Part shown: positions 1 through 40,811 of the stretch, one piece after another
Layout of the letters: every line of letters starts with the position of its first letter
How positions within the stretch are numbered: the first letter of the stretch is position 1
Assembly (NCBI GenBank): GCA_014874455.1
Contig: JADBJL010000061.1
Span: 1 to 40,811, forward strand
Origin: Thermomicrobiaceae bacterium
GTDB taxonomy: Bacteria > Chloroflexota > Chloroflexia > Thermomicrobiales > Thermomicrobiaceae
Direction: 5' to 3'
Length of the DNA stretch: 40,811 nucleotides
Program-made: the position numbers and the translations under genes
The notes under the pieces: generated by a model
Databases searched by the model: none
Told to the model about the DNA's origin: nothing
The model's input: only the letters and a program-made list of their open reading frames with translations

Positions 1-176
1 GTACAGAGCCGCGGCAGGACGTGAACCACGACATTGGAATCGTGCTCCGCGAACCAACGGAGGATCGCGGAGACATCCAGTCGGCTGGCGTCACTGCCAA
101 GGTGGTCACAGAGCAGGACGGCGACCCGAACCGACCCGTCCAGCGATGTGCCGTGGTCGCGCCATTGAGCGCTCAT
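1..176 (-). CDS. HdrA-like / Fe-S flavoprotein-type protein, N-terminus only (cut by window edge)
   Basis: The frame opens with ATG at 176 and stays open to the window edge, giving 58 residues starting MSAQWRDHGTSLDG. Its ATG overlaps the TGA of the TorD-like gene (ATGA), so it belongs to the same operon and is probably translationally coupled. The segment VRVAVLLCD, then an acidic/hydrophobic alternation, then VLPRLC resembles the N-terminal domain of heterodisulfide-reductase HdrA-type proteins, where a VxVxxC strand is followed about 35-40 residues later by a second Cys. The resemblance is by eye and only this short piece is visible. That it is a real gene is well supported by the overlap and coding character; the family is tentative. 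If right, it could pass electrons between the molybdoenzyme and a cytoplasmic thiol or ferredoxin pool. Confidence 0.6.
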   Translation of the reverse strand, partial: MSAQWRDHGTSLDGSVRVAVLLCDHLGSDASRLDVSAILRWFAEHDSNVVVHVLPRLC

Positions 177-931
177 CGGTGCACCTCGTCGAGGGTGTCG
201 AGCAGCAGGGCGAGCAGATCGAGGTCATGCCGCACAAGCGCGTCGCACGCGACTGCCGCAGCCGCGTAGACGCCGGTGGTGTCGTAGAGCACGAGCTGGT
301 TAGCGAACACCGGTATCCACGAGCCCAGGAACCGCTCGAGGAAGTGTCGTTCTCGCCGCAGCACCCTCCGTAACCCGTCCACAGGGGCGAGCTCCCATGC
401 TTCCGCTTCCCGCTCGCACAGTACCGCCGTGTACTCGAGTTCGACCGAGAGATGGTCAGGTGGTTCGTGGAGCGACGGTGACAGCGCGACGCCCGCTGCG
501 CGGTACTCGCGCTCGAGCAGGAGCGGGATCCAGCCGGCGGCGCTGCGGTCGGGGTCGAGGTAGCAGGAAGCGTAGAGTGGGCAGCTCGGCCGGCCACCGG
601 GGCCGACGACGAAGAGCGATGTATAGGCAGTCGCGAGTTCCCCTGCGCTCGGCGGAGCCTCCGTGGTCAGCCGGTCGAGTAGCCGCCGCCAGGTCAGGTA
701 CCAGTGGAACCCCGCCATTGCCTCCTGCTCGGCGCGCATGGCCTGAGCTGCCTCCAGGAGCTGCGCGTGCCGATCCTCCTGCGGGGGCAGGAAGACGGCT
801 CCCAGGAAGCGATACAACGCTCGACGGAGCCGGGCCAGGTTGGCGAGTTCGGGCGCGTGCCGAGGAGACGTCGCTGTGGGCGTCTCCTGTCCGGAGCTGT
901 GCAGCTCTCGGTTACGGCCACTCGCCCTCAT
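173..931 (-). CDS. TorD/DmsD-family molybdoenzyme chaperone
   Basis: A 252-aa soluble, mostly helical protein. TorD-family proteins bind the Tat signal of a molybdoenzyme and guard cofactor insertion before export, in the cytoplasm. Seen here: a helix-rich start (LARLRRALYRFLGAVF), a central YTSLFVVGPGGRPSCPLYAS segment like the family's 'Y..LF..G....P.yeS' core, and a DHLSVELEY stretch matching the conserved 'DHl..EL.f' element. The start at 931 was chosen because its ATG overlaps the stop of the upstream 71-aa gene (ATGA); a much longer upstream extension in the same frame is only a shadow of the NrfD region. Its place behind the A-B-C subunits makes the large Tat-exported subunit its likely client. 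Confidence 0.85.
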   Translation of the reverse strand: MRASGRNRELHSSGQETPTATSPRHAPELANLARLRRALYRFLGAVFLPPQEDRHAQLLEAAQAMRAEQEAMAGFHWYLTWRRLLDRLTTEAPPSAGELATAYTSLFVVGPGGRPSCPLYASCYLDPDRSAAGWIPLLLEREYRAAGVALSPSLHEPPDHLSVELEYTAVLCEREAEAWELAPVDGLRRVLRRERHFLERFLGSWIPVFANQLVLYDTTGVYAAAAVACDALVRHDLDLLALLLDTLDEVHR

Positions 932-1143
932 TGCGCTTGCCTGTCCGGTAGGAGCTCGTAGACGACGGCGGCGAGGAAGACCAGCATGACCCCCAGGATG
1001 AACAGGGTCGGAGCAAAGGGTACCCGGGGGTTGCTGTAGACCGGACTTGATGGAATGCCCCAGGGAGCGGCCAGGAAGAAGTAGCTCACGGCCTGCAAGG
1101 CAAAGCCGACGATGACCATCAGGATCGCGAGCGTCGCGCGCAT
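928..1143 (-). CDS. Small two-span membrane protein of the molybdoenzyme operon
   Basis: A 71-aa protein with two predicted membrane helices: residues about 4-27 (LAILMVIVGFALQAVSYFF) and about 44-63 (APTLFILGVMLVFLAAVVYE). A loop rich in Pro and Ser lies between them. ATG at 1143 overlaps the NrfD stop by one base (TGATG), and its own stop overlaps the chaperone start. It is therefore locked in the operon between the membrane anchor and the chaperone. I do not recognise a family. By position it may be an accessory subunit or assembly factor of the membrane complex; that is inference. Confidence 0.75.
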   Translation of the reverse strand: MRATLAILMVIVGFALQAVSYFFLAAPWGIPSSPVYSNPRVPFAPTLFILGVMLVFLAAVVYELLPDRQAQ

Positions 1144-2633
1144 CACTGAGCTCCTTCCTCCGCGGCATGGACTTCCATAACCGGGAAGACCTTGAAGAAC
1201 AGGATGTACAGCAGGGCGCCCAGAGCGAAGAGGCCGACGACGATGCTGACCTCGACCCAGGTCGGGGTATACGATCCTTCCGCGTACGGGAGCAGCGTGC
1301 CGTGTGTCTGGGAGGGCACGACGATGAGCAGCCGCTTGCCGATAGCTGCCACGTTGACCAGGATCCCCGCAGTAGCGCCGGCGGCCACGACGTTGCGGCT
1401 CAGGTACGGCAGGAGCAGCAGGAAGCAGAGGAGCGCCAGGGCGACGGCTAGCCAGGCGAGCAAGCGCTGTGCCCCCGTCGAGAACAACGTGAGCAAGTTC
1501 AAGCCCTGAAGAGCCACCAGGCTGGCCGGAACGAGCGCTGCGACGCCGAAAACCAGAGCCCAGCGCGGCGAAGTCGCTGGCACGCGTGCTCGAAGTCCAG
1601 GCGGCAGGAACGGGAGGAGGAGGACGATCACAGCCAGGACGAGCGCAGCCACCGCGCCCCAAAAGAGCCAGGCGAATTCGCCGGTCAAGAGGCTGAGCGA
1701 GATCCGCACCTCGTGGTGGTGTCCGGCATAGGTGGTGGTCAACAGCTCCACGACCATGAAGTACAGGTAGGTCAGAATCAGCAACAAGAGCAAGGTGCCG
1801 AGCCAGCGGAAGATTCCCTCGTGCAACTGCTCTCGCTCAGCGAGCACGGCGCGCATGACGGCGGCGATCACGAGCAAGAGCCCGATCCCCGAGACCCCGG
1901 CCATCACCACGAAGCCAGGCGCTTGCAGCGTGCTGAACCAACCCGGGCGGCCCGCCTGGATACCGAAGACGAACCCCAGCGTCGAATGCGCGGTCACGAG
2001 CAAGGGGACGATGGCGATGGCGAGCCAGAAACTCACGCGCTCGTGGCGGGCTCGCTCGGCCGGGGTGTCGCGATAGCCGGCTGCCCAGAGGCGATAGAAG
2101 CCGCGCAGCGGGCCCGGCTGCTGCGCGAGGAGAGCGGCGTCTCGCCGACCGTCGAGGTAGAGGTAGACCAGGCTGGCGAAGAGGTAGCCGGAGATGACGA
2201 GGGTGAAGGTTCCGAAGAACGGCGACTGCGGGCGGGCATAGCGGAAGAGGTTGACGATCCCGCGTAGCGGTTGGCCGAGATCCGGCAGGACGCTGAAGGC
2301 TGCGAGGATCAGAGCCACGACGGTCAGCGCCTCGGCCATGCGTGACACGGGCCGAAGGTGTTCCAGGTGAAAGAGCCGGATAAGCGCCGCCATCGTGATC
2401 CCGGCGAAGCTTACGCCGACGAAGTAGACGTCGAAGCTGATGTAGAGACCCCAGGTCGCTCCGCCCATCGTCCCGATATCGCGGAGCCCCGTCACGACCA
2501 GGCCCTCCACGAACTGCCGAGAGTAGGCGAAGATACCCCACCCGACGATGACGAGGAGCGCGGCGAGCAGAAGGTACAACCGGATGGAGAAGCGGCCGAT
2601 ACCGTACGGGAGCTGTTCGACGCGCGCAGCCAT
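1143..2633 (-). CDS. NrfD/PsrC-family polytopic membrane subunit (quinone-interacting anchor)
   Basis: A 496-aa integral membrane protein with about ten to twelve hydrophobic spans, beginning at RLYLLLAALLVIVGWGIFAY and ending near VSIVVGLFALGALLYILFF. NrfD/PsrC/PhsC-type proteins anchor the Fe-S subunit at the membrane and exchange electrons with the quinone pool. It follows the ferredoxin subunit by only two bases, as in PsrABC/TtrABC-type operons. At about 500 residues it is longer than the roughly 320-residue short NrfD proteins and nearer the long form. ATG at 2633 is chosen because it sits right behind the preceding TAG and gives a normal cytoplasmic N-terminus (MAARVEQLPYGIGRF). The electron direction (reductase or dehydrogenase) cannot be read from this sequence. 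Confidence 0.88.
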   Translation of the reverse strand: MAARVEQLPYGIGRFSIRLYLLLAALLVIVGWGIFAYSRQFVEGLVVTGLRDIGTMGGATWGLYISFDVYFVGVSFAGITMAALIRLFHLEHLRPVSRMAEALTVVALILAAFSVLPDLGQPLRGIVNLFRYARPQSPFFGTFTLVISGYLFASLVYLYLDGRRDAALLAQQPGPLRGFYRLWAAGYRDTPAERARHERVSFWLAIAIVPLLVTAHSTLGFVFGIQAGRPGWFSTLQAPGFVVMAGVSGIGLLLVIAAVMRAVLAEREQLHEGIFRWLGTLLLLLILTYLYFMVVELLTTTYAGHHHEVRISLSLLTGEFAWLFWGAVAALVLAVIVLLLPFLPPGLRARVPATSPRWALVFGVAALVPASLVALQGLNLLTLFSTGAQRLLAWLAVALALLCFLLLLPYLSRNVVAAGATAGILVNVAAIGKRLLIVVPSQTHGTLLPYAEGSYTPTWVEVSIVVGLFALGALLYILFFKVFPVMEVHAAEEGAQ

Positions 2634-2635
2634 GG

Positions 2636-3373
2636 CTATACCCTCGCTTTCACCTCTTCGATCTGGCGCGACTCGGTGCTCGGCGGATGCCCACCGACGT
2701 AGTACACCCGTGGCTCGGTGCCCAACTCCTCGAGCAGCCTGAACGAGGGTTTGCGGCGCAGGAGCTGAGAGACCGTGCTGTTGGGATCGTCGAGGTCGCC
2801 GAAATGGAGGGCGAAGAGCGGGCAGTTCTCGACGCAGGCCGGCTGGAGCCCTCGCTCTACCCGCTGCACGCAGAAGGTGCACTTCTCGATCACGCCCTTG
2901 AGGCGTCCGCCACCGGCCGTGCGCCGGCGCTCCTCACCGTAGGGCGCGTCGAGGTCGGGGTTCCGGTAGGGTGGCACGGCCCCGCCGGTCACCTGGACAA
3001 CGTCCTCGTCCTGCCAGTCCAGGTAGTAGTTCTTGGACGGCTTCTTCCAGTTGAAGTAGTTGACGCCGTAGGGGCAGGCGACCTCGCAGTACCGGCAGCC
3101 GATGCACCGATCCCAGTCGGTGGCGACCAGGCCGTCTGCTCGCTTGTAGCGGGCGCCGACCGGGCACACCTTGGCGCAGGGGGCATTGTCGCAGTGCATA
3201 CATGGCCGGGGCATGAACCAGACGTGGGTATCGGGATACTCCCCTTCTTCGAACCGGAAGACGTACATCCAGAAGTTGGCCATCGGCGTGTTGTTCTCCA
3301 CCTTGCACGCCTGCATGCACGCGCGGCAGCCGGTGCAGCGATCGAGGTCGATGACCATCGCGTAGCGAGCCAT
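2636..3373 (-). CDS. Four-cluster 4Fe-4S ferredoxin subunit (PsrB/DmsB/TtrB family)
   Basis: A 245-aa electron-transfer subunit. Four cysteine groups are visible: CTGCRACMQAC (residues 13-23), an HCDNAPCAKVCP group, CIGCRYCEVACPYG, and KCTFC...CVENCP. This is the four [4Fe-4S] arrangement of DmsB/PsrB/PhsB-type subunits that wire the catalytic subunit to the membrane anchor. There is no Tat signal, so it is probably co-exported with the Tat-bearing catalytic subunit, as is usual in this family. It lies 15 bp after the catalytic gene and 2 bp before the NrfD gene. The start MARYAMVIDLDRCTGC matches the family's usual beginning. Confidence 0.93.
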   Translation of the reverse strand: MARYAMVIDLDRCTGCRACMQACKVENNTPMANFWMYVFRFEEGEYPDTHVWFMPRPCMHCDNAPCAKVCPVGARYKRADGLVATDWDRCIGCRYCEVACPYGVNYFNWKKPSKNYYLDWQDEDVVQVTGGAVPPYRNPDLDAPYGEERRRTAGGGRLKGVIEKCTFCVQRVERGLQPACVENCPLFALHFGDLDDPNSTVSQLLRRKPSFRLLEELGTEPRVYYVGGHPPSTESRQIEEVKARV

Positions 3374-3388
3374 ACCGCGCTCCCTCCG

Positions 3389-5950
3389 CTACTTGTAGAC
3401 CCGTACCTTCACGTGGAAGGACTGGTCGGCGGTATTGGCGACGTACCCTTCGCCGGTAAAGAAGAGGCTGTTGGGTGTGGGGCCCTGCCCAGCCGTCCAG
3501 GGATGCCGGATAGCCTCGCCGTAGTGGTGGGGCATCCCGACGGTGTCGGGCCGGATACCCTCCCGGTAACGCGCGATCGTCCGCACCCTGCGCGTCTCGC
3601 CGGTGACCGCGTTGTGCGACTCGACCCAGACCTCGTCACCGTCGTTGATCCCTCGTGCCCGCGCGGTGCGCGGGTTGATCTCGACCCACTCCCGGGGAGC
3701 CAGCTCGGCCAGGAGGGGGATCTGCGAGGAACGCGACTGCTTGAACTCGATCAGCTTGTAGCTGATCAGGTAGAGGTCGTACTCCGGCGGCGACTCCTCC
3801 ATAGTGGGCTTGCGCCAGGTCGGGAAGGGCGTGTAATCGCGCCAGTAGGTCTCGGCGACACCGCGACGGCGCATCTCCTCGCGGTAGCGTCCCAGCGATT
3901 CGCCATAGAGGCGGTGGCGAACGCCCCCGAAGGGTGGGTCGGTAACGTATCCGTAGAGCTTCGTCGCGGGGACCGGCTTACTATCTGTGACCCCGTTTTT
4001 CTCGAAATACGCGACCCCGTCCGTGATGCCTGCCGATTTGGCCCAGCGGTCGAAGATCTCTCGTACGGTCGGCTTGCGGTCGAGCGGGAGCTTGTACTCG
4101 TCCTTGAGCTTCAGCGCCTCATTCAGGTGATGGAGGTAGCCGCCTTCCCCGAATAGGATCCCGGCTTTCTCGCACAGGTCGAGGTAGATCTCGATGTCTC
4201 CCCGACTCTGGAAGAGCGGCGACATCACTGGTATGCGCAGCGCGGTGGCGTCGACATACTGGTCGGTGGCTGACAGTGGCCCTTCGTACTTCTCGAGGGT
4301 GGCTGCCGGGAGCACGACGTCGGCGAACAGGTCGGCCGTCTTCGACAGCCAGGGGTCGATGACGACGACGAACTTGAACTTCTTGTACCCCTCGATCAGG
4401 TCAGGCTGCGACGCGAACGCCACAAGCGGGTTGTTCATGTGGACGATGATGACCTCGGGGACGTAGTCGACGCCGTACTTCTCAGGGTTCTGCATCACCT
4501 TCGCGACGATCGCCGAGTTGTTGCTATTGATCGGGAAGAACATAGAATCCTTAAGGTAGATATTGTACGGAGGATCCTTGATCTCGATCTTATCCAGCTT
4601 CTCGAAGTTTTCGTGGATCTTCCAGGGGCCGACGTCCAGTCGCTGACCGCCGGCGGCGCCGATCGCGCCGAGCAGCATCATGACCAGCAGCATCGCGCGG
4701 ACTGCCTGGAATCCCAGCTCTTGCTGGGCCATGTGGTACGCCATGATGGCGACCGGGCGATACGGTACCGCGACGCCATCGATGACGATCGTGCTGCCGA
4801 TACGGGCGCTTTCACCCAATTCTCTGGCGACACGCTCGATGGCGTCGGCCGGTACTCCGCAGACCTCGGCAGCCCACTCGGGGGTGTACTGGGCGACGTG
4901 TTCCTTGAACGCCTGGAAGGCTGGCTTCGCGGGAGCGCCATCGACGACGTATTCGCCTTCCAGGGCCGGCTCGATGCCCGGCGAGTCGTACGGGCGCGGC
5001 GCATTGCTGGCGAGATCCCATACCAGCTCCTTGTCCTCGCGCCTGAGGAAGAAACCGTCCTCCCCGATGAGGAACGGGGCATTCGTGTACTTGGTGAGGT
5101 ACTCGCGGTCGATCGTCCCTTGCGCGATCAGCAGGTGGCACAGGGCGAGCGCGAGAGCCAGATCGGTGGCCGGCCGAATCGGCAGCCACTCGTCGGCAAA
5201 GTGCCCGGCGCCACGGAGGCGAGGGTCGATCGCCACGAGTTTCATTCCTCGCTCTTTGGCCTGGATGAGCTGTTGCGGCCAGGTGATCCAGCAGAGCTGG
5301 TTACCGCCAGCGTTGGTAAGATTCCAGCCCCAGGCCAACAGGTACCGCGTGTGCCGAAAGTCGGGATGCAGTACCCCGGAGATCCCGACGGTATACTCGC
5401 CAGCCCGGTAGCCGGCGTCGGAGCAGAAAGCACCGTGATGGAGCCTGGTTGCCCCTGACGCCTTCACGAAGGCTTCGTCGTAGAAGGCCTTCCCTTTGCT
5501 CCTCCCCTTTTGCCAGAGGAGGAGCCGGGGGTCTCGTTCGCGGACTTCCCGGATCTTCTCTCCCACCAGCGTCAACGCCTCGTCCCAGGTGGCCTGCCGC
5601 CACTGGCCCGGCACCCCCTTCTCGTTCGTCCGGATCAGCGGCGTCTTGACTCGGTTGGGGTCGTAGAGCGCCATGATCTGGGCGACCCCTTTGGGACACA
5701 GCGTACCCCGGTTGCGGGGGTGCGCCGGGTGACCGACGAGCCGCACGACGCGGCCATCGATGCGCCTGGCCAGCATGCCGCAGTCTTGCTTGCCGATCCA
5801 GCATGCGGTGGGGATCCATTCCTCGCCCTGCTGGGACGACGGCTGCTGCGCCATTAGAGTATCCAGTTCCCCGAAGAGGAACCGGCTCGCGAGCAACCCC
5901 CCGCTCGCGGCTGCAGAGCCCTTCAGGAAGGTTCTCCGACTGATCCTCAT
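3389..5950 (-). CDS. Tat-exported molybdopterin oxidoreductase catalytic subunit (PsrA/PhsA/TtrA-like)
   Basis: An 853-aa member of the DMSO-reductase superfamily. It starts with a twin-arginine signal (SRRTFLKGSAAASGGLLAS), so it is probably exported and works on the outer face. The N-terminal Fe-S region has Cys50, Cys57 and Cys85 (LCPKG), but residue 53, where the second Cys of the usual CxxCxxxC is expected, is Gly. The Cys in HHGAFCSDAG is at about the place of the Mo-ligating residue. The C-terminal molybdopterin-dinucleotide domain (ELAPREWVEINPRTA...GDEVWVES) is intact. Candidate substrates for this A-B-NrfD layout are polysulfide, sulfur, thiosulfate, tetrathionate or arsenic oxyanions; nothing visible decides. 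It is the first gene of a leftward operon with a GAGGTGGA ribosome site. Confidence 0.92.
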   Translation of the reverse strand: MRISRRTFLKGSAAASGGLLASRFLFGELDTLMAQQPSSQQGEEWIPTACWIGKQDCGMLARRIDGRVVRLVGHPAHPRNRGTLCPKGVAQIMALYDPNRVKTPLIRTNEKGVPGQWRQATWDEALTLVGEKIREVRERDPRLLLWQKGRSKGKAFYDEAFVKASGATRLHHGAFCSDAGYRAGEYTVGISGVLHPDFRHTRYLLAWGWNLTNAGGNQLCWITWPQQLIQAKERGMKLVAIDPRLRGAGHFADEWLPIRPATDLALALALCHLLIAQGTIDREYLTKYTNAPFLIGEDGFFLRREDKELVWDLASNAPRPYDSPGIEPALEGEYVVDGAPAKPAFQAFKEHVAQYTPEWAAEVCGVPADAIERVARELGESARIGSTIVIDGVAVPYRPVAIMAYHMAQQELGFQAVRAMLLVMMLLGAIGAAGGQRLDVGPWKIHENFEKLDKIEIKDPPYNIYLKDSMFFPINSNNSAIVAKVMQNPEKYGVDYVPEVIIVHMNNPLVAFASQPDLIEGYKKFKFVVVIDPWLSKTADLFADVVLPAATLEKYEGPLSATDQYVDATALRIPVMSPLFQSRGDIEIYLDLCEKAGILFGEGGYLHHLNEALKLKDEYKLPLDRKPTVREIFDRWAKSAGITDGVAYFEKNGVTDSKPVPATKLYGYVTDPPFGGVRHRLYGESLGRYREEMRRRGVAETYWRDYTPFPTWRKPTMEESPPEYDLYLISYKLIEFKQSRSSQIPLLAELAPREWVEINPRTARARGINDGDEVWVESHNAVTGETRRVRTIARYREGIRPDTVGMPHHYGEAIRHPWTAGQGPTPNSLFFTGEGYVANTADQSFHVKVRVYK

Positions 5951-6048
5951 GGCTCCACCTCGTTCTCACTGGAGCGGCGAAACGAGTGTCGCCTCCTCGG
6001 TATGGCCCTTCCTGCCAGTACAGGGTAAGGCATCCAGGGCGAGCGGAA

Positions 6049-6112
6049 TACCCCCAAGGGGTAGTTGTTGTCTGGTCAAGAGGGTAGTTTCGACCCTACC
6101 CGTGTGGGTAGG
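6049..6112. promoter_or_regulatory. Cluster of TACCC/GGGTA inverted repeats upstream of the molybdoenzyme operon
   Basis: In the 250-bp gap between regulator and operon, two near-perfect palindromes stand out. Positions 6049-6063 read TACCCC-CAA-GGGGTA in outline. Positions 6095-6112 read CCTACCC-GTGT-GGGTAGG, a perfect 7-bp arm. A further GGGTAG at 6082-6087 faces the CTACCC at 6096-6101, and another GGGTA occurs at 6023-6027. NarL-type regulators bind paired heptamers of the TACYYMT kind, and the adjacent gene encodes a NarL/LuxR-type regulator. Binding by that regulator is inference, but number, symmetry and position fit. Confidence 0.6.
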
Positions 6113-6176
6113 GGGTGGTACTGCGGTAGGCCGGCCTGGCGGTGAGCGCTGGCGCACACGCTGCATCAGGCAGAAC

Positions 6177-6193
6177 CGGCCTGTGGAAGGCCG
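6177..6193 (-). terminator. Hairpin just beyond the response-regulator stop
   Basis: CGGCCT (6177-6182) pairs with AGGCCG (6188-6193) around a 5-nt loop, eight bases past the regulator stop in the direction of transcription. A competing stem (AGGCC 6188-6192 with GGCCT 6198-6202) overlaps it. No clear U-run follows, so it may weaken rather than stop read-through into the molybdoenzyme operon. Confidence 0.35.
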
Positions 6194-6200
6194 TGCGGGC

Positions 6201-6851
6201 CTAGCTCGGCGGGCTAGGCGGCTTGACCAGGCCCGTACGCAGCGCGTAGGCGATGACCTGGGCGCGGTTCTCGAGGTGGAGCTTGGCCATGATGTTCTTG
6301 AGGTGGTACTTGACGGTGTTCTCGCTGATGAAGAGGCGCTCAGCCAGCTCGCGGTTGGAGGTTATCCCCTGCACGAGTAGCTCCAGGATCTGCCGCTCGC
6401 GGTCGGTGAGTGCAGCCGCCTGTTCCTGTGCCGCAGGCCGCTGGGCCAGCTCCTGGAGGAGCCGGCGGGCCAGCCTCGGAGTCAACACCGGCTCGCCGGC
6501 CATCACCGCTTCGAGCGCCTGGAAGAAGTCGTCCGCCTCCAGGTTCTTGAGCAGGTAGCCCTGCGCGCCGGACTTGATCGCCTCGAACAGGTCGGCCTCG
6601 TCGTCGGACGCTGTCAGGATGACCACGCGCACGTCCGGCAACTCGGTCGACACCAGCCGGGTGGCGGTAAGCCCGTCGACCTCCGGCATGGTCAAGTCCA
6701 TCAGGACGATGTCGGGCCGGTAGCGCCGAGCCAGCTCGATCGCCTCGCGGCCGTTCCGGGCTTCACCGACCACCTCGACACCGCGCGCCTCGAGCAGGCT
6801 GCGTAGCCCATCGCGAAAGAGCGCGTGGTCATCCGCGATCAAGACGCGCAT
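6201..6851 (-). CDS. NarL/LuxR-family response regulator
   Basis: A 216-aa two-domain transcription factor. The receiver domain (residues 1-120) has the acidic pair Asp7/Asp8, phospho-acceptor Asp52 in VLMDLTMPEVDG, Thr80 and Lys102. The C-terminal LuxR-type helix-turn-helix (about 145-210) contains LTDREREILELL-like LTDRERQILELLVQG and NTVKYHLKNIMAKL. Its start overlaps the end of the sensor kinase gene by 23 bases, so the two are made together. Phosphorylation by that kinase should promote DNA binding. The nearest downstream operon is the molybdoenzyme, and palindromes resembling NarL heptamers lie between, so control of that operon by a respiratory signal is a reasonable inference. Confidence 0.95.
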   Translation of the reverse strand: MRVLIADDHALFRDGLRSLLEARGVEVVGEARNGREAIELARRYRPDIVLMDLTMPEVDGLTATRLVSTELPDVRVVILTASDDEADLFEAIKSGAQGYLLKNLEADDFFQALEAVMAGEPVLTPRLARRLLQELAQRPAAQEQAAALTDRERQILELLVQGITSNRELAERLFISENTVKYHLKNIMAKLHLENRAQVIAYALRTGLVKPPSPPS

Positions 6852-8259
6852 CGCTTCCCCCTACGGCGAGCGCTTGCCGCCGGAGCGGGATCTCGACCTC
6901 GATGGTGGTACCTAACCCCGGCTGGGAGCGGATCGCCAGCGTGCCACCGACCGCCTCTGCCCGCTCGCGCATTGTCGCCAGCCCGAAGCGCGGGTAACCG
7001 GTACGGTCGTGTGCCTCCGGGTCGAAACCGCCGCCGTTGTCGCTGACCGCGACGGTCATGGACTCAGTGGTCTTGCCGATCCGGACGGTGACGTGCGTAG
7101 CACCAGCGTGCTTGCGCACGTTGGTCAACGCCTCCTGGACGATGCGGAGGAGCTGGAGTTCGGCGATCGTCGAGAGACCGGTGAGCTCATCGCCCGGCGG
7201 CTCGACGACGAGGTCGACGGCGATACCGCTCTGCTCGCGCCAGCGCTCCAGGTAGCGCTGCAGGGCCTGGAGCAGCGTCTGCGAGGGGTCGAGGCCGGTG
7301 CGCAGCCCGAGGATGCCCTCGCGCACATCGGCGTAGGCGTCGCGGGCGGCCTGCTCGAGCTGGCGTAGGTGCTGCTCGGCGTCGGCCACGCGCCCCACCT
7401 GGCCGAGCAGTTCGCGGGCGGCCGAGGCTTTGGTGATGACGTAGCCGAGCACTTGAGCCAGGCTGTCATGCATCTCCCGAGCGATTCGCTCGCGCTCCTC
7501 GGCGATGGCCAGGCTGGTGATGCGGCGGTGCAGCCGGGCGTTGGTGATCGCCAGCGCGGCCTGGGTGGCGAAGCGCTCGAGGCGAAGCTGATCCTGCGGC
7601 GAATAGGGCGTGTCGTCCTCCCGGTCGGCCAGGTAGAGGGCCCCGAGGACGCTCTCTCCGCTTCGGATCGGAACACCCAAGAGCATGCGCAAGGTCACGT
7701 GACCCTCGGGGAAGCGTCGCTCGCCAGGATAGAGGAAGAGGTCATCGATCCGGAGCGTGCGCCCCTCGCGCAGCACCTGGTCGAGCAGCCCGTGTGACGT
7801 GATCTCCGAAAGCTTGCACGTGCGGTCGGCGGGGAGACCGGAGGCGAAGACGATCGGCGGCATACCGGCCTGGTCGCGCATCACGAGCAAGCCATAGCGC
7901 GCCCCGATGAGCCGGCGCGCCTGGTCGACCACCTGTGCGAGTACCTTCTCGAGGTCGAGGTCGGCGGCGATAGCCAGCCCGGCCTCGTGCAGCGCTCGGA
8001 GTTCGGCGTTGCGCTGCTCCAGCTCGGCCTGCTGCCGGAGGATGATACGAAAGATCCACTCGGCGAAGGCGACGATACCGAACAGTGCGAGCGCGATCGC
8101 GGTCAGTCGGACAGCCCAGGGGCTGACCCCGCGCTGTTCGAGGAGCTGGCCACCGAGCAGGAGCAAGAGCATGTACGCGGCGGGCGCGAGGATCGCGATC
8201 CGCTTCAAGCGGCGGAGTCGCTGCTCCGTGGGTAGTGGTGCAGAGACGCCACGCTGCAT
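6829..8259 (-). CDS. Membrane-bound GAF-domain sensor histidine kinase (NarX/DegS class)
   Basis: A 476-aa kinase, partner of the overlapping response regulator. Two membrane helices lie at about 20-40 and 50-72, followed by a short coiled coil (RQQAELEQRNAELRAL). A GAF domain spans about 95-245. The HisKA_3 dimerisation domain carries phospho-acceptor His264 in IAREMHDSLAQ, and the C-terminus has an ATPase domain with NGGGFD and GLATMRERA. This is the NarL-partner class. There is almost no extracytoplasmic sensor region, so sensing is probably by the GAF domain; no haem or Fe-S ligand pattern is obvious in it. ATG at 8259 is preferred because an in-frame upstream extension runs antisense through the hesB-like gene; GTG at 8265 is an alternative. 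Confidence 0.92.
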   Translation of the reverse strand: MQRGVSAPLPTEQRLRRLKRIAILAPAAYMLLLLLGGQLLEQRGVSPWAVRLTAIALALFGIVAFAEWIFRIILRQQAELEQRNAELRALHEAGLAIAADLDLEKVLAQVVDQARRLIGARYGLLVMRDQAGMPPIVFASGLPADRTCKLSEITSHGLLDQVLREGRTLRIDDLFLYPGERRFPEGHVTLRMLLGVPIRSGESVLGALYLADREDDTPYSPQDQLRLERFATQAALAITNARLHRRITSLAIAEERERIAREMHDSLAQVLGYVITKASAARELLGQVGRVADAEQHLRQLEQAARDAYADVREGILGLRTGLDPSQTLLQALQRYLERWREQSGIAVDLVVEPPGDELTGLSTIAELQLLRIVQEALTNVRKHAGATHVTVRIGKTTESMTVAVSDNGGGFDPEAHDRTGYPRFGLATMRERAEAVGGTLAIRSQPGLGTTIEVEIPLRRQALAVGGSDARLDRG

Positions 8260-8299
8260 CGCCACGCCTGTCCCTTCGAGTCTCAAGGATAACACGTCC

Positions 8300-8327
8300 T
8301 TGACAACGCGCGGCGTTGCGCTATCAT
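8300..8327 (+). promoter_or_regulatory. Sigma70-type promoter for the A-type Fe-S carrier gene
   Basis: TTGACA at 8300-8305 and TATCAT at 8322-8327 with a 16-bp spacer. This places the transcript start near 8334, some 65 bp before the ATG at 8401. The ribosome site GGAGGAGAG lies just before that ATG. Confidence 0.75.
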
Positions 8328-8400
8328 TGCGGCAGTTGGGTTTTGCAAGGCCTGGGTTGCGAATCCCCGGCAAACATGGGGGCGTTGGAGGAGAGCCGCG

Positions 8401-8772
8401 ATGTTGACGATGACGCCGGAAGCGGTCGAGCAGCTCAAGGAGTTTATGGAAGAGCAGGGCATGCCCAATGCGCTGCTCCGCGTGTTCGTCGCGCCTGGTG
8501 GCTGCTCCGGCTTGCAGTACGGCATGGCGCTCGAGGAGACGGCCGAGGAGGACGACCACGTCGTCGAAATCGACGGCGTGCGGGTCGTCGTCGACCAGTT
8601 CAGCGCGATCTACCTTGAGGGCGCCGAGATCGACTACATCAACAGCCTCATGGGTGGTGGCTTCACGGTGCGTAATCCCAACGCCGTGGCGACCTGCGCC
8701 TGCGGCCACTCCTTCGATGCCGGCGGCAACGCCGCGACGGCGCAGGGCTGCGGCTGCGGCGGCGGCTGGTAA
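8401..8772 (+). CDS. A-type iron-sulfur cluster carrier (HesB/IscA/ErpA family)
   Basis: A 123-aa protein that accepts and delivers Fe-S clusters to target enzymes in the cytoplasm. The three family cysteines are present: Cys35 in GGCSGLQY, and Cys99 and Cys101 in the CACG motif. It ends in a Gly/Ala-rich tail with two more cysteines (117 and 119, GCGCGGGW), which the ~105-110-residue family core lacks. It is monocistronic, with its own promoter and a strong hairpin after it. Nearby Fe-S enzymes (molybdoenzyme, ferredoxin subunit) are possible clients, but the family serves many proteins. Confidence 0.93.
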   Translation: MLTMTPEAVEQLKEFMEEQGMPNALLRVFVAPGGCSGLQYGMALEETAEEDDHVVEIDGVRVVVDQFSAIYLEGAEIDYINSLMGGGFTVRNPNAVATCACGHSFDAGGNAATAQGCGCGGGW

Positions 8773-8801
8773 CAGGTCGCGTCGAACTGAGACGCTGAGG
8801 T

Positions 8802-8832
8802 CGACGCACGGGTGGGGTGTGCCCGTGCGTCG
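8802..8832 (+). terminator. Strong GC hairpin after the Fe-S carrier gene
   Basis: An 11-bp perfect stem, CGACGCACGGG (8802-8812) with CCCGTGCGTCG (8822-8832), and a 9-nt loop, 30 bp after the stop codon. No run of T follows, so it is a terminator of the GC-rich, U-poor kind or an mRNA 3'-end stabiliser. Confidence 0.55.
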
Positions 8833-8936
8833 TCGCGTGTCCACGACGCTGGCGTGGCCACTCACGGCTCGTCTCAGGCAGAACTCGACCGCCCGCCGGT
8901 CGGGCGGGGGACACGCTGCTGGGCGGCTTCGCTCGC

Positions 8937-8942
8937 TATACT
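8937..8942 (+). promoter_or_regulatory. Probable -10 box of the tRNA-Leu gene
   Basis: TATACT at 8937-8942, about 38 bp before the tRNA 5' end, which would give a leader of about 30 nt. No convincing -35 hexamer is seen at the expected distance. Confidence 0.4.
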
Positions 8943-8980
8943 TGAAGCGTGCTCATAGCGACTCGAGCAGGGTCGCCCCT

Positions 8981-9062
8981 GGGGGAATGTCGGAACTGGC
9001 AGACGAGCGTGACTTAGGATCACGTGCCGCGAGGCGTGTGGGTTCGAGTCCCACTTCCCCCA
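8981..9062 (+). tRNA. tRNA-Leu, anticodon UAG
   Basis: An 82-nt class II tRNA. The acceptor stem is GGGGGAA (8981-8987) with TTCCCCC (9055-9061) and discriminator A at 9062. The anticodon stem CGTGA/TCACG encloses the loop CTTAGGA, giving anticodon TAG and so reading CUN leucine codons. A long variable arm (GCC-GCGA-GGC) and the T arm GTGGG-TTCGAGT-CCCAC follow. CCA is not encoded; the next bases are CCG, so the 3' end needs CCA addition. Confidence 0.97.
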
Positions 9063-9374
9063 CCGACGCGCAAGCGAGACGACGGCCCTGAGCTCGACGT
9101 TTCGTCGCACGTACGGTTGTGGGGCGGTCTCTCCTTTCTACGGCATCACTCTATGGTTTCCCGGTCGGTTAATCGTTCCCCCCTCCCTGGCCTGCTGGGT
9201 GTCCCCCTCGAACACTCGTGACGGTGAGTGAGAGGCGAGGTACCAGTCGCCTGTACTTTCCGACCTTCGATCTTGCGCCATGACGATCTACCGTGCGAGG
9301 CTCTGTGCCGGGACCCGATCCGCGGAAGTGCGACCCGGCGGGGTGTGGATCGGCCGGTGACTGTGGAGGGGAGC
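9063..9374. other. Intergenic region between tRNA-Leu and the M20 deacylase
   Basis: About 310 bp with no convincing gene on either strand. A small CGACG-TTT-CGTCG stem lies about 35 bp after the tRNA. No promoter with both good boxes is evident. The last 20 bases hold the ribosome site GGAGGGGAGC for the next gene. Confidence 0.5.
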
Positions 9375-10556
9375 ATGACGGGGTTCGACATTGCGGTCTC
9401 AGCCGAAGCGATCGCTGACTTCACATTGCGCTTGATCCAGACGCCGAGCACGTCCGGCCAGGAGGACGGGGTGGCGCGGCTGGTCTTCGAGGAGATGACG
9501 AAGCTCGGCTACACAGTGCAGGTCGACGCCTTCGGCAACGTCGTCGGTACCATCTCTGCCGGGCCGGGGCCGATCGTCCTGCTCGACGCGCACATGGACA
9601 CCGTCGGTGTCTCCAGCCCGGAGCTCTGGACGCGCAACCCCTGGGGCGAGCGCGTGGGCGACCGCATCTATGGCCGGGGCGCCATGGACATGAAGGGGCC
9701 ACTCGCGGCGGCCATTTATGGCATCGCCGCGCTCCGTAGCCGCCTGGAGCGCGGGACAGTAGCAGTCTCGGCCACAGTCGCCGAGGAGCTGGTCGAGGGG
9801 CCGGCGCTGGAGAACGTAGCCGAGCGCCTGCGCCCGGACTTCGTCGTGATCTGTGAGGCGACCTCGCTGAAGCTGGCGCGCGGGCAGCGCGGCCGCGCCG
9901 AGGTCAGAGTGGAGGTGTTCGGCAAGCCCACGCACTCCTCCCGGCCCGAACTCGGCGTCAATGCCGCCGAGGCGATGGTCGACGTCATCCGTGCCCTGCG
10001 CGAGCTCCAGCCGCCGCGCCACCCGGTGCTGGGGCCGGGCATCCTGGTGCTCACCGATGTGAAGTCCGAGCCCTACCCGGGGCTCTCGGTGGTGCCGGAC
10101 TACTGCCTTGCGACCTACGACCGCCGCACGCTGCCGGGCGAGCGGGAGGAGGACGTCCTCGGGCCGATCCGGACGCTCGCCGAGCGCGCCGTCGAAGGTT
10201 CGGGGGCTCGCGTCCAGGTCACGCTCGCCGTGGACGACTTCCAGACGTACACCGGCCAGCGGATCGTGGCTCCGAACTTCGCCCCCGCCTGGTTCTTCGA
10301 CGAGAAGGCCCCGATCGTAGCCGGGGCGGTCGAGGGGCTGCGCCAGGCCGGGATCGCGCCGGAACTCTCGCACTACGCCTTCTGCACCAACGGCAGCGGC
10401 ACCGCCGGGCGGCTGGGTATCCCGACGATCGGGTTCGGGCCAGGCCATGAAGAGCTAGCCCACCGGGTCGACGAGTATGTCGATGTGGACGATCTGGTAC
10501 AGGCGGCGCGCGGCTACGCGGCCATCGCCTGCCAGCTCGTGCGCCTGGGAGGCTGA
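9375..10556 (+). CDS. M20-family metallohydrolase (YgeY/ArgE/DapE-like deacylase)
   Basis: A 393-aa dinuclear-zinc amidohydrolase. Metal and catalytic residues visible are His73 and Asp75 in LDAHMDTVG, Asp105 in GRGAMDMKG, Glu137/Glu138 in VAEE, Glu161 in CEAT, and a C-terminal His in GPGHEELAH. The dimerisation domain lies at about 170-290 (KPTHSSRPELGVNAAEA). The sequence is closest by eye to the YgeY branch (putative selenium-metabolism hydrolase) and to ArgE/DapE deacylases. ATG at 9375 is chosen for its GGAGGGGAGC ribosome site; the frame extends upstream without family similarity. It is followed after two bases by a PLP enzyme, so the pair probably acts on one acylated or carbamoylated amino-acid substrate. 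The exact substrate cannot be read. Confidence 0.85.
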   Translation: MTGFDIAVSAEAIADFTLRLIQTPSTSGQEDGVARLVFEEMTKLGYTVQVDAFGNVVGTISAGPGPIVLLDAHMDTVGVSSPELWTRNPWGERVGDRIYGRGAMDMKGPLAAAIYGIAALRSRLERGTVAVSATVAEELVEGPALENVAERLRPDFVVICEATSLKLARGQRGRAEVRVEVFGKPTHSSRPELGVNAAEAMVDVIRALRELQPPRHPVLGPGILVLTDVKSEPYPGLSVVPDYCLATYDRRTLPGEREEDVLGPIRTLAERAVEGSGARVQVTLAVDDFQTYTGQRIVAPNFAPAWFFDEKAPIVAGAVEGLRQAGIAPELSHYAFCTNGSGTAGRLGIPTIGFGPGHEELAHRVDEYVDVDDLVQAARGYAAIACQLVRLGG

Positions 10557-10558
10557 GC

Positions 10559-11788
10559 ATGGGAGTCCCGGTCGCCGCGAGAGTGACGCGCGCTGATGGG
10601 TCGAGCCAGCGCTTCGAGGACGTGGCCGCGGCACTGGCCCAGGTGGACAGCGGCCTGGTGGAGCTGCTCTACGACTATAGTCCGGCGCTGGTGCCCGGCT
10701 GCCCGCCCGACCAGGGCGGGATGTGGCGCTACCGGGATCTCCTGCCGCTCGACCCGGGGCCGATTGCCTATCCCCTGCCAGTCGGCGGCACGCCGCTGGT
10801 CGCGCCCCCAGGGCTGCGCCGGGCCAGCGGCTGTGCCCACCTCTGGGTCAAAGACGAGACCCGCGGGCCTACGGGCTCGAACAAGGATCGTGCGACCGCG
10901 CTCGTGCTCGAGCACGCGCTCCGTGGCGGGCAGGAGACGGTCAGTTGCGCCTCTACCGGGAACGTGGCGGCCTCACTCGCGGTAGGCGCGGCCGCGGCCG
11001 GCAAACGGGCCGTCATCTTCGTGCCGGCCGAGGTGGACGAGTCGAAGCTGGCGCTAATGCTCTTTGCCGGGGCGACGGTGGTCAAAGTGCGCGAGGGCTA
11101 CGCGGCGGCCTTCCGGCTCTCCCGCGAGGCCGCCAAAGCTTTCGGCTGGTGCGACCGTAACACCGGCGTCAACCCGCTGACGGTGGAGGCGAAGAAGACG
11201 GTCGCGTTCGAGGTCTGGGAGCAACTCGATCGCGAGGTGCCCGATGTGGTCGTGGCACCGGTCGGTGACGGGCCGACACTGTGTGGCCTGGCCAAGGGGT
11301 TCCGCGAGCTGGTCGCCTGCGGCGTGGCCGAGCGGATGCCGCGGCTGATCGGCGTGCAGGCGGAGGGGTGCCAGCCAGTCAAGCGGGCCTGGGAGACGGG
11401 TGCCTCGCGCATCGAGCCTGTCCAGCCGGCGACCCTCGCCGACGGCATCGCGGTCGGCGACCCGGTCAGCGGAGTGCTGGCGCTGCGTGACGTGCGCGAG
11501 TCGGGCGGCGGCTTCGTCGCCGTCTCGGACGCCGAGTTGCTCGAAGCGGTTCGGACGCTGGCGACAGCCGGCGGGCTGCTCGCTGAGCCGGCTGGGGCCG
11601 CCGCGTACGCCGGGCTATTGAGGGGGCTGGAGTGCGGGCTGGTGGATCGGACGGAGCGCGTCGTCATCCTGATGACCGGGACACTGCTCAAGACACCTCG
11701 TTTCCTGCGCCCCCAGGTGCGGCCTCTCGAGGTCGAGGCCGATCTGAGCGCGCTCGCGCAAGTGCTTGCTGAAGGGGAGGGGTGCTGA
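10559..11788 (+). CDS. Threonine-synthase-like fold-type II PLP enzyme
   Basis: A 409-aa lyase/synthase-family protein. The Schiff-base lysine is Lys109 in GPTGSNKDRA. The phosphate- or carboxylate-binding STGN loop is at 132-135, and the C-terminal region has TAGGLLAEPAGAAAYAG, typical of threonine synthase and related ammonia-lyases. Bacterial threonine synthases of this class begin with a zinc-ribbon of paired CxxC. Here the equivalent region (about 10-42, ending LVELLYDYSP) has kept its length but has no cysteines. That, and pairing with a YgeY-like hydrolase, suggests a relative that may not make threonine; E. coli pairs ygeY with the PLP ammonia-lyase ygeX. ATG at 10559 follows a GGGAGG site. 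Confidence 0.82.
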   Translation: MGVPVAARVTRADGSSQRFEDVAAALAQVDSGLVELLYDYSPALVPGCPPDQGGMWRYRDLLPLDPGPIAYPLPVGGTPLVAPPGLRRASGCAHLWVKDETRGPTGSNKDRATALVLEHALRGGQETVSCASTGNVAASLAVGAAAAGKRAVIFVPAEVDESKLALMLFAGATVVKVREGYAAAFRLSREAAKAFGWCDRNTGVNPLTVEAKKTVAFEVWEQLDREVPDVVVAPVGDGPTLCGLAKGFRELVACGVAERMPRLIGVQAEGCQPVKRAWETGASRIEPVQPATLADGIAVGDPVSGVLALRDVRESGGGFVAVSDAELLEAVRTLATAGGLLAEPAGAAAYAGLLRGLECGLVDRTERVVILMTGTLLKTPRFLRPQVRPLEVEADLSALAQVLAEGEGC

Positions 11789-11898
11789 GGCTCTTCACGA
11801 ATCCTTCCGAGCCAGATGGGCGTGCTTACTCCTTGCGCACCGGGCGGTGAGCGCGACATACTGGAAGGCTCGCGGTGGCCGATGTGGGAGGGGCTGTG

Positions 11899-12483
11899 AT
11901 GGGCGAATCGGCGCTGGCCAGCTTGCCCAATCGGGAGCAGGTGGTGCTACGGCTCCAGGGGGCGCGGCGGCAGGCCGAGCAGGTAGCGGCCGCACTCGCG
12001 GCAGGAGACCTTATCGGGCTAGAGTCGGCGCTCTGTGCGGCGATCGACCAGGCGCTGAAGGCGGTGACCGCGGCGCTCTACGGGTTCAACGCGCTGCTGC
12101 CGAGCCCGCTGCCGGCGAGCCGGCTCAACCGCCGCAACTTGCGTGACCGCTTCGCTGCAGTACAGGCCACGAGCGCGGTGCTGGAGCTGATCGACCGGGC
12201 GGCCCACCCTCACGAGGGCTGGCTCTGGTGGCTCGACCGCAAGGAGGCGGCCAGCGCCTTCGCTTCGTTGCTTCGACCACCGGGAGAGGCGGCCGACGCT
12301 CCAGCGCTCTGGCGCGACCCTCTGGAACCGGCCCATGGGGTAGAGACACTGTCACCTGACCGCTACGTCGCACAGGCGGTGGCGCAGATCGAGCAACTCG
12401 TCGAGGACGTGAGCCGGCTAGCGGCTGCCGACGTCGCGGCCTACCGGGAAGCGGCCCGCCGGCAGCCTGGTCGGCTGATCTGA
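11899..12483 (+). CDS. Hypothetical protein, helical, unknown function
   Basis: A 194-aa protein I do not recognise. It has no signal peptide or membrane span. The sequence is alanine- and leucine-rich and predicted to be mostly helical, with a central SRLNRRNLRDRF segment and an EGWLWWLDRKEA stretch rich in Trp. It follows the PLP enzyme by 110 bp on the same strand. The start at ATG 11899 is chosen for the GGGAGGGGC site just upstream; GTG at 11875 or 11896 is possible. Coding character is good (strong third-position GC, clean frame to TGA). Confidence 0.7.
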   Translation: MGESALASLPNREQVVLRLQGARRQAEQVAAALAAGDLIGLESALCAAIDQALKAVTAALYGFNALLPSPLPASRLNRRNLRDRFAAVQATSAVLELIDRAAHPHEGWLWWLDRKEAASAFASLLRPPGEAADAPALWRDPLEPAHGVETLSPDRYVAQAVAQIEQLVEDVSRLAAADVAAYREAARRQPGRLI

Positions 12484-12505
12484 AGATCGGCCCCGCTTCC
12501 CCCCG

Positions 12506-12584
12506 GGTTCGGTGCCGCTTGCTGTCGTAGCGGAGGGCTGCACACCCCGCCGCTGGCTGCCTGATCTCCAGTGTGTACCGAACC
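12506..12584 (+). other. Inverted repeat enclosing smaller stems (possible structured leader)
   Basis: GGTTCGGT (12506-12513) is matched perfectly by ACCGAACC (12577-12584) across 63 nt. Inside, CCGCT and AGCGG form a second small stem. The element lies 120 bp upstream of the FAD oxidoreductase start. It fits no RNA family I can name; it could be chance in GC-rich DNA. Confidence 0.25.
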
Positions 12585-12704
12585 TGGCGGTGCGGCGTGC
12601 TGCCCCGCCGTCGTGGAGGAAGCGCAGCGGTCTTGCTTTGATCAAATGGATCAGCGAGGATGGGCACGAGCGGGTCGAGAGGCAGGAGGGGGCGAGGGGC
12701 ACCG

Positions 12705-14264
12705 ATGGAGCGCTACGATGCCGTCGTGGTTGGTTCCGGCCACAACGGGCTGATCGCTGCTGGATATCTGACGAAGGCGGGCAAACGCGTGCTCGTCTTA
12801 GAGCGGCGCCCGATCATCGGCGGGGCGACTGTCACCGAGGAGCACTTTCCTGGCTACCGGCTGTCCACCTGCTCCTATGTCTGTAGCCTGCTGCTGCCGG
12901 AGGTGGTGCGGGATCTGGAGATGACGAAGTACGGCTACGACGTTCGCCCGTTCGACCCGCAGTACTTTGTGCCCTTCCCCGATGGTCGTTACTTGATGAC
13001 CTTCCTCGACGAGCGCAAGACCAAGGAGCAGCTCGCCAAGTTTTCCAAGCGCGACGCCGAGCGCTGGGATGCCTATTGGGCGATGTGGAACCGGCTCATC
13101 GCCCGCGTCCGCCCATTGTTGCTCCAGCCGGCTCCCTCGATGGAGGAGCTGGCACGGCGCTTCGAAGGGGCCGAAGGGCTGGAGGATCTGCGTACGCTCC
13201 TGATGAAGAGCATCGCCGAGGTGCTCGACCTGTTCTTCGAGAGTGAAGAGATCAAGGCGCCACTCTGCACCGGCGGCGTGATCGGTGTCAACCTAGGGCC
13301 GAAGTCTCCTGGCTCAGCGTACGTGAAGTTCCACCACCTGCTCGGAAACCTGAACGGCCACCAGGGAGCGTGGGGGTACGTCCGCGGCGGGATGGGCAGC
13401 ATCGCGGAGGCGCTCGCTGGCTTCTGTCGCGACCACGGGGTCGAGATCCTCACGGACGCGGAAGTCGCTGAGGTCGAAGTGGAAAACGGCATCGCGCGCG
13501 GGGTGCGGCTCGTCGATGGCCGGCGTTATGCCGCCGACGCGATCCTCTCGAACGCTGACCCCCAGCGCACCTACCTGCGCCTGGTCGATCGTCGCCACCT
13601 GCCGGAAGAATTCGTCCAGGCCGTGGAACGGATCCGGAGCAAGGGCTCGGTGGTCAAGGTGTTGCTGGCGCTCGGCGAGCTGCCGAACTTTACCTGCCTC
13701 CCCGGAACCGAGGTCGGGCCTCAGCACACCGGTGGCATCGTCATCAACCCCTCGGTCGACTACCTCGAACGCGCCTGGGAGGACTGTAAGCACGGAAGGC
13801 CTTCCGCTCGTCCATTCATGGACTGCTATATCCAGACAGCGACGGAGGACGGCCTCGCGCCGCCAGGCAAGCACACGCTCTCGCTCTACGTGCAGTACGC
13901 GCCGTACGACCTGGCCGAGGGTACCTGGGAGGAGCGCAAGGACGAGATCGGTCGAAACATCATCGACACCTTCGCCGAGTACGCGCCCAACATCTGGAAC
14001 GCAATCGAGCATATGGCCGTGCTCGGCCCCCGCGATATCGAGGAGGTGATCGGCATCACCGGCGGGAACATCTTTCACGGCGAGATCACGCCGGATCAGA
14101 TGTTCGCGTTCCGTCCGGTACCGGGCTGGTCGGGCTACGAGTCACCGGTCGAGCGTCTGTACCTGTGCGGTTCGGGAGCTTGGCCTGGTGGCGCCGTCTT
14201 CGGCGCACCAGGGCGCAACTGTGCCCTCCAGGTGCTGGCTGACCTGGAGCGCCGAGCAGGCTAA
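12705..14264 (+). CDS. Phytoene-desaturase-like FAD oxidoreductase
   Basis: A 519-aa flavoprotein of the carotenoid desaturase/amine oxidase superfamily. The N-terminal dinucleotide fold is clear (VVVGSGHNGLIAAGYL, then VLVLERR). The C-terminal FAD motif reads YLCGSGAWPGGAVFGAPGRN. The middle (about 70-330) carries the substrate domain, with a GGMGSIAEALAGFCRDHG segment typical of CrtI-like proteins. No other carotenoid gene is near, so it may be one of the many CrtI-like proteins with other substrates. ATG at 12705 gives the canonical MERYDAVVVGSGHNG start. It converges on the LLM oxidoreductase gene with a 75-bp gap in which I see no clear terminator. Confidence 0.88.
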   Translation: MERYDAVVVGSGHNGLIAAGYLTKAGKRVLVLERRPIIGGATVTEEHFPGYRLSTCSYVCSLLLPEVVRDLEMTKYGYDVRPFDPQYFVPFPDGRYLMTFLDERKTKEQLAKFSKRDAERWDAYWAMWNRLIARVRPLLLQPAPSMEELARRFEGAEGLEDLRTLLMKSIAEVLDLFFESEEIKAPLCTGGVIGVNLGPKSPGSAYVKFHHLLGNLNGHQGAWGYVRGGMGSIAEALAGFCRDHGVEILTDAEVAEVEVENGIARGVRLVDGRRYAADAILSNADPQRTYLRLVDRRHLPEEFVQAVERIRSKGSVVKVLLALGELPNFTCLPGTEVGPQHTGGIVINPSVDYLERAWEDCKHGRPSARPFMDCYIQTATEDGLAPPGKHTLSLYVQYAPYDLAEGTWEERKDEIGRNIIDTFAEYAPNIWNAIEHMAVLGPRDIEEVIGITGGNIFHGEITPDQMFAFRPVPGWSGYESPVERLYLCGSGAWPGGAVFGAPGRNCALQVLADLERRAG

Positions 14265-14339
14265 GCTGCCGGTCAATCTGGCGACCTGGAACCTACCGGG
14301 CGGCACGACGCGCTGCCAGTCGCGGTGGATACGGTCACC

Positions 14340-15302
14340 TCAGTCCGCGAAGGCGGGTATCACCTGCGTCGCGATCAAGCCGAGCGTTTCCAGGTCTTCC
14401 AGATCGAAGGTCTGAAGCATCAGGCGGTCAACGCCCAGCGCAGCACGCGCCCGCACCTGCTCGATGACCTCGGCCGGTGTGCCCACGAGCCAGCCGCGCT
14501 CCCGCAGTCGCGCAACCACCTCATCGGGCGACAGCCCGTTCAGGGAAACCAGGATCCGCTGGAGCCTCGCTGCGCGTTCGCGCAGCTCGCGCTCGTCGCG
14601 GCCGATCAGGTGCCCCACCATCCAGGAACGCTCGATCTCCCGGGGATCGCGACCGAGCTCCGCGCAGTGGCGCTCCAACGCGGCGCGCTTGGCCGCATAC
14701 CCATCGGGTTGGAGACTCACGGCGTTCCAGTCGCTCGCGTACTTCGCGGCGATGCGGAGCAGCCGCTTTTCGCCCCCGCCGCCGATTACCAGCGGCACGC
14801 CTTCTGGCCGGAGCGGCGTTGGCCGCATCTGGGCCTCTTCCAGCCGGTAGAACCGGCCACTGAAGCTGACCGGCTCGCCCGTCCAAAGCAGCTTGATGAC
14901 CGTGATCGCCTCTTCTAACCGATCCATGCGCTCGCTGACCGCTGGCAGGGAAAAGCCGAAGGCGCGGTGCTCCCGCTCGTTCCAGCCCGCGCCTAAGCCG
15001 AGCCGGTAGCGCCCGCTGGAGAGCCGGTCGAGCGCGGCGGCGTTCTGCGCCAGCTCAACCGGGTGTCTGAAGGTCACTGGCGAAACGAGCTGGCCGAAGA
15101 CGAGACGGGTGCTGCGCAGCGCCACCGCGGTGAGAGAGGGCCAGAGGGCCAGCGTCTCCCGCTCCGCGATGCCCATGACCGACGTAAGGTGATCTGAGCG
15201 CCACAGCGATTCGAACCCGAGCGTCTCGCACAGGTCGATCAACTGGAGCCAGCGTTCCCAGGTGACGTTCTCCTGGGCTTCGATCATGATCCCGAACTTC
15301 AT
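14340..15302 (-). CDS. LLM-class (luciferase-like) F420- or FMN-dependent oxidoreductase
   Basis: A 320-aa TIM-barrel monooxygenase/dehydrogenase. Typical elements are the start MKFGIMIE, ETLGFESLWRSDHL, the RLGLGAGWNEREHRAFGF motif after GRYR, GEPVSFSGRFYRL, and PLVIGGGGEKRLLRIAAKYAS. These match the LLM family most often annotated as F420-dependent in Chloroflexota and Actinobacteria. Cofactor (F420 or FMN) and substrate are not decided by the sequence. ATG at 15302 has a GGAGGAAC site. It lies behind the YbaK-type gene by about 100 bp on the same strand and may have its own weak promoter. Confidence 0.88.
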   Translation of the reverse strand: MKFGIMIEAQENVTWERWLQLIDLCETLGFESLWRSDHLTSVMGIAERETLALWPSLTAVALRSTRLVFGQLVSPVTFRHPVELAQNAAALDRLSSGRYRLGLGAGWNEREHRAFGFSLPAVSERMDRLEEAITVIKLLWTGEPVSFSGRFYRLEEAQMRPTPLRPEGVPLVIGGGGEKRLLRIAAKYASDWNAVSLQPDGYAAKRAALERHCAELGRDPREIERSWMVGHLIGRDERELRERAARLQRILVSLNGLSPDEVVARLRERGWLVGTPAEVIEQVRARAALGVDRLMLQTFDLEDLETLGLIATQVIPAFAD

Positions 15303-15334
15303 AGTTCCTCCGTTCGACGCGAAGAGTGCCCCAG

Positions 15335-15363
15335 ATTGTGGGCGATGGCGTTCTCTCTGTGAA
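15335..15363 (-). promoter_or_regulatory. Weak candidate promoter for the LLM oxidoreductase gene
   Basis: Read on the minus strand: TTCACA (15363-15358), a 17-bp spacer, CACAAT (15340-15335), about 33 bp before the ATG. The -10 matches only four of six consensus bases. Confidence 0.3.
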
Positions 15364-15403
15364 TGCCTGGTCGTCCACACCAAGTGACATCGTGCGCCAC
15401 CAC

Positions 15404-15907
15404 TTAGCTGGCGCATGGAGCGACGCCCGGCCCGGCGTCACTGGCGACATCCGCGACGATGGCGCCGGTAAGCCGCACGATCTCCTCGGGGCTGATACGT
15501 AGCATCACGTCGCTCTCCCCGCCCCCACCGTAGACGACCGGCACCTGAAGAACCCTGTAATCGACGACGACCATGAGCGGAGTCAGGTGGCCGACCGGCG
15601 GGGTCGCACCCGGAGGGTACCCGGTGAGGTCGATGACGACCTCGGGTGGGGCGAGCTGTGGCTGTCGCAGCCCGGTGGCCTGAGAGAGCTTGCGTCGATC
15701 GACCCGGGAAACGCCCCGGGTGACGACCAGGACGACGCGGCCGTCCTTGCCCTGGAAGAGGAGCGACTTGACGATCTGAGCCGGAGGCACGCCGAGCGCG
15801 GCCGCTGCCTCGGCCACTGTGGCCGTCGACTTCCCGGGACGCAGGATCTGGGCATCGACGCCGTGTCGCTGCAGATAGTCCTGCAGACGCTCTAGGCCGC
15901 GCGACAT
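15404..15907 (-). CDS. YbaK/ProX-type aminoacyl-tRNA deacylase domain protein
   Basis: A 167-aa single-domain protein of the YbaK/EbsC family, which hydrolyses mischarged aminoacyl-tRNA (for example Cys- or Ala-tRNAPro) in trans. Seen here: TVAEAAAALGVPPAQIVKSLLF, with the conserved Lys in the IVKSLLF strand, RKLSQATG, TGYPPGATPPVGH and a final GGGGESDVMLRISPEEIVRLTG. ATG at 15907 is directly preceded by an in-frame GTG at 15910 that could also serve. It lies about 90 bp behind greA on the same strand. Confidence 0.9.
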   Translation of the reverse strand: MSRGLERLQDYLQRHGVDAQILRPGKSTATVAEAAAALGVPPAQIVKSLLFQGKDGRVVLVVTRGVSRVDRRKLSQATGLRQPQLAPPEVVIDLTGYPPGATPPVGHLTPLMVVVDYRVLQVPVVYGGGGESDVMLRISPEEIVRLTGAIVADVASDAGPGVAPCAS

Positions 15908-15999
15908 CACCCTAGCGCCCGATCCCTCTTCGATAAGACGATTGGGGGCATGTCCGGCAATGCCCCCATACGCTCGCTGCGCGATGGCCCGGCGACCGG

Positions 16000-16473
16000 C
16001 TACCCGATGCGCAAGATGCGCGCCTTGATCTTCGCTGCGGGCGTCTCGATCGTCACCTCGTCGCCCACGCGACGACCGAGGAGTGCGCGGCCGACTGGCG
16101 ACTCGTTGGAGATACGCCCGGCTGCTGGCTTCGCTTCGACCGCGCCCACGATGGTGTACGTCTCCTCCTCACCGTCGAGCTCGATCGTCACCGTGGAGCC
16201 GATGCGCACGACCGAGCGATCGGCATCAGGGCCGGCGTCCTGGATCAGTTCGACGCGCTTCAAGATCTCTTCGATCTCCCGGATCCGGCCCTCGATGAAG
16301 CCCTGGTCGTGCTTGGCGGCGTCATAGGCGGCGTTCTCGCGGATGTCCCCGTGCTCGCGCGCCTCCTGGATGATGCGGGCGATCTCCGGCCGGCGCCGGT
16401 TGACCAGGTCGTCGTACTCGCGGCGCAGGGCCTCGAGACCTTCCGCGGTAATCGGGATCCGTTCTCGTGCCAT
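16000..16473 (-). CDS. greA: Transcription elongation factor GreA
   Basis: A 157-aa protein that rescues backtracked RNA polymerase by stimulating transcript cleavage. The N-terminal coiled coil (about 1-75) carries the acidic tip in EHGDIRENAAYDAAK (Asp42, Glu45). The C-terminal FKBP-like domain (about 80-157) contains GSTVTIELDGEEETYTIVG and ISNESPVGRALLGRRVGDEV. Length matches the family (about 157-160). An AGGAGGG stretch lies about 15 bp before the ATG, rather far for a ribosome site. It is divergent from the heme operon and leads a minus-strand series with the YbaK-type and LLM genes. Confidence 0.97.
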   Translation of the reverse strand: MARERIPITAEGLEALRREYDDLVNRRRPEIARIIQEAREHGDIRENAAYDAAKHDQGFIEGRIREIEEILKRVELIQDAGPDADRSVVRIGSTVTIELDGEEETYTIVGAVEAKPAAGRISNESPVGRALLGRRVGDEVTIETPAAKIKARILRIG

Positions 16474-16759
16474 AGGCTTGTCGCTATCCCTCCTCGGTGC
16501 AGCAATGGTGGAAAGCCACGCAAACGATAACCGTACTCGAAAGCGACCATAGATGGTACAGAGGAGTGCGCCCGGTTGCCAAGTTCAGCGTAGCCAGGCG
16601 ACTCGGTGCCTCGGCGAGCCCGCTTAGACGTGACCCCAGCATGCCGCACCCGCCGCTCTCGCGGCCGGGCGTCGTCGAACTGGCGGCAGGTGGGGACGTT
16701 GCCTCCGGGCAGCCTGCCAAGACGCCTCTGAGCCTTGTCTGATTCTAATCGGTTTTCCC
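16474..16759. other. Intergenic region between greA and the heme operon promoter
   Basis: About 290 bp without a convincing gene. It must contain the greA promoter on the minus strand, but no pair of boxes is clear. A GC hairpin of the type CCCGCCGC-TCTC-GCGGcCGGG, with one bulged base, lies near 16668-16690. Confidence 0.4.
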
Positions 16760-16788
16760 TTGCCGCCTACGGGCACGGTGCGTAGAAT
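16760..16788 (+). promoter_or_regulatory. Sigma70-type promoter of the heme operon
   Basis: TTGCCG (16760-16765), a 17-bp spacer, and TAGAAT (16783-16788). Transcription would start near 16795, giving a leader of about 140 nt before hemC. It is the only good promoter seen upstream of the five tightly spaced hem genes. Confidence 0.7.
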
Positions 16789-16810
16789 CACCCCGACACG
16801 TGGAGGTGAG

Positions 16811-16865
16811 CAAGTTTAGACAAGTTTGACGATATTTGCGAAGAAATCGGTGGCGCGCGAGCGCC
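16811..16865 (+). other. heme operon leader: tandem repeat and GNRA-loop hairpin
   Basis: The leader contains a tandem CAAGTTTAGA/CAAGTTTGAC (16811-16830). It is followed by a hairpin GGCGC-GCGA-GCGCC (16852-16865) with a GNRA tetraloop, then CCGGCC and TTTT (16872-16875). A short GTG frame (16800-16829) ends inside the repeat. Hairpin plus T-run resembles a weak attenuator, but the U-tract is short and displaced. Confidence 0.35.
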
Positions 16866-16897
16866 CCGGCCTTTTAGGGGAAGGGGATGGCTCCAGC

Positions 16898-16939
16898 ATG
16901 ACGCAGAGAGGGATCGGCTGGAAGTGGGTGCCACGATGA
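16898..16939 (+). CDS. Possible 13-aa leader peptide coupled to hemC
   Basis: ATG at 16898, about 11 bp after AGGGGAAGGGG, opens a frame encoding MTQRGIGWKWVPR. Its TGA (16937-16939) overlaps the hemC ATG (16936-16938) in the same ATGA arrangement used between genes of this operon. It could couple hemC translation to upstream ribosomes. It is short enough to be chance. Confidence 0.3.
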   Translation: MTQRGIGWKWVPR

Positions 16940-17862
16940 GGGGCCGGCTGCCACCGTTCCGTGTCGGCACGCGCGGCAGCCAGCTCGCCCGGGCCCAGAC
17001 TGAGCTGGCGCTCGCCGCGCTGAAGCGAGTGGCTCCAGATGTGGCTCTCGAGACCGTCGTCATCACTCCGGCCGGCGACCGGGACAAGACGACTCCGCTC
17101 TCGATCCTCGGCGGCCAGGGCGTCTTCTCGAAAGAGTTGCACGAGGCGCTGCTCGACGGACGGATCGATCTCGCAGTCCATAGTGTCAAGGACTTGCCCT
17201 CGGAGCTTCCGGACGGCGTCGCCCTCGCGGCGATCGTCATTCGTTCCGATCCGCGAGACGTTTTGGTCAGTCGCGACGGAGCCAGGCTCGGCCAGCTCCC
17301 CTCCGGGGCCAGGATCGGCACCAGCTCGCGCCGGCGCCAGGCCCTGCTGCGTCGTGCCCGTCCTGACCTGATGGTCGCCGATATCCGGGGCAACCTCGAT
17401 ACCCGGCTCCGCAAGCTGGACAGGGGTGACTTCGACGCGGTCGTGCTCGCCGCCACCGGACTCCATCGGCTGGGCTGGGAGAGCCGCGTGACCGAGTACC
17501 TATCGCCCGATACCTTCGTCCCGGCGCCGGGCCAGGGGGCGCTCGGCATCACCTGCCGGGCCGACGACGAGGAACTGCGCGCGCTGCTGGAGCAGGCGCA
17601 CGACCCCGTCGCGGGACGTGCGGTCGAGGTCGAGCGGGCGTTCCTGCGCGCGATCGGTGGCGGGTGCCAGGCGCCGATCGGCGCCTACGCGACGGTCGAC
17701 GGTGGGCAGGTCACGCTGCGGGCGCTGCTCGGGGATTCTGCTCTGAAACGACTGGAATGGCGACAGGTCACGGTTCCGGACGAGCAGGCGGTGGCGGCAG
17801 CGCGGGCGCTTGCCACCGAGCTCAAGGCAGCGCTGGGCATCGAGGAGGCGGTGCGGCCGTGA
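16936..17862 (+). CDS. hemC: Porphobilinogen deaminase (hydroxymethylbilane synthase)
   Basis: A 308-aa cytoplasmic enzyme that joins four porphobilinogen units into hydroxymethylbilane. Signature segments are VGTRGSQLARAQT, HSVKDLPSELPDG, SRRRQALL, IRGNLDTRLRKL and APGQGALGI. The dipyrromethane cofactor cysteine is Cys244 in GGGCQAPIGAY. ATG at 16936 is preferred, as the upstream short frame overlaps it; GTG at 16924 is an in-frame alternative that adds four residues. It is the first gene of the operon, and its stop overlaps the GTG of hemD (GTGA). Confidence 0.97.
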   Translation: MRGRLPPFRVGTRGSQLARAQTELALAALKRVAPDVALETVVITPAGDRDKTTPLSILGGQGVFSKELHEALLDGRIDLAVHSVKDLPSELPDGVALAAIVIRSDPRDVLVSRDGARLGQLPSGARIGTSSRRRQALLRRARPDLMVADIRGNLDTRLRKLDRGDFDAVVLAATGLHRLGWESRVTEYLSPDTFVPAPGQGALGITCRADDEELRALLEQAHDPVAGRAVEVERAFLRAIGGGCQAPIGAYATVDGGQVTLRALLGDSALKRLEWRQVTVPDEQAVAAARALATELKAALGIEEAVRP

Positions 17863-18674
17863 CGAGCCGTCGTGACCTGACCGAGCGCGCTGGCGGCACC
17901 CGGCCGCTGGCCGGCCGGCGAGTGCTGGTGACTCGCGCCCGGGCCCAGGCTGAGGAACTGGTGACGCGGCTGCGTGCTCTGGGCGCCGAGCCGGTGCTCT
18001 GCCCGGTCATCGAGATCGTGCCGCCGGAGGATACCGGCCCGCTCGACCGCGCCATTCGAGACCTCGAACAGTACCATTGGCTCGTCTTTACCAGCGTTAA
18101 CGGCGTCGAGGCGTTCTTTCGCCGGCTCCGCGATCTGGGCCGTGAGCCGGCGGCGCTCGGCGGACTCCGCATCGCCGCCATCGGCCCGGCCACGGCCGCT
18201 CGGCTCAGCGAGTACGGCTGTTCGGCAACGCTAGTTCCCACCGAGTTCGTTGCCGAGGCGGTCGCTGCCGCCCTGGTCGAACGCGGTATCGCTGGGCTAC
18301 GCGTCCTGTTGCCGCGCGCCAGCGAGGCGCGAGCGGTTTTGCCGGACAGCTTGCGTGCGGCCGGTGCCGTGGTGGACGTGGTACCGGCGTACCGGACAGT
18401 GCTCGTGGAGCCGCCGCGGGAAGCGCTCGAGCGGCTGCGGGCCAGCGAGATCGATGTCGTGCTGTTGACGAGCGGTTCGACAGCCCGTGCCCTGGCCGCA
18501 GCGCTCCGCGGTGATCTCAGCCTTCTGCAGCGCCCGCTCGTCGCCTGTATCGGGCCGGTCACCGCGGCTGCCGCTCGCGAGGTGGGGATCCGGGTCGACC
18601 TGGTCGCGGACGAGTACTCGATTCCCGGATTGCTACGGACGGTCGTAGAGGCCCTGGAGGAGAGGATGCGATGA
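17859..18674 (+). CDS. hemD: Uroporphyrinogen-III synthase
   Basis: A 271-aa enzyme that closes and isomerises hydroxymethylbilane to uroporphyrinogen III. The family diverges strongly, but the expected landmarks are present: [34 protein letters not shown] at the start, [55 protein letters not shown] and [16 protein letters not shown]. It starts with GTG overlapping the hemC stop by four bases and ends overlapping the hemB ATG by four, so it is translationally coupled on both sides. Confidence 0.95.
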
Positions 18675-19696
18675 ACCCATCAGAGCTGAGCTTCCGACGC
18701 TTCCGCCGCCTGCGCCGAACCGAGGGACTGCGCCGGCTGGTACGGGAGACGCGGCTTTCGGTCGATGACCTGATCTACCCCCTCTTCATCACGCACGGGA
18801 CGGGGGTGCGCCGTGAAGTCTCGTCGATGCCCGGCGTCTACCAGCTCAGCGTCGACCAGCTTGCGGCCGAGGTCGAGGAGCTGCGGGGCCTCGGGATCGG
18901 CGCGGTGCTGGTGTTCGGTATTCCGGAGCACAAGGACGAGCTGGCTTCTGGAGCCTACGACGAGCACGGGGTGGTTCAGCAGGCCGTCCGGGCGATCAAG
19001 CGCGCCGACCCGTCGATGGTCGTCGTCACCGATGTCTGCAACTGCGAGTACACCTCGCACGGCCACTGCGGCGTGCTGGTCGGGGACGAGATCGCGAACG
19101 ATCCGACGCTGGAGCTGCTGGCCCGCACGGCGGTCTCGCACGCAGCGGCCGGCGCTGACATGGTGGCGCCCTCCGACATGATGGACGGCAGGGTACTGGC
19201 GATCCGCCGGGCACTGGATGAGGCGGGTTTCACCGAGACACCGATCCTCTCCTACGCGGCCAAATTCGCTTCGGCCTTCTACGGGCCCTTCCGCGACGCC
19301 GCCGAGTCGGCCCCCGCTTTCGGCGACCGTCGCTCGCACCAGATGGATCCTGGCAACCGTCGCGAGGCGCTGCGCGAAATCGAGACCGACCTCGAGGAGG
19401 GTGCCGATGCCATCATCGTCAAGCCGGCGCTGGCCTACCTGGATGTGGTCGCCCTCGCGCGCGAGCGCTTCGACGTGCCGATCGCGGCTTACAACGTGAG
19501 CGGGGAGTACGCCATGGTCAAGGCAGCGGCCCGCAACGGCTGGATCGACGAGCGCCGCGTGGTGCTCGAGGTCTTGACCGGCATCCGCCGGGCTGGCGCC
19601 AACATGGTCATCACCTACCACGCCAAGGACGTGGCGCGCTGGCTTCGCGAGGGGGCCGGTGCCGAGGTGAGAGCGGTACTCGCCGCTGAGCGTTGA
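18671..19696 (+). CDS. hemB: Delta-aminolevulinic acid dehydratase (porphobilinogen synthase)
   Basis: A 341-aa enzyme condensing two 5-aminolevulinate molecules to porphobilinogen. The catalytic zinc site is present as Cys123, Cys125 and Cys133 in [14 protein letters not shown], so it is a zinc-type enzyme. The two active-site lysines are Lys198 (LSYAAKFAS) and Lys251 ([11 protein letters not shown]). Other conserved segments are [11 protein letters not shown] and YNVSGEYAM. Its ATG overlaps the hemD stop (ATGA). Confidence 0.98.
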
Positions 19697-19725
19697 GGGC
19701 AGGAACCATCGAGAGGAGGCGACGG

Positions 19726-21018
19726 GTGACGCTGGCACGCTCGGAGCAGGCCTGGCGAGTGGCCCAGCAGTACCTTGCCGGTGGCGTCAACAGCCCGGTG
19801 CGAGCATTCCGCGCTGTCGGAGGTACGCCGCCCTTCATCGAGCGGGGGGCAGGCGCCCGGCTCTACGACCTCGACGGCAACGAGTACATCGACTACGTCT
19901 GCTCCTGGGGCGCGCTGATCGCCGGGCATGCCCACCCCGACGTGGTCGAGCGGCTGCGGCGGGCCGTCGAGCGCGGCACCAGCTATGGCGCTCCTACCGA
20001 ACTGGAGACCGCTCTGGCCCGGCGAGTCGTCGAACTCTTCCCCTCGATCGAGCTGGTGCGCTTCGTGAACTCAGGCACCGAGGCCACCATGAGCGCGATC
20101 CGGCTGGCGCGCGCGGCGACCGGGCGAGCGAAGATCGTCAAGTTCACCGGCTGCTACCACGGGCACGCGGACGCGCTGCTGGCTACTGCCGGATCAGGCC
20201 TGTTGACGCTCGGCATACCGAGTAGCCCCGGCGTGACGCCGGGTACCGCGGCCGACACGGTCTCGCTGCCGTACAACCGGCTCGATGCGGTAGAGGAAGT
20301 GTTCTCCCAGGCCGGCGAAGAGATCGCGGCGGTGATCGTGGAGCCGGTGGCCGGCAACATGGGCGTAGTGCCGCCGGAGGAGGGCTTCCTCCAGGGGCTG
20401 CGCGAGGTTACCCACCGGTACGGAGCGCTCCTCATCTTGGACGAAGTGATCACCGGCTTCCGGCTGGCTCCCGGTGGAGCGCAGGAGCTCTACGGCGTGC
20501 AGCCCGATCTCACCTGCCTGGGCAAGATCGTCGGCGGCGGTCTTCCGGTCGGCGCCTACGGCGGGCGCCGCGAGCTGATGGAGCTGCTGGCCCCCGTCGG
20601 CCCGGTCTACCAGGCCGGCACGCTCTCCGGGAACCCGCTGGCGATGGAGGCAGGCCTTGCCACGCTGGAGCTACTGCGCCGCCCAGGTGCCTACGAGCGC
20701 CTGGAGGCGCTGAGCGCGCGCCTGGCCGGCGGTCTACAGCGGGCTGCGGAAGATGCGGGGGTTCCGGTAACGCTCAACCGGGTCGGTTCGATGATGACCG
20801 CCTTCTTCACGGACGGGCCGGTCACGAGCTATGAGACCGCCACCCGCGCCGACACAGCGCGCTATGCCCACTTTCACCAGACCATGTTGCGCCGCGGCGT
20901 CTACCTCGCACCGTCTCAGTTCGAAGCGATGTTCCTCTCGCTGGCCCATGGGGAGGACGAGATCGACCGGACGCTCGAGGCTGCCGCGGAGGCGCTGCGG
21001 GAAGTCGCGTCGTCTTGA
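19726..21018 (+). CDS. hemL: Glutamate-1-semialdehyde 2,1-aminomutase
   Basis: A 430-aa PLP enzyme making 5-aminolevulinate from glutamate-1-semialdehyde. The PLP lysine is Lys267 in [16 protein letters not shown]. Also present are [49 protein letters not shown] and [15 protein letters not shown] at 19726 is chosen because AGGAGG lies 6 bp upstream and it matches the family's usual start; a TTG at 19693 in the same frame overlaps the hemB stop but has no better support. Confidence 0.97.
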
Positions 21019-21039
21019 CGATGTTCAAGGTGAGTGAGG

Positions 21040-22290
21040 ATGCCGGTCGAGCTGCTCAGCATCACCCATCGCACCGCGCCGGTCGGAGTCCGGGAACGGC
21101 TGGCGCTGGACGCAGCCGCGCGGGCTGCGCTGATGACCCGGGTGGCAAGTCTCGCGGGTGAGGCAGTTGCGCTGTGCACCTGCAACCGCACCGAGCTCTA
21201 CTGGCCCGCGCGGCCCGCTGTGACCCATGGTGATGTCCTGGCGCTGCTGGCTGCGGCCGCCGGGCTCGATCCCGGATCGCTGGAGCCTCACATGATCCGG
21301 CTCCGGGGAGCGGAGGCGGCGCGCCACCTCTTCCGGGTCGCGGCCGGGCTGGAGTCGCAAGTCCTCGGGGAGCCGCAGATCCTCGGCCAGGTGCGAGATG
21401 CGGCCGAGGAGGCGCGGGCGTTGAGGACGGTCGGCCCGGTGCTCGATCGGCTCCTTGCCCTGGCTGTGGTGACAGGCAAGCGAGCACGAGCTGAAACCGA
21501 GATCAGCCGTGGAGCAGGCTCGATCGGTCAGGCGGCCGTGCAGCTTGCCCGCTCGCTCCTGGGCGAACTGGCGGGAAAGCGGGCGCTGGTAATCGGCGCT
21601 GGCGAGATGGGCCGGCTGGTCGCGGCCAGCCTGGCCTCCTACCGGCCAGGCTGGCTCGGGATCGCCAACCGTACCGGCGAGCGAGCGCTCGCGGTTGCGC
21701 GCAAGCTGGAGGTGCAGCCGGTTGCCTGGGAGGCGCTGGACGAGACGCTTGCCAGCGTCGACCTCGCCATCGTCACGACTGGCGCTCCGGAACCGGTGCT
21801 GACCAAGCGCCGGCTCGAGCCGGTGGTTGCCGCTCGGCGCGGCCGGCAGCTTCTGCTCATCGACGTGGCTGTACCGCGTAACGTGGAGCCGGGGGTCGCC
21901 GAGTTGCCCGGTGTCGATCTCCGCGACATCGATGCTCTGCAGGAGCTGTGCGCAGCGGGGCGGCGCAGCCGGGAGGACGCGATCCCTCAGGTCGAGGCGA
22001 TCGTCGAAGAGCAGGTACGGGAGTTCCTGGAGTGGGAGCGTGCGCGCTCGGTGGCTTCGCTCATCCGCCAGTTGCGGGAGCAGGTCGAAGCGATCCGCGA
22101 GGCGGAGACGGCTCGCGCGCTGCGGCGGCTCACCCACCTGAGCGAGCGAGATCGGCAAGTGGTATTGGCGCTCAGCCACGGTATCGCGAACAAGCTACTC
22201 CACCGGCCGATCACGCGCCTGCGGGAGCGAGGCGCGGAGGGCCAGCACCTGGCGACGCTGGCTGACCTCTTCGGCCTGACCGAAGAGTAA
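21040..22290 (+). CDS. hemA: Glutamyl-tRNA reductase
   Basis: A 416-aa NADPH-dependent enzyme that reduces glutamyl-tRNA to glutamate-1-semialdehyde, the first committed step of the C5 heme route. The N-terminal catalytic domain has SITHRTAPVGVRERL and the nucleophile Cys48 in LCTCNRTELY. Then come VAAGLESQVLGEPQILGQV, the NADPH-binding VIGAGEMGRLVAASL, the LLIDVAVPRNVEPG motif and the C-terminal dimerisation helices (ANKLLHRPITRLRE). ATG at 21040 follows AAGGTGAG; GTG at 21034 is in frame. hemA comes last here, whereas many bacteria place it first. Confidence 0.97.
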   Translation: MPVELLSITHRTAPVGVRERLALDAAARAALMTRVASLAGEAVALCTCNRTELYWPARPAVTHGDVLALLAAAAGLDPGSLEPHMIRLRGAEAARHLFRVAAGLESQVLGEPQILGQVRDAAEEARALRTVGPVLDRLLALAVVTGKRARAETEISRGAGSIGQAAVQLARSLLGELAGKRALVIGAGEMGRLVAASLASYRPGWLGIANRTGERALAVARKLEVQPVAWEALDETLASVDLAIVTTGAPEPVLTKRRLEPVVAARRGRQLLLIDVAVPRNVEPGVAELPGVDLRDIDALQELCAAGRRSREDAIPQVEAIVEEQVREFLEWERARSVASLIRQLREQVEAIREAETARALRRLTHLSERDRQVVLALSHGIANKLLHRPITRLRERGAEGQHLATLADLFGLTEE

Positions 22291-22552
22291 CCACCGTTGA
22301 CGGTCTCGCCCGGCGTCTCCGGCGGATCGTGACCTCGGTACCATTCACCGCCGCGTGTTGCGCGACGAAAAGAGAAGGTGCAGGTCACTGCGCCCCGCGA
22401 CGGCCTTTCGAGCGGTCGCGGGAGCGCTCGTGGTCGGGTGTACGGCCCAGCCATTGGCGAGTGGGGGAGCAGCGCGGGCCGCCGGCAGATACCGTGTCGC
22501 CTTGTGGCCACGGCAACCTCTCACTCGTGTAGCCGACGGGCGCCGTCGACTG
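22291..22552 (+). other. Untranslated region before the glycosyltransferase, with pairing potential
   Basis: This 262-bp gap has no convincing gene; the in-frame extension of the next gene through it has no family character. CGAGTG (22458-22463) can pair with CACTCG (22522-22527), with a CCGTG/CACGG stem between. I compared it by eye with c-di-GMP-I and c-di-AMP riboswitch cores and saw no match. Confidence 0.35.
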
Positions 22553-24481
22553 ATGACCGATCTGGCGAAGACAAGTAGCGCCGCGGTCTCACTGCGACAG
22601 GCGAGCGAGACGAGAGCGCGCCTGGGCGAGGCCCTTGTCCAGCGCGGGCTGCTCCATCCGGACGAGCTCGAGCGCGCGCTGGAGCTCCAGCGGCGAACGG
22701 GCGACCGGCTGGGGCGTATCCTCATCGCGCTCGGGCTCGTGCGGCGCTGGCAGCTCTACCAGGTTCTGGCTGAACTGTGGGGATATCCGTTTGTCGACCT
22801 GCTACACCAGCCGGTCGACAAGCGCCTGGCCCGGCGGTTCGACCCTGAACTGCTGGTTGCCCGACGCTTCGTCCCGGTGCGCTGGGAAGACGGCGACGTG
22901 CTCGTGGCGACCTCGGAGCCGCCCTCGCCAGCGCTGGCTGAGGCCGTTCGCGCTGTCCTCGGCCCCGTCGAGATCAAGCCCGCGGTGACGACCGATTGGG
23001 ACATCGACTACGCCATCCGGCAGATCTTCCGGGAGGCGCTGCTCGATCGCGCCACGATGGGCCTGTACTACCGCAATCCGAGCGAGAGCGCCCGCACCGT
23101 CTTCACGCGCTGGCAGCTCGGCGCGCTGGTTGCCCTGGGCCTGGGGATCGCCGCTGGCCTGTACCTGGCGACGACAGCGACGCTCATTGCACTCGTCGCG
23201 CTGGTCAACGTCGGCTTCATGGCGAACGTGCTGTTCCGGTTCGTCGTCTCGATGGCGGGAGCACAGTTCGAGCACGTGCAGGCCATCAGTGACGAGGAGG
23301 TGAGAGCGCTCCGCGATGAGGAGCTACCGACGTATACCATTCTGGTTCCCGTCTACCACGAGGCCAACGTGATCGGGGATCTCATCGAAAATCTCCGTCG
23401 CCTGGACTACCCCTCCAGCAAGCTCGAGATCCTGCTCCTGCTCGAGGAAGACGACGAGGAGACGGCCGCGGCCGCACGCGCCGCCCGGCCTCCGGAGACG
23501 GTCACGTTCGTGACCGTGCCGAACGGCGAGCCGAAGACCAAGCCGAAGGCCTGCAATCTGGGCTTGTTCTTCGCCAAAGGCGAGTACCTCGCGATCTACG
23601 ATGCCGAAGACCGCCCGGAGCCCGACCAGCTCAAGAAAGCGGTCGTCGCCTTTCGGAAGGGGCCGCCGGAGCTGGTCTGCGTGCAGGCTGCCCTGAACTA
23701 CTACAACGCGACCGAGAACGTCCTCACCCGGATGTTCACCCTCGAGTATTCGTACTGGTTCGACTACATCTTGCCGGGGTTGGATCACCTGCGGCTTCCC
23801 ATCCCGCTCGGCGGTACGAGCAACCACTTCCGTACCGACCTGCTGCGGCAGCTCGGTGGTTGGGATCCATTCAACGTGACTGAGGACGCTGACCTGGGCC
23901 TGCGTGCGGCTGCGGAGGGGTATCAGGTCGGCGTGATCAACTCGACCACGTACGAGGAGGCGAACAGCCGCTACGGCAACTGGATCCGCCAGCGGTCGCG
24001 GTGGATCAAGGGGTACATGCAGACCTTTCTGGTCCATACCCGCAACCCGGTGAAGCTCGTGCGCAGCAGCGGCTGGCGTAACCTGTTCGGGTTCGTCATG
24101 CTGGTCGGCGGCACGCCGCTGACCTTCCTCTGCGTGCCGGTACTCTGGGCACTGTACTTCGCGTGGCTGCTCGCTCGGTCGCAACTCGGGCAGGCGCTGT
24201 TCCCACCTGCCGTTCTGTATGTCAGCCTGTTCAACTTGCTGATCGGTAACGGGCTGATGATCTACCTCAACATGCTGGCGGTCTTCAAGCGGCGGCTCTA
24301 CTCGCTGATCCCCTTCGCCCTTCTCAACCCGCTGTACTGGATGCTCCACTCGATCGCCGCCTACAGAGCGCTGTGGCAGTTGCTCACACGACCGTTCTAC
24401 TGGGAGAAGACGCTCCATGGCCTCAGCCGTTACGCGACCTCGACAACCGATCCCGTTCAGCCCGGAGAGCCTGCCGCCTGA
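22553..24481 (+). CDS. MshEN-domain glycosyltransferase family 2, membrane-bound (NfrB-like architecture)
   Basis: A 642-aa protein. Residues about 22-80 hold two tandem MshEN-type repeats (LGEALVQRGLLHPDELERAL and RLGRILIALGLVRRWQLYQ) running into GYPFVDL, as in the N-terminus of type II secretion ATPases; in MshE and NfrB such domains bind c-di-GMP. Two membrane helices follow at about 188-235. A processive GT2 domain (260-490) has DAED (350-353), TED (443-445) and QRSRW (480-484). Further membrane spans lie at the C-terminus. It likely polymerises and exports a surface polysaccharide, possibly under c-di-GMP control; product and ligand binding are inference. The next gene overlaps its 3' end by 65 bp. 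The start at ATG 22553 has a weak ribosome site. Confidence 0.87.
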   Translation: MTDLAKTSSAAVSLRQASETRARLGEALVQRGLLHPDELERALELQRRTGDRLGRILIALGLVRRWQLYQVLAELWGYPFVDLLHQPVDKRLARRFDPELLVARRFVPVRWEDGDVLVATSEPPSPALAEAVRAVLGPVEIKPAVTTDWDIDYAIRQIFREALLDRATMGLYYRNPSESARTVFTRWQLGALVALGLGIAAGLYLATTATLIALVALVNVGFMANVLFRFVVSMAGAQFEHVQAISDEEVRALRDEELPTYTILVPVYHEANVIGDLIENLRRLDYPSSKLEILLLLEEDDEETAAAARAARPPETVTFVTVPNGEPKTKPKACNLGLFFAKGEYLAIYDAEDRPEPDQLKKAVVAFRKGPPELVCVQAALNYYNATENVLTRMFTLEYSYWFDYILPGLDHLRLPIPLGGTSNHFRTDLLRQLGGWDPFNVTEDADLGLRAAAEGYQVGVINSTTYEEANSRYGNWIRQRSRWIKGYMQTFLVHTRNPVKLVRSSGWRNLFGFVMLVGGTPLTFLCVPVLWALYFAWLLARSQLGQALFPPAVLYVSLFNLLIGNGLMIYLNMLAVFKRRLYSLIPFALLNPLYWMLHSIAAYRALWQLLTRPFYWEKTLHGLSRYATSTTDPVQPGEPAA

Positions 24482-25940
24482 TGCGTTGCGGCTGGCCGAT
24501 GTGAGCTGGCGCGGCCACCTGCTTCGGGTGGCGCTGTTTAGCCTTCCCTTCGTCGCCCTCGCACTCTATACCGACTGGGTCGGGTTCCTGAGCGATCCAC
24601 ACGCGCTGGTGCTGGCCAAGGCGCTCCTGGCCGCCGACCGGGGACGGCTGGAGGTGATCGGTTTTGTGTACCCTCCTTTACCCTTCCTGCTGGCCACGGT
24701 CTGGCCGAGCGCCTGGACAGTGTCGCTCCTGTGCGGGATATCGGCCGGCGCGACGGCCTGGCTGCTCTGGTACGACCTGCGACGCACGGAGCTCCCGCTG
24801 GTCGTCCAGACGCTGTTGCTCGCCAGCGTGGTTTTGGTGCCGAACGTGCTCTTCCTCGCAACACAGTCGTTGCCGGAGATGCTCGCTCTCCACCTCTTTC
24901 TGGTCGCCTGGCACTATTTCCTGAACTTCGTGCGTAACGGGCACACGTGGAGCGGGTTCACCGCAGGCCTCGTGCTCGGGCTCGCGTTCTTCGCGAGCTT
25001 CTATGCCATCGTCTTCGCGCTCGCGTTCGCGGTCTCTTCACCGATCTACTCGCACCTGCGAGCGGACGGCGAGGATCGGTCTCCTCAGGCGGACATGGCG
25101 AGGATGATGGTTATCGTCTTCCCGGCGCTCTGGTCACTCGCGAGTTGGAGTTACCTCAACTGGGTCTTTACTGGTGACCCGCTCCGCTTTCTGAGCGATC
25201 CGGTAGCGCCTGTCCTGCTCCCGGCGGCCGGAACCGGTTCTGTTGTGGATGCGGCAGTGTGGGGCGCGAGGCAAACGTTGACAGAGTTGCTGCACCAGCC
25301 GCTCTTCCTCGCGGTCGCCGCACTGAACGCGGTGCAGAGGCGACGGCGGATCATCGCCTTTGTCTCGATGCCGCTGATCCTCGTCACGATCCGCGCCGCT
25401 GGCTTCGCGTACGGTGAGCTGCTTGCGTTGGGGACATACAGCCTGGTCGCCCTGGCCGGCATCCCGCGCCGGGTTTCGCTCCTGGGTAGCATCGTGCTGG
25501 TCGTGGTCGCGCTCCTGCAAGTGGTGACGAGCTCGACGCTCACCACCCAGCATCCCTGGCTTATGGACTGGCGGAACGCTGTCACCCTCGGTCAGATCAC
25601 CGTTGAGGCCAGGTCGGAGCGTGAACTCGCAGCCAGGCTGGCGCAGGCTCCACCACGCTCGATCCTTGCCGACGACCGCAGCACATCCCGGGTGATCGCC
25701 CGCGCAGGAACCGCCAGGCCTTTCCTGCTGCCGACCGATGCGGCGTTCGCCTCGGCACTCGATCGGCCGCGGGAGCAGGTGGCCTACCTGCTCGTCGCCA
25801 GCGGAGCGGCCCATCCTGCAGACGAGGTGAGCCGGCGATTCGCCGAGCGTCCGCCCGATGGCTTTCTCCTCGACGGTGCTTCGGCTGGCTATTCACTCTA
25901 CCGGCGTATCGACGCTCCCCCGCTGCTCGGCCAGCCCTGA
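24417..25940 (+). CDS. Polytopic membrane protein, possible glycosyltransferase-C-like, downstream of the GT2
   Basis: A 507-aa protein with about ten hydrophobic spans between residues 35 and 370, then a soluble C-terminal domain of about 130 residues (ITVEARSERELAARLAQAPPRSILADD). The overall form, with an early aspartate in the first loop (YTDWVGFLSDPHALVLAKALL), recalls GT-C/GT39-type mannosyltransferase-like proteins, but I cannot assign a family with confidence. It overlaps the glycosyltransferase gene by 65 bp, so the two are co-expressed and probably act on the same envelope polysaccharide. Confidence 0.75.
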   Translation: MASAVTRPRQPIPFSPESLPPDALRLADVSWRGHLLRVALFSLPFVALALYTDWVGFLSDPHALVLAKALLAADRGRLEVIGFVYPPLPFLLATVWPSAWTVSLLCGISAGATAWLLWYDLRRTELPLVVQTLLLASVVLVPNVLFLATQSLPEMLALHLFLVAWHYFLNFVRNGHTWSGFTAGLVLGLAFFASFYAIVFALAFAVSSPIYSHLRADGEDRSPQADMARMMVIVFPALWSLASWSYLNWVFTGDPLRFLSDPVAPVLLPAAGTGSVVDAAVWGARQTLTELLHQPLFLAVAALNAVQRRRRIIAFVSMPLILVTIRAAGFAYGELLALGTYSLVALAGIPRRVSLLGSIVLVVVALLQVVTSSTLTTQHPWLMDWRNAVTLGQITVEARSERELAARLAQAPPRSILADDRSTSRVIARAGTARPFLLPTDAAFASALDRPREQVAYLLVASGAAHPADEVSRRFAERPPDGFLLDGASAGYSLYRRIDAPPLLGQP

Positions 25941-25989
25941 CGCGACCAGCGGCGTCCTCGCGCTCACTTTGGGTCGGAGGCGATGGAGA

Positions 25990-26826
25990 TCACCCCTTAT
26001 AGGTCAGCACCCGGCCCCAGAGGCTGGCGGTACCCCAGATACCCGACCGCAGGCACTCGAGTTGCACGATCTGGCTATGGTCGACGAACAAGTTGACCTC
26101 TGGCCCGTAGTGCTTGATGTACCACTCGAAGACCGGTGGGTCGGCTGCTTCGAACATGACTCGTTCCAGTCCCAGCGCGTTGATGATCTTCGCCACCGCG
26201 TCCGTGCGCCATGCGCGCACGTTCTCGGTGATCCCCTCGGATTCGACCATGATCATCCAGGCGCCAGCATCGAGGTAGCGCCGTGCCTGGGCGATCGCCC
26301 ACTCGACATCGCGCGTCCCTTCGGCCTCGAGCGCTTCGACCGCGCTGGCCCCACCGGCGCCGAACTGGATGCCGACCTCCGGCTTCGGCTTGAGACCTGC
26401 CTTCTGTACCCGCTCGATCAAACGGAGCACGTCGTCCGTCGGCAGCGTGACGAACCCGGTCGAGATCTCGATGATGTCGAACCCGACCGCCCGGCACTCC
26501 TCGACATAGCGGTCGACCGCCTCCGGCCCCTGCACGAGGACGCGCTCGATGAAGCCGCCGGTCGAGACCTGGACGTCGTAGCGGTGGCAGAGCTCGACGA
26601 TCTCGACGAGTCGGTCGCGCGGCATCAGCGCGAACGACCCACCAGCGAACTTGAGGCTATCGACCCAGGCGCCCATCGTCTCCAGGATGTCTTCCAGATA
26701 CCGCTTGCCCATCGGCGAGTAGTAGGGGCCGCGGATTTCGGTGATGCCGCGCGTTCGCGGCTTGGCCCCGCGCTCGTTGAGGCGAATGAACGAGAACGCT
26801 CGTTCGCTGCGCTCGCTAGCTACCAT
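25990..26826 (-). CDS. Phosphosulfolactate synthase family protein (ComA-like)
   Basis: A 278-aa TIM-barrel protein. ComA adds sulfite to phosphoenolpyruvate to give phosphosulfolactate, the first step of coenzyme M synthesis in some archaea; homologues occur in bacteria and plants (HSA32). Matching segments are AFSFIRLNERGAKPRTRGIT, WVDSLKFAGGSFAL, YDVQVSTGGFIERVL, GFDIIEISTGFVTLP, KPEVGIQFGAGG, LDAGAWMIMVESEGI and FEAADPPVFEWYIKHYG. No ComB, ComC or other coenzyme M gene is in the window, so the product may be sulfolactate or something else. ATG at 26826 follows GGAGAG. It converges on the preceding membrane-protein gene with a 49-bp gap. Confidence 0.85.
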   Translation of the reverse strand: MVASERSERAFSFIRLNERGAKPRTRGITEIRGPYYSPMGKRYLEDILETMGAWVDSLKFAGGSFALMPRDRLVEIVELCHRYDVQVSTGGFIERVLVQGPEAVDRYVEECRAVGFDIIEISTGFVTLPTDDVLRLIERVQKAGLKPKPEVGIQFGAGGASAVEALEAEGTRDVEWAIAQARRYLDAGAWMIMVESEGITENVRAWRTDAVAKIINALGLERVMFEAADPPVFEWYIKHYGPEVNLFVDHSQIVQLECLRSGIWGTASLWGRVLTYKG

Positions 26827-26873
26827 CGCGGTCTCTCCAATCCCGTCCTCTCCGGGAGTCGCTCACGGCGTTT

Positions 26874-26889
26874 CTGCCCGACGGGGCAG
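26874..26889. other. Small perfect hairpin in the gap between the acylase and ComA-like genes
   Basis: CTGCCC-GACG-GGGCAG, a 6-bp stem with a 4-nt loop, lies in the 226-bp gap. Without a T-run on either side it is not a typical terminator. The gap shows no other gene. Confidence 0.3.
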
Positions 26890-27052
26890 GCTACAGGCGA
26901 GCGAGCTGAGTGAGCTAATCTACCCGGTGGTCATCCTGTATCCCCGGCTCTCGCGTACGCTCGCACCTCCGTCGTCAGCACGCCGCTCTCTATCCTCAAC
27001 GATGCGATCGTAGCATGCGAGCCGCTGGCCGGCCCGCTGCGGCGCCAGCACG

Positions 27053-29422
27053 CTACTTCTCAGATCCGCCGGACTGCCGGGCCACTGGAACGAGCTCGAG
27101 GGTGGCGACGGTCTCACGCAGGACAGCCTCGGGTGTCCAGGCGAGCCGGAAGCCGGTGCCGCGCAGCCAGAGGCGGAGCTGGTCGTCGTAGTGAGGCGAA
27201 AGCGGGTTGCCGGACTGGCCGCCCGGCAGCGCAACCCTGGTCTCGTCCCAGTTGCCGACGTCGACGACGAGACGGAGCGACGCCATGAAGGTGACCCGCC
27301 CGGTGGGATCGAGCAGGGTCGTGCCCGCGGCTGAGACGGTATTCGCGTCGCCGCCCCAGGGGAACGGCCCGAGGTTGAACAGGCACTGCAGCAATCTGGG
27401 GGCGCGGAGCGGATCGGCGAGCGGGTGAACCAGCGTCAGCGGGCGCACCCGGCCCCAGGCCCAGCCGTCGGGGTCAGGGCCGTAGCGACCTTCGAGGTAG
27501 CGCACGGCCGAGGCTAGGGCCTCGGCGATCACCTCGTCCCAGGGGCGCTCGAACCAGCCGTCAGGCTGCGCCCGGAGCAGGCGCACCAGGTGACCGGCGC
27601 GCCGGATGCTCCAGCTCGACCCATCGCTGAAGCCGCCGAATCCCTGGCCGAGCACCCACTCGGCACTGCGCGGTGCCTTGGCTGCCACGACGCGGCGGGC
27701 CAGCTCCGCAAGGAAGCACTCGAAGACGCTCGCGGCGGCTGAGTCGGCGGCCACCAGCCCGTCCCACTCGCGCAGCAGTCTCAGCGCCAGTTGTGCGGCT
27801 GGATCATCGGCAGCGACGGAGAGGACGACGTCGCGTAGTTCCCGCCACGGAAGAGAGAGGACATCGAGCTGGAGTGCCTGGGTGCTCCGGATATCCCAGT
27901 CGGATCGCGAGCCGAGCGCCTCGATGATGCGGGCAACCCGGTAGCCATCCAGGTGGTCGACCCCGAGGAAGGGGCCATCTCCGTCACGCCGCGGTCGGTT
28001 GTTCGCCGTGGCGATGAAGCCGGCTGGCGGGTTCTCCGACCAGGGCAACGCGTCGGCGGGCACGAGCTCGGGCTCCCAACCGGCGCCGGGCAGCCAGCCA
28101 GGCTGGGGAATCAGTCCGGAGCCGCAACGGCGGCGTGGCACCTGGCCGGCGAGCTGCCAGCCGATTGTCCCAGTGACATCGGCGTAGACGACGTTAAGCG
28201 GGATATGCGGCCATTCGGCCAGTGCCTGGCGGAACTCGGCGAACGAGCGCACCCGGTGCAAGCGGAGCAAGCCACCGATCGGCAGGGGGTCGAGCCAGAC
28301 CGCGCGGAGCGACAGCGCCCGCGAGACGCCCGTCAGGACAGGGGTGACGATCGGCCCGCGGGGGGTCTCGAGCACGACGTCCTCGACGGGGTGTGAGCCG
28401 CGAACCTCGATGCGCTCGCGCCGGAGCCGGCAGGGCACGAAACGCTCGCCTTCGCGGACGGAGCGCCCATCGGGCCCGATCTCTTCCAGGAAGAAGTCGG
28501 TGTTGTCAGATAGGCCAGCGGTGACGCCCCACGCCGCGAACCCGTTGTGGCCGGCAGCGATGGCCGGCGTCCCGACGAGCGCGGCGCCAGCCACGGCCCA
28601 TTCGGGCGTGCGCAGGTGTGCGAGGTACCAGTAGGGTGGCAGGATCGGGTCGAGATGCGGGTCGTTGGCCAGGATCGGCCTGCCGGTGGCGGTGCGCCAG
28701 GCGGCGACGACCCAGTTGTTCGATCCGCCGCCCCGAATCAGCGGCTCCAGCCGAGCGAGCTCGTCAGCCAGGCGGTCGAGCATCGGGCCGGCGTCGATAC
28801 CGGGCGGATCCGTCACCGGGTGCCAGTCGGGATAGCTCGGATCGAGGGCGCGGAGGGCGTCCGCTCCGTCTTCGATCAGCACTTTGAGGCGTACGAGTTC
28901 GGATGTCCAGTTCGAGGCCAGAGAGAACGACATGACCTTGACGATGCCGAGGACGTCGGCGAGATCCCATTGGCCCGGGCGGCCGCGCAGCAGCACGAGC
29001 TCGTGCGGGCGGCGCTTCAGGCCGTGCCGCATGCCGGCATTGATCCCTTGCGCGAAGGCACCGGCCAGAGCGCGGAGCTCAGGCTCGATCGCGTCGAGCT
29101 GGCGCTCGGAGGCGCGGCGGAAACCGACCCGCCGGGAAAGGCGGTCGATCGGTAGCGCTGGGGGGCCCAGTAATTCGGCGACCGTTCCGCGCACCACCCG
29201 GCGCAGCAGCTCGAGCTGGAACGCCCGGTCTTGCCCCTGGCAGAAGCCGAGCGCGTACCAGGCATCGGCGTCCGTCTGAGCATCGATGTGCGGGACGCCC
29301 CAGCGATCGCGGCGGATGACGACTGGCTGCCGGAGTCCCGGAACCGTGAGCCGTCCCTCGGTGATCGGGAGCCGGCGGCCGAGCAGCAAGCGGACGAGCA
29401 GGCGCACCCAGAACCTCGACAT
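27053..29422 (-). CDS. Penicillin acylase family N-terminal-nucleophile hydrolase
   Basis: A 789-aa precursor. These enzymes self-cleave before a serine, which becomes the N-terminal nucleophile of the beta chain. Here it is Ser234 in RGGGSNNWVVA. The alpha segment has RDRWGVPHIDAQTDADAWYALGFCQGQDRAFQLE (start about residue 38), and the beta chain has LANDPHLD, PAIAAGHNGFAAWGVT, TANNRP and an ending that fits the family. A short hydrophobic stretch near the N-terminus (WVRLLVRLLLG) could be a poor signal or anchor. Substrate (beta-lactam, acyl-homoserine lactone or other amide) is unknown. ATG at 29422 has a GGGAGG site; a long in-frame extension upstream passes through another gene and is rejected. 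Confidence 0.92.
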   Translation of the reverse strand: MSRFWVRLLVRLLLGRRLPITEGRLTVPGLRQPVVIRRDRWGVPHIDAQTDADAWYALGFCQGQDRAFQLELLRRVVRGTVAELLGPPALPIDRLSRRVGFRRASERQLDAIEPELRALAGAFAQGINAGMRHGLKRRPHELVLLRGRPGQWDLADVLGIVKVMSFSLASNWTSELVRLKVLIEDGADALRALDPSYPDWHPVTDPPGIDAGPMLDRLADELARLEPLIRGGGSNNWVVAAWRTATGRPILANDPHLDPILPPYWYLAHLRTPEWAVAGAALVGTPAIAAGHNGFAAWGVTAGLSDNTDFFLEEIGPDGRSVREGERFVPCRLRRERIEVRGSHPVEDVVLETPRGPIVTPVLTGVSRALSLRAVWLDPLPIGGLLRLHRVRSFAEFRQALAEWPHIPLNVVYADVTGTIGWQLAGQVPRRRCGSGLIPQPGWLPGAGWEPELVPADALPWSENPPAGFIATANNRPRRDGDGPFLGVDHLDGYRVARIIEALGSRSDWDIRSTQALQLDVLSLPWRELRDVVLSVAADDPAAQLALRLLREWDGLVAADSAAASVFECFLAELARRVVAAKAPRSAEWVLGQGFGGFSDGSSWSIRRAGHLVRLLRAQPDGWFERPWDEVIAEALASAVRYLEGRYGPDPDGWAWGRVRPLTLVHPLADPLRAPRLLQCLFNLGPFPWGGDANTVSAAGTTLLDPTGRVTFMASLRLVVDVGNWDETRVALPGGQSGNPLSPHYDDQLRLWLRGTGFRLAWTPEAVLRETVATLELVPVARQSGGSEK

Positions 29423-29529
29423 CGGCGACTTCCCTCCCAGGTGAGCGCGGCCCAGCATTACGAATGCTAGCGCGGCACGCCCGGACGTCCCGAGATACGT
29501 CGTCGGCGGCTGCCAAGTTGCCCGACTGT

Positions 29530-29691
29530 TTATCGAAGCTGGGTCAGCAATCCGAGGAGCACCAGCGACAGGAAGACGACCAGGCAGAGCACCAGCCCGA
29601 AGAAGACGCCGAACAGCGCGGCCCGTTGCACCTCGCTGCCTTCGCCTCGCCTCATCCGGTGGATCCAGCCGGCCAGCCCCCTGCGTACCAT
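29530..29691 (-). CDS. 53-aa single-span membrane protein
   Basis: ATG at 29691, preceded by GGAGG five bases upstream, opens a 53-codon frame ending in TAA. The N-terminus is basic (MVRRGLAGWIHRMRRG), then EGSEVQRAA, then one strong membrane helix of about 25 residues (LFGVFFGLVLCLVVFLSLVL), ending QLR. By the positive-inside rule the N-terminus should be cytoplasmic. It lies 107 bp before the penicillin acylase gene on the same strand and may be co-transcribed. I recognise no family. Confidence 0.6.
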   Translation of the reverse strand: MVRRGLAGWIHRMRRGEGSEVQRAALFGVFFGLVLCLVVFLSLVLLGLLTQLR

Positions 29692-30152
29692 GCTCCTCCG
29701 CCCGTGTTATAGCAACGTAGCTTGCCACCGCGCCGCGCTTCACGCCACACCGGACGGTGACCGAGCAGGTCATGGTTACCCCAGCGATCGCCGCAAGGAT
29801 ACCGAGAGCCAGTAGTCCCTTCGAGAGCGCGGTCTATGCGCAGCGACCTGGCAGAAACCCCCGCAGGCGCGCGGTCGCAGCGCCTGCGCCGATCCCGGCC
29901 GCAGCCATCTCCACCAGGATCGCGTCCAAGGCCGTTCCGCCTCGGAACGCCTCGATAGCGGCGCTGGCGACGGTGAACAGGTCGGGGGGTCAGGGGGTAC
30001 GAAGCCGGCGAGGACAACGACGACGGCGATCACCTCAGCCGCGGTAATTACTTGCGTGGAGCACCAGCACCGTCCCCGCTGTGCCCGCCGCGGCAGTGGA
30101 GAAGTACAATTGTGCGCATCGAGGCACAGCACGCGAGGAGGAGCGCGCTGTC
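29692..30152. other. Divergent intergenic region with a possible decayed reading frame
   Basis: About 460 bp between the 53-aa gene and moxR. No intact gene is seen. On the minus strand a hydrophobic frame (TAAEVIAVVVVLAGF, from about 30048) loses phase at a G6 run (29984-29989 on the plus strand). It then continues in another frame as DLFTVASAAIEAF to a TAG at 29834-29836. A TACAAT (30105-30110) could be the -10 of the moxR operon, but no -35 accompanies it. Confidence 0.35.
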
Positions 30153-31100
30153 GTGATCGGTACCGTCGCCGCCTTAGGTCAGCGGGTCATCGAGAACGTC
30201 GGCCGGGTGATCATCGGCAAAGACGCTGTGACCGAGCTGATCCTGGTCGCGCTCCTCTGCGAGGGGCACGTCCTCATCGAGGACGTGCCCGGTGTAGGCA
30301 AGACCACGCTGGCCCGTGCCATCGCGCGCTCGATCGGCGGCCGGTTCCGTCGCATCCAGTTCACGCCCGACTTGCTGCCCTCCGACATCAGCGGCCTCAC
30401 CTTCTTCAACCAGCGGAGCGGTGAATTCCAGTTCCGGCCGGGCCCAGTCTTCACCAACATCCTGCTCGCCGACGAGATCAACCGGGCCACACCGCGCACG
30501 CAGTCGGCGCTGCTCGAGGCGATGCAGGAGCGTACGGTGACGGTCGAGGGCGAGAGCATGTCGCTGCCCCGTCCCTTCCTCGTGCTGGCCACCGAGAACC
30601 CGGTCGAGATCGAAGGAACCTTCCCGTTACCGGAGGCGCAGCTCGACCGCTTCTTGCTCCGGATCGTGATCGGCTATCCGGAGGCTGACGAGGAAGTCGC
30701 GATGCTGGCTCGCTTTCAGGCGCGGAACCCGTTGGACGAGCTGGAACCGGTGACCACGCCGGAGGAGTTGCTCCGCGCGGCGGCGGCCTGCCGGGCGGTC
30801 TACGTCGAGGACGACTTGCGCCGGTACATCGCTGAGATCACGCGGGCGACCCGGCGACACGAGGCGATCGAGCTGGGGGTGAGTCCCCGGGGTACGCTCG
30901 CACTCTTCCACTGCGCCCAGGCCCTGGCGGCGCTCCGCGGCCGCGACTTCGTGCTCCCCGACGACGTCAAGGAGCTGGTGACCCCGGTGCTCGCCCACCG
31001 GATCATCCTCAGTCCCGAGGCGCGGCTGCGCGGGCGCGACGCCCGGCAACTCCTCGACGAGATCGTCGAGAGCGTCAACGTCCCGGTCGAGCAGCTATGA
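30153..31100 (+). CDS. MoxR-family AAA+ ATPase
   Basis: A 315-aa chaperone-like ATPase. Walker A is EDVPGVGKTT (43-52), Walker B is LLADEINRA (104-112), and TPRTQSALLEAMQER and LATENPVEIEGTFPLPEAQLDRF (sensor 1 region) follow. The C-terminal lid has SPRGTLALFHCAQALAALRGRDFVLPDDVK. MoxR proteins act with a DUF58/VWA-like partner to mature or remodel other proteins. GTG at 30153 is chosen for GAGGAGGAG about 9 bp upstream. The stop overlaps the DUF58 ATG by four bases, fixing the partner. Confidence 0.95.
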   Translation: MIGTVAALGQRVIENVGRVIIGKDAVTELILVALLCEGHVLIEDVPGVGKTTLARAIARSIGGRFRRIQFTPDLLPSDISGLTFFNQRSGEFQFRPGPVFTNILLADEINRATPRTQSALLEAMQERTVTVEGESMSLPRPFLVLATENPVEIEGTFPLPEAQLDRFLLRIVIGYPEADEEVAMLARFQARNPLDELEPVTTPEELLRAAAACRAVYVEDDLRRYIAEITRATRRHEAIELGVSPRGTLALFHCAQALAALRGRDFVLPDDVKELVTPVLAHRIILSPEARLRGRDARQLLDEIVESVNVPVEQL

Positions 31101-32428
31101 GCGTGGCTTCGCTCATTCAGGCCGTCCGCACCCTCCGCGCGAAGCTGAGCGCCTGGAGCCGGGAGCCTGTGGAGAGCCGTTTCTTCTCCGCGCTGTGGTT
31201 CTACGGAGCCAGCATCTTGCTCGTCGCGGGCGTGCTCGCCGGGCAGCCGGCGCTCTCGCTCATGGCTACAGCCGTGTTGGCCGCAGCCACCGTGAGCTGG
31301 CTGTGGGCGCGCTCGAGCCTCGACCAGGTCGAGCTGGTGATCTCCCTCTCCGAGAGCCGTGTCTTCCCCGACGAGTCGGTGGTGCTCACGGTCTCGCTGG
31401 TGAACCGGAGCTGGCGGCCGGTGCCCTGGATCGACCTCACGCTCCAGATCTCCGACCGCCTCAAGGTGCGCGACTTCGAGGTCGTCCCCAGTTCCTGGTA
31501 CGGGATGAACGCGCTGCACCTGACTACCGCGCTCCGCTGGTATGAGCGGGTACGGCTTACCTTTACGCTCGACTGCCCGGAGCGGGGCGCATTCGCCGTC
31601 GGCCCGGCCGAGCTGCGTGCGGGCGATCTCTTCGGTTTCTTCGCCCGTAGCGAACGGCGGGCTGTCACGCAGCCGCTGCTCGTCTACCCGCGGCGCGTGC
31701 CGCTGAGCGAGCTGGGGTTGCCGGCGCGCTATCCTTTCGGCGAGACCCGGCTGCAACGCTACCTGTTGACCGACCCGACCCGGCCGATCGGGGTGCGCGA
31801 CTACCACCCGGAAGACAGCTTTCGCACGATCCACTGGAAGGCAACGGCCCGCGCGCAGCGAATCCAGGTGAAGGTGTTCGAGCCGACCGCTGCTGTCCAG
31901 GTCGGGATCTTCCTCAACCTGGAGACGTTCGAGCGCTACTGGGAAGGGATGGACTACGTCCGGGCCGAGAGCGCGATCGTGGCGGCGGCCTCGCTGGCCA
32001 CCTACGGGCTAGGGCAGCGGTGGCTGGTCGGCATCTACGCGAATGGGGTGCTGTCGGGTTCGGATCAGCCGCTGCGTATCCGACCCGGCCGGGGCCCACG
32101 TCAAGCTGAGGCTATCCTCGAGGGGCTGGCGAAGCTCACCCCGCTGGCGGCGAGCAGCTTCCCCCGCCTGCTGCGCAATGAGACCCGACAGTTCCCGTGG
32201 GGGAGCACCATCGTCGTGATCTCGGCCCTGATGACCGAGCCGCTGGTCGCCGTGCTGACCCGGTTGCTCGATGAGGGGCGACAGGTCATGCTCCTCCAGA
32301 TCGGGGACTATGCCGCACCGGCGCTCCCTGGTTTGTATATCCATCGCTTGCCCGAGAACCTGTTGGGGCCACAGTGGGCCGGTCGGCATCGCTACGTGCT
32401 CGCGGTAGACGGCGGGAGACTACCGTGA
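31097..32428 (+). CDS. DUF58 membrane-anchored protein, MoxR partner
   Basis: A 443-aa protein. Two membrane helices lie at about 32-70, then a beta-rich domain (about 78-200), then the DUF58 signature VRDYHPEDSFRTIHWKATAR (233-252). The C-terminal part is VWA-like but lacks a clear MIDAS DxSxS; the equivalent place reads GIFLNLETFERYW. DUF58 proteins occur beside MoxR ATPases almost everywhere. Its ATG overlaps the moxR stop, and its stop overlaps the next GTG. Confidence 0.93.
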   Translation: MSVASLIQAVRTLRAKLSAWSREPVESRFFSALWFYGASILLVAGVLAGQPALSLMATAVLAAATVSWLWARSSLDQVELVISLSESRVFPDESVVLTVSLVNRSWRPVPWIDLTLQISDRLKVRDFEVVPSSWYGMNALHLTTALRWYERVRLTFTLDCPERGAFAVGPAELRAGDLFGFFARSERRAVTQPLLVYPRRVPLSELGLPARYPFGETRLQRYLLTDPTRPIGVRDYHPEDSFRTIHWKATARAQRIQVKVFEPTAAVQVGIFLNLETFERYWEGMDYVRAESAIVAAASLATYGLGQRWLVGIYANGVLSGSDQPLRIRPGRGPRQAEAILEGLAKLTPLAASSFPRLLRNETRQFPWGSTIVVISALMTEPLVAVLTRLLDEGRQVMLLQIGDYAAPALPGLYIHRLPENLLGPQWAGRHRYVLAVDGGRLP

Positions 32429-33924
32429 CGGCGCGAGAGTGGCTGAAGTCGCTCTTGCCGGCATCGCTCCGCCCGGCGATCGACTTGCGGATCGAGTCGC
32501 TCGCCGCGACGATGATCCTGGCTGAGGCGGCAATCGTCTACGTCTATGTTGGGGCGCTGCTCCCTGCCAGCACGGCCCCGTTCGCACCGTTCCCGGCGCC
32601 GCTGCTCGTTGGCTTGATGCTGTTCGGCTACGCGCTGCCCCGCCTGCTGGAACTCCTGTACGTGCGCAGCGGCGCCTACGAGATCGTAATCGGCGCTGGC
32701 GTGTGTGTCTCGCTCGTGCTGGCCGTCAGGCTGGCGATGTTCCCGTCCTCTCCCTGGCTGGACTCCGATTGGGTGTCTGGCTTGGCCCGGTCGCTGATCT
32801 TCCGGCCGAGCGAGGCCGAGCGCCCGGGCTGGGGGGTGGTGGCGGTGGTCGCCTATGCGTGGTGGCGCGGGCGCACGCGCGGGGAGCCGTCGCTCGAGTC
32901 GACCTATGAGCTATTGCGCTGGGGGAGCCTGCTGCTTGCGGGCGGCCTGTTGCTGGCATTGATCGCCTCGCCGCCGGAGGGGGCTCTGCGCGCGCGACTT
33001 CCGGAGGCGGTGCTCTGGTTCGTCACCGCGGCCCTGGCCGGGATCGCGCTCGCGCGCTTGCGGCTCGAGGCGTTGCGGAGCAGCGGGCCGCTCGGCGGCA
33101 CGTGGATCCTGGCTGTGGTCGGCGCGCTGGCCTTGGTGGTAATCCTCGCTGTCGCCATCGCCGGGATCGTGAGCCGGCAGGTCTTGGAGCTCCTGTGGCT
33201 GGTGCTCTGGCCGGTGCTCTGGGTGATCGGGCTGCTGCTGCGGGTCGTCGTCCTCGTGCTGGCCTTGGTCACGTTCATCCTCATCCTGCCGATCCTCTGG
33301 TTCCTCGAACGGCAGGGGCTGGGGCGCTCGCTCGTCGGCGGCCGGGCCAGCTGGTTGCTCGAGCCGCTCACCCGACTCCAAGGCGTGGCTCGGCTTCAGA
33401 TCGCGGTGGCCGACCCGGTGCGCTACCTGCTGGCTGGGCTGGTTCTGGCGACGGTTGTCTCGTGGCTCGTGCGCTGGGTCTACCGGCGTCGGCGCCGGTG
33501 GCGCGTGCCGACGCCGGAGGAGCGCGAGCTCGCGCTGGAAGGCCCGCCCTCGCTCGACGGGCTCCGCCGGCGCCTGCACCGGATCCTGCGCCGGCGATCC
33601 GGCCGGCCGGATCCGCTCGATGCGCTGCGAGGAGATCCTCGCTGGCGCGACACGCTCCATATCCGGCTCGCGTACCGGCGCCTGCTACGCGTCGCCGATC
33701 GGGTGGGGCTCGGTCGCCGCCCGTCGCAGACACCGCAGGAGTACGAGAGGCTGCTGGCTAGCGCCCTGCCTGAGATCGGAGAACCGCTCGACGAGCTGAC
33801 GCAGCTCTATCAGGCGGCGCGCTACCGGCCGACGCCGGCCGAACCGGAGGCGGCGGAGCGGGCGCAACGCGCGCTCGCCTCACTCCTCGTTGTGCTCCGC
33901 CGGGGGCGTCTCAGGTACGAGTAA
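32425..33924 (+). CDS. Multi-span membrane protein with C-terminal DUF4129
   Basis: A 499-aa protein with about nine membrane spans in residues 20-370, then a cytoplasmic C-terminus. The end (DTLHIRLAYRRLLRVADRVGLGRRPSQTPQEYERLL...LTQLYQAARY) is a DUF4129 domain, usual in MoxR/DUF58 operons, often at the end of transglutaminase-like proteins. Here no transglutaminase core (Cys-His-Asp) is seen, so it is the short form. It starts with GTG overlapping the DUF58 stop (GTGA). Function is unknown; an envelope role is likely from context. Confidence 0.88.
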   Translation: MTAREWLKSLLPASLRPAIDLRIESLAATMILAEAAIVYVYVGALLPASTAPFAPFPAPLLVGLMLFGYALPRLLELLYVRSGAYEIVIGAGVCVSLVLAVRLAMFPSSPWLDSDWVSGLARSLIFRPSEAERPGWGVVAVVAYAWWRGRTRGEPSLESTYELLRWGSLLLAGGLLLALIASPPEGALRARLPEAVLWFVTAALAGIALARLRLEALRSSGPLGGTWILAVVGALALVVILAVAIAGIVSRQVLELLWLVLWPVLWVIGLLLRVVVLVLALVTFILILPILWFLERQGLGRSLVGGRASWLLEPLTRLQGVARLQIAVADPVRYLLAGLVLATVVSWLVRWVYRRRRRWRVPTPEERELALEGPPSLDGLRRRLHRILRRRSGRPDPLDALRGDPRWRDTLHIRLAYRRLLRVADRVGLGRRPSQTPQEYERLLASALPEIGEPLDELTQLYQAARYRPTPAEPEAAERAQRALASLLVVLRRGRLRYE

Positions 33925-33963
33925 TCGACCCGATGCCGGGGCGATTCGAGAAAGCGGCGTGTC

Positions 33964-33992
33964 TTGACGGGTCGCGAGGGGAATGCTAGAGT
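33964..33992 (+). promoter_or_regulatory. Promoter of the ABC transporter operon
   Basis: TTGACG (33964-33969), a 17-bp spacer, and TAGAGT (33987-33992), preceded by TGC as in an extended -10. The transcript would start near 33999, about 80 bp before the ATG at 34079. Confidence 0.7.
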
Positions 33993-34078
33993 GCGCGAAG
34001 CCTGGTAAGCGCATTGCGTGTGCACGTCGGTCTACCGAGCTGGCTGTTGTGCCGGTGAGCGTGTGAGGAGGAAGAGCG

Positions 34079-35827
34079 ATGCCACGCTTCGACGAGTTAC
34101 TCGAGCGCACGCCTGCGGTCGGCCTGACCCGGCGAGTCTTGCTGAAGCGGGCAACGGCCGGGGTGGCTGGGCTTGCCGCTTTCGGACTACTCGCAGCGTG
34201 CCGGGGCGCGCAGGAGCAAGCGACGCCGGAGACCCCAGCAGCCCCCGCAGCGGCTGCGTCGCCGACGCCGACGAGGCCACCGGCCATCGTCACTACACCG
34301 GCGGTGGTGACCCCGACACCCGCGCCGGAGGGCAAATACGGCGGAGAAATGATCGTCACCGGCCACCACGAGATCGCCAGCCTGCACCCGGACGACGCGG
34401 GCCCGACCGTCCACTGGGTCATCGTGACCCAGATCCACAACGGCATGATCGAGCTCGACGAGAACTACCAGCTCGAGCTGGTGCTGGCAGAGTCGTACGA
34501 CGTGGCCGAAGACGGGCTGACCTATACCTTCAAGTTGCGGGACGGCGTCAAGTTCCACGACGGGGAGATCTTCGATTCCAACGACGTCAAGTATACGTTC
34601 GAGTGGTACATGAACCCTGACAGTGCCGCCGTCAATGCGGCGCTCTTCCGAAATATCGACCGGGTGGAGGCGCCGGACGAGCGCACGGTCACCATTCACA
34701 TGAAGCAGCCGGATGCGCCGTTCCTCGTACGGGCCGCGACGACGTTCATCCTGCCTGAACACCACCACGGCAAGGTGGGCAAGGAAGGCTATGCCTCGAA
34801 TCCGATCGGCACTGGCGCCTTCAAGCTCAAGGAGTGGCGCGCCGCCGAGTTCACCACCGTCGAGGCGTTCGACGAGCACTTCCGTGGCCGACCGTACCTC
34901 GACCTCTTCACCGAGAAGATCGTGCCTGAGGCATCCGTTCGCGCGATCATGCTCGAGACCGGCGAGGCGGACTCCGCCGTCTGGCCGCTGGTGGCCGAGG
35001 ACAACCTCCGCTTTGCCGAGGATCCCAACTACACCGTCTTCCGTACCTCCTCGGTCGCGGTCAACCACTTCCCGCTGAACAACGAGCACCCGATCCTCAG
35101 CGACAAAGCGGTACGACAGGCGATGATGCACGCGATCGATCGCCAGAAGGTGATCGACGATATCTTCCGCGGCACCGCCGTGCTCGCGACGGCGAACCTC
35201 TCGCCGGCGCTCGAACAGTGGTATGAGCCGAACGTGAAGCAGTATCCCTACGACCCGGAGCGGGCCAAGCAGATCCTCGAGGAAGCCGGCTGGGTCGATA
35301 CCGACGGCGACGGTATCCGGGAGAAGGACGGCGTCAAGCTCTCGTTCACCTGCACGACGATCACCGGCGACCAGGCTCGGCGCCCCGAAGCCGAAGTCGT
35401 CCAGCAGTATTTCAAGGCTGTCGGCATCGACATGCAGCTCGCCGAGGCGCCCACGGCCACCATCCTCGAGAAGATGCGCTCGGGCGAGATGGATGCTTCG
35501 CTCTTCAACTGGACGTATGGGGGTGGCGGCGGCGACCCCGATGCCTCTGCCACCCTGCGTTCGAACGCGGTCAACAACTTCTCGCACTACAAGAACCCAC
35601 GGATGGACGAACTCCTCGATAACGGCATCAAGGAGGTCGATCCACAGAAGCGCAAGGAGATCTATAGCGAGATACAGAAGCTGGTGGCCGAGGACGTGCC
35701 GTTCCTCTACATGATGTTCTGGGACTGGTTCAACATCTTCACCAAGCGGATCAAGGGGTTGCCCGAGTCGGCGTTGACCGGGTCGCAGCTCTACCGCAAG
35801 GCGTACCAGTGGTGGATCGAGGAATGA
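34079..35827 (+). CDS. Peptide/oligopeptide-type ABC transporter substrate-binding lipoprotein
   Basis: A 582-aa solute-binding protein of family 5 (DppA/OppA type). The N-terminus has a twin arginine (LTRRVLLKRATAGVAGLAAFG) and a lipobox LAAC with Cys41, so it is probably Tat-exported and lipid-anchored. A Pro/Thr/Ala-rich linker (about 45-82) follows. The mature domain has YTFKLRDGVKFHDGE, NDVKYTFEWYM, IGTGAFKLKEW, LSDKAVRQAMMHAIDR and YDPERAKQILEEAGW, all typical of the family. Ligand is unknown: family 5 proteins bind peptides, nickel, sugars and others. A GAGGAGGAAGAG site precedes the ATG. Two permease genes follow. Confidence 0.95.
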   Translation: MPRFDELLERTPAVGLTRRVLLKRATAGVAGLAAFGLLAACRGAQEQATPETPAAPAAAASPTPTRPPAIVTTPAVVTPTPAPEGKYGGEMIVTGHHEIASLHPDDAGPTVHWVIVTQIHNGMIELDENYQLELVLAESYDVAEDGLTYTFKLRDGVKFHDGEIFDSNDVKYTFEWYMNPDSAAVNAALFRNIDRVEAPDERTVTIHMKQPDAPFLVRAATTFILPEHHHGKVGKEGYASNPIGTGAFKLKEWRAAEFTTVEAFDEHFRGRPYLDLFTEKIVPEASVRAIMLETGEADSAVWPLVAEDNLRFAEDPNYTVFRTSSVAVNHFPLNNEHPILSDKAVRQAMMHAIDRQKVIDDIFRGTAVLATANLSPALEQWYEPNVKQYPYDPERAKQILEEAGWVDTDGDGIREKDGVKLSFTCTTITGDQARRPEAEVVQQYFKAVGIDMQLAEAPTATILEKMRSGEMDASLFNWTYGGGGGDPDASATLRSNAVNNFSHYKNPRMDELLDNGIKEVDPQKRKEIYSEIQKLVAEDVPFLYMMFWDWFNIFTKRIKGLPESALTGSQLYRKAYQWWIEE

Positions 35828-35872
35828 ATGCGTGAGCGCCTTCTACCTACTCGCTGAGCTGCAGGTGGACTG

Positions 35873-36799
35873 ATGTTCCAGTACATCGTGCGCCGGCTTC
35901 TCCAGGGGCTGGTTGTCATCTTCCTAGTGACGCTGGCGACGTTCGGGCTCATGCACCTGGCCCCGGGAAGCCCGGTCGATATCATGATCGGCGAGGCCGA
36001 AGTCTCGCAGGAGGTGATCGATGCGATCACCAAGAAGTGGGGACTCGATCGGCCCTGGTACGAGCAGTACCTCGTCTGGCTGGGCAACATGCTCCGCGGC
36101 GACTTCGGCCAGTCGATGGTGCGCACCGGAGTGCCGGTAAGCCAGATGCTCCTGGAAGCTGCGCCGGTCACGCTGAAGCTGAACCTGTACTCATTCGCCA
36201 TTGCCGTCCTCATCGCGATACCGGCTGGCGTGCTGGCTGCCGTCCGGCGTTACTCCCTGTTCGACTACTCGAGTATGGTTGGTGCCACGCTCGGCGTCGC
36301 GCTCCCGAATTTCTGGATCGGCCTCATGCTGATCATCATCTTCGCCCAGAAGCTGCGCTGGCTCCCTTCCGGCGGCTCCGGCTCGTGGCAGCACTACATT
36401 CTGCCGGTCGCCGTGCTGGCGACGGAGCAGATGGCTGTCCTGGCCCGCCTGACGCGAGGGGCGACGGTGGAAGTGCTCCACCAGGACTTCGTGACCACCG
36501 CCCGCGCGAAGGGGCTTGCCGACGTGACGGTGATCTTCCGGCACGTGGTGCGCAACGCGCTCCTACCGGTGATCACCATTATCGGCTACCGGCTGGCGTT
36601 CATCCTGAGCGGCACCATCGTCGTCGAGACGGTCTTCGCCTGGCCCGGCCTAGGCCGCCTCTTCATCCTCTCGATCGACCGGCTCGACTACCAGGTCGTC
36701 CAGGCGATCGTCTTTCTCTTGACCATTCTCGTGGTCATCGGCAACCTGCTGACCGACCTGGTCTATGCGTACATCGACCCGCGTATCCGGATCCAGTGA
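35873..36799 (+). CDS. ABC transporter permease, DppB/OppB type
   Basis: A 308-aa inner-membrane permease with about six spans. The N-terminal FQYIVRRLLQGLVVIFLVTLATFGLMHLAPGSPVD is the usual DppB start. The EAA loop that contacts the ATPase reads DFVTTARAKGLADVTVIFRHVVRNALLPV, followed by SGTIVVETVFAWPGLGRL. It lies 45 bp after the binding protein, with a GCAGGTGG site, and 13 bp before the second permease. The two permeases should form the heterodimeric channel. Confidence 0.95.
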   Translation: MFQYIVRRLLQGLVVIFLVTLATFGLMHLAPGSPVDIMIGEAEVSQEVIDAITKKWGLDRPWYEQYLVWLGNMLRGDFGQSMVRTGVPVSQMLLEAAPVTLKLNLYSFAIAVLIAIPAGVLAAVRRYSLFDYSSMVGATLGVALPNFWIGLMLIIIFAQKLRWLPSGGSGSWQHYILPVAVLATEQMAVLARLTRGATVEVLHQDFVTTARAKGLADVTVIFRHVVRNALLPVITIIGYRLAFILSGTIVVETVFAWPGLGRLFILSIDRLDYQVVQAIVFLLTILVVIGNLLTDLVYAYIDPRIRIQ

Positions 36800-36812
36800 G
36801 GAGCCGGGCAGG

Positions 36813-37724
36813 ATGGCCGAGGTGCGTCGCTCTGCCGTTGCCACAGAACGGATCTCGGGCCTGACAGGATTCGAGCGTGAACGACGATCGGAGTTCTCGC
36901 GCGCCTGGCGGCGCTTCAAGCGCTATCGCCCCGGGCTCGCAGGCCTGGCGTTCATCGGCGTGCTGGTCGTGTTCGCGCTCGTCCCCAGCCTCTTCGCCCC
37001 CTATGACCCGATCGCCCAGGACACCGCCATGCGCGGGGCCCCGCCGTCGTGGGCGCACCCCTTCGGCTTCGACCACGTTGGTCGGGATATCCTGAGCCGG
37101 ATCATCTGGGGCTCGCGGATCGCGATGCTGGTCGGGCTGGGAGCGACCGCGATCGCGGTCACGATCGGCGTGACGATCGGAGCAACGGCTGGCTTCTTCG
37201 GAGGCTGGGTGGACTCGATACTCTCGCGCTTTGTCGACACCCTCTTGGCTTTCCCCACGCTGGTGCTCCTCATCGTCCTCGCGGCGATCATCGGGCCCAG
37301 CTTGCTGACGGTGATCGTCGTGATCGGGACGACGACCTGGGCGTCCTACGCGCGCGTCGTCCGAGCCGACGTCCTGAGCCTGCGCGAGCGCGAGTTCGTC
37401 CTGGCTGCCCGGGCTTCCGGCGCCAGCCAGGCGCGCGTCATCTTCCGGCACATTCTCCCCAATGCCATGGGGCCGGTGATCGTCCTCGCTACGCTCGGGA
37501 TCGGCGGCATCATCATCCTGGAGTCCGCGCTCTCCTTCCTGGGGCTCGGCGTGCAGCCGCCGACGCCGTCCTGGGGCGCCATGATCAGCGATGGCCGGGC
37601 TTTCATCCGCCATTACCCGCAGATCGCGATCGCGCCGGGGGTGATGATTACGCTCACGGTGCTCGCCTTCAACTTGTTCGGCGACGGGCTGCGGGATGCG
37701 CTCGACCCACGGCAGCGGGAGTAG
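36813..37724 (+). CDS. ABC transporter permease, DppC/OppC type
   Basis: A 303-aa permease with a cytoplasmic N-terminus of about 45 residues (ERRSEFSRAWRRFKRYRPGLAG, the OppC N-terminal region) and six spans. The LFAPYDPIAQD segment, GFDHVGRDILSRIIWGSRIAM, the EAA loop EREFVLAARASGASQARVIFRHILPNAMGPV, and SALSFLGLGVQPPTPSWGAM are all family hallmarks. ATG at 36813 follows AGGAGCCGGGCAGG. No ATPase (DppD/F) gene follows within the window; it must lie elsewhere, or this operon relies on shared ATPases. Confidence 0.95.
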   Translation: MAEVRRSAVATERISGLTGFERERRSEFSRAWRRFKRYRPGLAGLAFIGVLVVFALVPSLFAPYDPIAQDTAMRGAPPSWAHPFGFDHVGRDILSRIIWGSRIAMLVGLGATAIAVTIGVTIGATAGFFGGWVDSILSRFVDTLLAFPTLVLLIVLAAIIGPSLLTVIVVIGTTTWASYARVVRADVLSLREREFVLAARASGASQARVIFRHILPNAMGPVIVLATLGIGGIIILESALSFLGLGVQPPTPSWGAMISDGRAFIRHYPQIAIAPGVMITLTVLAFNLFGDGLRDALDPRQRE

Positions 37725-37773
37725 GGCCGGCAGCGCCGGTCTGGGTCGGACAACACATCCAGGGAGGGCGGTG

Positions 37774-39285
37774 ATGCGGATCGCGATCGGCGGTATCAGC
37801 CACGAGAGCAGCACGTTCTCGGTCGTGCCGACGACGCTCGAGGACTTCGCGCAGCGGTCGCTGGCCGAGGGGCCGGAGCTGCTCGACCGCTACACTGGTA
37901 CCCGAACCTGCCCCGGCGGCTTCATCGACGCCGCGCGGGACTTCGCCTTTACGCTCGTCCCCACGCTGATGGCCTCGGCGGTGCCGGGTGGGCCAGTGAC
38001 GGCCGAGGCCACGGCGGAGTTGACACGCCGGCTGTGCGAGGGCCTGCGCTGGGCTCTCGCCGAGGGGCCGCTCGACGGTGTGCTCCTGGCGCTCCACGGC
38101 GCTATGGTCTCGGAGCTGGACGACGACGGCGAGCGCTATATTCTCCGCCGGGTGCGGGAGGTCGTCGGGCCGAAGGTGCCGATCGTGGTCACGCTCGACC
38201 TCCACGGCAATATCTCGCAGGAGATGGTCGACCTGGTGAGCGTTGCCGTCGCCTACGACGAGTACCCGCACACCGATACCTGGCAGCGGGGCTACGAGGC
38301 CGGCCTGCTGATGGCCCGCATCGTCCGCGGCGGCGTGCTCCCGGCTTCGGCGCTGGTCAAGATCCCGCTCCTGGCCGGGCTCCAGCGGCAGTACACCCAC
38401 GCCGAGCCGATGCTGGGCATCAAGCACCTCGCTCGCGACCTCGAGAACGAGAGCGGGATCCTCAACGTGAGCTACCTGCCGGGCTTCCCCTGGGCCGACA
38501 TCCCGATCACCGGCTTCAGCGTGATCGTGACCGCCGAGGGAGATCGCCAGCGCGCCCACCGCGCGGCGTGCCGGCTGGCACAGGAGGTCTGGAACCGGCG
38601 CGAGCAGTTCACCGTGCGGCCGGTACCGGTGGACGAGGCGGTGCGGCGCGCTATGGCCGCGCCGGAAGGGCCGGTCGTGCTGGCCGACATCGGCGATAAC
38701 CCCGGCGGCGGCGCCCCGGCCGACGGCACGGTGCTGCTGGAGGCGCTGCTGCGACTCGGAGCGAGGCGGGCCGCGCTGGCAGTGTTACGCGACCCCGAGG
38801 TCGTCGAGCAGGCGCGGGCGGCAGGCGAGGGAGAAGTGATCACCATCGCGCTCGGCGGCAAGACGGACGACCGGCACGGCCGGCCGCTCCAGGTCACAGC
38901 CCGGGTCGTGCGGCTGACCGAGGGCCGCTTCACCCACACCGGCCCGATGAACACCAGCATGACTGTCGACCTGGGGCCGACGGCGGTGCTCGAGCTGCGT
39001 GGCCAGCGCGACGGCTGCGTGCTGGTCGTAGTCACGACGCACCGCTACCAGCCGACCGACCTGGGTGTCTTCCGCAGCCAGGGGATCGAGCCGACGGCCC
39101 AGCAGATCCTGGCCGTCAAGTCCTCCGTCCACTTCCGGGCCGCCTTCGGCCCGATCGCCTACGAGATCATCGAGGTGGACACCCCGGGCATCACCAACCC
39201 TCGGCTCGACCCCGCGGCCTACCGCAAGCTCCCCCGGCCGATCTACCCGTTCGACCGGGATCTGGAATGGCGGATCGACCTGTAG
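37774..39285 (+). CDS. M81-family metallopeptidase-like protein (MlrC-like)
   Basis: A 503-aa protein of the family of MlrC, a microcystin-degradation peptidase. Hallmarks are the start MRIAIGGISHESSTFS, then LLALHGAMVSE (104-114), TLDLHGNIS (140-148), and ADIGDNPGGGAPADGTVLLEALL in the C-terminal domain. His and Asp/Glu residues in the HESSTF and LDLHGN motifs are the likely metal ligands. M81 genes often sit beside family 5 ABC transporters, suggesting the operon imports and hydrolyses a peptide or amide; the substrate is unknown. AGGGAGG lies 5-10 bp before the ATG at 37774. Confidence 0.9.
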   Translation: MRIAIGGISHESSTFSVVPTTLEDFAQRSLAEGPELLDRYTGTRTCPGGFIDAARDFAFTLVPTLMASAVPGGPVTAEATAELTRRLCEGLRWALAEGPLDGVLLALHGAMVSELDDDGERYILRRVREVVGPKVPIVVTLDLHGNISQEMVDLVSVAVAYDEYPHTDTWQRGYEAGLLMARIVRGGVLPASALVKIPLLAGLQRQYTHAEPMLGIKHLARDLENESGILNVSYLPGFPWADIPITGFSVIVTAEGDRQRAHRAACRLAQEVWNRREQFTVRPVPVDEAVRRAMAAPEGPVVLADIGDNPGGGAPADGTVLLEALLRLGARRAALAVLRDPEVVEQARAAGEGEVITIALGGKTDDRHGRPLQVTARVVRLTEGRFTHTGPMNTSMTVDLGPTAVLELRGQRDGCVLVVVTTHRYQPTDLGVFRSQGIEPTAQQILAVKSSVHFRAAFGPIAYEIIEVDTPGITNPRLDPAAYRKLPRPIYPFDRDLEWRIDL

Positions 39286-39391
39286 CCTCCGGGCCGGGCG
39301 GCTAGGGGATCTACCAGGAACCAGGTCGCTCGGTGCTGGCCGCTCTACCGGCCGGTACCGGGGTCGATGAGGAGAAGGGAGGGAAGGGAGC

Positions 39392-40699
39392 ATGGCGAAG
39401 CCGATCGTGGTGACGGCGACCGGCGACGCGCTGATCACCCGGCGGATGCCCGACTATCCGGACGAGCTGTTCCGGCGGCTGGTCGGCCTGATCCGCTCGG
39501 CCGACGTCGCCTTCACCAACATGGAGATGACGCTGAGCTACTACGAAGGCTCGCCGGTGGTCGAGAGCGGCGGGATGAACCTCTCGGCCGAGCCGGGGGT
39601 GGCGCGCGACCTGCGGCGCATGGGGTTCAACCTGACCGCCTTCGCCAACAACCACACGTTGAACTATGGCGAGCACGGCTGCCTGGAGACGCTGCGCGTG
39701 CTGCGCGAGGTCGACTTCGTCTGCGCTGGCGCCGGTCGTCACCTGGATGAAGCGCGCAGCCCGGCCTACCTGGAGACGGCGGCCGGCCGCGTCGGGCTCG
39801 TGGCCTGTGCCTCGACCTTCGCCAAGGGGCAGGAGGCCGGCGCCCAGCGGCCTGATACCCCGGGCCGGCCGGGGCTGAACCCGCAGCGGTTCGACACGCT
39901 CTATGTGGTGGATCAGGAGCACTACGACGCCGTCAAGCGCATCGCCGAGCTGACCGGGGCCGAGAAGTGGCGCCAGTGGCGCATCTGGATGGGCTTCGGC
40001 AAGCCGCCCAAGCGTGAAGGCGAGTTCATCTTCGCCGAGCGCTCGTTCATCATCGGCGACCGTTTCGAGATCCGCACCGAACCCAACGAGGACGATTTGG
40101 CCGGCAACCTGCGCTCGGTACGGATCGCGCGTGAGATGTCCGACCTTACCTTGGTGAGCATCCACGCCCACGAGCCGAAGGACGAGATGTGGAAGCCGGC
40201 CGACTTCATCGTCGAGTTCGCGCACGCCTGCATCGACGCTGGCGCCGACATGGTGATCGGGCACGGGCCGCACATGCTGCGCGGCCTGGAGATCTACAAG
40301 GGTAAGCCGATCTTCTACTCGCTCGGCAACTTCATCTTCCAGTACGAGTACCTGCAGCGCATCCCGGCGGACGACTACATGACGATGAGCGCCGACCCCT
40401 CGATGACGCCGCCGGAGGTGTTCCGGCTGGTCTCGCAGAACGACACCCGGAGCTTCCCGGCCGAGCCACGCTACTGGGAGACCGTGCTGCCGCTCTGCAC
40501 GTTCGCGGGCCGCGAGCTGTCGGCCATCGAGCTGCACCCGGTGACGCTGGGGCCGGGGGCGAGCTGGCCCCAGCGCGGCACGCCGCGCCTGGCCGAGCCG
40601 CGCCACGGCGAGGAGATCCTGCGCTGGATGGCCGAACTCTCGGCGGCGTACGGCACCGTCATCGACATCGTGGACGGCGTGGGGCGGGTTCGGCTCTGA
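39392..40699 (+). CDS. CapA-family metallophosphatase-like protein
   Basis: A 435-aa protein of the CapA/PgsA (poly-gamma-glutamate synthesis) calcineurin-like fold. Visible motifs are TATGDALITRR at the start, FTNMEMTLS, FNLTAFANNHTLNYGEHG, SIHAHEP and MVIGHGPHMLRGLEIYKGKPIFYSLGNFIF. Together these hold the Asp, Asn and His residues of the dinuclear metal site. No signal peptide or membrane span is present, so it is cytoplasmic, unlike the membrane CapA of capsule operons. Its position after the transporter and the MlrC-like gene suggests a catabolic, not capsular, role. The ribosome site is GGGAAGGGAG just before the ATG. Confidence 0.88.
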   Translation: MAKPIVVTATGDALITRRMPDYPDELFRRLVGLIRSADVAFTNMEMTLSYYEGSPVVESGGMNLSAEPGVARDLRRMGFNLTAFANNHTLNYGEHGCLETLRVLREVDFVCAGAGRHLDEARSPAYLETAAGRVGLVACASTFAKGQEAGAQRPDTPGRPGLNPQRFDTLYVVDQEHYDAVKRIAELTGAEKWRQWRIWMGFGKPPKREGEFIFAERSFIIGDRFEIRTEPNEDDLAGNLRSVRIAREMSDLTLVSIHAHEPKDEMWKPADFIVEFAHACIDAGADMVIGHGPHMLRGLEIYKGKPIFYSLGNFIFQYEYLQRIPADDYMTMSADPSMTPPEVFRLVSQNDTRSFPAEPRYWETVLPLCTFAGRELSAIELHPVTLGPGASWPQRGTPRLAEPRHGEEILRWMAELSAAYGTVIDIVDGVGRVRL

Positions 40700-40716
40700 G
40701 GGGCACTCAGTCCCGA

Positions 40717-40744
40717 GGTGAGGGCACTCGCCGCTTCCCTCACC
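40717..40744 (+). terminator. Hairpin after the CapA-like gene
   Basis: GGTGAGGG (40717-40724) pairs perfectly with CCCTCACC (40737-40744) across a 12-nt loop, 17 bp past the stop. No T-run follows. It may end the transporter operon or be a 3' stabiliser. Confidence 0.45.
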
Positions 40745-40811
40745 CCGGCTTCACCACCGCTCTCCCGCACGATGCGGAAAAGGGGACGAGGCCGAGGGTA
40801 ACTTCGGGCAC

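Follow-up and report, generated by a model that had tools for sequence, protein, structure and literature searches.

A widespread family of bacterial and archaeal molybdoenzymes in which an invariant glycine replaces the second FS0 cysteine

The described systems that most resemble the enzyme analyzed here are Arx/Arr, Psr/Phs and Aio/Idr. In Arx/Arr (ArxA, ArrA), an exported molybdenum subunit with a cysteine ligand is combined with a four-cluster B subunit, an NrfD-type anchor and TorD, together with an XSR-type sensor system; the active-site segment reads H-x-x-x-C(SD) and the N-terminal cluster, FS0, has the spacing CX2xX3CX27C. Our enzyme family shares all of these features, but ArrA (CQGCTSWC) and a presumed ArxA (CHQCPARC) keep four FS0 cysteines and the family keeps three. 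PsrA and PhsA, which also have four FS0 cysteines, provide the best PDB and NCBIfam sequence matches, and Psr has the same A-B-C gene order with an NrfD anchor. AioA and IdrA resemble the family in their three-cysteine FS0, which is a [3Fe-4S] cluster in AioA, and in AioXSR regulation. However, AioA has serine in place of the fourth cysteine, whereas the family lost the second; the family has a candidate cysteine ligand to molybdenum and Aio has none; and the partner subunit is a four-cluster ferredoxin rather than the Rieske protein of AioA/IdrA. Loss of one cysteine ligand often yields a [3Fe-4S] cluster, as it does in FrdB of fumarate reductase, where the second position of a motif holds a non-cysteine residue. 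In E. coli DmsA, C38 variants made by Trieber et al. in 1996, which lack the second FS0 cysteine, reportedly contain a [3Fe-4S] FS0 and are impaired in electron transfer; those variants were engineered, whereas the family described here is natural. The spacing CX2xX3CX27C has been reported for Arr, Unk and Psr (PMC2500031), and the [3Fe-4S] cluster of AioA/IdrA, members of the same superfamily, is of high potential (PMC10100899).

We analyzed a contig of 40,811 nucleotides from a Thermomicrobiaceae bacterium, referred to as the window, which encodes a catalytic Mo/W-bisPGD subunit of 853 residues on the minus strand (3389..5950). The N-terminus carries the twin-arginine signal SRRTFLKG, and the domains Molybdopterin (PF00384), Molydop_binding (PF01568) and Molybdop_Fe4S4 (PF04879) all exceed their Pfam cut-offs. 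The AlphaFold model (pLDDT 89.4), from which the cluster is absent, gives full-length fold matches to Fdh (Z 34.6), PsrA (34.0), Nap/NapA (33.4) and Arr (32.2). By its fold and pterin-binding domains the subunit belongs to the Mo/W-bisPGD (DMSO reductase/MopB) superfamily. The usual four-ligand N-terminal FS0 motif is missing, which leaves this membership unaffected because MopB also includes members without FS0. Among solved relatives, PsrA (236 bits) and ArrA (203 bits) score best by profile, with ArrA aligned over its full length. Against curated models, the subunit lies far under the PhsA cut-off (258.8 versus 694 bits) and below that of ArrA (133.6 versus 1600 bits). Cys176 (5423..5425), the likely Mo/W ligand as judged from conservation and alignment, sits in the segment (G/H)H-G-x-(Y/F)-C-S-D, which aligns with HSSVC of ArrA and GHSSMCSD of the presumed ArxA, and is cysteine in 84 of 84 family members. 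His172, four residues ahead, is present in 80 of 84 members versus 12 of 56 relatives. At the position of ArrA Lys198, the subunit has tyrosine.

The FS0 region, C50-X2-G53-X3-C57-X27-C85, spans 5696..5803 on the minus strand, precisely from the codon of Cys50 (5801-5803) to that of Cys85 (5696-5698). It reads C50-W-I-G53-K-Q-D-C57 followed by LC85-PKG. The codons of Cys50 and Cys57 are TGC, and codon 53 (5792..5794) is GGC, placing glycine where the second cysteine is expected. The earlier note on this DNA had read CWIGKQDC followed by LCPKG, with three cysteines kept and glycine at residue 53, and this reading is confirmed. A first scan, using one genome per species, yielded 78 loci and was biased, since CWIGKQDC was among the seeds. 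As a check on this bias, unseeded profile searches were run against three genome sets: the window's phylum (400 genomes), the haloarchaeal phylum (295) and an actinobacterial class (247). Every full-length match above approximately 960 bits contains the motif; the scores then fall to 573 bits, where four-cysteine relatives begin, and matches at that score and lower are four-cysteine proteins with few exceptions. When the 85 family members are aligned together with 57 relatives, the FS0 region is present in 80 members, and C50, W51, G53, K54, Q55, C57, C85 and K87 are each identical in all 80. Lys87 (5690..5692), in LCPKG, occupies the position of the lysine between FS0 and pterin in FdhH. Position 56 is less strict, with 77 Asp, 2 Glu and 1 Gly. 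Outside the family, position 53 is cysteine in 53 of 55 relatives and aspartate in two; the latter, L165 (CNMDYNAC) and L166 (CNLDYNAC), represent a separate substitution. Homologue alignment, which the earlier note had proposed, thus finds glycine 53 in 80 of 80 sequences from many bacterial phyla to the haloarchaea, and excludes a substitution unique to this sequence. The chance that we are looking at a sequencing error or a decaying gene is negligible, given the same glycine in 80 homologues from independent assemblies, an intact reading frame and conserved catalytic residues. A text search of the open-licence literature for CWIGKQDC found no paper.

In quick trees, the family is a single clade (100% SH-aLRT) on a long stem, sister (97%) to a clade of uncharacterized four-cysteine proteins (for example L115, L124, L152 and L153). 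These nearest relatives share approximately 30-38% identity with the family and have a CxxCxxxC FS0; they lack Gly53 and the family-specific Cys220, and R150 and H172 are not conserved as a pair. The two aspartate-bearing sequences are nested within this sister clade. We considered whether monophyly could be an artefact of the motif itself and rejected it, as the same clade is obtained after removal of residues 1-95 and 214-222. The motif-free tree requires two state changes in total, one to Gly and one to Asp. Most simply, Gly53 would reflect one replacement at the base of the clade, retained with the block CWIGK-Q-(D/E)-C. In a further quick tree containing PhsA, the presumed ArxA and an 'Unk'-type protein, with ArrA not among the sequences, the family and its sister clade stay separate from these (support 98 versus the presumed ArxA); the molybdenum subunit is not nearest to the presumed ArxA. 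Bacterial members were found in Chloroflexota, Actinomycetota, Nitrospinota, Rokubacteria, Methylomirabilota, Schekmanbacteria, Zixibacteria, Armatimonadota and Bacillota MAGs, and archaeal members in Nitrososphaeria, Bathyarchaeota-type and Thermofilaceae MAGs and cultured haloarchaea; some phyla on this list may be false owing to MAG binning errors. This is a large molybdoenzyme family, widely spread among bacteria and archaea, in which the second FS0 cysteine is replaced by an invariant glycine. The single conserved clade, the intact partner subunits and the retention of Cys176 and Lys87 agree with the earlier proposal of a functional variant subfamily as opposed to decay.

What cluster does such a motif hold? 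The family spacing, CX2[G]X3CX27C, is that of Arr, Unk and Psr. Because it equals Arr/Psr, an FS0 with three cysteine ligands, either [3Fe-4S] or open-site [4Fe-4S], seems likeliest, and because the three cysteines and Lys87 are invariant, the cluster is probably retained. We suggest that FS0 is still assembled on the three cysteines. A [3Fe-4S] cluster with a raised potential is the likeliest form, followed by a site-differentiated [4Fe-4S] cluster, and FS0 would still pass single electrons between molybdenum and the small subunit's first cluster. A [4Fe-4S] FS0 in which a non-cysteine ligand (the side chain of Gln55 or Lys54, or another residue folded in) or water at an open site binds the fourth iron is rather unlikely. 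Lys54 and Gln55, beside Gly53, are conserved in 80 of 80 members, aspartate occupies the second position in two relatives, and histidine is known as the first FS0 ligand in Nar/EbDH-type enzymes (PMC8840923), but glutamine or lysine would be an unusual cluster ligand and Asp56 is not invariant. Of the two non-cysteine ligands suggested earlier, Gln55 stays a candidate, whereas Asp56 is ruled out as an obligatory one by the Gly (L002/L095) and by Glu in two other sequences.

Complete loss of FS0, with electrons bypassing it, has precedent in that one family of the superfamily lost the cluster (PMC10100899), and cysteine substitution in NarG stops both FS0 and Moco insertion (PMC10609526). We nevertheless regard it, and with it the 'no cluster' option of the earlier note, as highly improbable: unvarying cysteines and Lys87 in 80 of 80 members, from bacteria to archaea, are not expected without a cluster, and the Fe4S4 domain still exceeds its Pfam cut-off. 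Equally doubtful is replacement of the missing ligand by the family-specific invariant Cys220 (5291..5293) or His406. Cys220 is present in 85 of 85 members and in none of 41 alignable relatives, indicating that it arose in the same lineage as Gly53, but it comes after strand 203-207, a segment that, judging from related structures, presumably lies on the pterin/Mo side, away from FS0. Cys220 sits in an insertion, in the loop GGNxLCW.

The remaining genes of the operon follow on the minus strand. The electron-transfer subunit (2636..3373; 245 residues) has four [4Fe-4S] motifs with all 16 cysteines intact, and is nearest to the ArrB, DsrO and QrcC models, scoring under their cut-offs except for DsrO, where it is just at the cut-off. 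The NrfD/PsrC-type membrane anchor (1143..2633; Pfam NrfD, 3.3e-25) lies in an open reading frame that reaches 2882, with the likely start, ATG at 2633, picked by inspection. A TorD/NarJ-type chaperone (173..1168), recognized by domain matches (Nitrate_red_del), possibly starts near 931. As the earlier note had stated, the enzyme's wiring subunits are thus all in place. Upstream, on the same strand, are a LuxR-type response regulator (6201..6851) and a GAF-domain histidine kinase (6829..8865) whose catalytic part is NarQ/NarX-like. An ArxB' gene is absent from the window operon, and no sulfur genes adjoining the operon were identified in the window.

In relatives, with loci of up to 14 kb, the operon has the order Mo - FeS - NrfD - TorD, and 43 of 73 loci have a FlpD/HdrA-like polyferredoxin gene after it. 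This protein, of approximately 500 residues, regularly comes after torD (for example L038:7134-8741, L059:11488-13149 and about 40 other loci); the window contig ends before any position where it could appear. A histidine kinase and regulator are nearby in 26 loci, and a PhnD-like binding protein is near the operon in about 20 of 80 (about a quarter). Where present, the periplasmic binding protein, kinase and regulator are located upstream of the operon; where 4 kb or more of upstream sequence is available, just 14 of 49 loci contain the sensor. In four loci (L046:10859-11527, L050, L058, L061) the operon has an FmdE-domain protein carrying a zinc finger nearby, and in an Armatimonadota MAG a second, four-cysteine molybdoenzyme of approximately 1200 residues (L033:2222-5827) lies immediately upstream.

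The neighboring binding proteins resemble arsenic sensors. Their profile scores are 307 bits for ArrX, 200 for AioX, 130 for PtxB and approximately 83 for PhnD. The equivalent of AioX Cys106, which is missing from PhnD (PMC5908839), is found in 18 of 18, and the pocket residues Tyr107, Tyr152, Ser182 and His213 are invariant, which places these proteins with AioX/ArxX/ArrX and separates them from PhnD. The 49 family genomes contain 21 strong ArrX-like sensor matches, 15 of them on the contig of the enzyme and within approximately 10 kb, as counted after pairing contigs by hand. An uncharacterized 'Unk'-type enzyme also has a PhnD-like protein from this subfamily as its neighbor, and sensor type alone is therefore no proof of an arsenic substrate. 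The operon of Cereibacter azotoformans (Owens River), presumed to be arx from its gene order, runs X-S-R ... A-B-C-D and resembles the family layout. A plasmid of Azoarcus sp. KH32C encodes a molybdoenzyme of the BCA type (L205:4989-7628) beside a PhnD-like protein and a kinase; the enzyme reads CHVCNIQD-G, with the third FS0 cysteine position apparently Asp.

Arsenic genes also occur near the enzyme. The acr3 gene is within approximately 6 kb in four loci (L046, L072, L076, L104), the match in L072 being slightly under the cut-off, against an expectation of about 0.14, estimated from 28 matches over approximately 157 Mb scaled to approximately 0.8 Mb around the enzymes. In the family genomes overall, acr3 is missing from half. 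Haloarchaeal copies have ArsR upstream, and in Natronorubrum bangense the operon is flanked upstream by an ArsR gene, whose product has a CxC motif, and downstream by arsD/arsA. Haloarchaeal arr genes are said to have been described early on by Rascovan et al. in 2016. In the window's own genome, searches for acr3 and arsB found neither, and a search for the ArrX-like sensor, run without a positive control genome, gave no match. As this genome lacks all three and its kinase has a GAF domain, the arsenic role of the enzyme is drawn from its relatives.

Based on these observations, we propose that the enzyme forms an exported, membrane-anchored complex, consisting of a molybdenum subunit, a 4x[4Fe-4S] subunit, an NrfD quinone-reactive anchor and TorD, that would work like Psr/Arr/Arx. 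Judged from its neighbors, the substrate in many members at least may be an arsenic oxyanion, with arsenite oxidized to arsenate and electrons passed to quinone, or the reverse. Speaking against this proposal are the absence of acr3, arsB and the sensor from the window's own genome, the loci without a sensor and the genomes without acr3, the position of the molybdenum subunit in the tree, a PsrA score slightly higher than that of ArrA, and the tyrosine in place of ArrA Lys198. The same complex could instead act on a sulfur compound (polysulfide, thiosulfate, tetrathionate or sulfite), as PhsA/PsrA do: PhsA is the top NCBIfam model, PsrA is first by profile and among the top structural matches, and acr3 and arsB, the two arsenic export types tested, are absent from the window's genome. 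We consider this unlikely, though worth keeping in mind, as the PhsA score falls so far short of its cut-off and the family is associated with ArrX-type sensors, acr3 and ArsR. On balance we lean towards a distinct exported Psr/Arr/Arx-like complex that retains a three-cysteine FS0, likely [3Fe-4S], and has an arsenic oxyanion as substrate in many members. Our best guess is a putative arsenite/arsenate oxidoreductase that is separate from both Aio and Arx/Arr. More tentatively, the family could constitute an additional class of respiratory arsenic oxidoreductase, with an FS0 that lacks the second ligand ([3Fe-4S] or open-site) beside a cysteine-ligated molybdenum, found in Chloroflexota, Actinomycetota, Nitrospinota, Methylomirabilota and several archaeal groups. 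The earlier interpretation is supported in part; it was silent on the aspartate-bearing relatives, the distinct gene neighborhood and the arsenic association.

Cysteine substitutions in NarG disrupt FS0 assembly, which is considered necessary for molybdenum insertion (PMC10609526). A family in which a cysteine substitution became fixed across bacteria and archaea has found a natural way round this, and it allows the contribution of FS0 ligation and potential to be tested. The deeply conserved family with a three-cysteine FS0 is real, and its link to arsenic is testable. If that link is true, the family would represent an unrecognized arsenic redox enzyme that is common in hot-spring, groundwater, hypersaline and marine settings, and one overlooked by surveys that use aioA, arxA and arrA.

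Follow-up and report, generated by a model that had tools for sequence, protein, structure and literature searches.

In a hot-spring bacterium (Thermomicrobiaceae), two overlapping plus-strand genes probably encode a processive GT2 polysaccharide synthase of XagB/Sfz2 type, embedded in the membrane and gated by c-di-GMP, and a partner of XagC/Sfz3 type with a GT-C fold; we put the probability of this reading at roughly 0.7. The analysed stretch of 40,811 nucleotides is called the window here. According to our proposal, c-di-GMP made by the GGDEF enzymes of the cell would be bound on the cytoplasmic side by the two-motif MshEN domain, as its residues suggest, and binding would free the GT2 active site, in a step modelled on NfrB and BcsA. 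As its TED and QRSRW motifs and its HAS/BcsA-like fold suggest, the GT2 domain would add sugars from a nucleotide sugar and use the protein's own membrane helices as the passage for the chain. Judged from its modelled fold, the partner may work on the outer side of the membrane, where it could transfer a sugar from a lipid carrier or else serve as a structural co-subunit. In many relatives a BcsB-like subunit and a barrel-like protein would join; neither is encoded within the window. New relative to an earlier sequence-only reading is the link to sfz/xag clusters, to GH113 and to GDP-mannose genes.

Gene pair and predicted c-di-GMP-binding domain

The coordinates first given for the pair are right, and the ORF ends confirm the overlap of 65 bp:

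22553-24481 (+): MshEN-GT2 synthase gene, XagB/Sfz2-like; 642 aa, ATG at 22553, stop ends at 24481
24417-25940 (+): GT-C-fold membrane partner gene, XagC/Sfz3-like; 507 aa, ATG at 24417, stop ends at 25940
24417-24481 (+): reading-frame overlap of synthase and partner, 65 bp
22619-22690 (+): c-di-GMP motif I, R23-Q46, with its six ligand positions intact
22706-22777 (+): c-di-GMP motif II, R52-L75, final ligand residue Leu, not Gln
22778-23038 (+): MshEN_C subdomain (Pfam PF05157), residues 76-162

The synthase starts with MshEN (residues 23-162); a pair of probable membrane helices leads to the GT2 domain, in which TED and QRSRW lie, and further probable membrane helices follow. Because Pfam and NCBIfam profiles match, the combination of MshEN and GT2 is not a chance observation. 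The synthase ORF is overlapped by the partner ORF in 54 of 64 cases, an upper bound given that partner ORFs were taken from the first start codon. A scan for promoters found none, and a terminator scan gave three (1.6 expected). The pair adjoins heme genes.

PF05157 matches residues 76-162 (E = 1.5e-16, Pfam), and the NCBIfam profile NF053729 (c-di-GMP_motif) matches residues 23-74 with 61.8 bits (cut-off 38). What had been described as two MshEN repeats is present as two motifs, but these are motifs I and II of one MshEN_N domain, with MshEN_C behind it; the available excerpts of PMC5013675 define the motif as two 24-residue units. In the window protein five residues join the two, and their alignment to V. 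cholerae MshE (PDB 5htl) is ungapped. Of the 12 ligand residues only one differs: Leu75 stands at the position of MshE Gln61, and the 11 that are preserved include both RLG triplets and the six cluster leucines. Loss of the c-di-GMP contact residues, named earlier as the observation that would speak against the idea, is thus confined to one residue of 12 (Q to L75).

Leu75 raises the question if the domain is structural here, its c-di-GMP sensing having been lost. Some relatives do keep the region while most ligand residues are gone, and in XpsE, which does not bind, Q61V is one of several changes (excerpts of PMC5013675). We nevertheless consider such a loss unlikely in the window protein, with its 11 of 12 residues, both RLG triplets and six cluster leucines, and with GGDEF genes in the same genome; a change of Gly11, which abolished binding in MshE (same excerpts), also counts against it. 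Four GGDEF genes are present, three with an RxGGDEF/RxAGDEF-type motif. A relaxed motif fits both halves in only 6 of 80 rows, or in 33 if the last position is ignored; these rows are the window plus 79 relatives, since one relative with a broken GT2 ORF (L044) was dropped from the GT2 alignments. In several lineages a c-di-GMP domain is retained while its ligand residues decay: 1-4 of 12 are left, and most are lost from a preserved region in Microbacteriaceae, two cyanobacteria, Kryptonia and Ignavibacteria.

For the window protein, c-di-GMP gating of a polysaccharide synthase, as originally suggested, is a well supported prediction from sequence and context, with 11 of 12 ligand residues, GGDEF genes in the genome, and BcsB-like and barrel-like neighbours at many related loci.

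Probable synthase and GT-C-fold partner

23108-23266 (+): two long helices between MshEN and GT2, residues 186-238 (AlphaFold model; predicted topology)
23327-24037 (+): GT2 catalytic domain, residues 259-495 (Pfam); fold like HAS, BcsA and PcManGT
23600-23611 (+): DAED, D350-D353, DxD-like site; D350, E352 and D353 invariant in 60 rows
23879-23887 (+): TED, residues 443-445, invariant in 60 rows
23990-24004 (+): QRSRW, residues 480-484, QxxRW motif of processive GT2s; Q480, R481 and W484 invariant in 60 rows
24074-24388 (+): C-terminal helices, residues 508-612, probably membrane (AlphaFold model)
24582-24707 (+): first external loop of the partner, residues 56-97, with RLExxGFxYPPLP (partner alignment)
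25602-25916 (+): soluble C-terminal tail of the partner, residues 396-500, with D419-D420 (model; alignment)

The GT2 profiles PF13641/PF13632 match within residues 259-540 (Pfam). With the AlphaFold model (pLDDT 91.4), Foldseek matched hyaluronan synthase, BcsA, PcManGT and chitin synthase. The DxD-like, TED and QxxRW motifs hold up, their key residues being invariant in the alignment of 60 rows, selected from the homologues at hand and without L044. TED, QxxRW, flanking helices and the HAS/BcsA-like fold together mark a processive GT2. Helices 186-238, if they are a membrane pair, would leave both MshEN and GT2 cytoplasmic.

The partner model (pLDDT 91.0) has a GT-C membrane fold, with Z-scores of 18.6 to Pmt4 (329 residues, 4.8 A) and 17.8 to ArnT (409 residues, 4.8 A). 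It displays the multiple membrane spans and soluble C-terminal tail expected from the sequence. The label "unknown family" survives in so far as the one Pfam match, to PMT_2, lay below threshold (E = 0.0064). A phmmer search against PDB gave no match. No sequence link to E. coli ArnT emerged from hhalign with the partner alignment (54 rows, selected from the homologues at hand), and the GT-C assignment is therefore one of fold.

GT-C enzymes usually carry their catalytic acid early in the first external loop. At the corresponding position (residues 59-62), no more than 33 of 54 partner rows have an acidic residue. Position 79 is acidic in 37 of the 54; D420 occurs in 38, with a gap there in 13. 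Because the usual acid is poorly conserved, transferase activity of the modelled partner is uncertain, and the earlier suggestion of a second transferase fits at the level of the fold. The other suggestion, that the partner is the polymer exporter, would agree with its integral membrane nature, its conservation next to the synthase and the lack of a conserved canonical acid. Against it stand the GT-C fold at high model confidence and the channel that BcsA and HAS, synthases with the same GT2 fold, form for themselves; an exporter is very unlikely.

A further possibility is that the GT2 protein is no polymerase: it would make a polyprenyl-phosphate sugar, which the GT-C partner would move to an outside acceptor, similar to ArnC and ArnT. 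Pairing of GT2 and GT-C is known, arnC and arnT (GT2 and GT-C, respectively) lie in one E. coli cluster, and the partner has the GT-C fold of that pairing. This division of labour is improbable, however, given invariant TED and QxxRW, polymer synthases leading the fold matches, and BcsB-like and barrel-like genes recurring in the operons.

Gene neighbourhoods and polymer

The pair is widespread, with relatives in many bacterial phyla; its distribution is patchy (9/21 family genomes). Among 80 relatives (46-96% identity; L001 left out as a duplicate of the window), the partner lies directly downstream in 62, so that the pair is conserved. Identities of GT2 and partner correlate (Spearman 0.84; 59 loci; 0/500 permutations). 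A BcsB-like gene stands beside 44/80 relatives, a lower bound, with fewer than 1,500 bases upstream at six loci. In three Thermoflexus loci response-regulator-GGDEF genes lie directly upstream of BcsB. Locus L089, on the Geobacillus stearothermophilus plasmid CP128455, is an operon of four genes.

A barrel-like gene is found in 22/80 loci, with none in 19 Chloroflexota and 23 Actinomycetota loci (grouped by record title). This c3 family (A7, 20 of 22) matched neither PDB sequences nor Pfam; we read it as a putative barrel from its signal-like start, its pattern and its aromatic C-terminal end. In L073 and L102, the GH113 and barrel-like genes are separated by a phosphodiesterase/sulfatase-family gene on the minus strand (315-323 aa).

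No BcsB-like gene lies beside the pair in the window, and none was found elsewhere in its genome. This absence is not firm, because some members of the family pass the cut-off of the Pfam model by a narrow margin (L024 with 23.7 bits).

Regarding the polymer, a ManC-like cluster occurs in 9/80 loci, and a ManC-like gene also on a Geobacillus plasmid. ManC-type domains were found in 5/109 operon ORFs (108 of 126, with 18 from L009, L010, L012 and L051 omitted, plus one from L089) vs 2/100 other ORFs (100 of 244, at least 200 aa). The control is not clean, because both hits may well be the cluster c4 members of L079 and L083, which adjoin the pair on the opposite strand. Genes of the mannanase family GH113 are present in 3/80 loci and in 6/6 clusters of one further class, itself reached through the GH113-bearing L073; both conserved Glu residues are invariant in 9/9. 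Scans scoring few candidates per genome gave GH113 in 4/16 genomes, two of them known beforehand, and none in the genome of the window. Cluster c24 (four loci), tried as a distant GH113, was not supported. No activity on mannans was seen for any of the seven soluble clade 5 GH113 enzymes, nor for four others (PMC9032380).

We put a glucan or amino-sugar polymer instead of a mannan at even odds: CelA and PgaC give the top NCBIfam scores for the GT2 part, both far under cut-off, and the genome has no GH113 match, while ManC-like and GH113 genes recur among relatives. A mannose-based polymer at the family level is a tentative suggestion that falls somewhat short of an even chance. For the window pair, whose genome has a ManC-type gene (PF22640), a mannan-like polymer is possible. 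It is doubtful that the widespread XagB/Sfz2 family makes beta-mannan-type polymers under c-di-GMP control and with a GT-C-fold co-subunit; if it did, one machine would account for the organic matrix of iron-oxidiser twisted stalks, for the Xanthomonas biofilm that is sensitive to mannanase and for a matrix polymer of Thermomicrobiaceae.

Comparison with known systems

NfrB of E. coli binds c-di-GMP, and residues of its GT and MshEN parts matter for phage N4 infection (available parts of PMC8669469). The domain order is indeed reversed, since nfrB of E. coli K-12 has GT2 at 73-489 and then MshEN at 490-601, whereas MshEN comes first in the window protein; the GT2 domains share 23% identity. 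The neighbour of nfrB is the outer-membrane protein gene nfrA, with no GT-C gene among the nearby features shown. BcsA-BcsB is similar in GT2 fold and motifs and in the BcsB-like gene beside many relatives. BcsA, however, has a C-terminal PilZ, whereas the window synthase has N-terminal MshEN and no PilZ match up to E = 1 (Pfam); the GT-C-fold partner and the failure to find BcsB in the genome are further differences.

XagABCD of Xanthomonas, named as relatives of the sfb/sfz genes (excerpts of Kato et al.), have been tied to biofilm polysaccharide (excerpts of PMC3609779, PMC8042644 and PMC3633832); one review mentions dispersal of the biofilm by the beta-1,4-mannanase ManA (excerpts of PMC8042644). 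This likeness is drawn from published gene descriptions.

The candidate twisted-stalk clusters of iron-oxidising bacteria, Sfz1-6/Sfb1-4, are called xag-like (available parts of PMC8250860 and PMC4643136). According to the accessible text of PMC8250860, Sfz2 consists of an N-terminal IPR007831 domain, called EpsE-like T2SS and read as a secretion part, plus GT2; sfz3 (1,499-1,535 bp) is listed without function; Sfz1 is BcsB-like, Sfz4 a glycosidase of 323-345 aa, Sfz6 contains CotH, and an ATP-ADP antiporter lies nearby. The gene order of the relatives' clusters matches this published sfz/xag cluster, and all six loci L102-L107 are sfz-like, with BcsB, MshEN-GT2, GT-C, GH113, barrel-like and CotH in order. 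Their GT-C partners have 494-514 aa, against the printed sfz3 lengths. Sizes fit less for CotH (583-657 aa here, 3,311-7,352 bp in the sfz text available) and for the barrel-like ORFs (275-319 aa against 929-983 bp). The phosphodiesterase/sulfatase-family gene was tried as sfz5 and fits in size, but the text available gives sfz5 as without known domain; for this reason the barrel-like gene is, tentatively, the likelier sfz5. Also in that text, Sfz4 is assigned to family 10, as opposed to GH113 in the clusters here, and the c-di-GMP sites of sfz proteins are RxxD/RxxxR motifs, not the N-terminal domain (PMC8250860).

The window, in Chloroflexota, has sfz2-sfz3 equivalents only, beside heme genes and with no BcsB-like neighbour. 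An MshEN-type domain with GT2 and a next gene of ~500 aa liken the pair to Sfz2/Sfz3 and XagB/XagC by domains, size and order only. The comparison offers a molecular reading for genes printed only as candidates or unknowns, in which sfz2 would be an MshEN-gated synthase, sfz3 a GT-C-fold protein and sfz4 GH113-like; sfz5 as barrel-like is less sure than these. It also names a testable c-di-GMP switch in twisted-stalk formation, with GDP-mannose as suggested donor and mannanase as suggested probe.

Gene pair and c-di-GMP motif

The 65-bp overlap proposed for the two genes was borne out by the ORF coordinates:

22553-24481, + strand: first gene, MshEN-GT2 synthase (protein 1), 642 aa
24417-25940, + strand: second gene, partner membrane protein, 507 aa

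In protein 1, an MshE-type c-di-GMP motif (NCBIfam NF053729, above cut-off) covers residues 23-74, Pfam MshEN covers residues 76-162, and GT2 matches start at residue 259. Excerpts of PMC5013675 describe two 24-residue motifs of V. cholerae MshE that jointly make one c-di-GMP site. Both "MshEN repeats" of the sequence-only reading are present, but they correspond to these two motifs of a single site. Alignment with MshE (PDB entry 5htl) is free of gaps, and 11 of the 12 contact residues scored (motifs I and II) are retained, the exception being the last Gln of motif II, which is Leu75 here. Such a change is common in the family, since 33 of 80 aligned rows (79 relatives plus the window) have Leu in this column and 15 have Gln. 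Judged by sequence, the synthase module is predicted to be competent for c-di-GMP control. The window genome encodes four GGDEF genes, three of them with an RxGGDEF- or RxAGDEF-type motif, and a response-regulator-GGDEF gene directly precedes BcsB in three loci of Thermoflexus (L019, L021, L025). Against a universal c-di-GMP gate, the contact residues are down to 1-4 of 12 in several lineages: eight loci resembling Microbacteriaceae (one of them titled Acidobacteria), two from cyanobacteria, and those of Ilumatobacter, Kryptonia and Ignavibacteria.

The N-terminal region is retained, with most contact residues gone, in loci L055, L065, L067, L068, L069, L070, L076, L077, L046, L063, L078, L080 and L086. 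The window's own genome encodes a second c-di-GMP-motif protein on contig C114 (L003 1306-2079; DUF4388 and an MshE-type motif above cut-off), and in our reading the adjoining gene resembles a P-loop-bearing chain-length determinant (sub-cut-off in Pfam).

Models of synthase and partner

The AlphaFold model of the synthase (60 sequences, mean pLDDT 91.4) has two long helices between MshEN and GT2; as a membrane pair, these would place both domains in the cytoplasm. Foldseek matched hyaluronan synthases, BcsA, the mannosyltransferase PcManGT and chitin synthases. The DxD-like, TED and QxxRW motifs recognized before hold throughout, with D350, E352, D353, T443-E444-D445, Q480, R481 and W484 invariant in 60 rows.

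The partner had been proposed to be an exporter or a second transferase. Pfam yielded a sub-threshold PMT_2 match alone (E 0.0064), a sequence comparison with PDB chains gave no match, and sequence methods gave no link to ArnT. The partner model (54 sequences, mean pLDDT 91.0) shows a GT-C fold, comparable to Pmt4 (Z 18.6, 322-329 residues, 4.5-4.8 Å) and ArnT (Z 17.8, 409 residues, 4.8 Å). GT-C enzymes usually have a catalytic acid near the start of the first external loop. The best-conserved stretch of this loop in the partner is RLExxGFxYPPLP (P86 in 54/54 rows, Y85 in 44/54, Glu79 in 35/54, or 37/54 with Asp counted). Residue 60 is Asn in the close relatives L010, L012 and L051, and the partners of the six clusters described below (L102-L107) all have an acid near this position. 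The model thus supports a GT-C fold, which makes the partner a candidate transferase at fold level; an acid occurs at residues 59-62 in 33 of 54 rows. Five Gemmatimonadota loci (L028, L030, L034, L038, L040) carry a second GT-C partner homologue upstream of BcsB.

Conservation and genomic neighbourhood

A scan of genome contigs gave at least 578 relatives among at least 589 pattern matches, from which the best 80 (46-96% identical) were retained. The pair is conserved: in 62 of these 80, a partner homologue on the same strand starts at most 1 kb from the end of the synthase. Of the remaining 18, four end no more than 320 bases past the synthase, ten have no partner homologue in the fetched stretch, and four (L036, L045, L063, L078) have one elsewhere in it. 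Across 59 loci, GT2 identity is correlated with partner identity (Spearman 0.84, 0/500 permutations), as plain joint descent would also yield. With phyla taken from record titles, BcsB-like genes (assigned by a Pfam match in three members) adjoin 44/80 best relatives and 0/23 Actinomycetota, while a gene for a barrel-like protein adjoins 22/80, but 0/19 in Chloroflexota and 0/23 in Actinomycetota. The synthase occurs in 9/21 genomes of the family to which the window belongs (8/14 of the more complete ones); in the window's phylum, the partner was matched at E <1e-15 in 21/201 genomes, seven of these at <1e-140.

Directly upstream of the pair are heme-pathway genes (18671-22290: ALAD, class III aminotransferase, glutamyl-tRNA reductase); upstream gene clusters of the window are common to relatives L009, L010, L012 and L051. 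A ComA-family (phosphosulfolactate synthase) gene (25990-26826, - strand) is convergent with the partner gene. The Geobacillus stearothermophilus plasmid CP128455, typed conjugative, encodes consecutively a nucleotidyltransferase, BcsB, an MshEN-GT2 (51% identical) and a GT39-annotated partner (L089 4582-11319). Four loci (L031 9328-10383, L033 9274-10332, L052 9245-10249, L078 367-1527) encode a conserved protein of ~350 aa next to the pair or to a partner homologue; the L031 copy had no Pfam match.

Published clusters and the sugar

Reaching past loci ranked by similarity to the window, we scanned 369 genomes from the class to which L073 (record titled Gammaproteobacteria) belongs and obtained seven matches at E <1e-150, one being L073's own genome. 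All six other clusters (L102-L107) encode BcsB, MshEN-GT2, GT-C partner, GH113, barrel-like protein and CotH in that order, which L073, the entry point, already had, so that the count measures constancy within the class, not frequency in the whole family. An antiporter family gene follows CotH in 5/6, and BcsB of L107 appears as two ORFs. Pfam confirmed GH113 in 6/6, MshEN and GT2 in both synthases scanned, and BcsB, CotH and TLC in single members. A phosphodiesterase/sulfatase-family gene lies between the GH113 and barrel-like genes in L073 (10335-11306, - strand) and L102 (13263-14210, - strand).

The sfz cluster, as described in excerpts of PMC8250860, encodes BcsB-like Sfz1, Sfz2 with an "EpsE-like T2SS" domain (IPR007831) and GT2, sfz3 (1,499-1,535 bp) and sfz5, both printed without function, the glycosidase Sfz4 and, as Sfz6, a CotH protein; genes for an ATP-ADP antiporter and a phosphomannose isomerase lie close by. 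For the first four genes, Kato et al. use the names bcsB, xagB, xagC and xagD (PMC4643136, excerpts). We read IPR007831 of Sfz2 as MshEN, sfz3 as the GT-C-fold partner, sfz4 as a GH113-like enzyme and, tentatively, sfz5 as the barrel-like protein; in the literature searched, we found no paper giving this reading of sfz2-sfz5. Gene order is assumed here from the sfz numbering, and the Mariprofundus and Xanthomonas systems are compared by published descriptions. Partner ORFs of the L073 class (494-514 aa) match the sfz3 size; GH113 ORFs have 334-383 aa (published 323-345) and barrel-like ORFs 275-319 aa (sfz5 309-327), whereas CotH ORFs (583-657 aa) are far shorter than sfz6.

As to the sugar, mannose is favoured by ManC-like genes (a cluster in 9/80 best loci, short members included; TIGR01479 above cut-off in L031, L050 and L075, sub-cut-off for the Geobacillus plasmid gene), by a PF22640 (ManC) match above cut-off in the own genome, and by GH113 (3/80 best loci, besides the class sample), in which two Glu positions, presumably catalytic, are invariant in 9/9 sequences. 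In the same direction point endo-mannanase activity of two Xanthomonas GH113 members and the suggestion that GH113 enzymes encoded near GT2 genes in Bacteroidetes serve to build or remodel biofilm (both PMC9032380, excerpts). According to a Xanthomonas review, ManA mannanase disperses biofilm and xagABC shape its polysaccharide (PMC8042644, excerpts). Against mannose, GH113 was not found in the own genome and occurs in 4/16 genomes scanned (two of the four known beforehand), ManC-type domains differ little between operon ORFs (5/109) and other ORFs (2/100), and the same excerpts of PMC9032380 list all seven soluble clade 5 GH113 enzymes and four of other clades as inactive on the mannans tried. 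We consider a mannan possible for the family, at somewhat less than even odds, and less probable for the window itself.

Taken together, the window encodes a conserved two-gene module, predicted to be a synthase with a GT-C-fold partner and thereby a variant of synthase-dependent exopolysaccharide systems such as NfrB and BcsAB, which stands near the printed candidate genes xagB-xagC and sfz2-sfz3 rather than representing a new kind.
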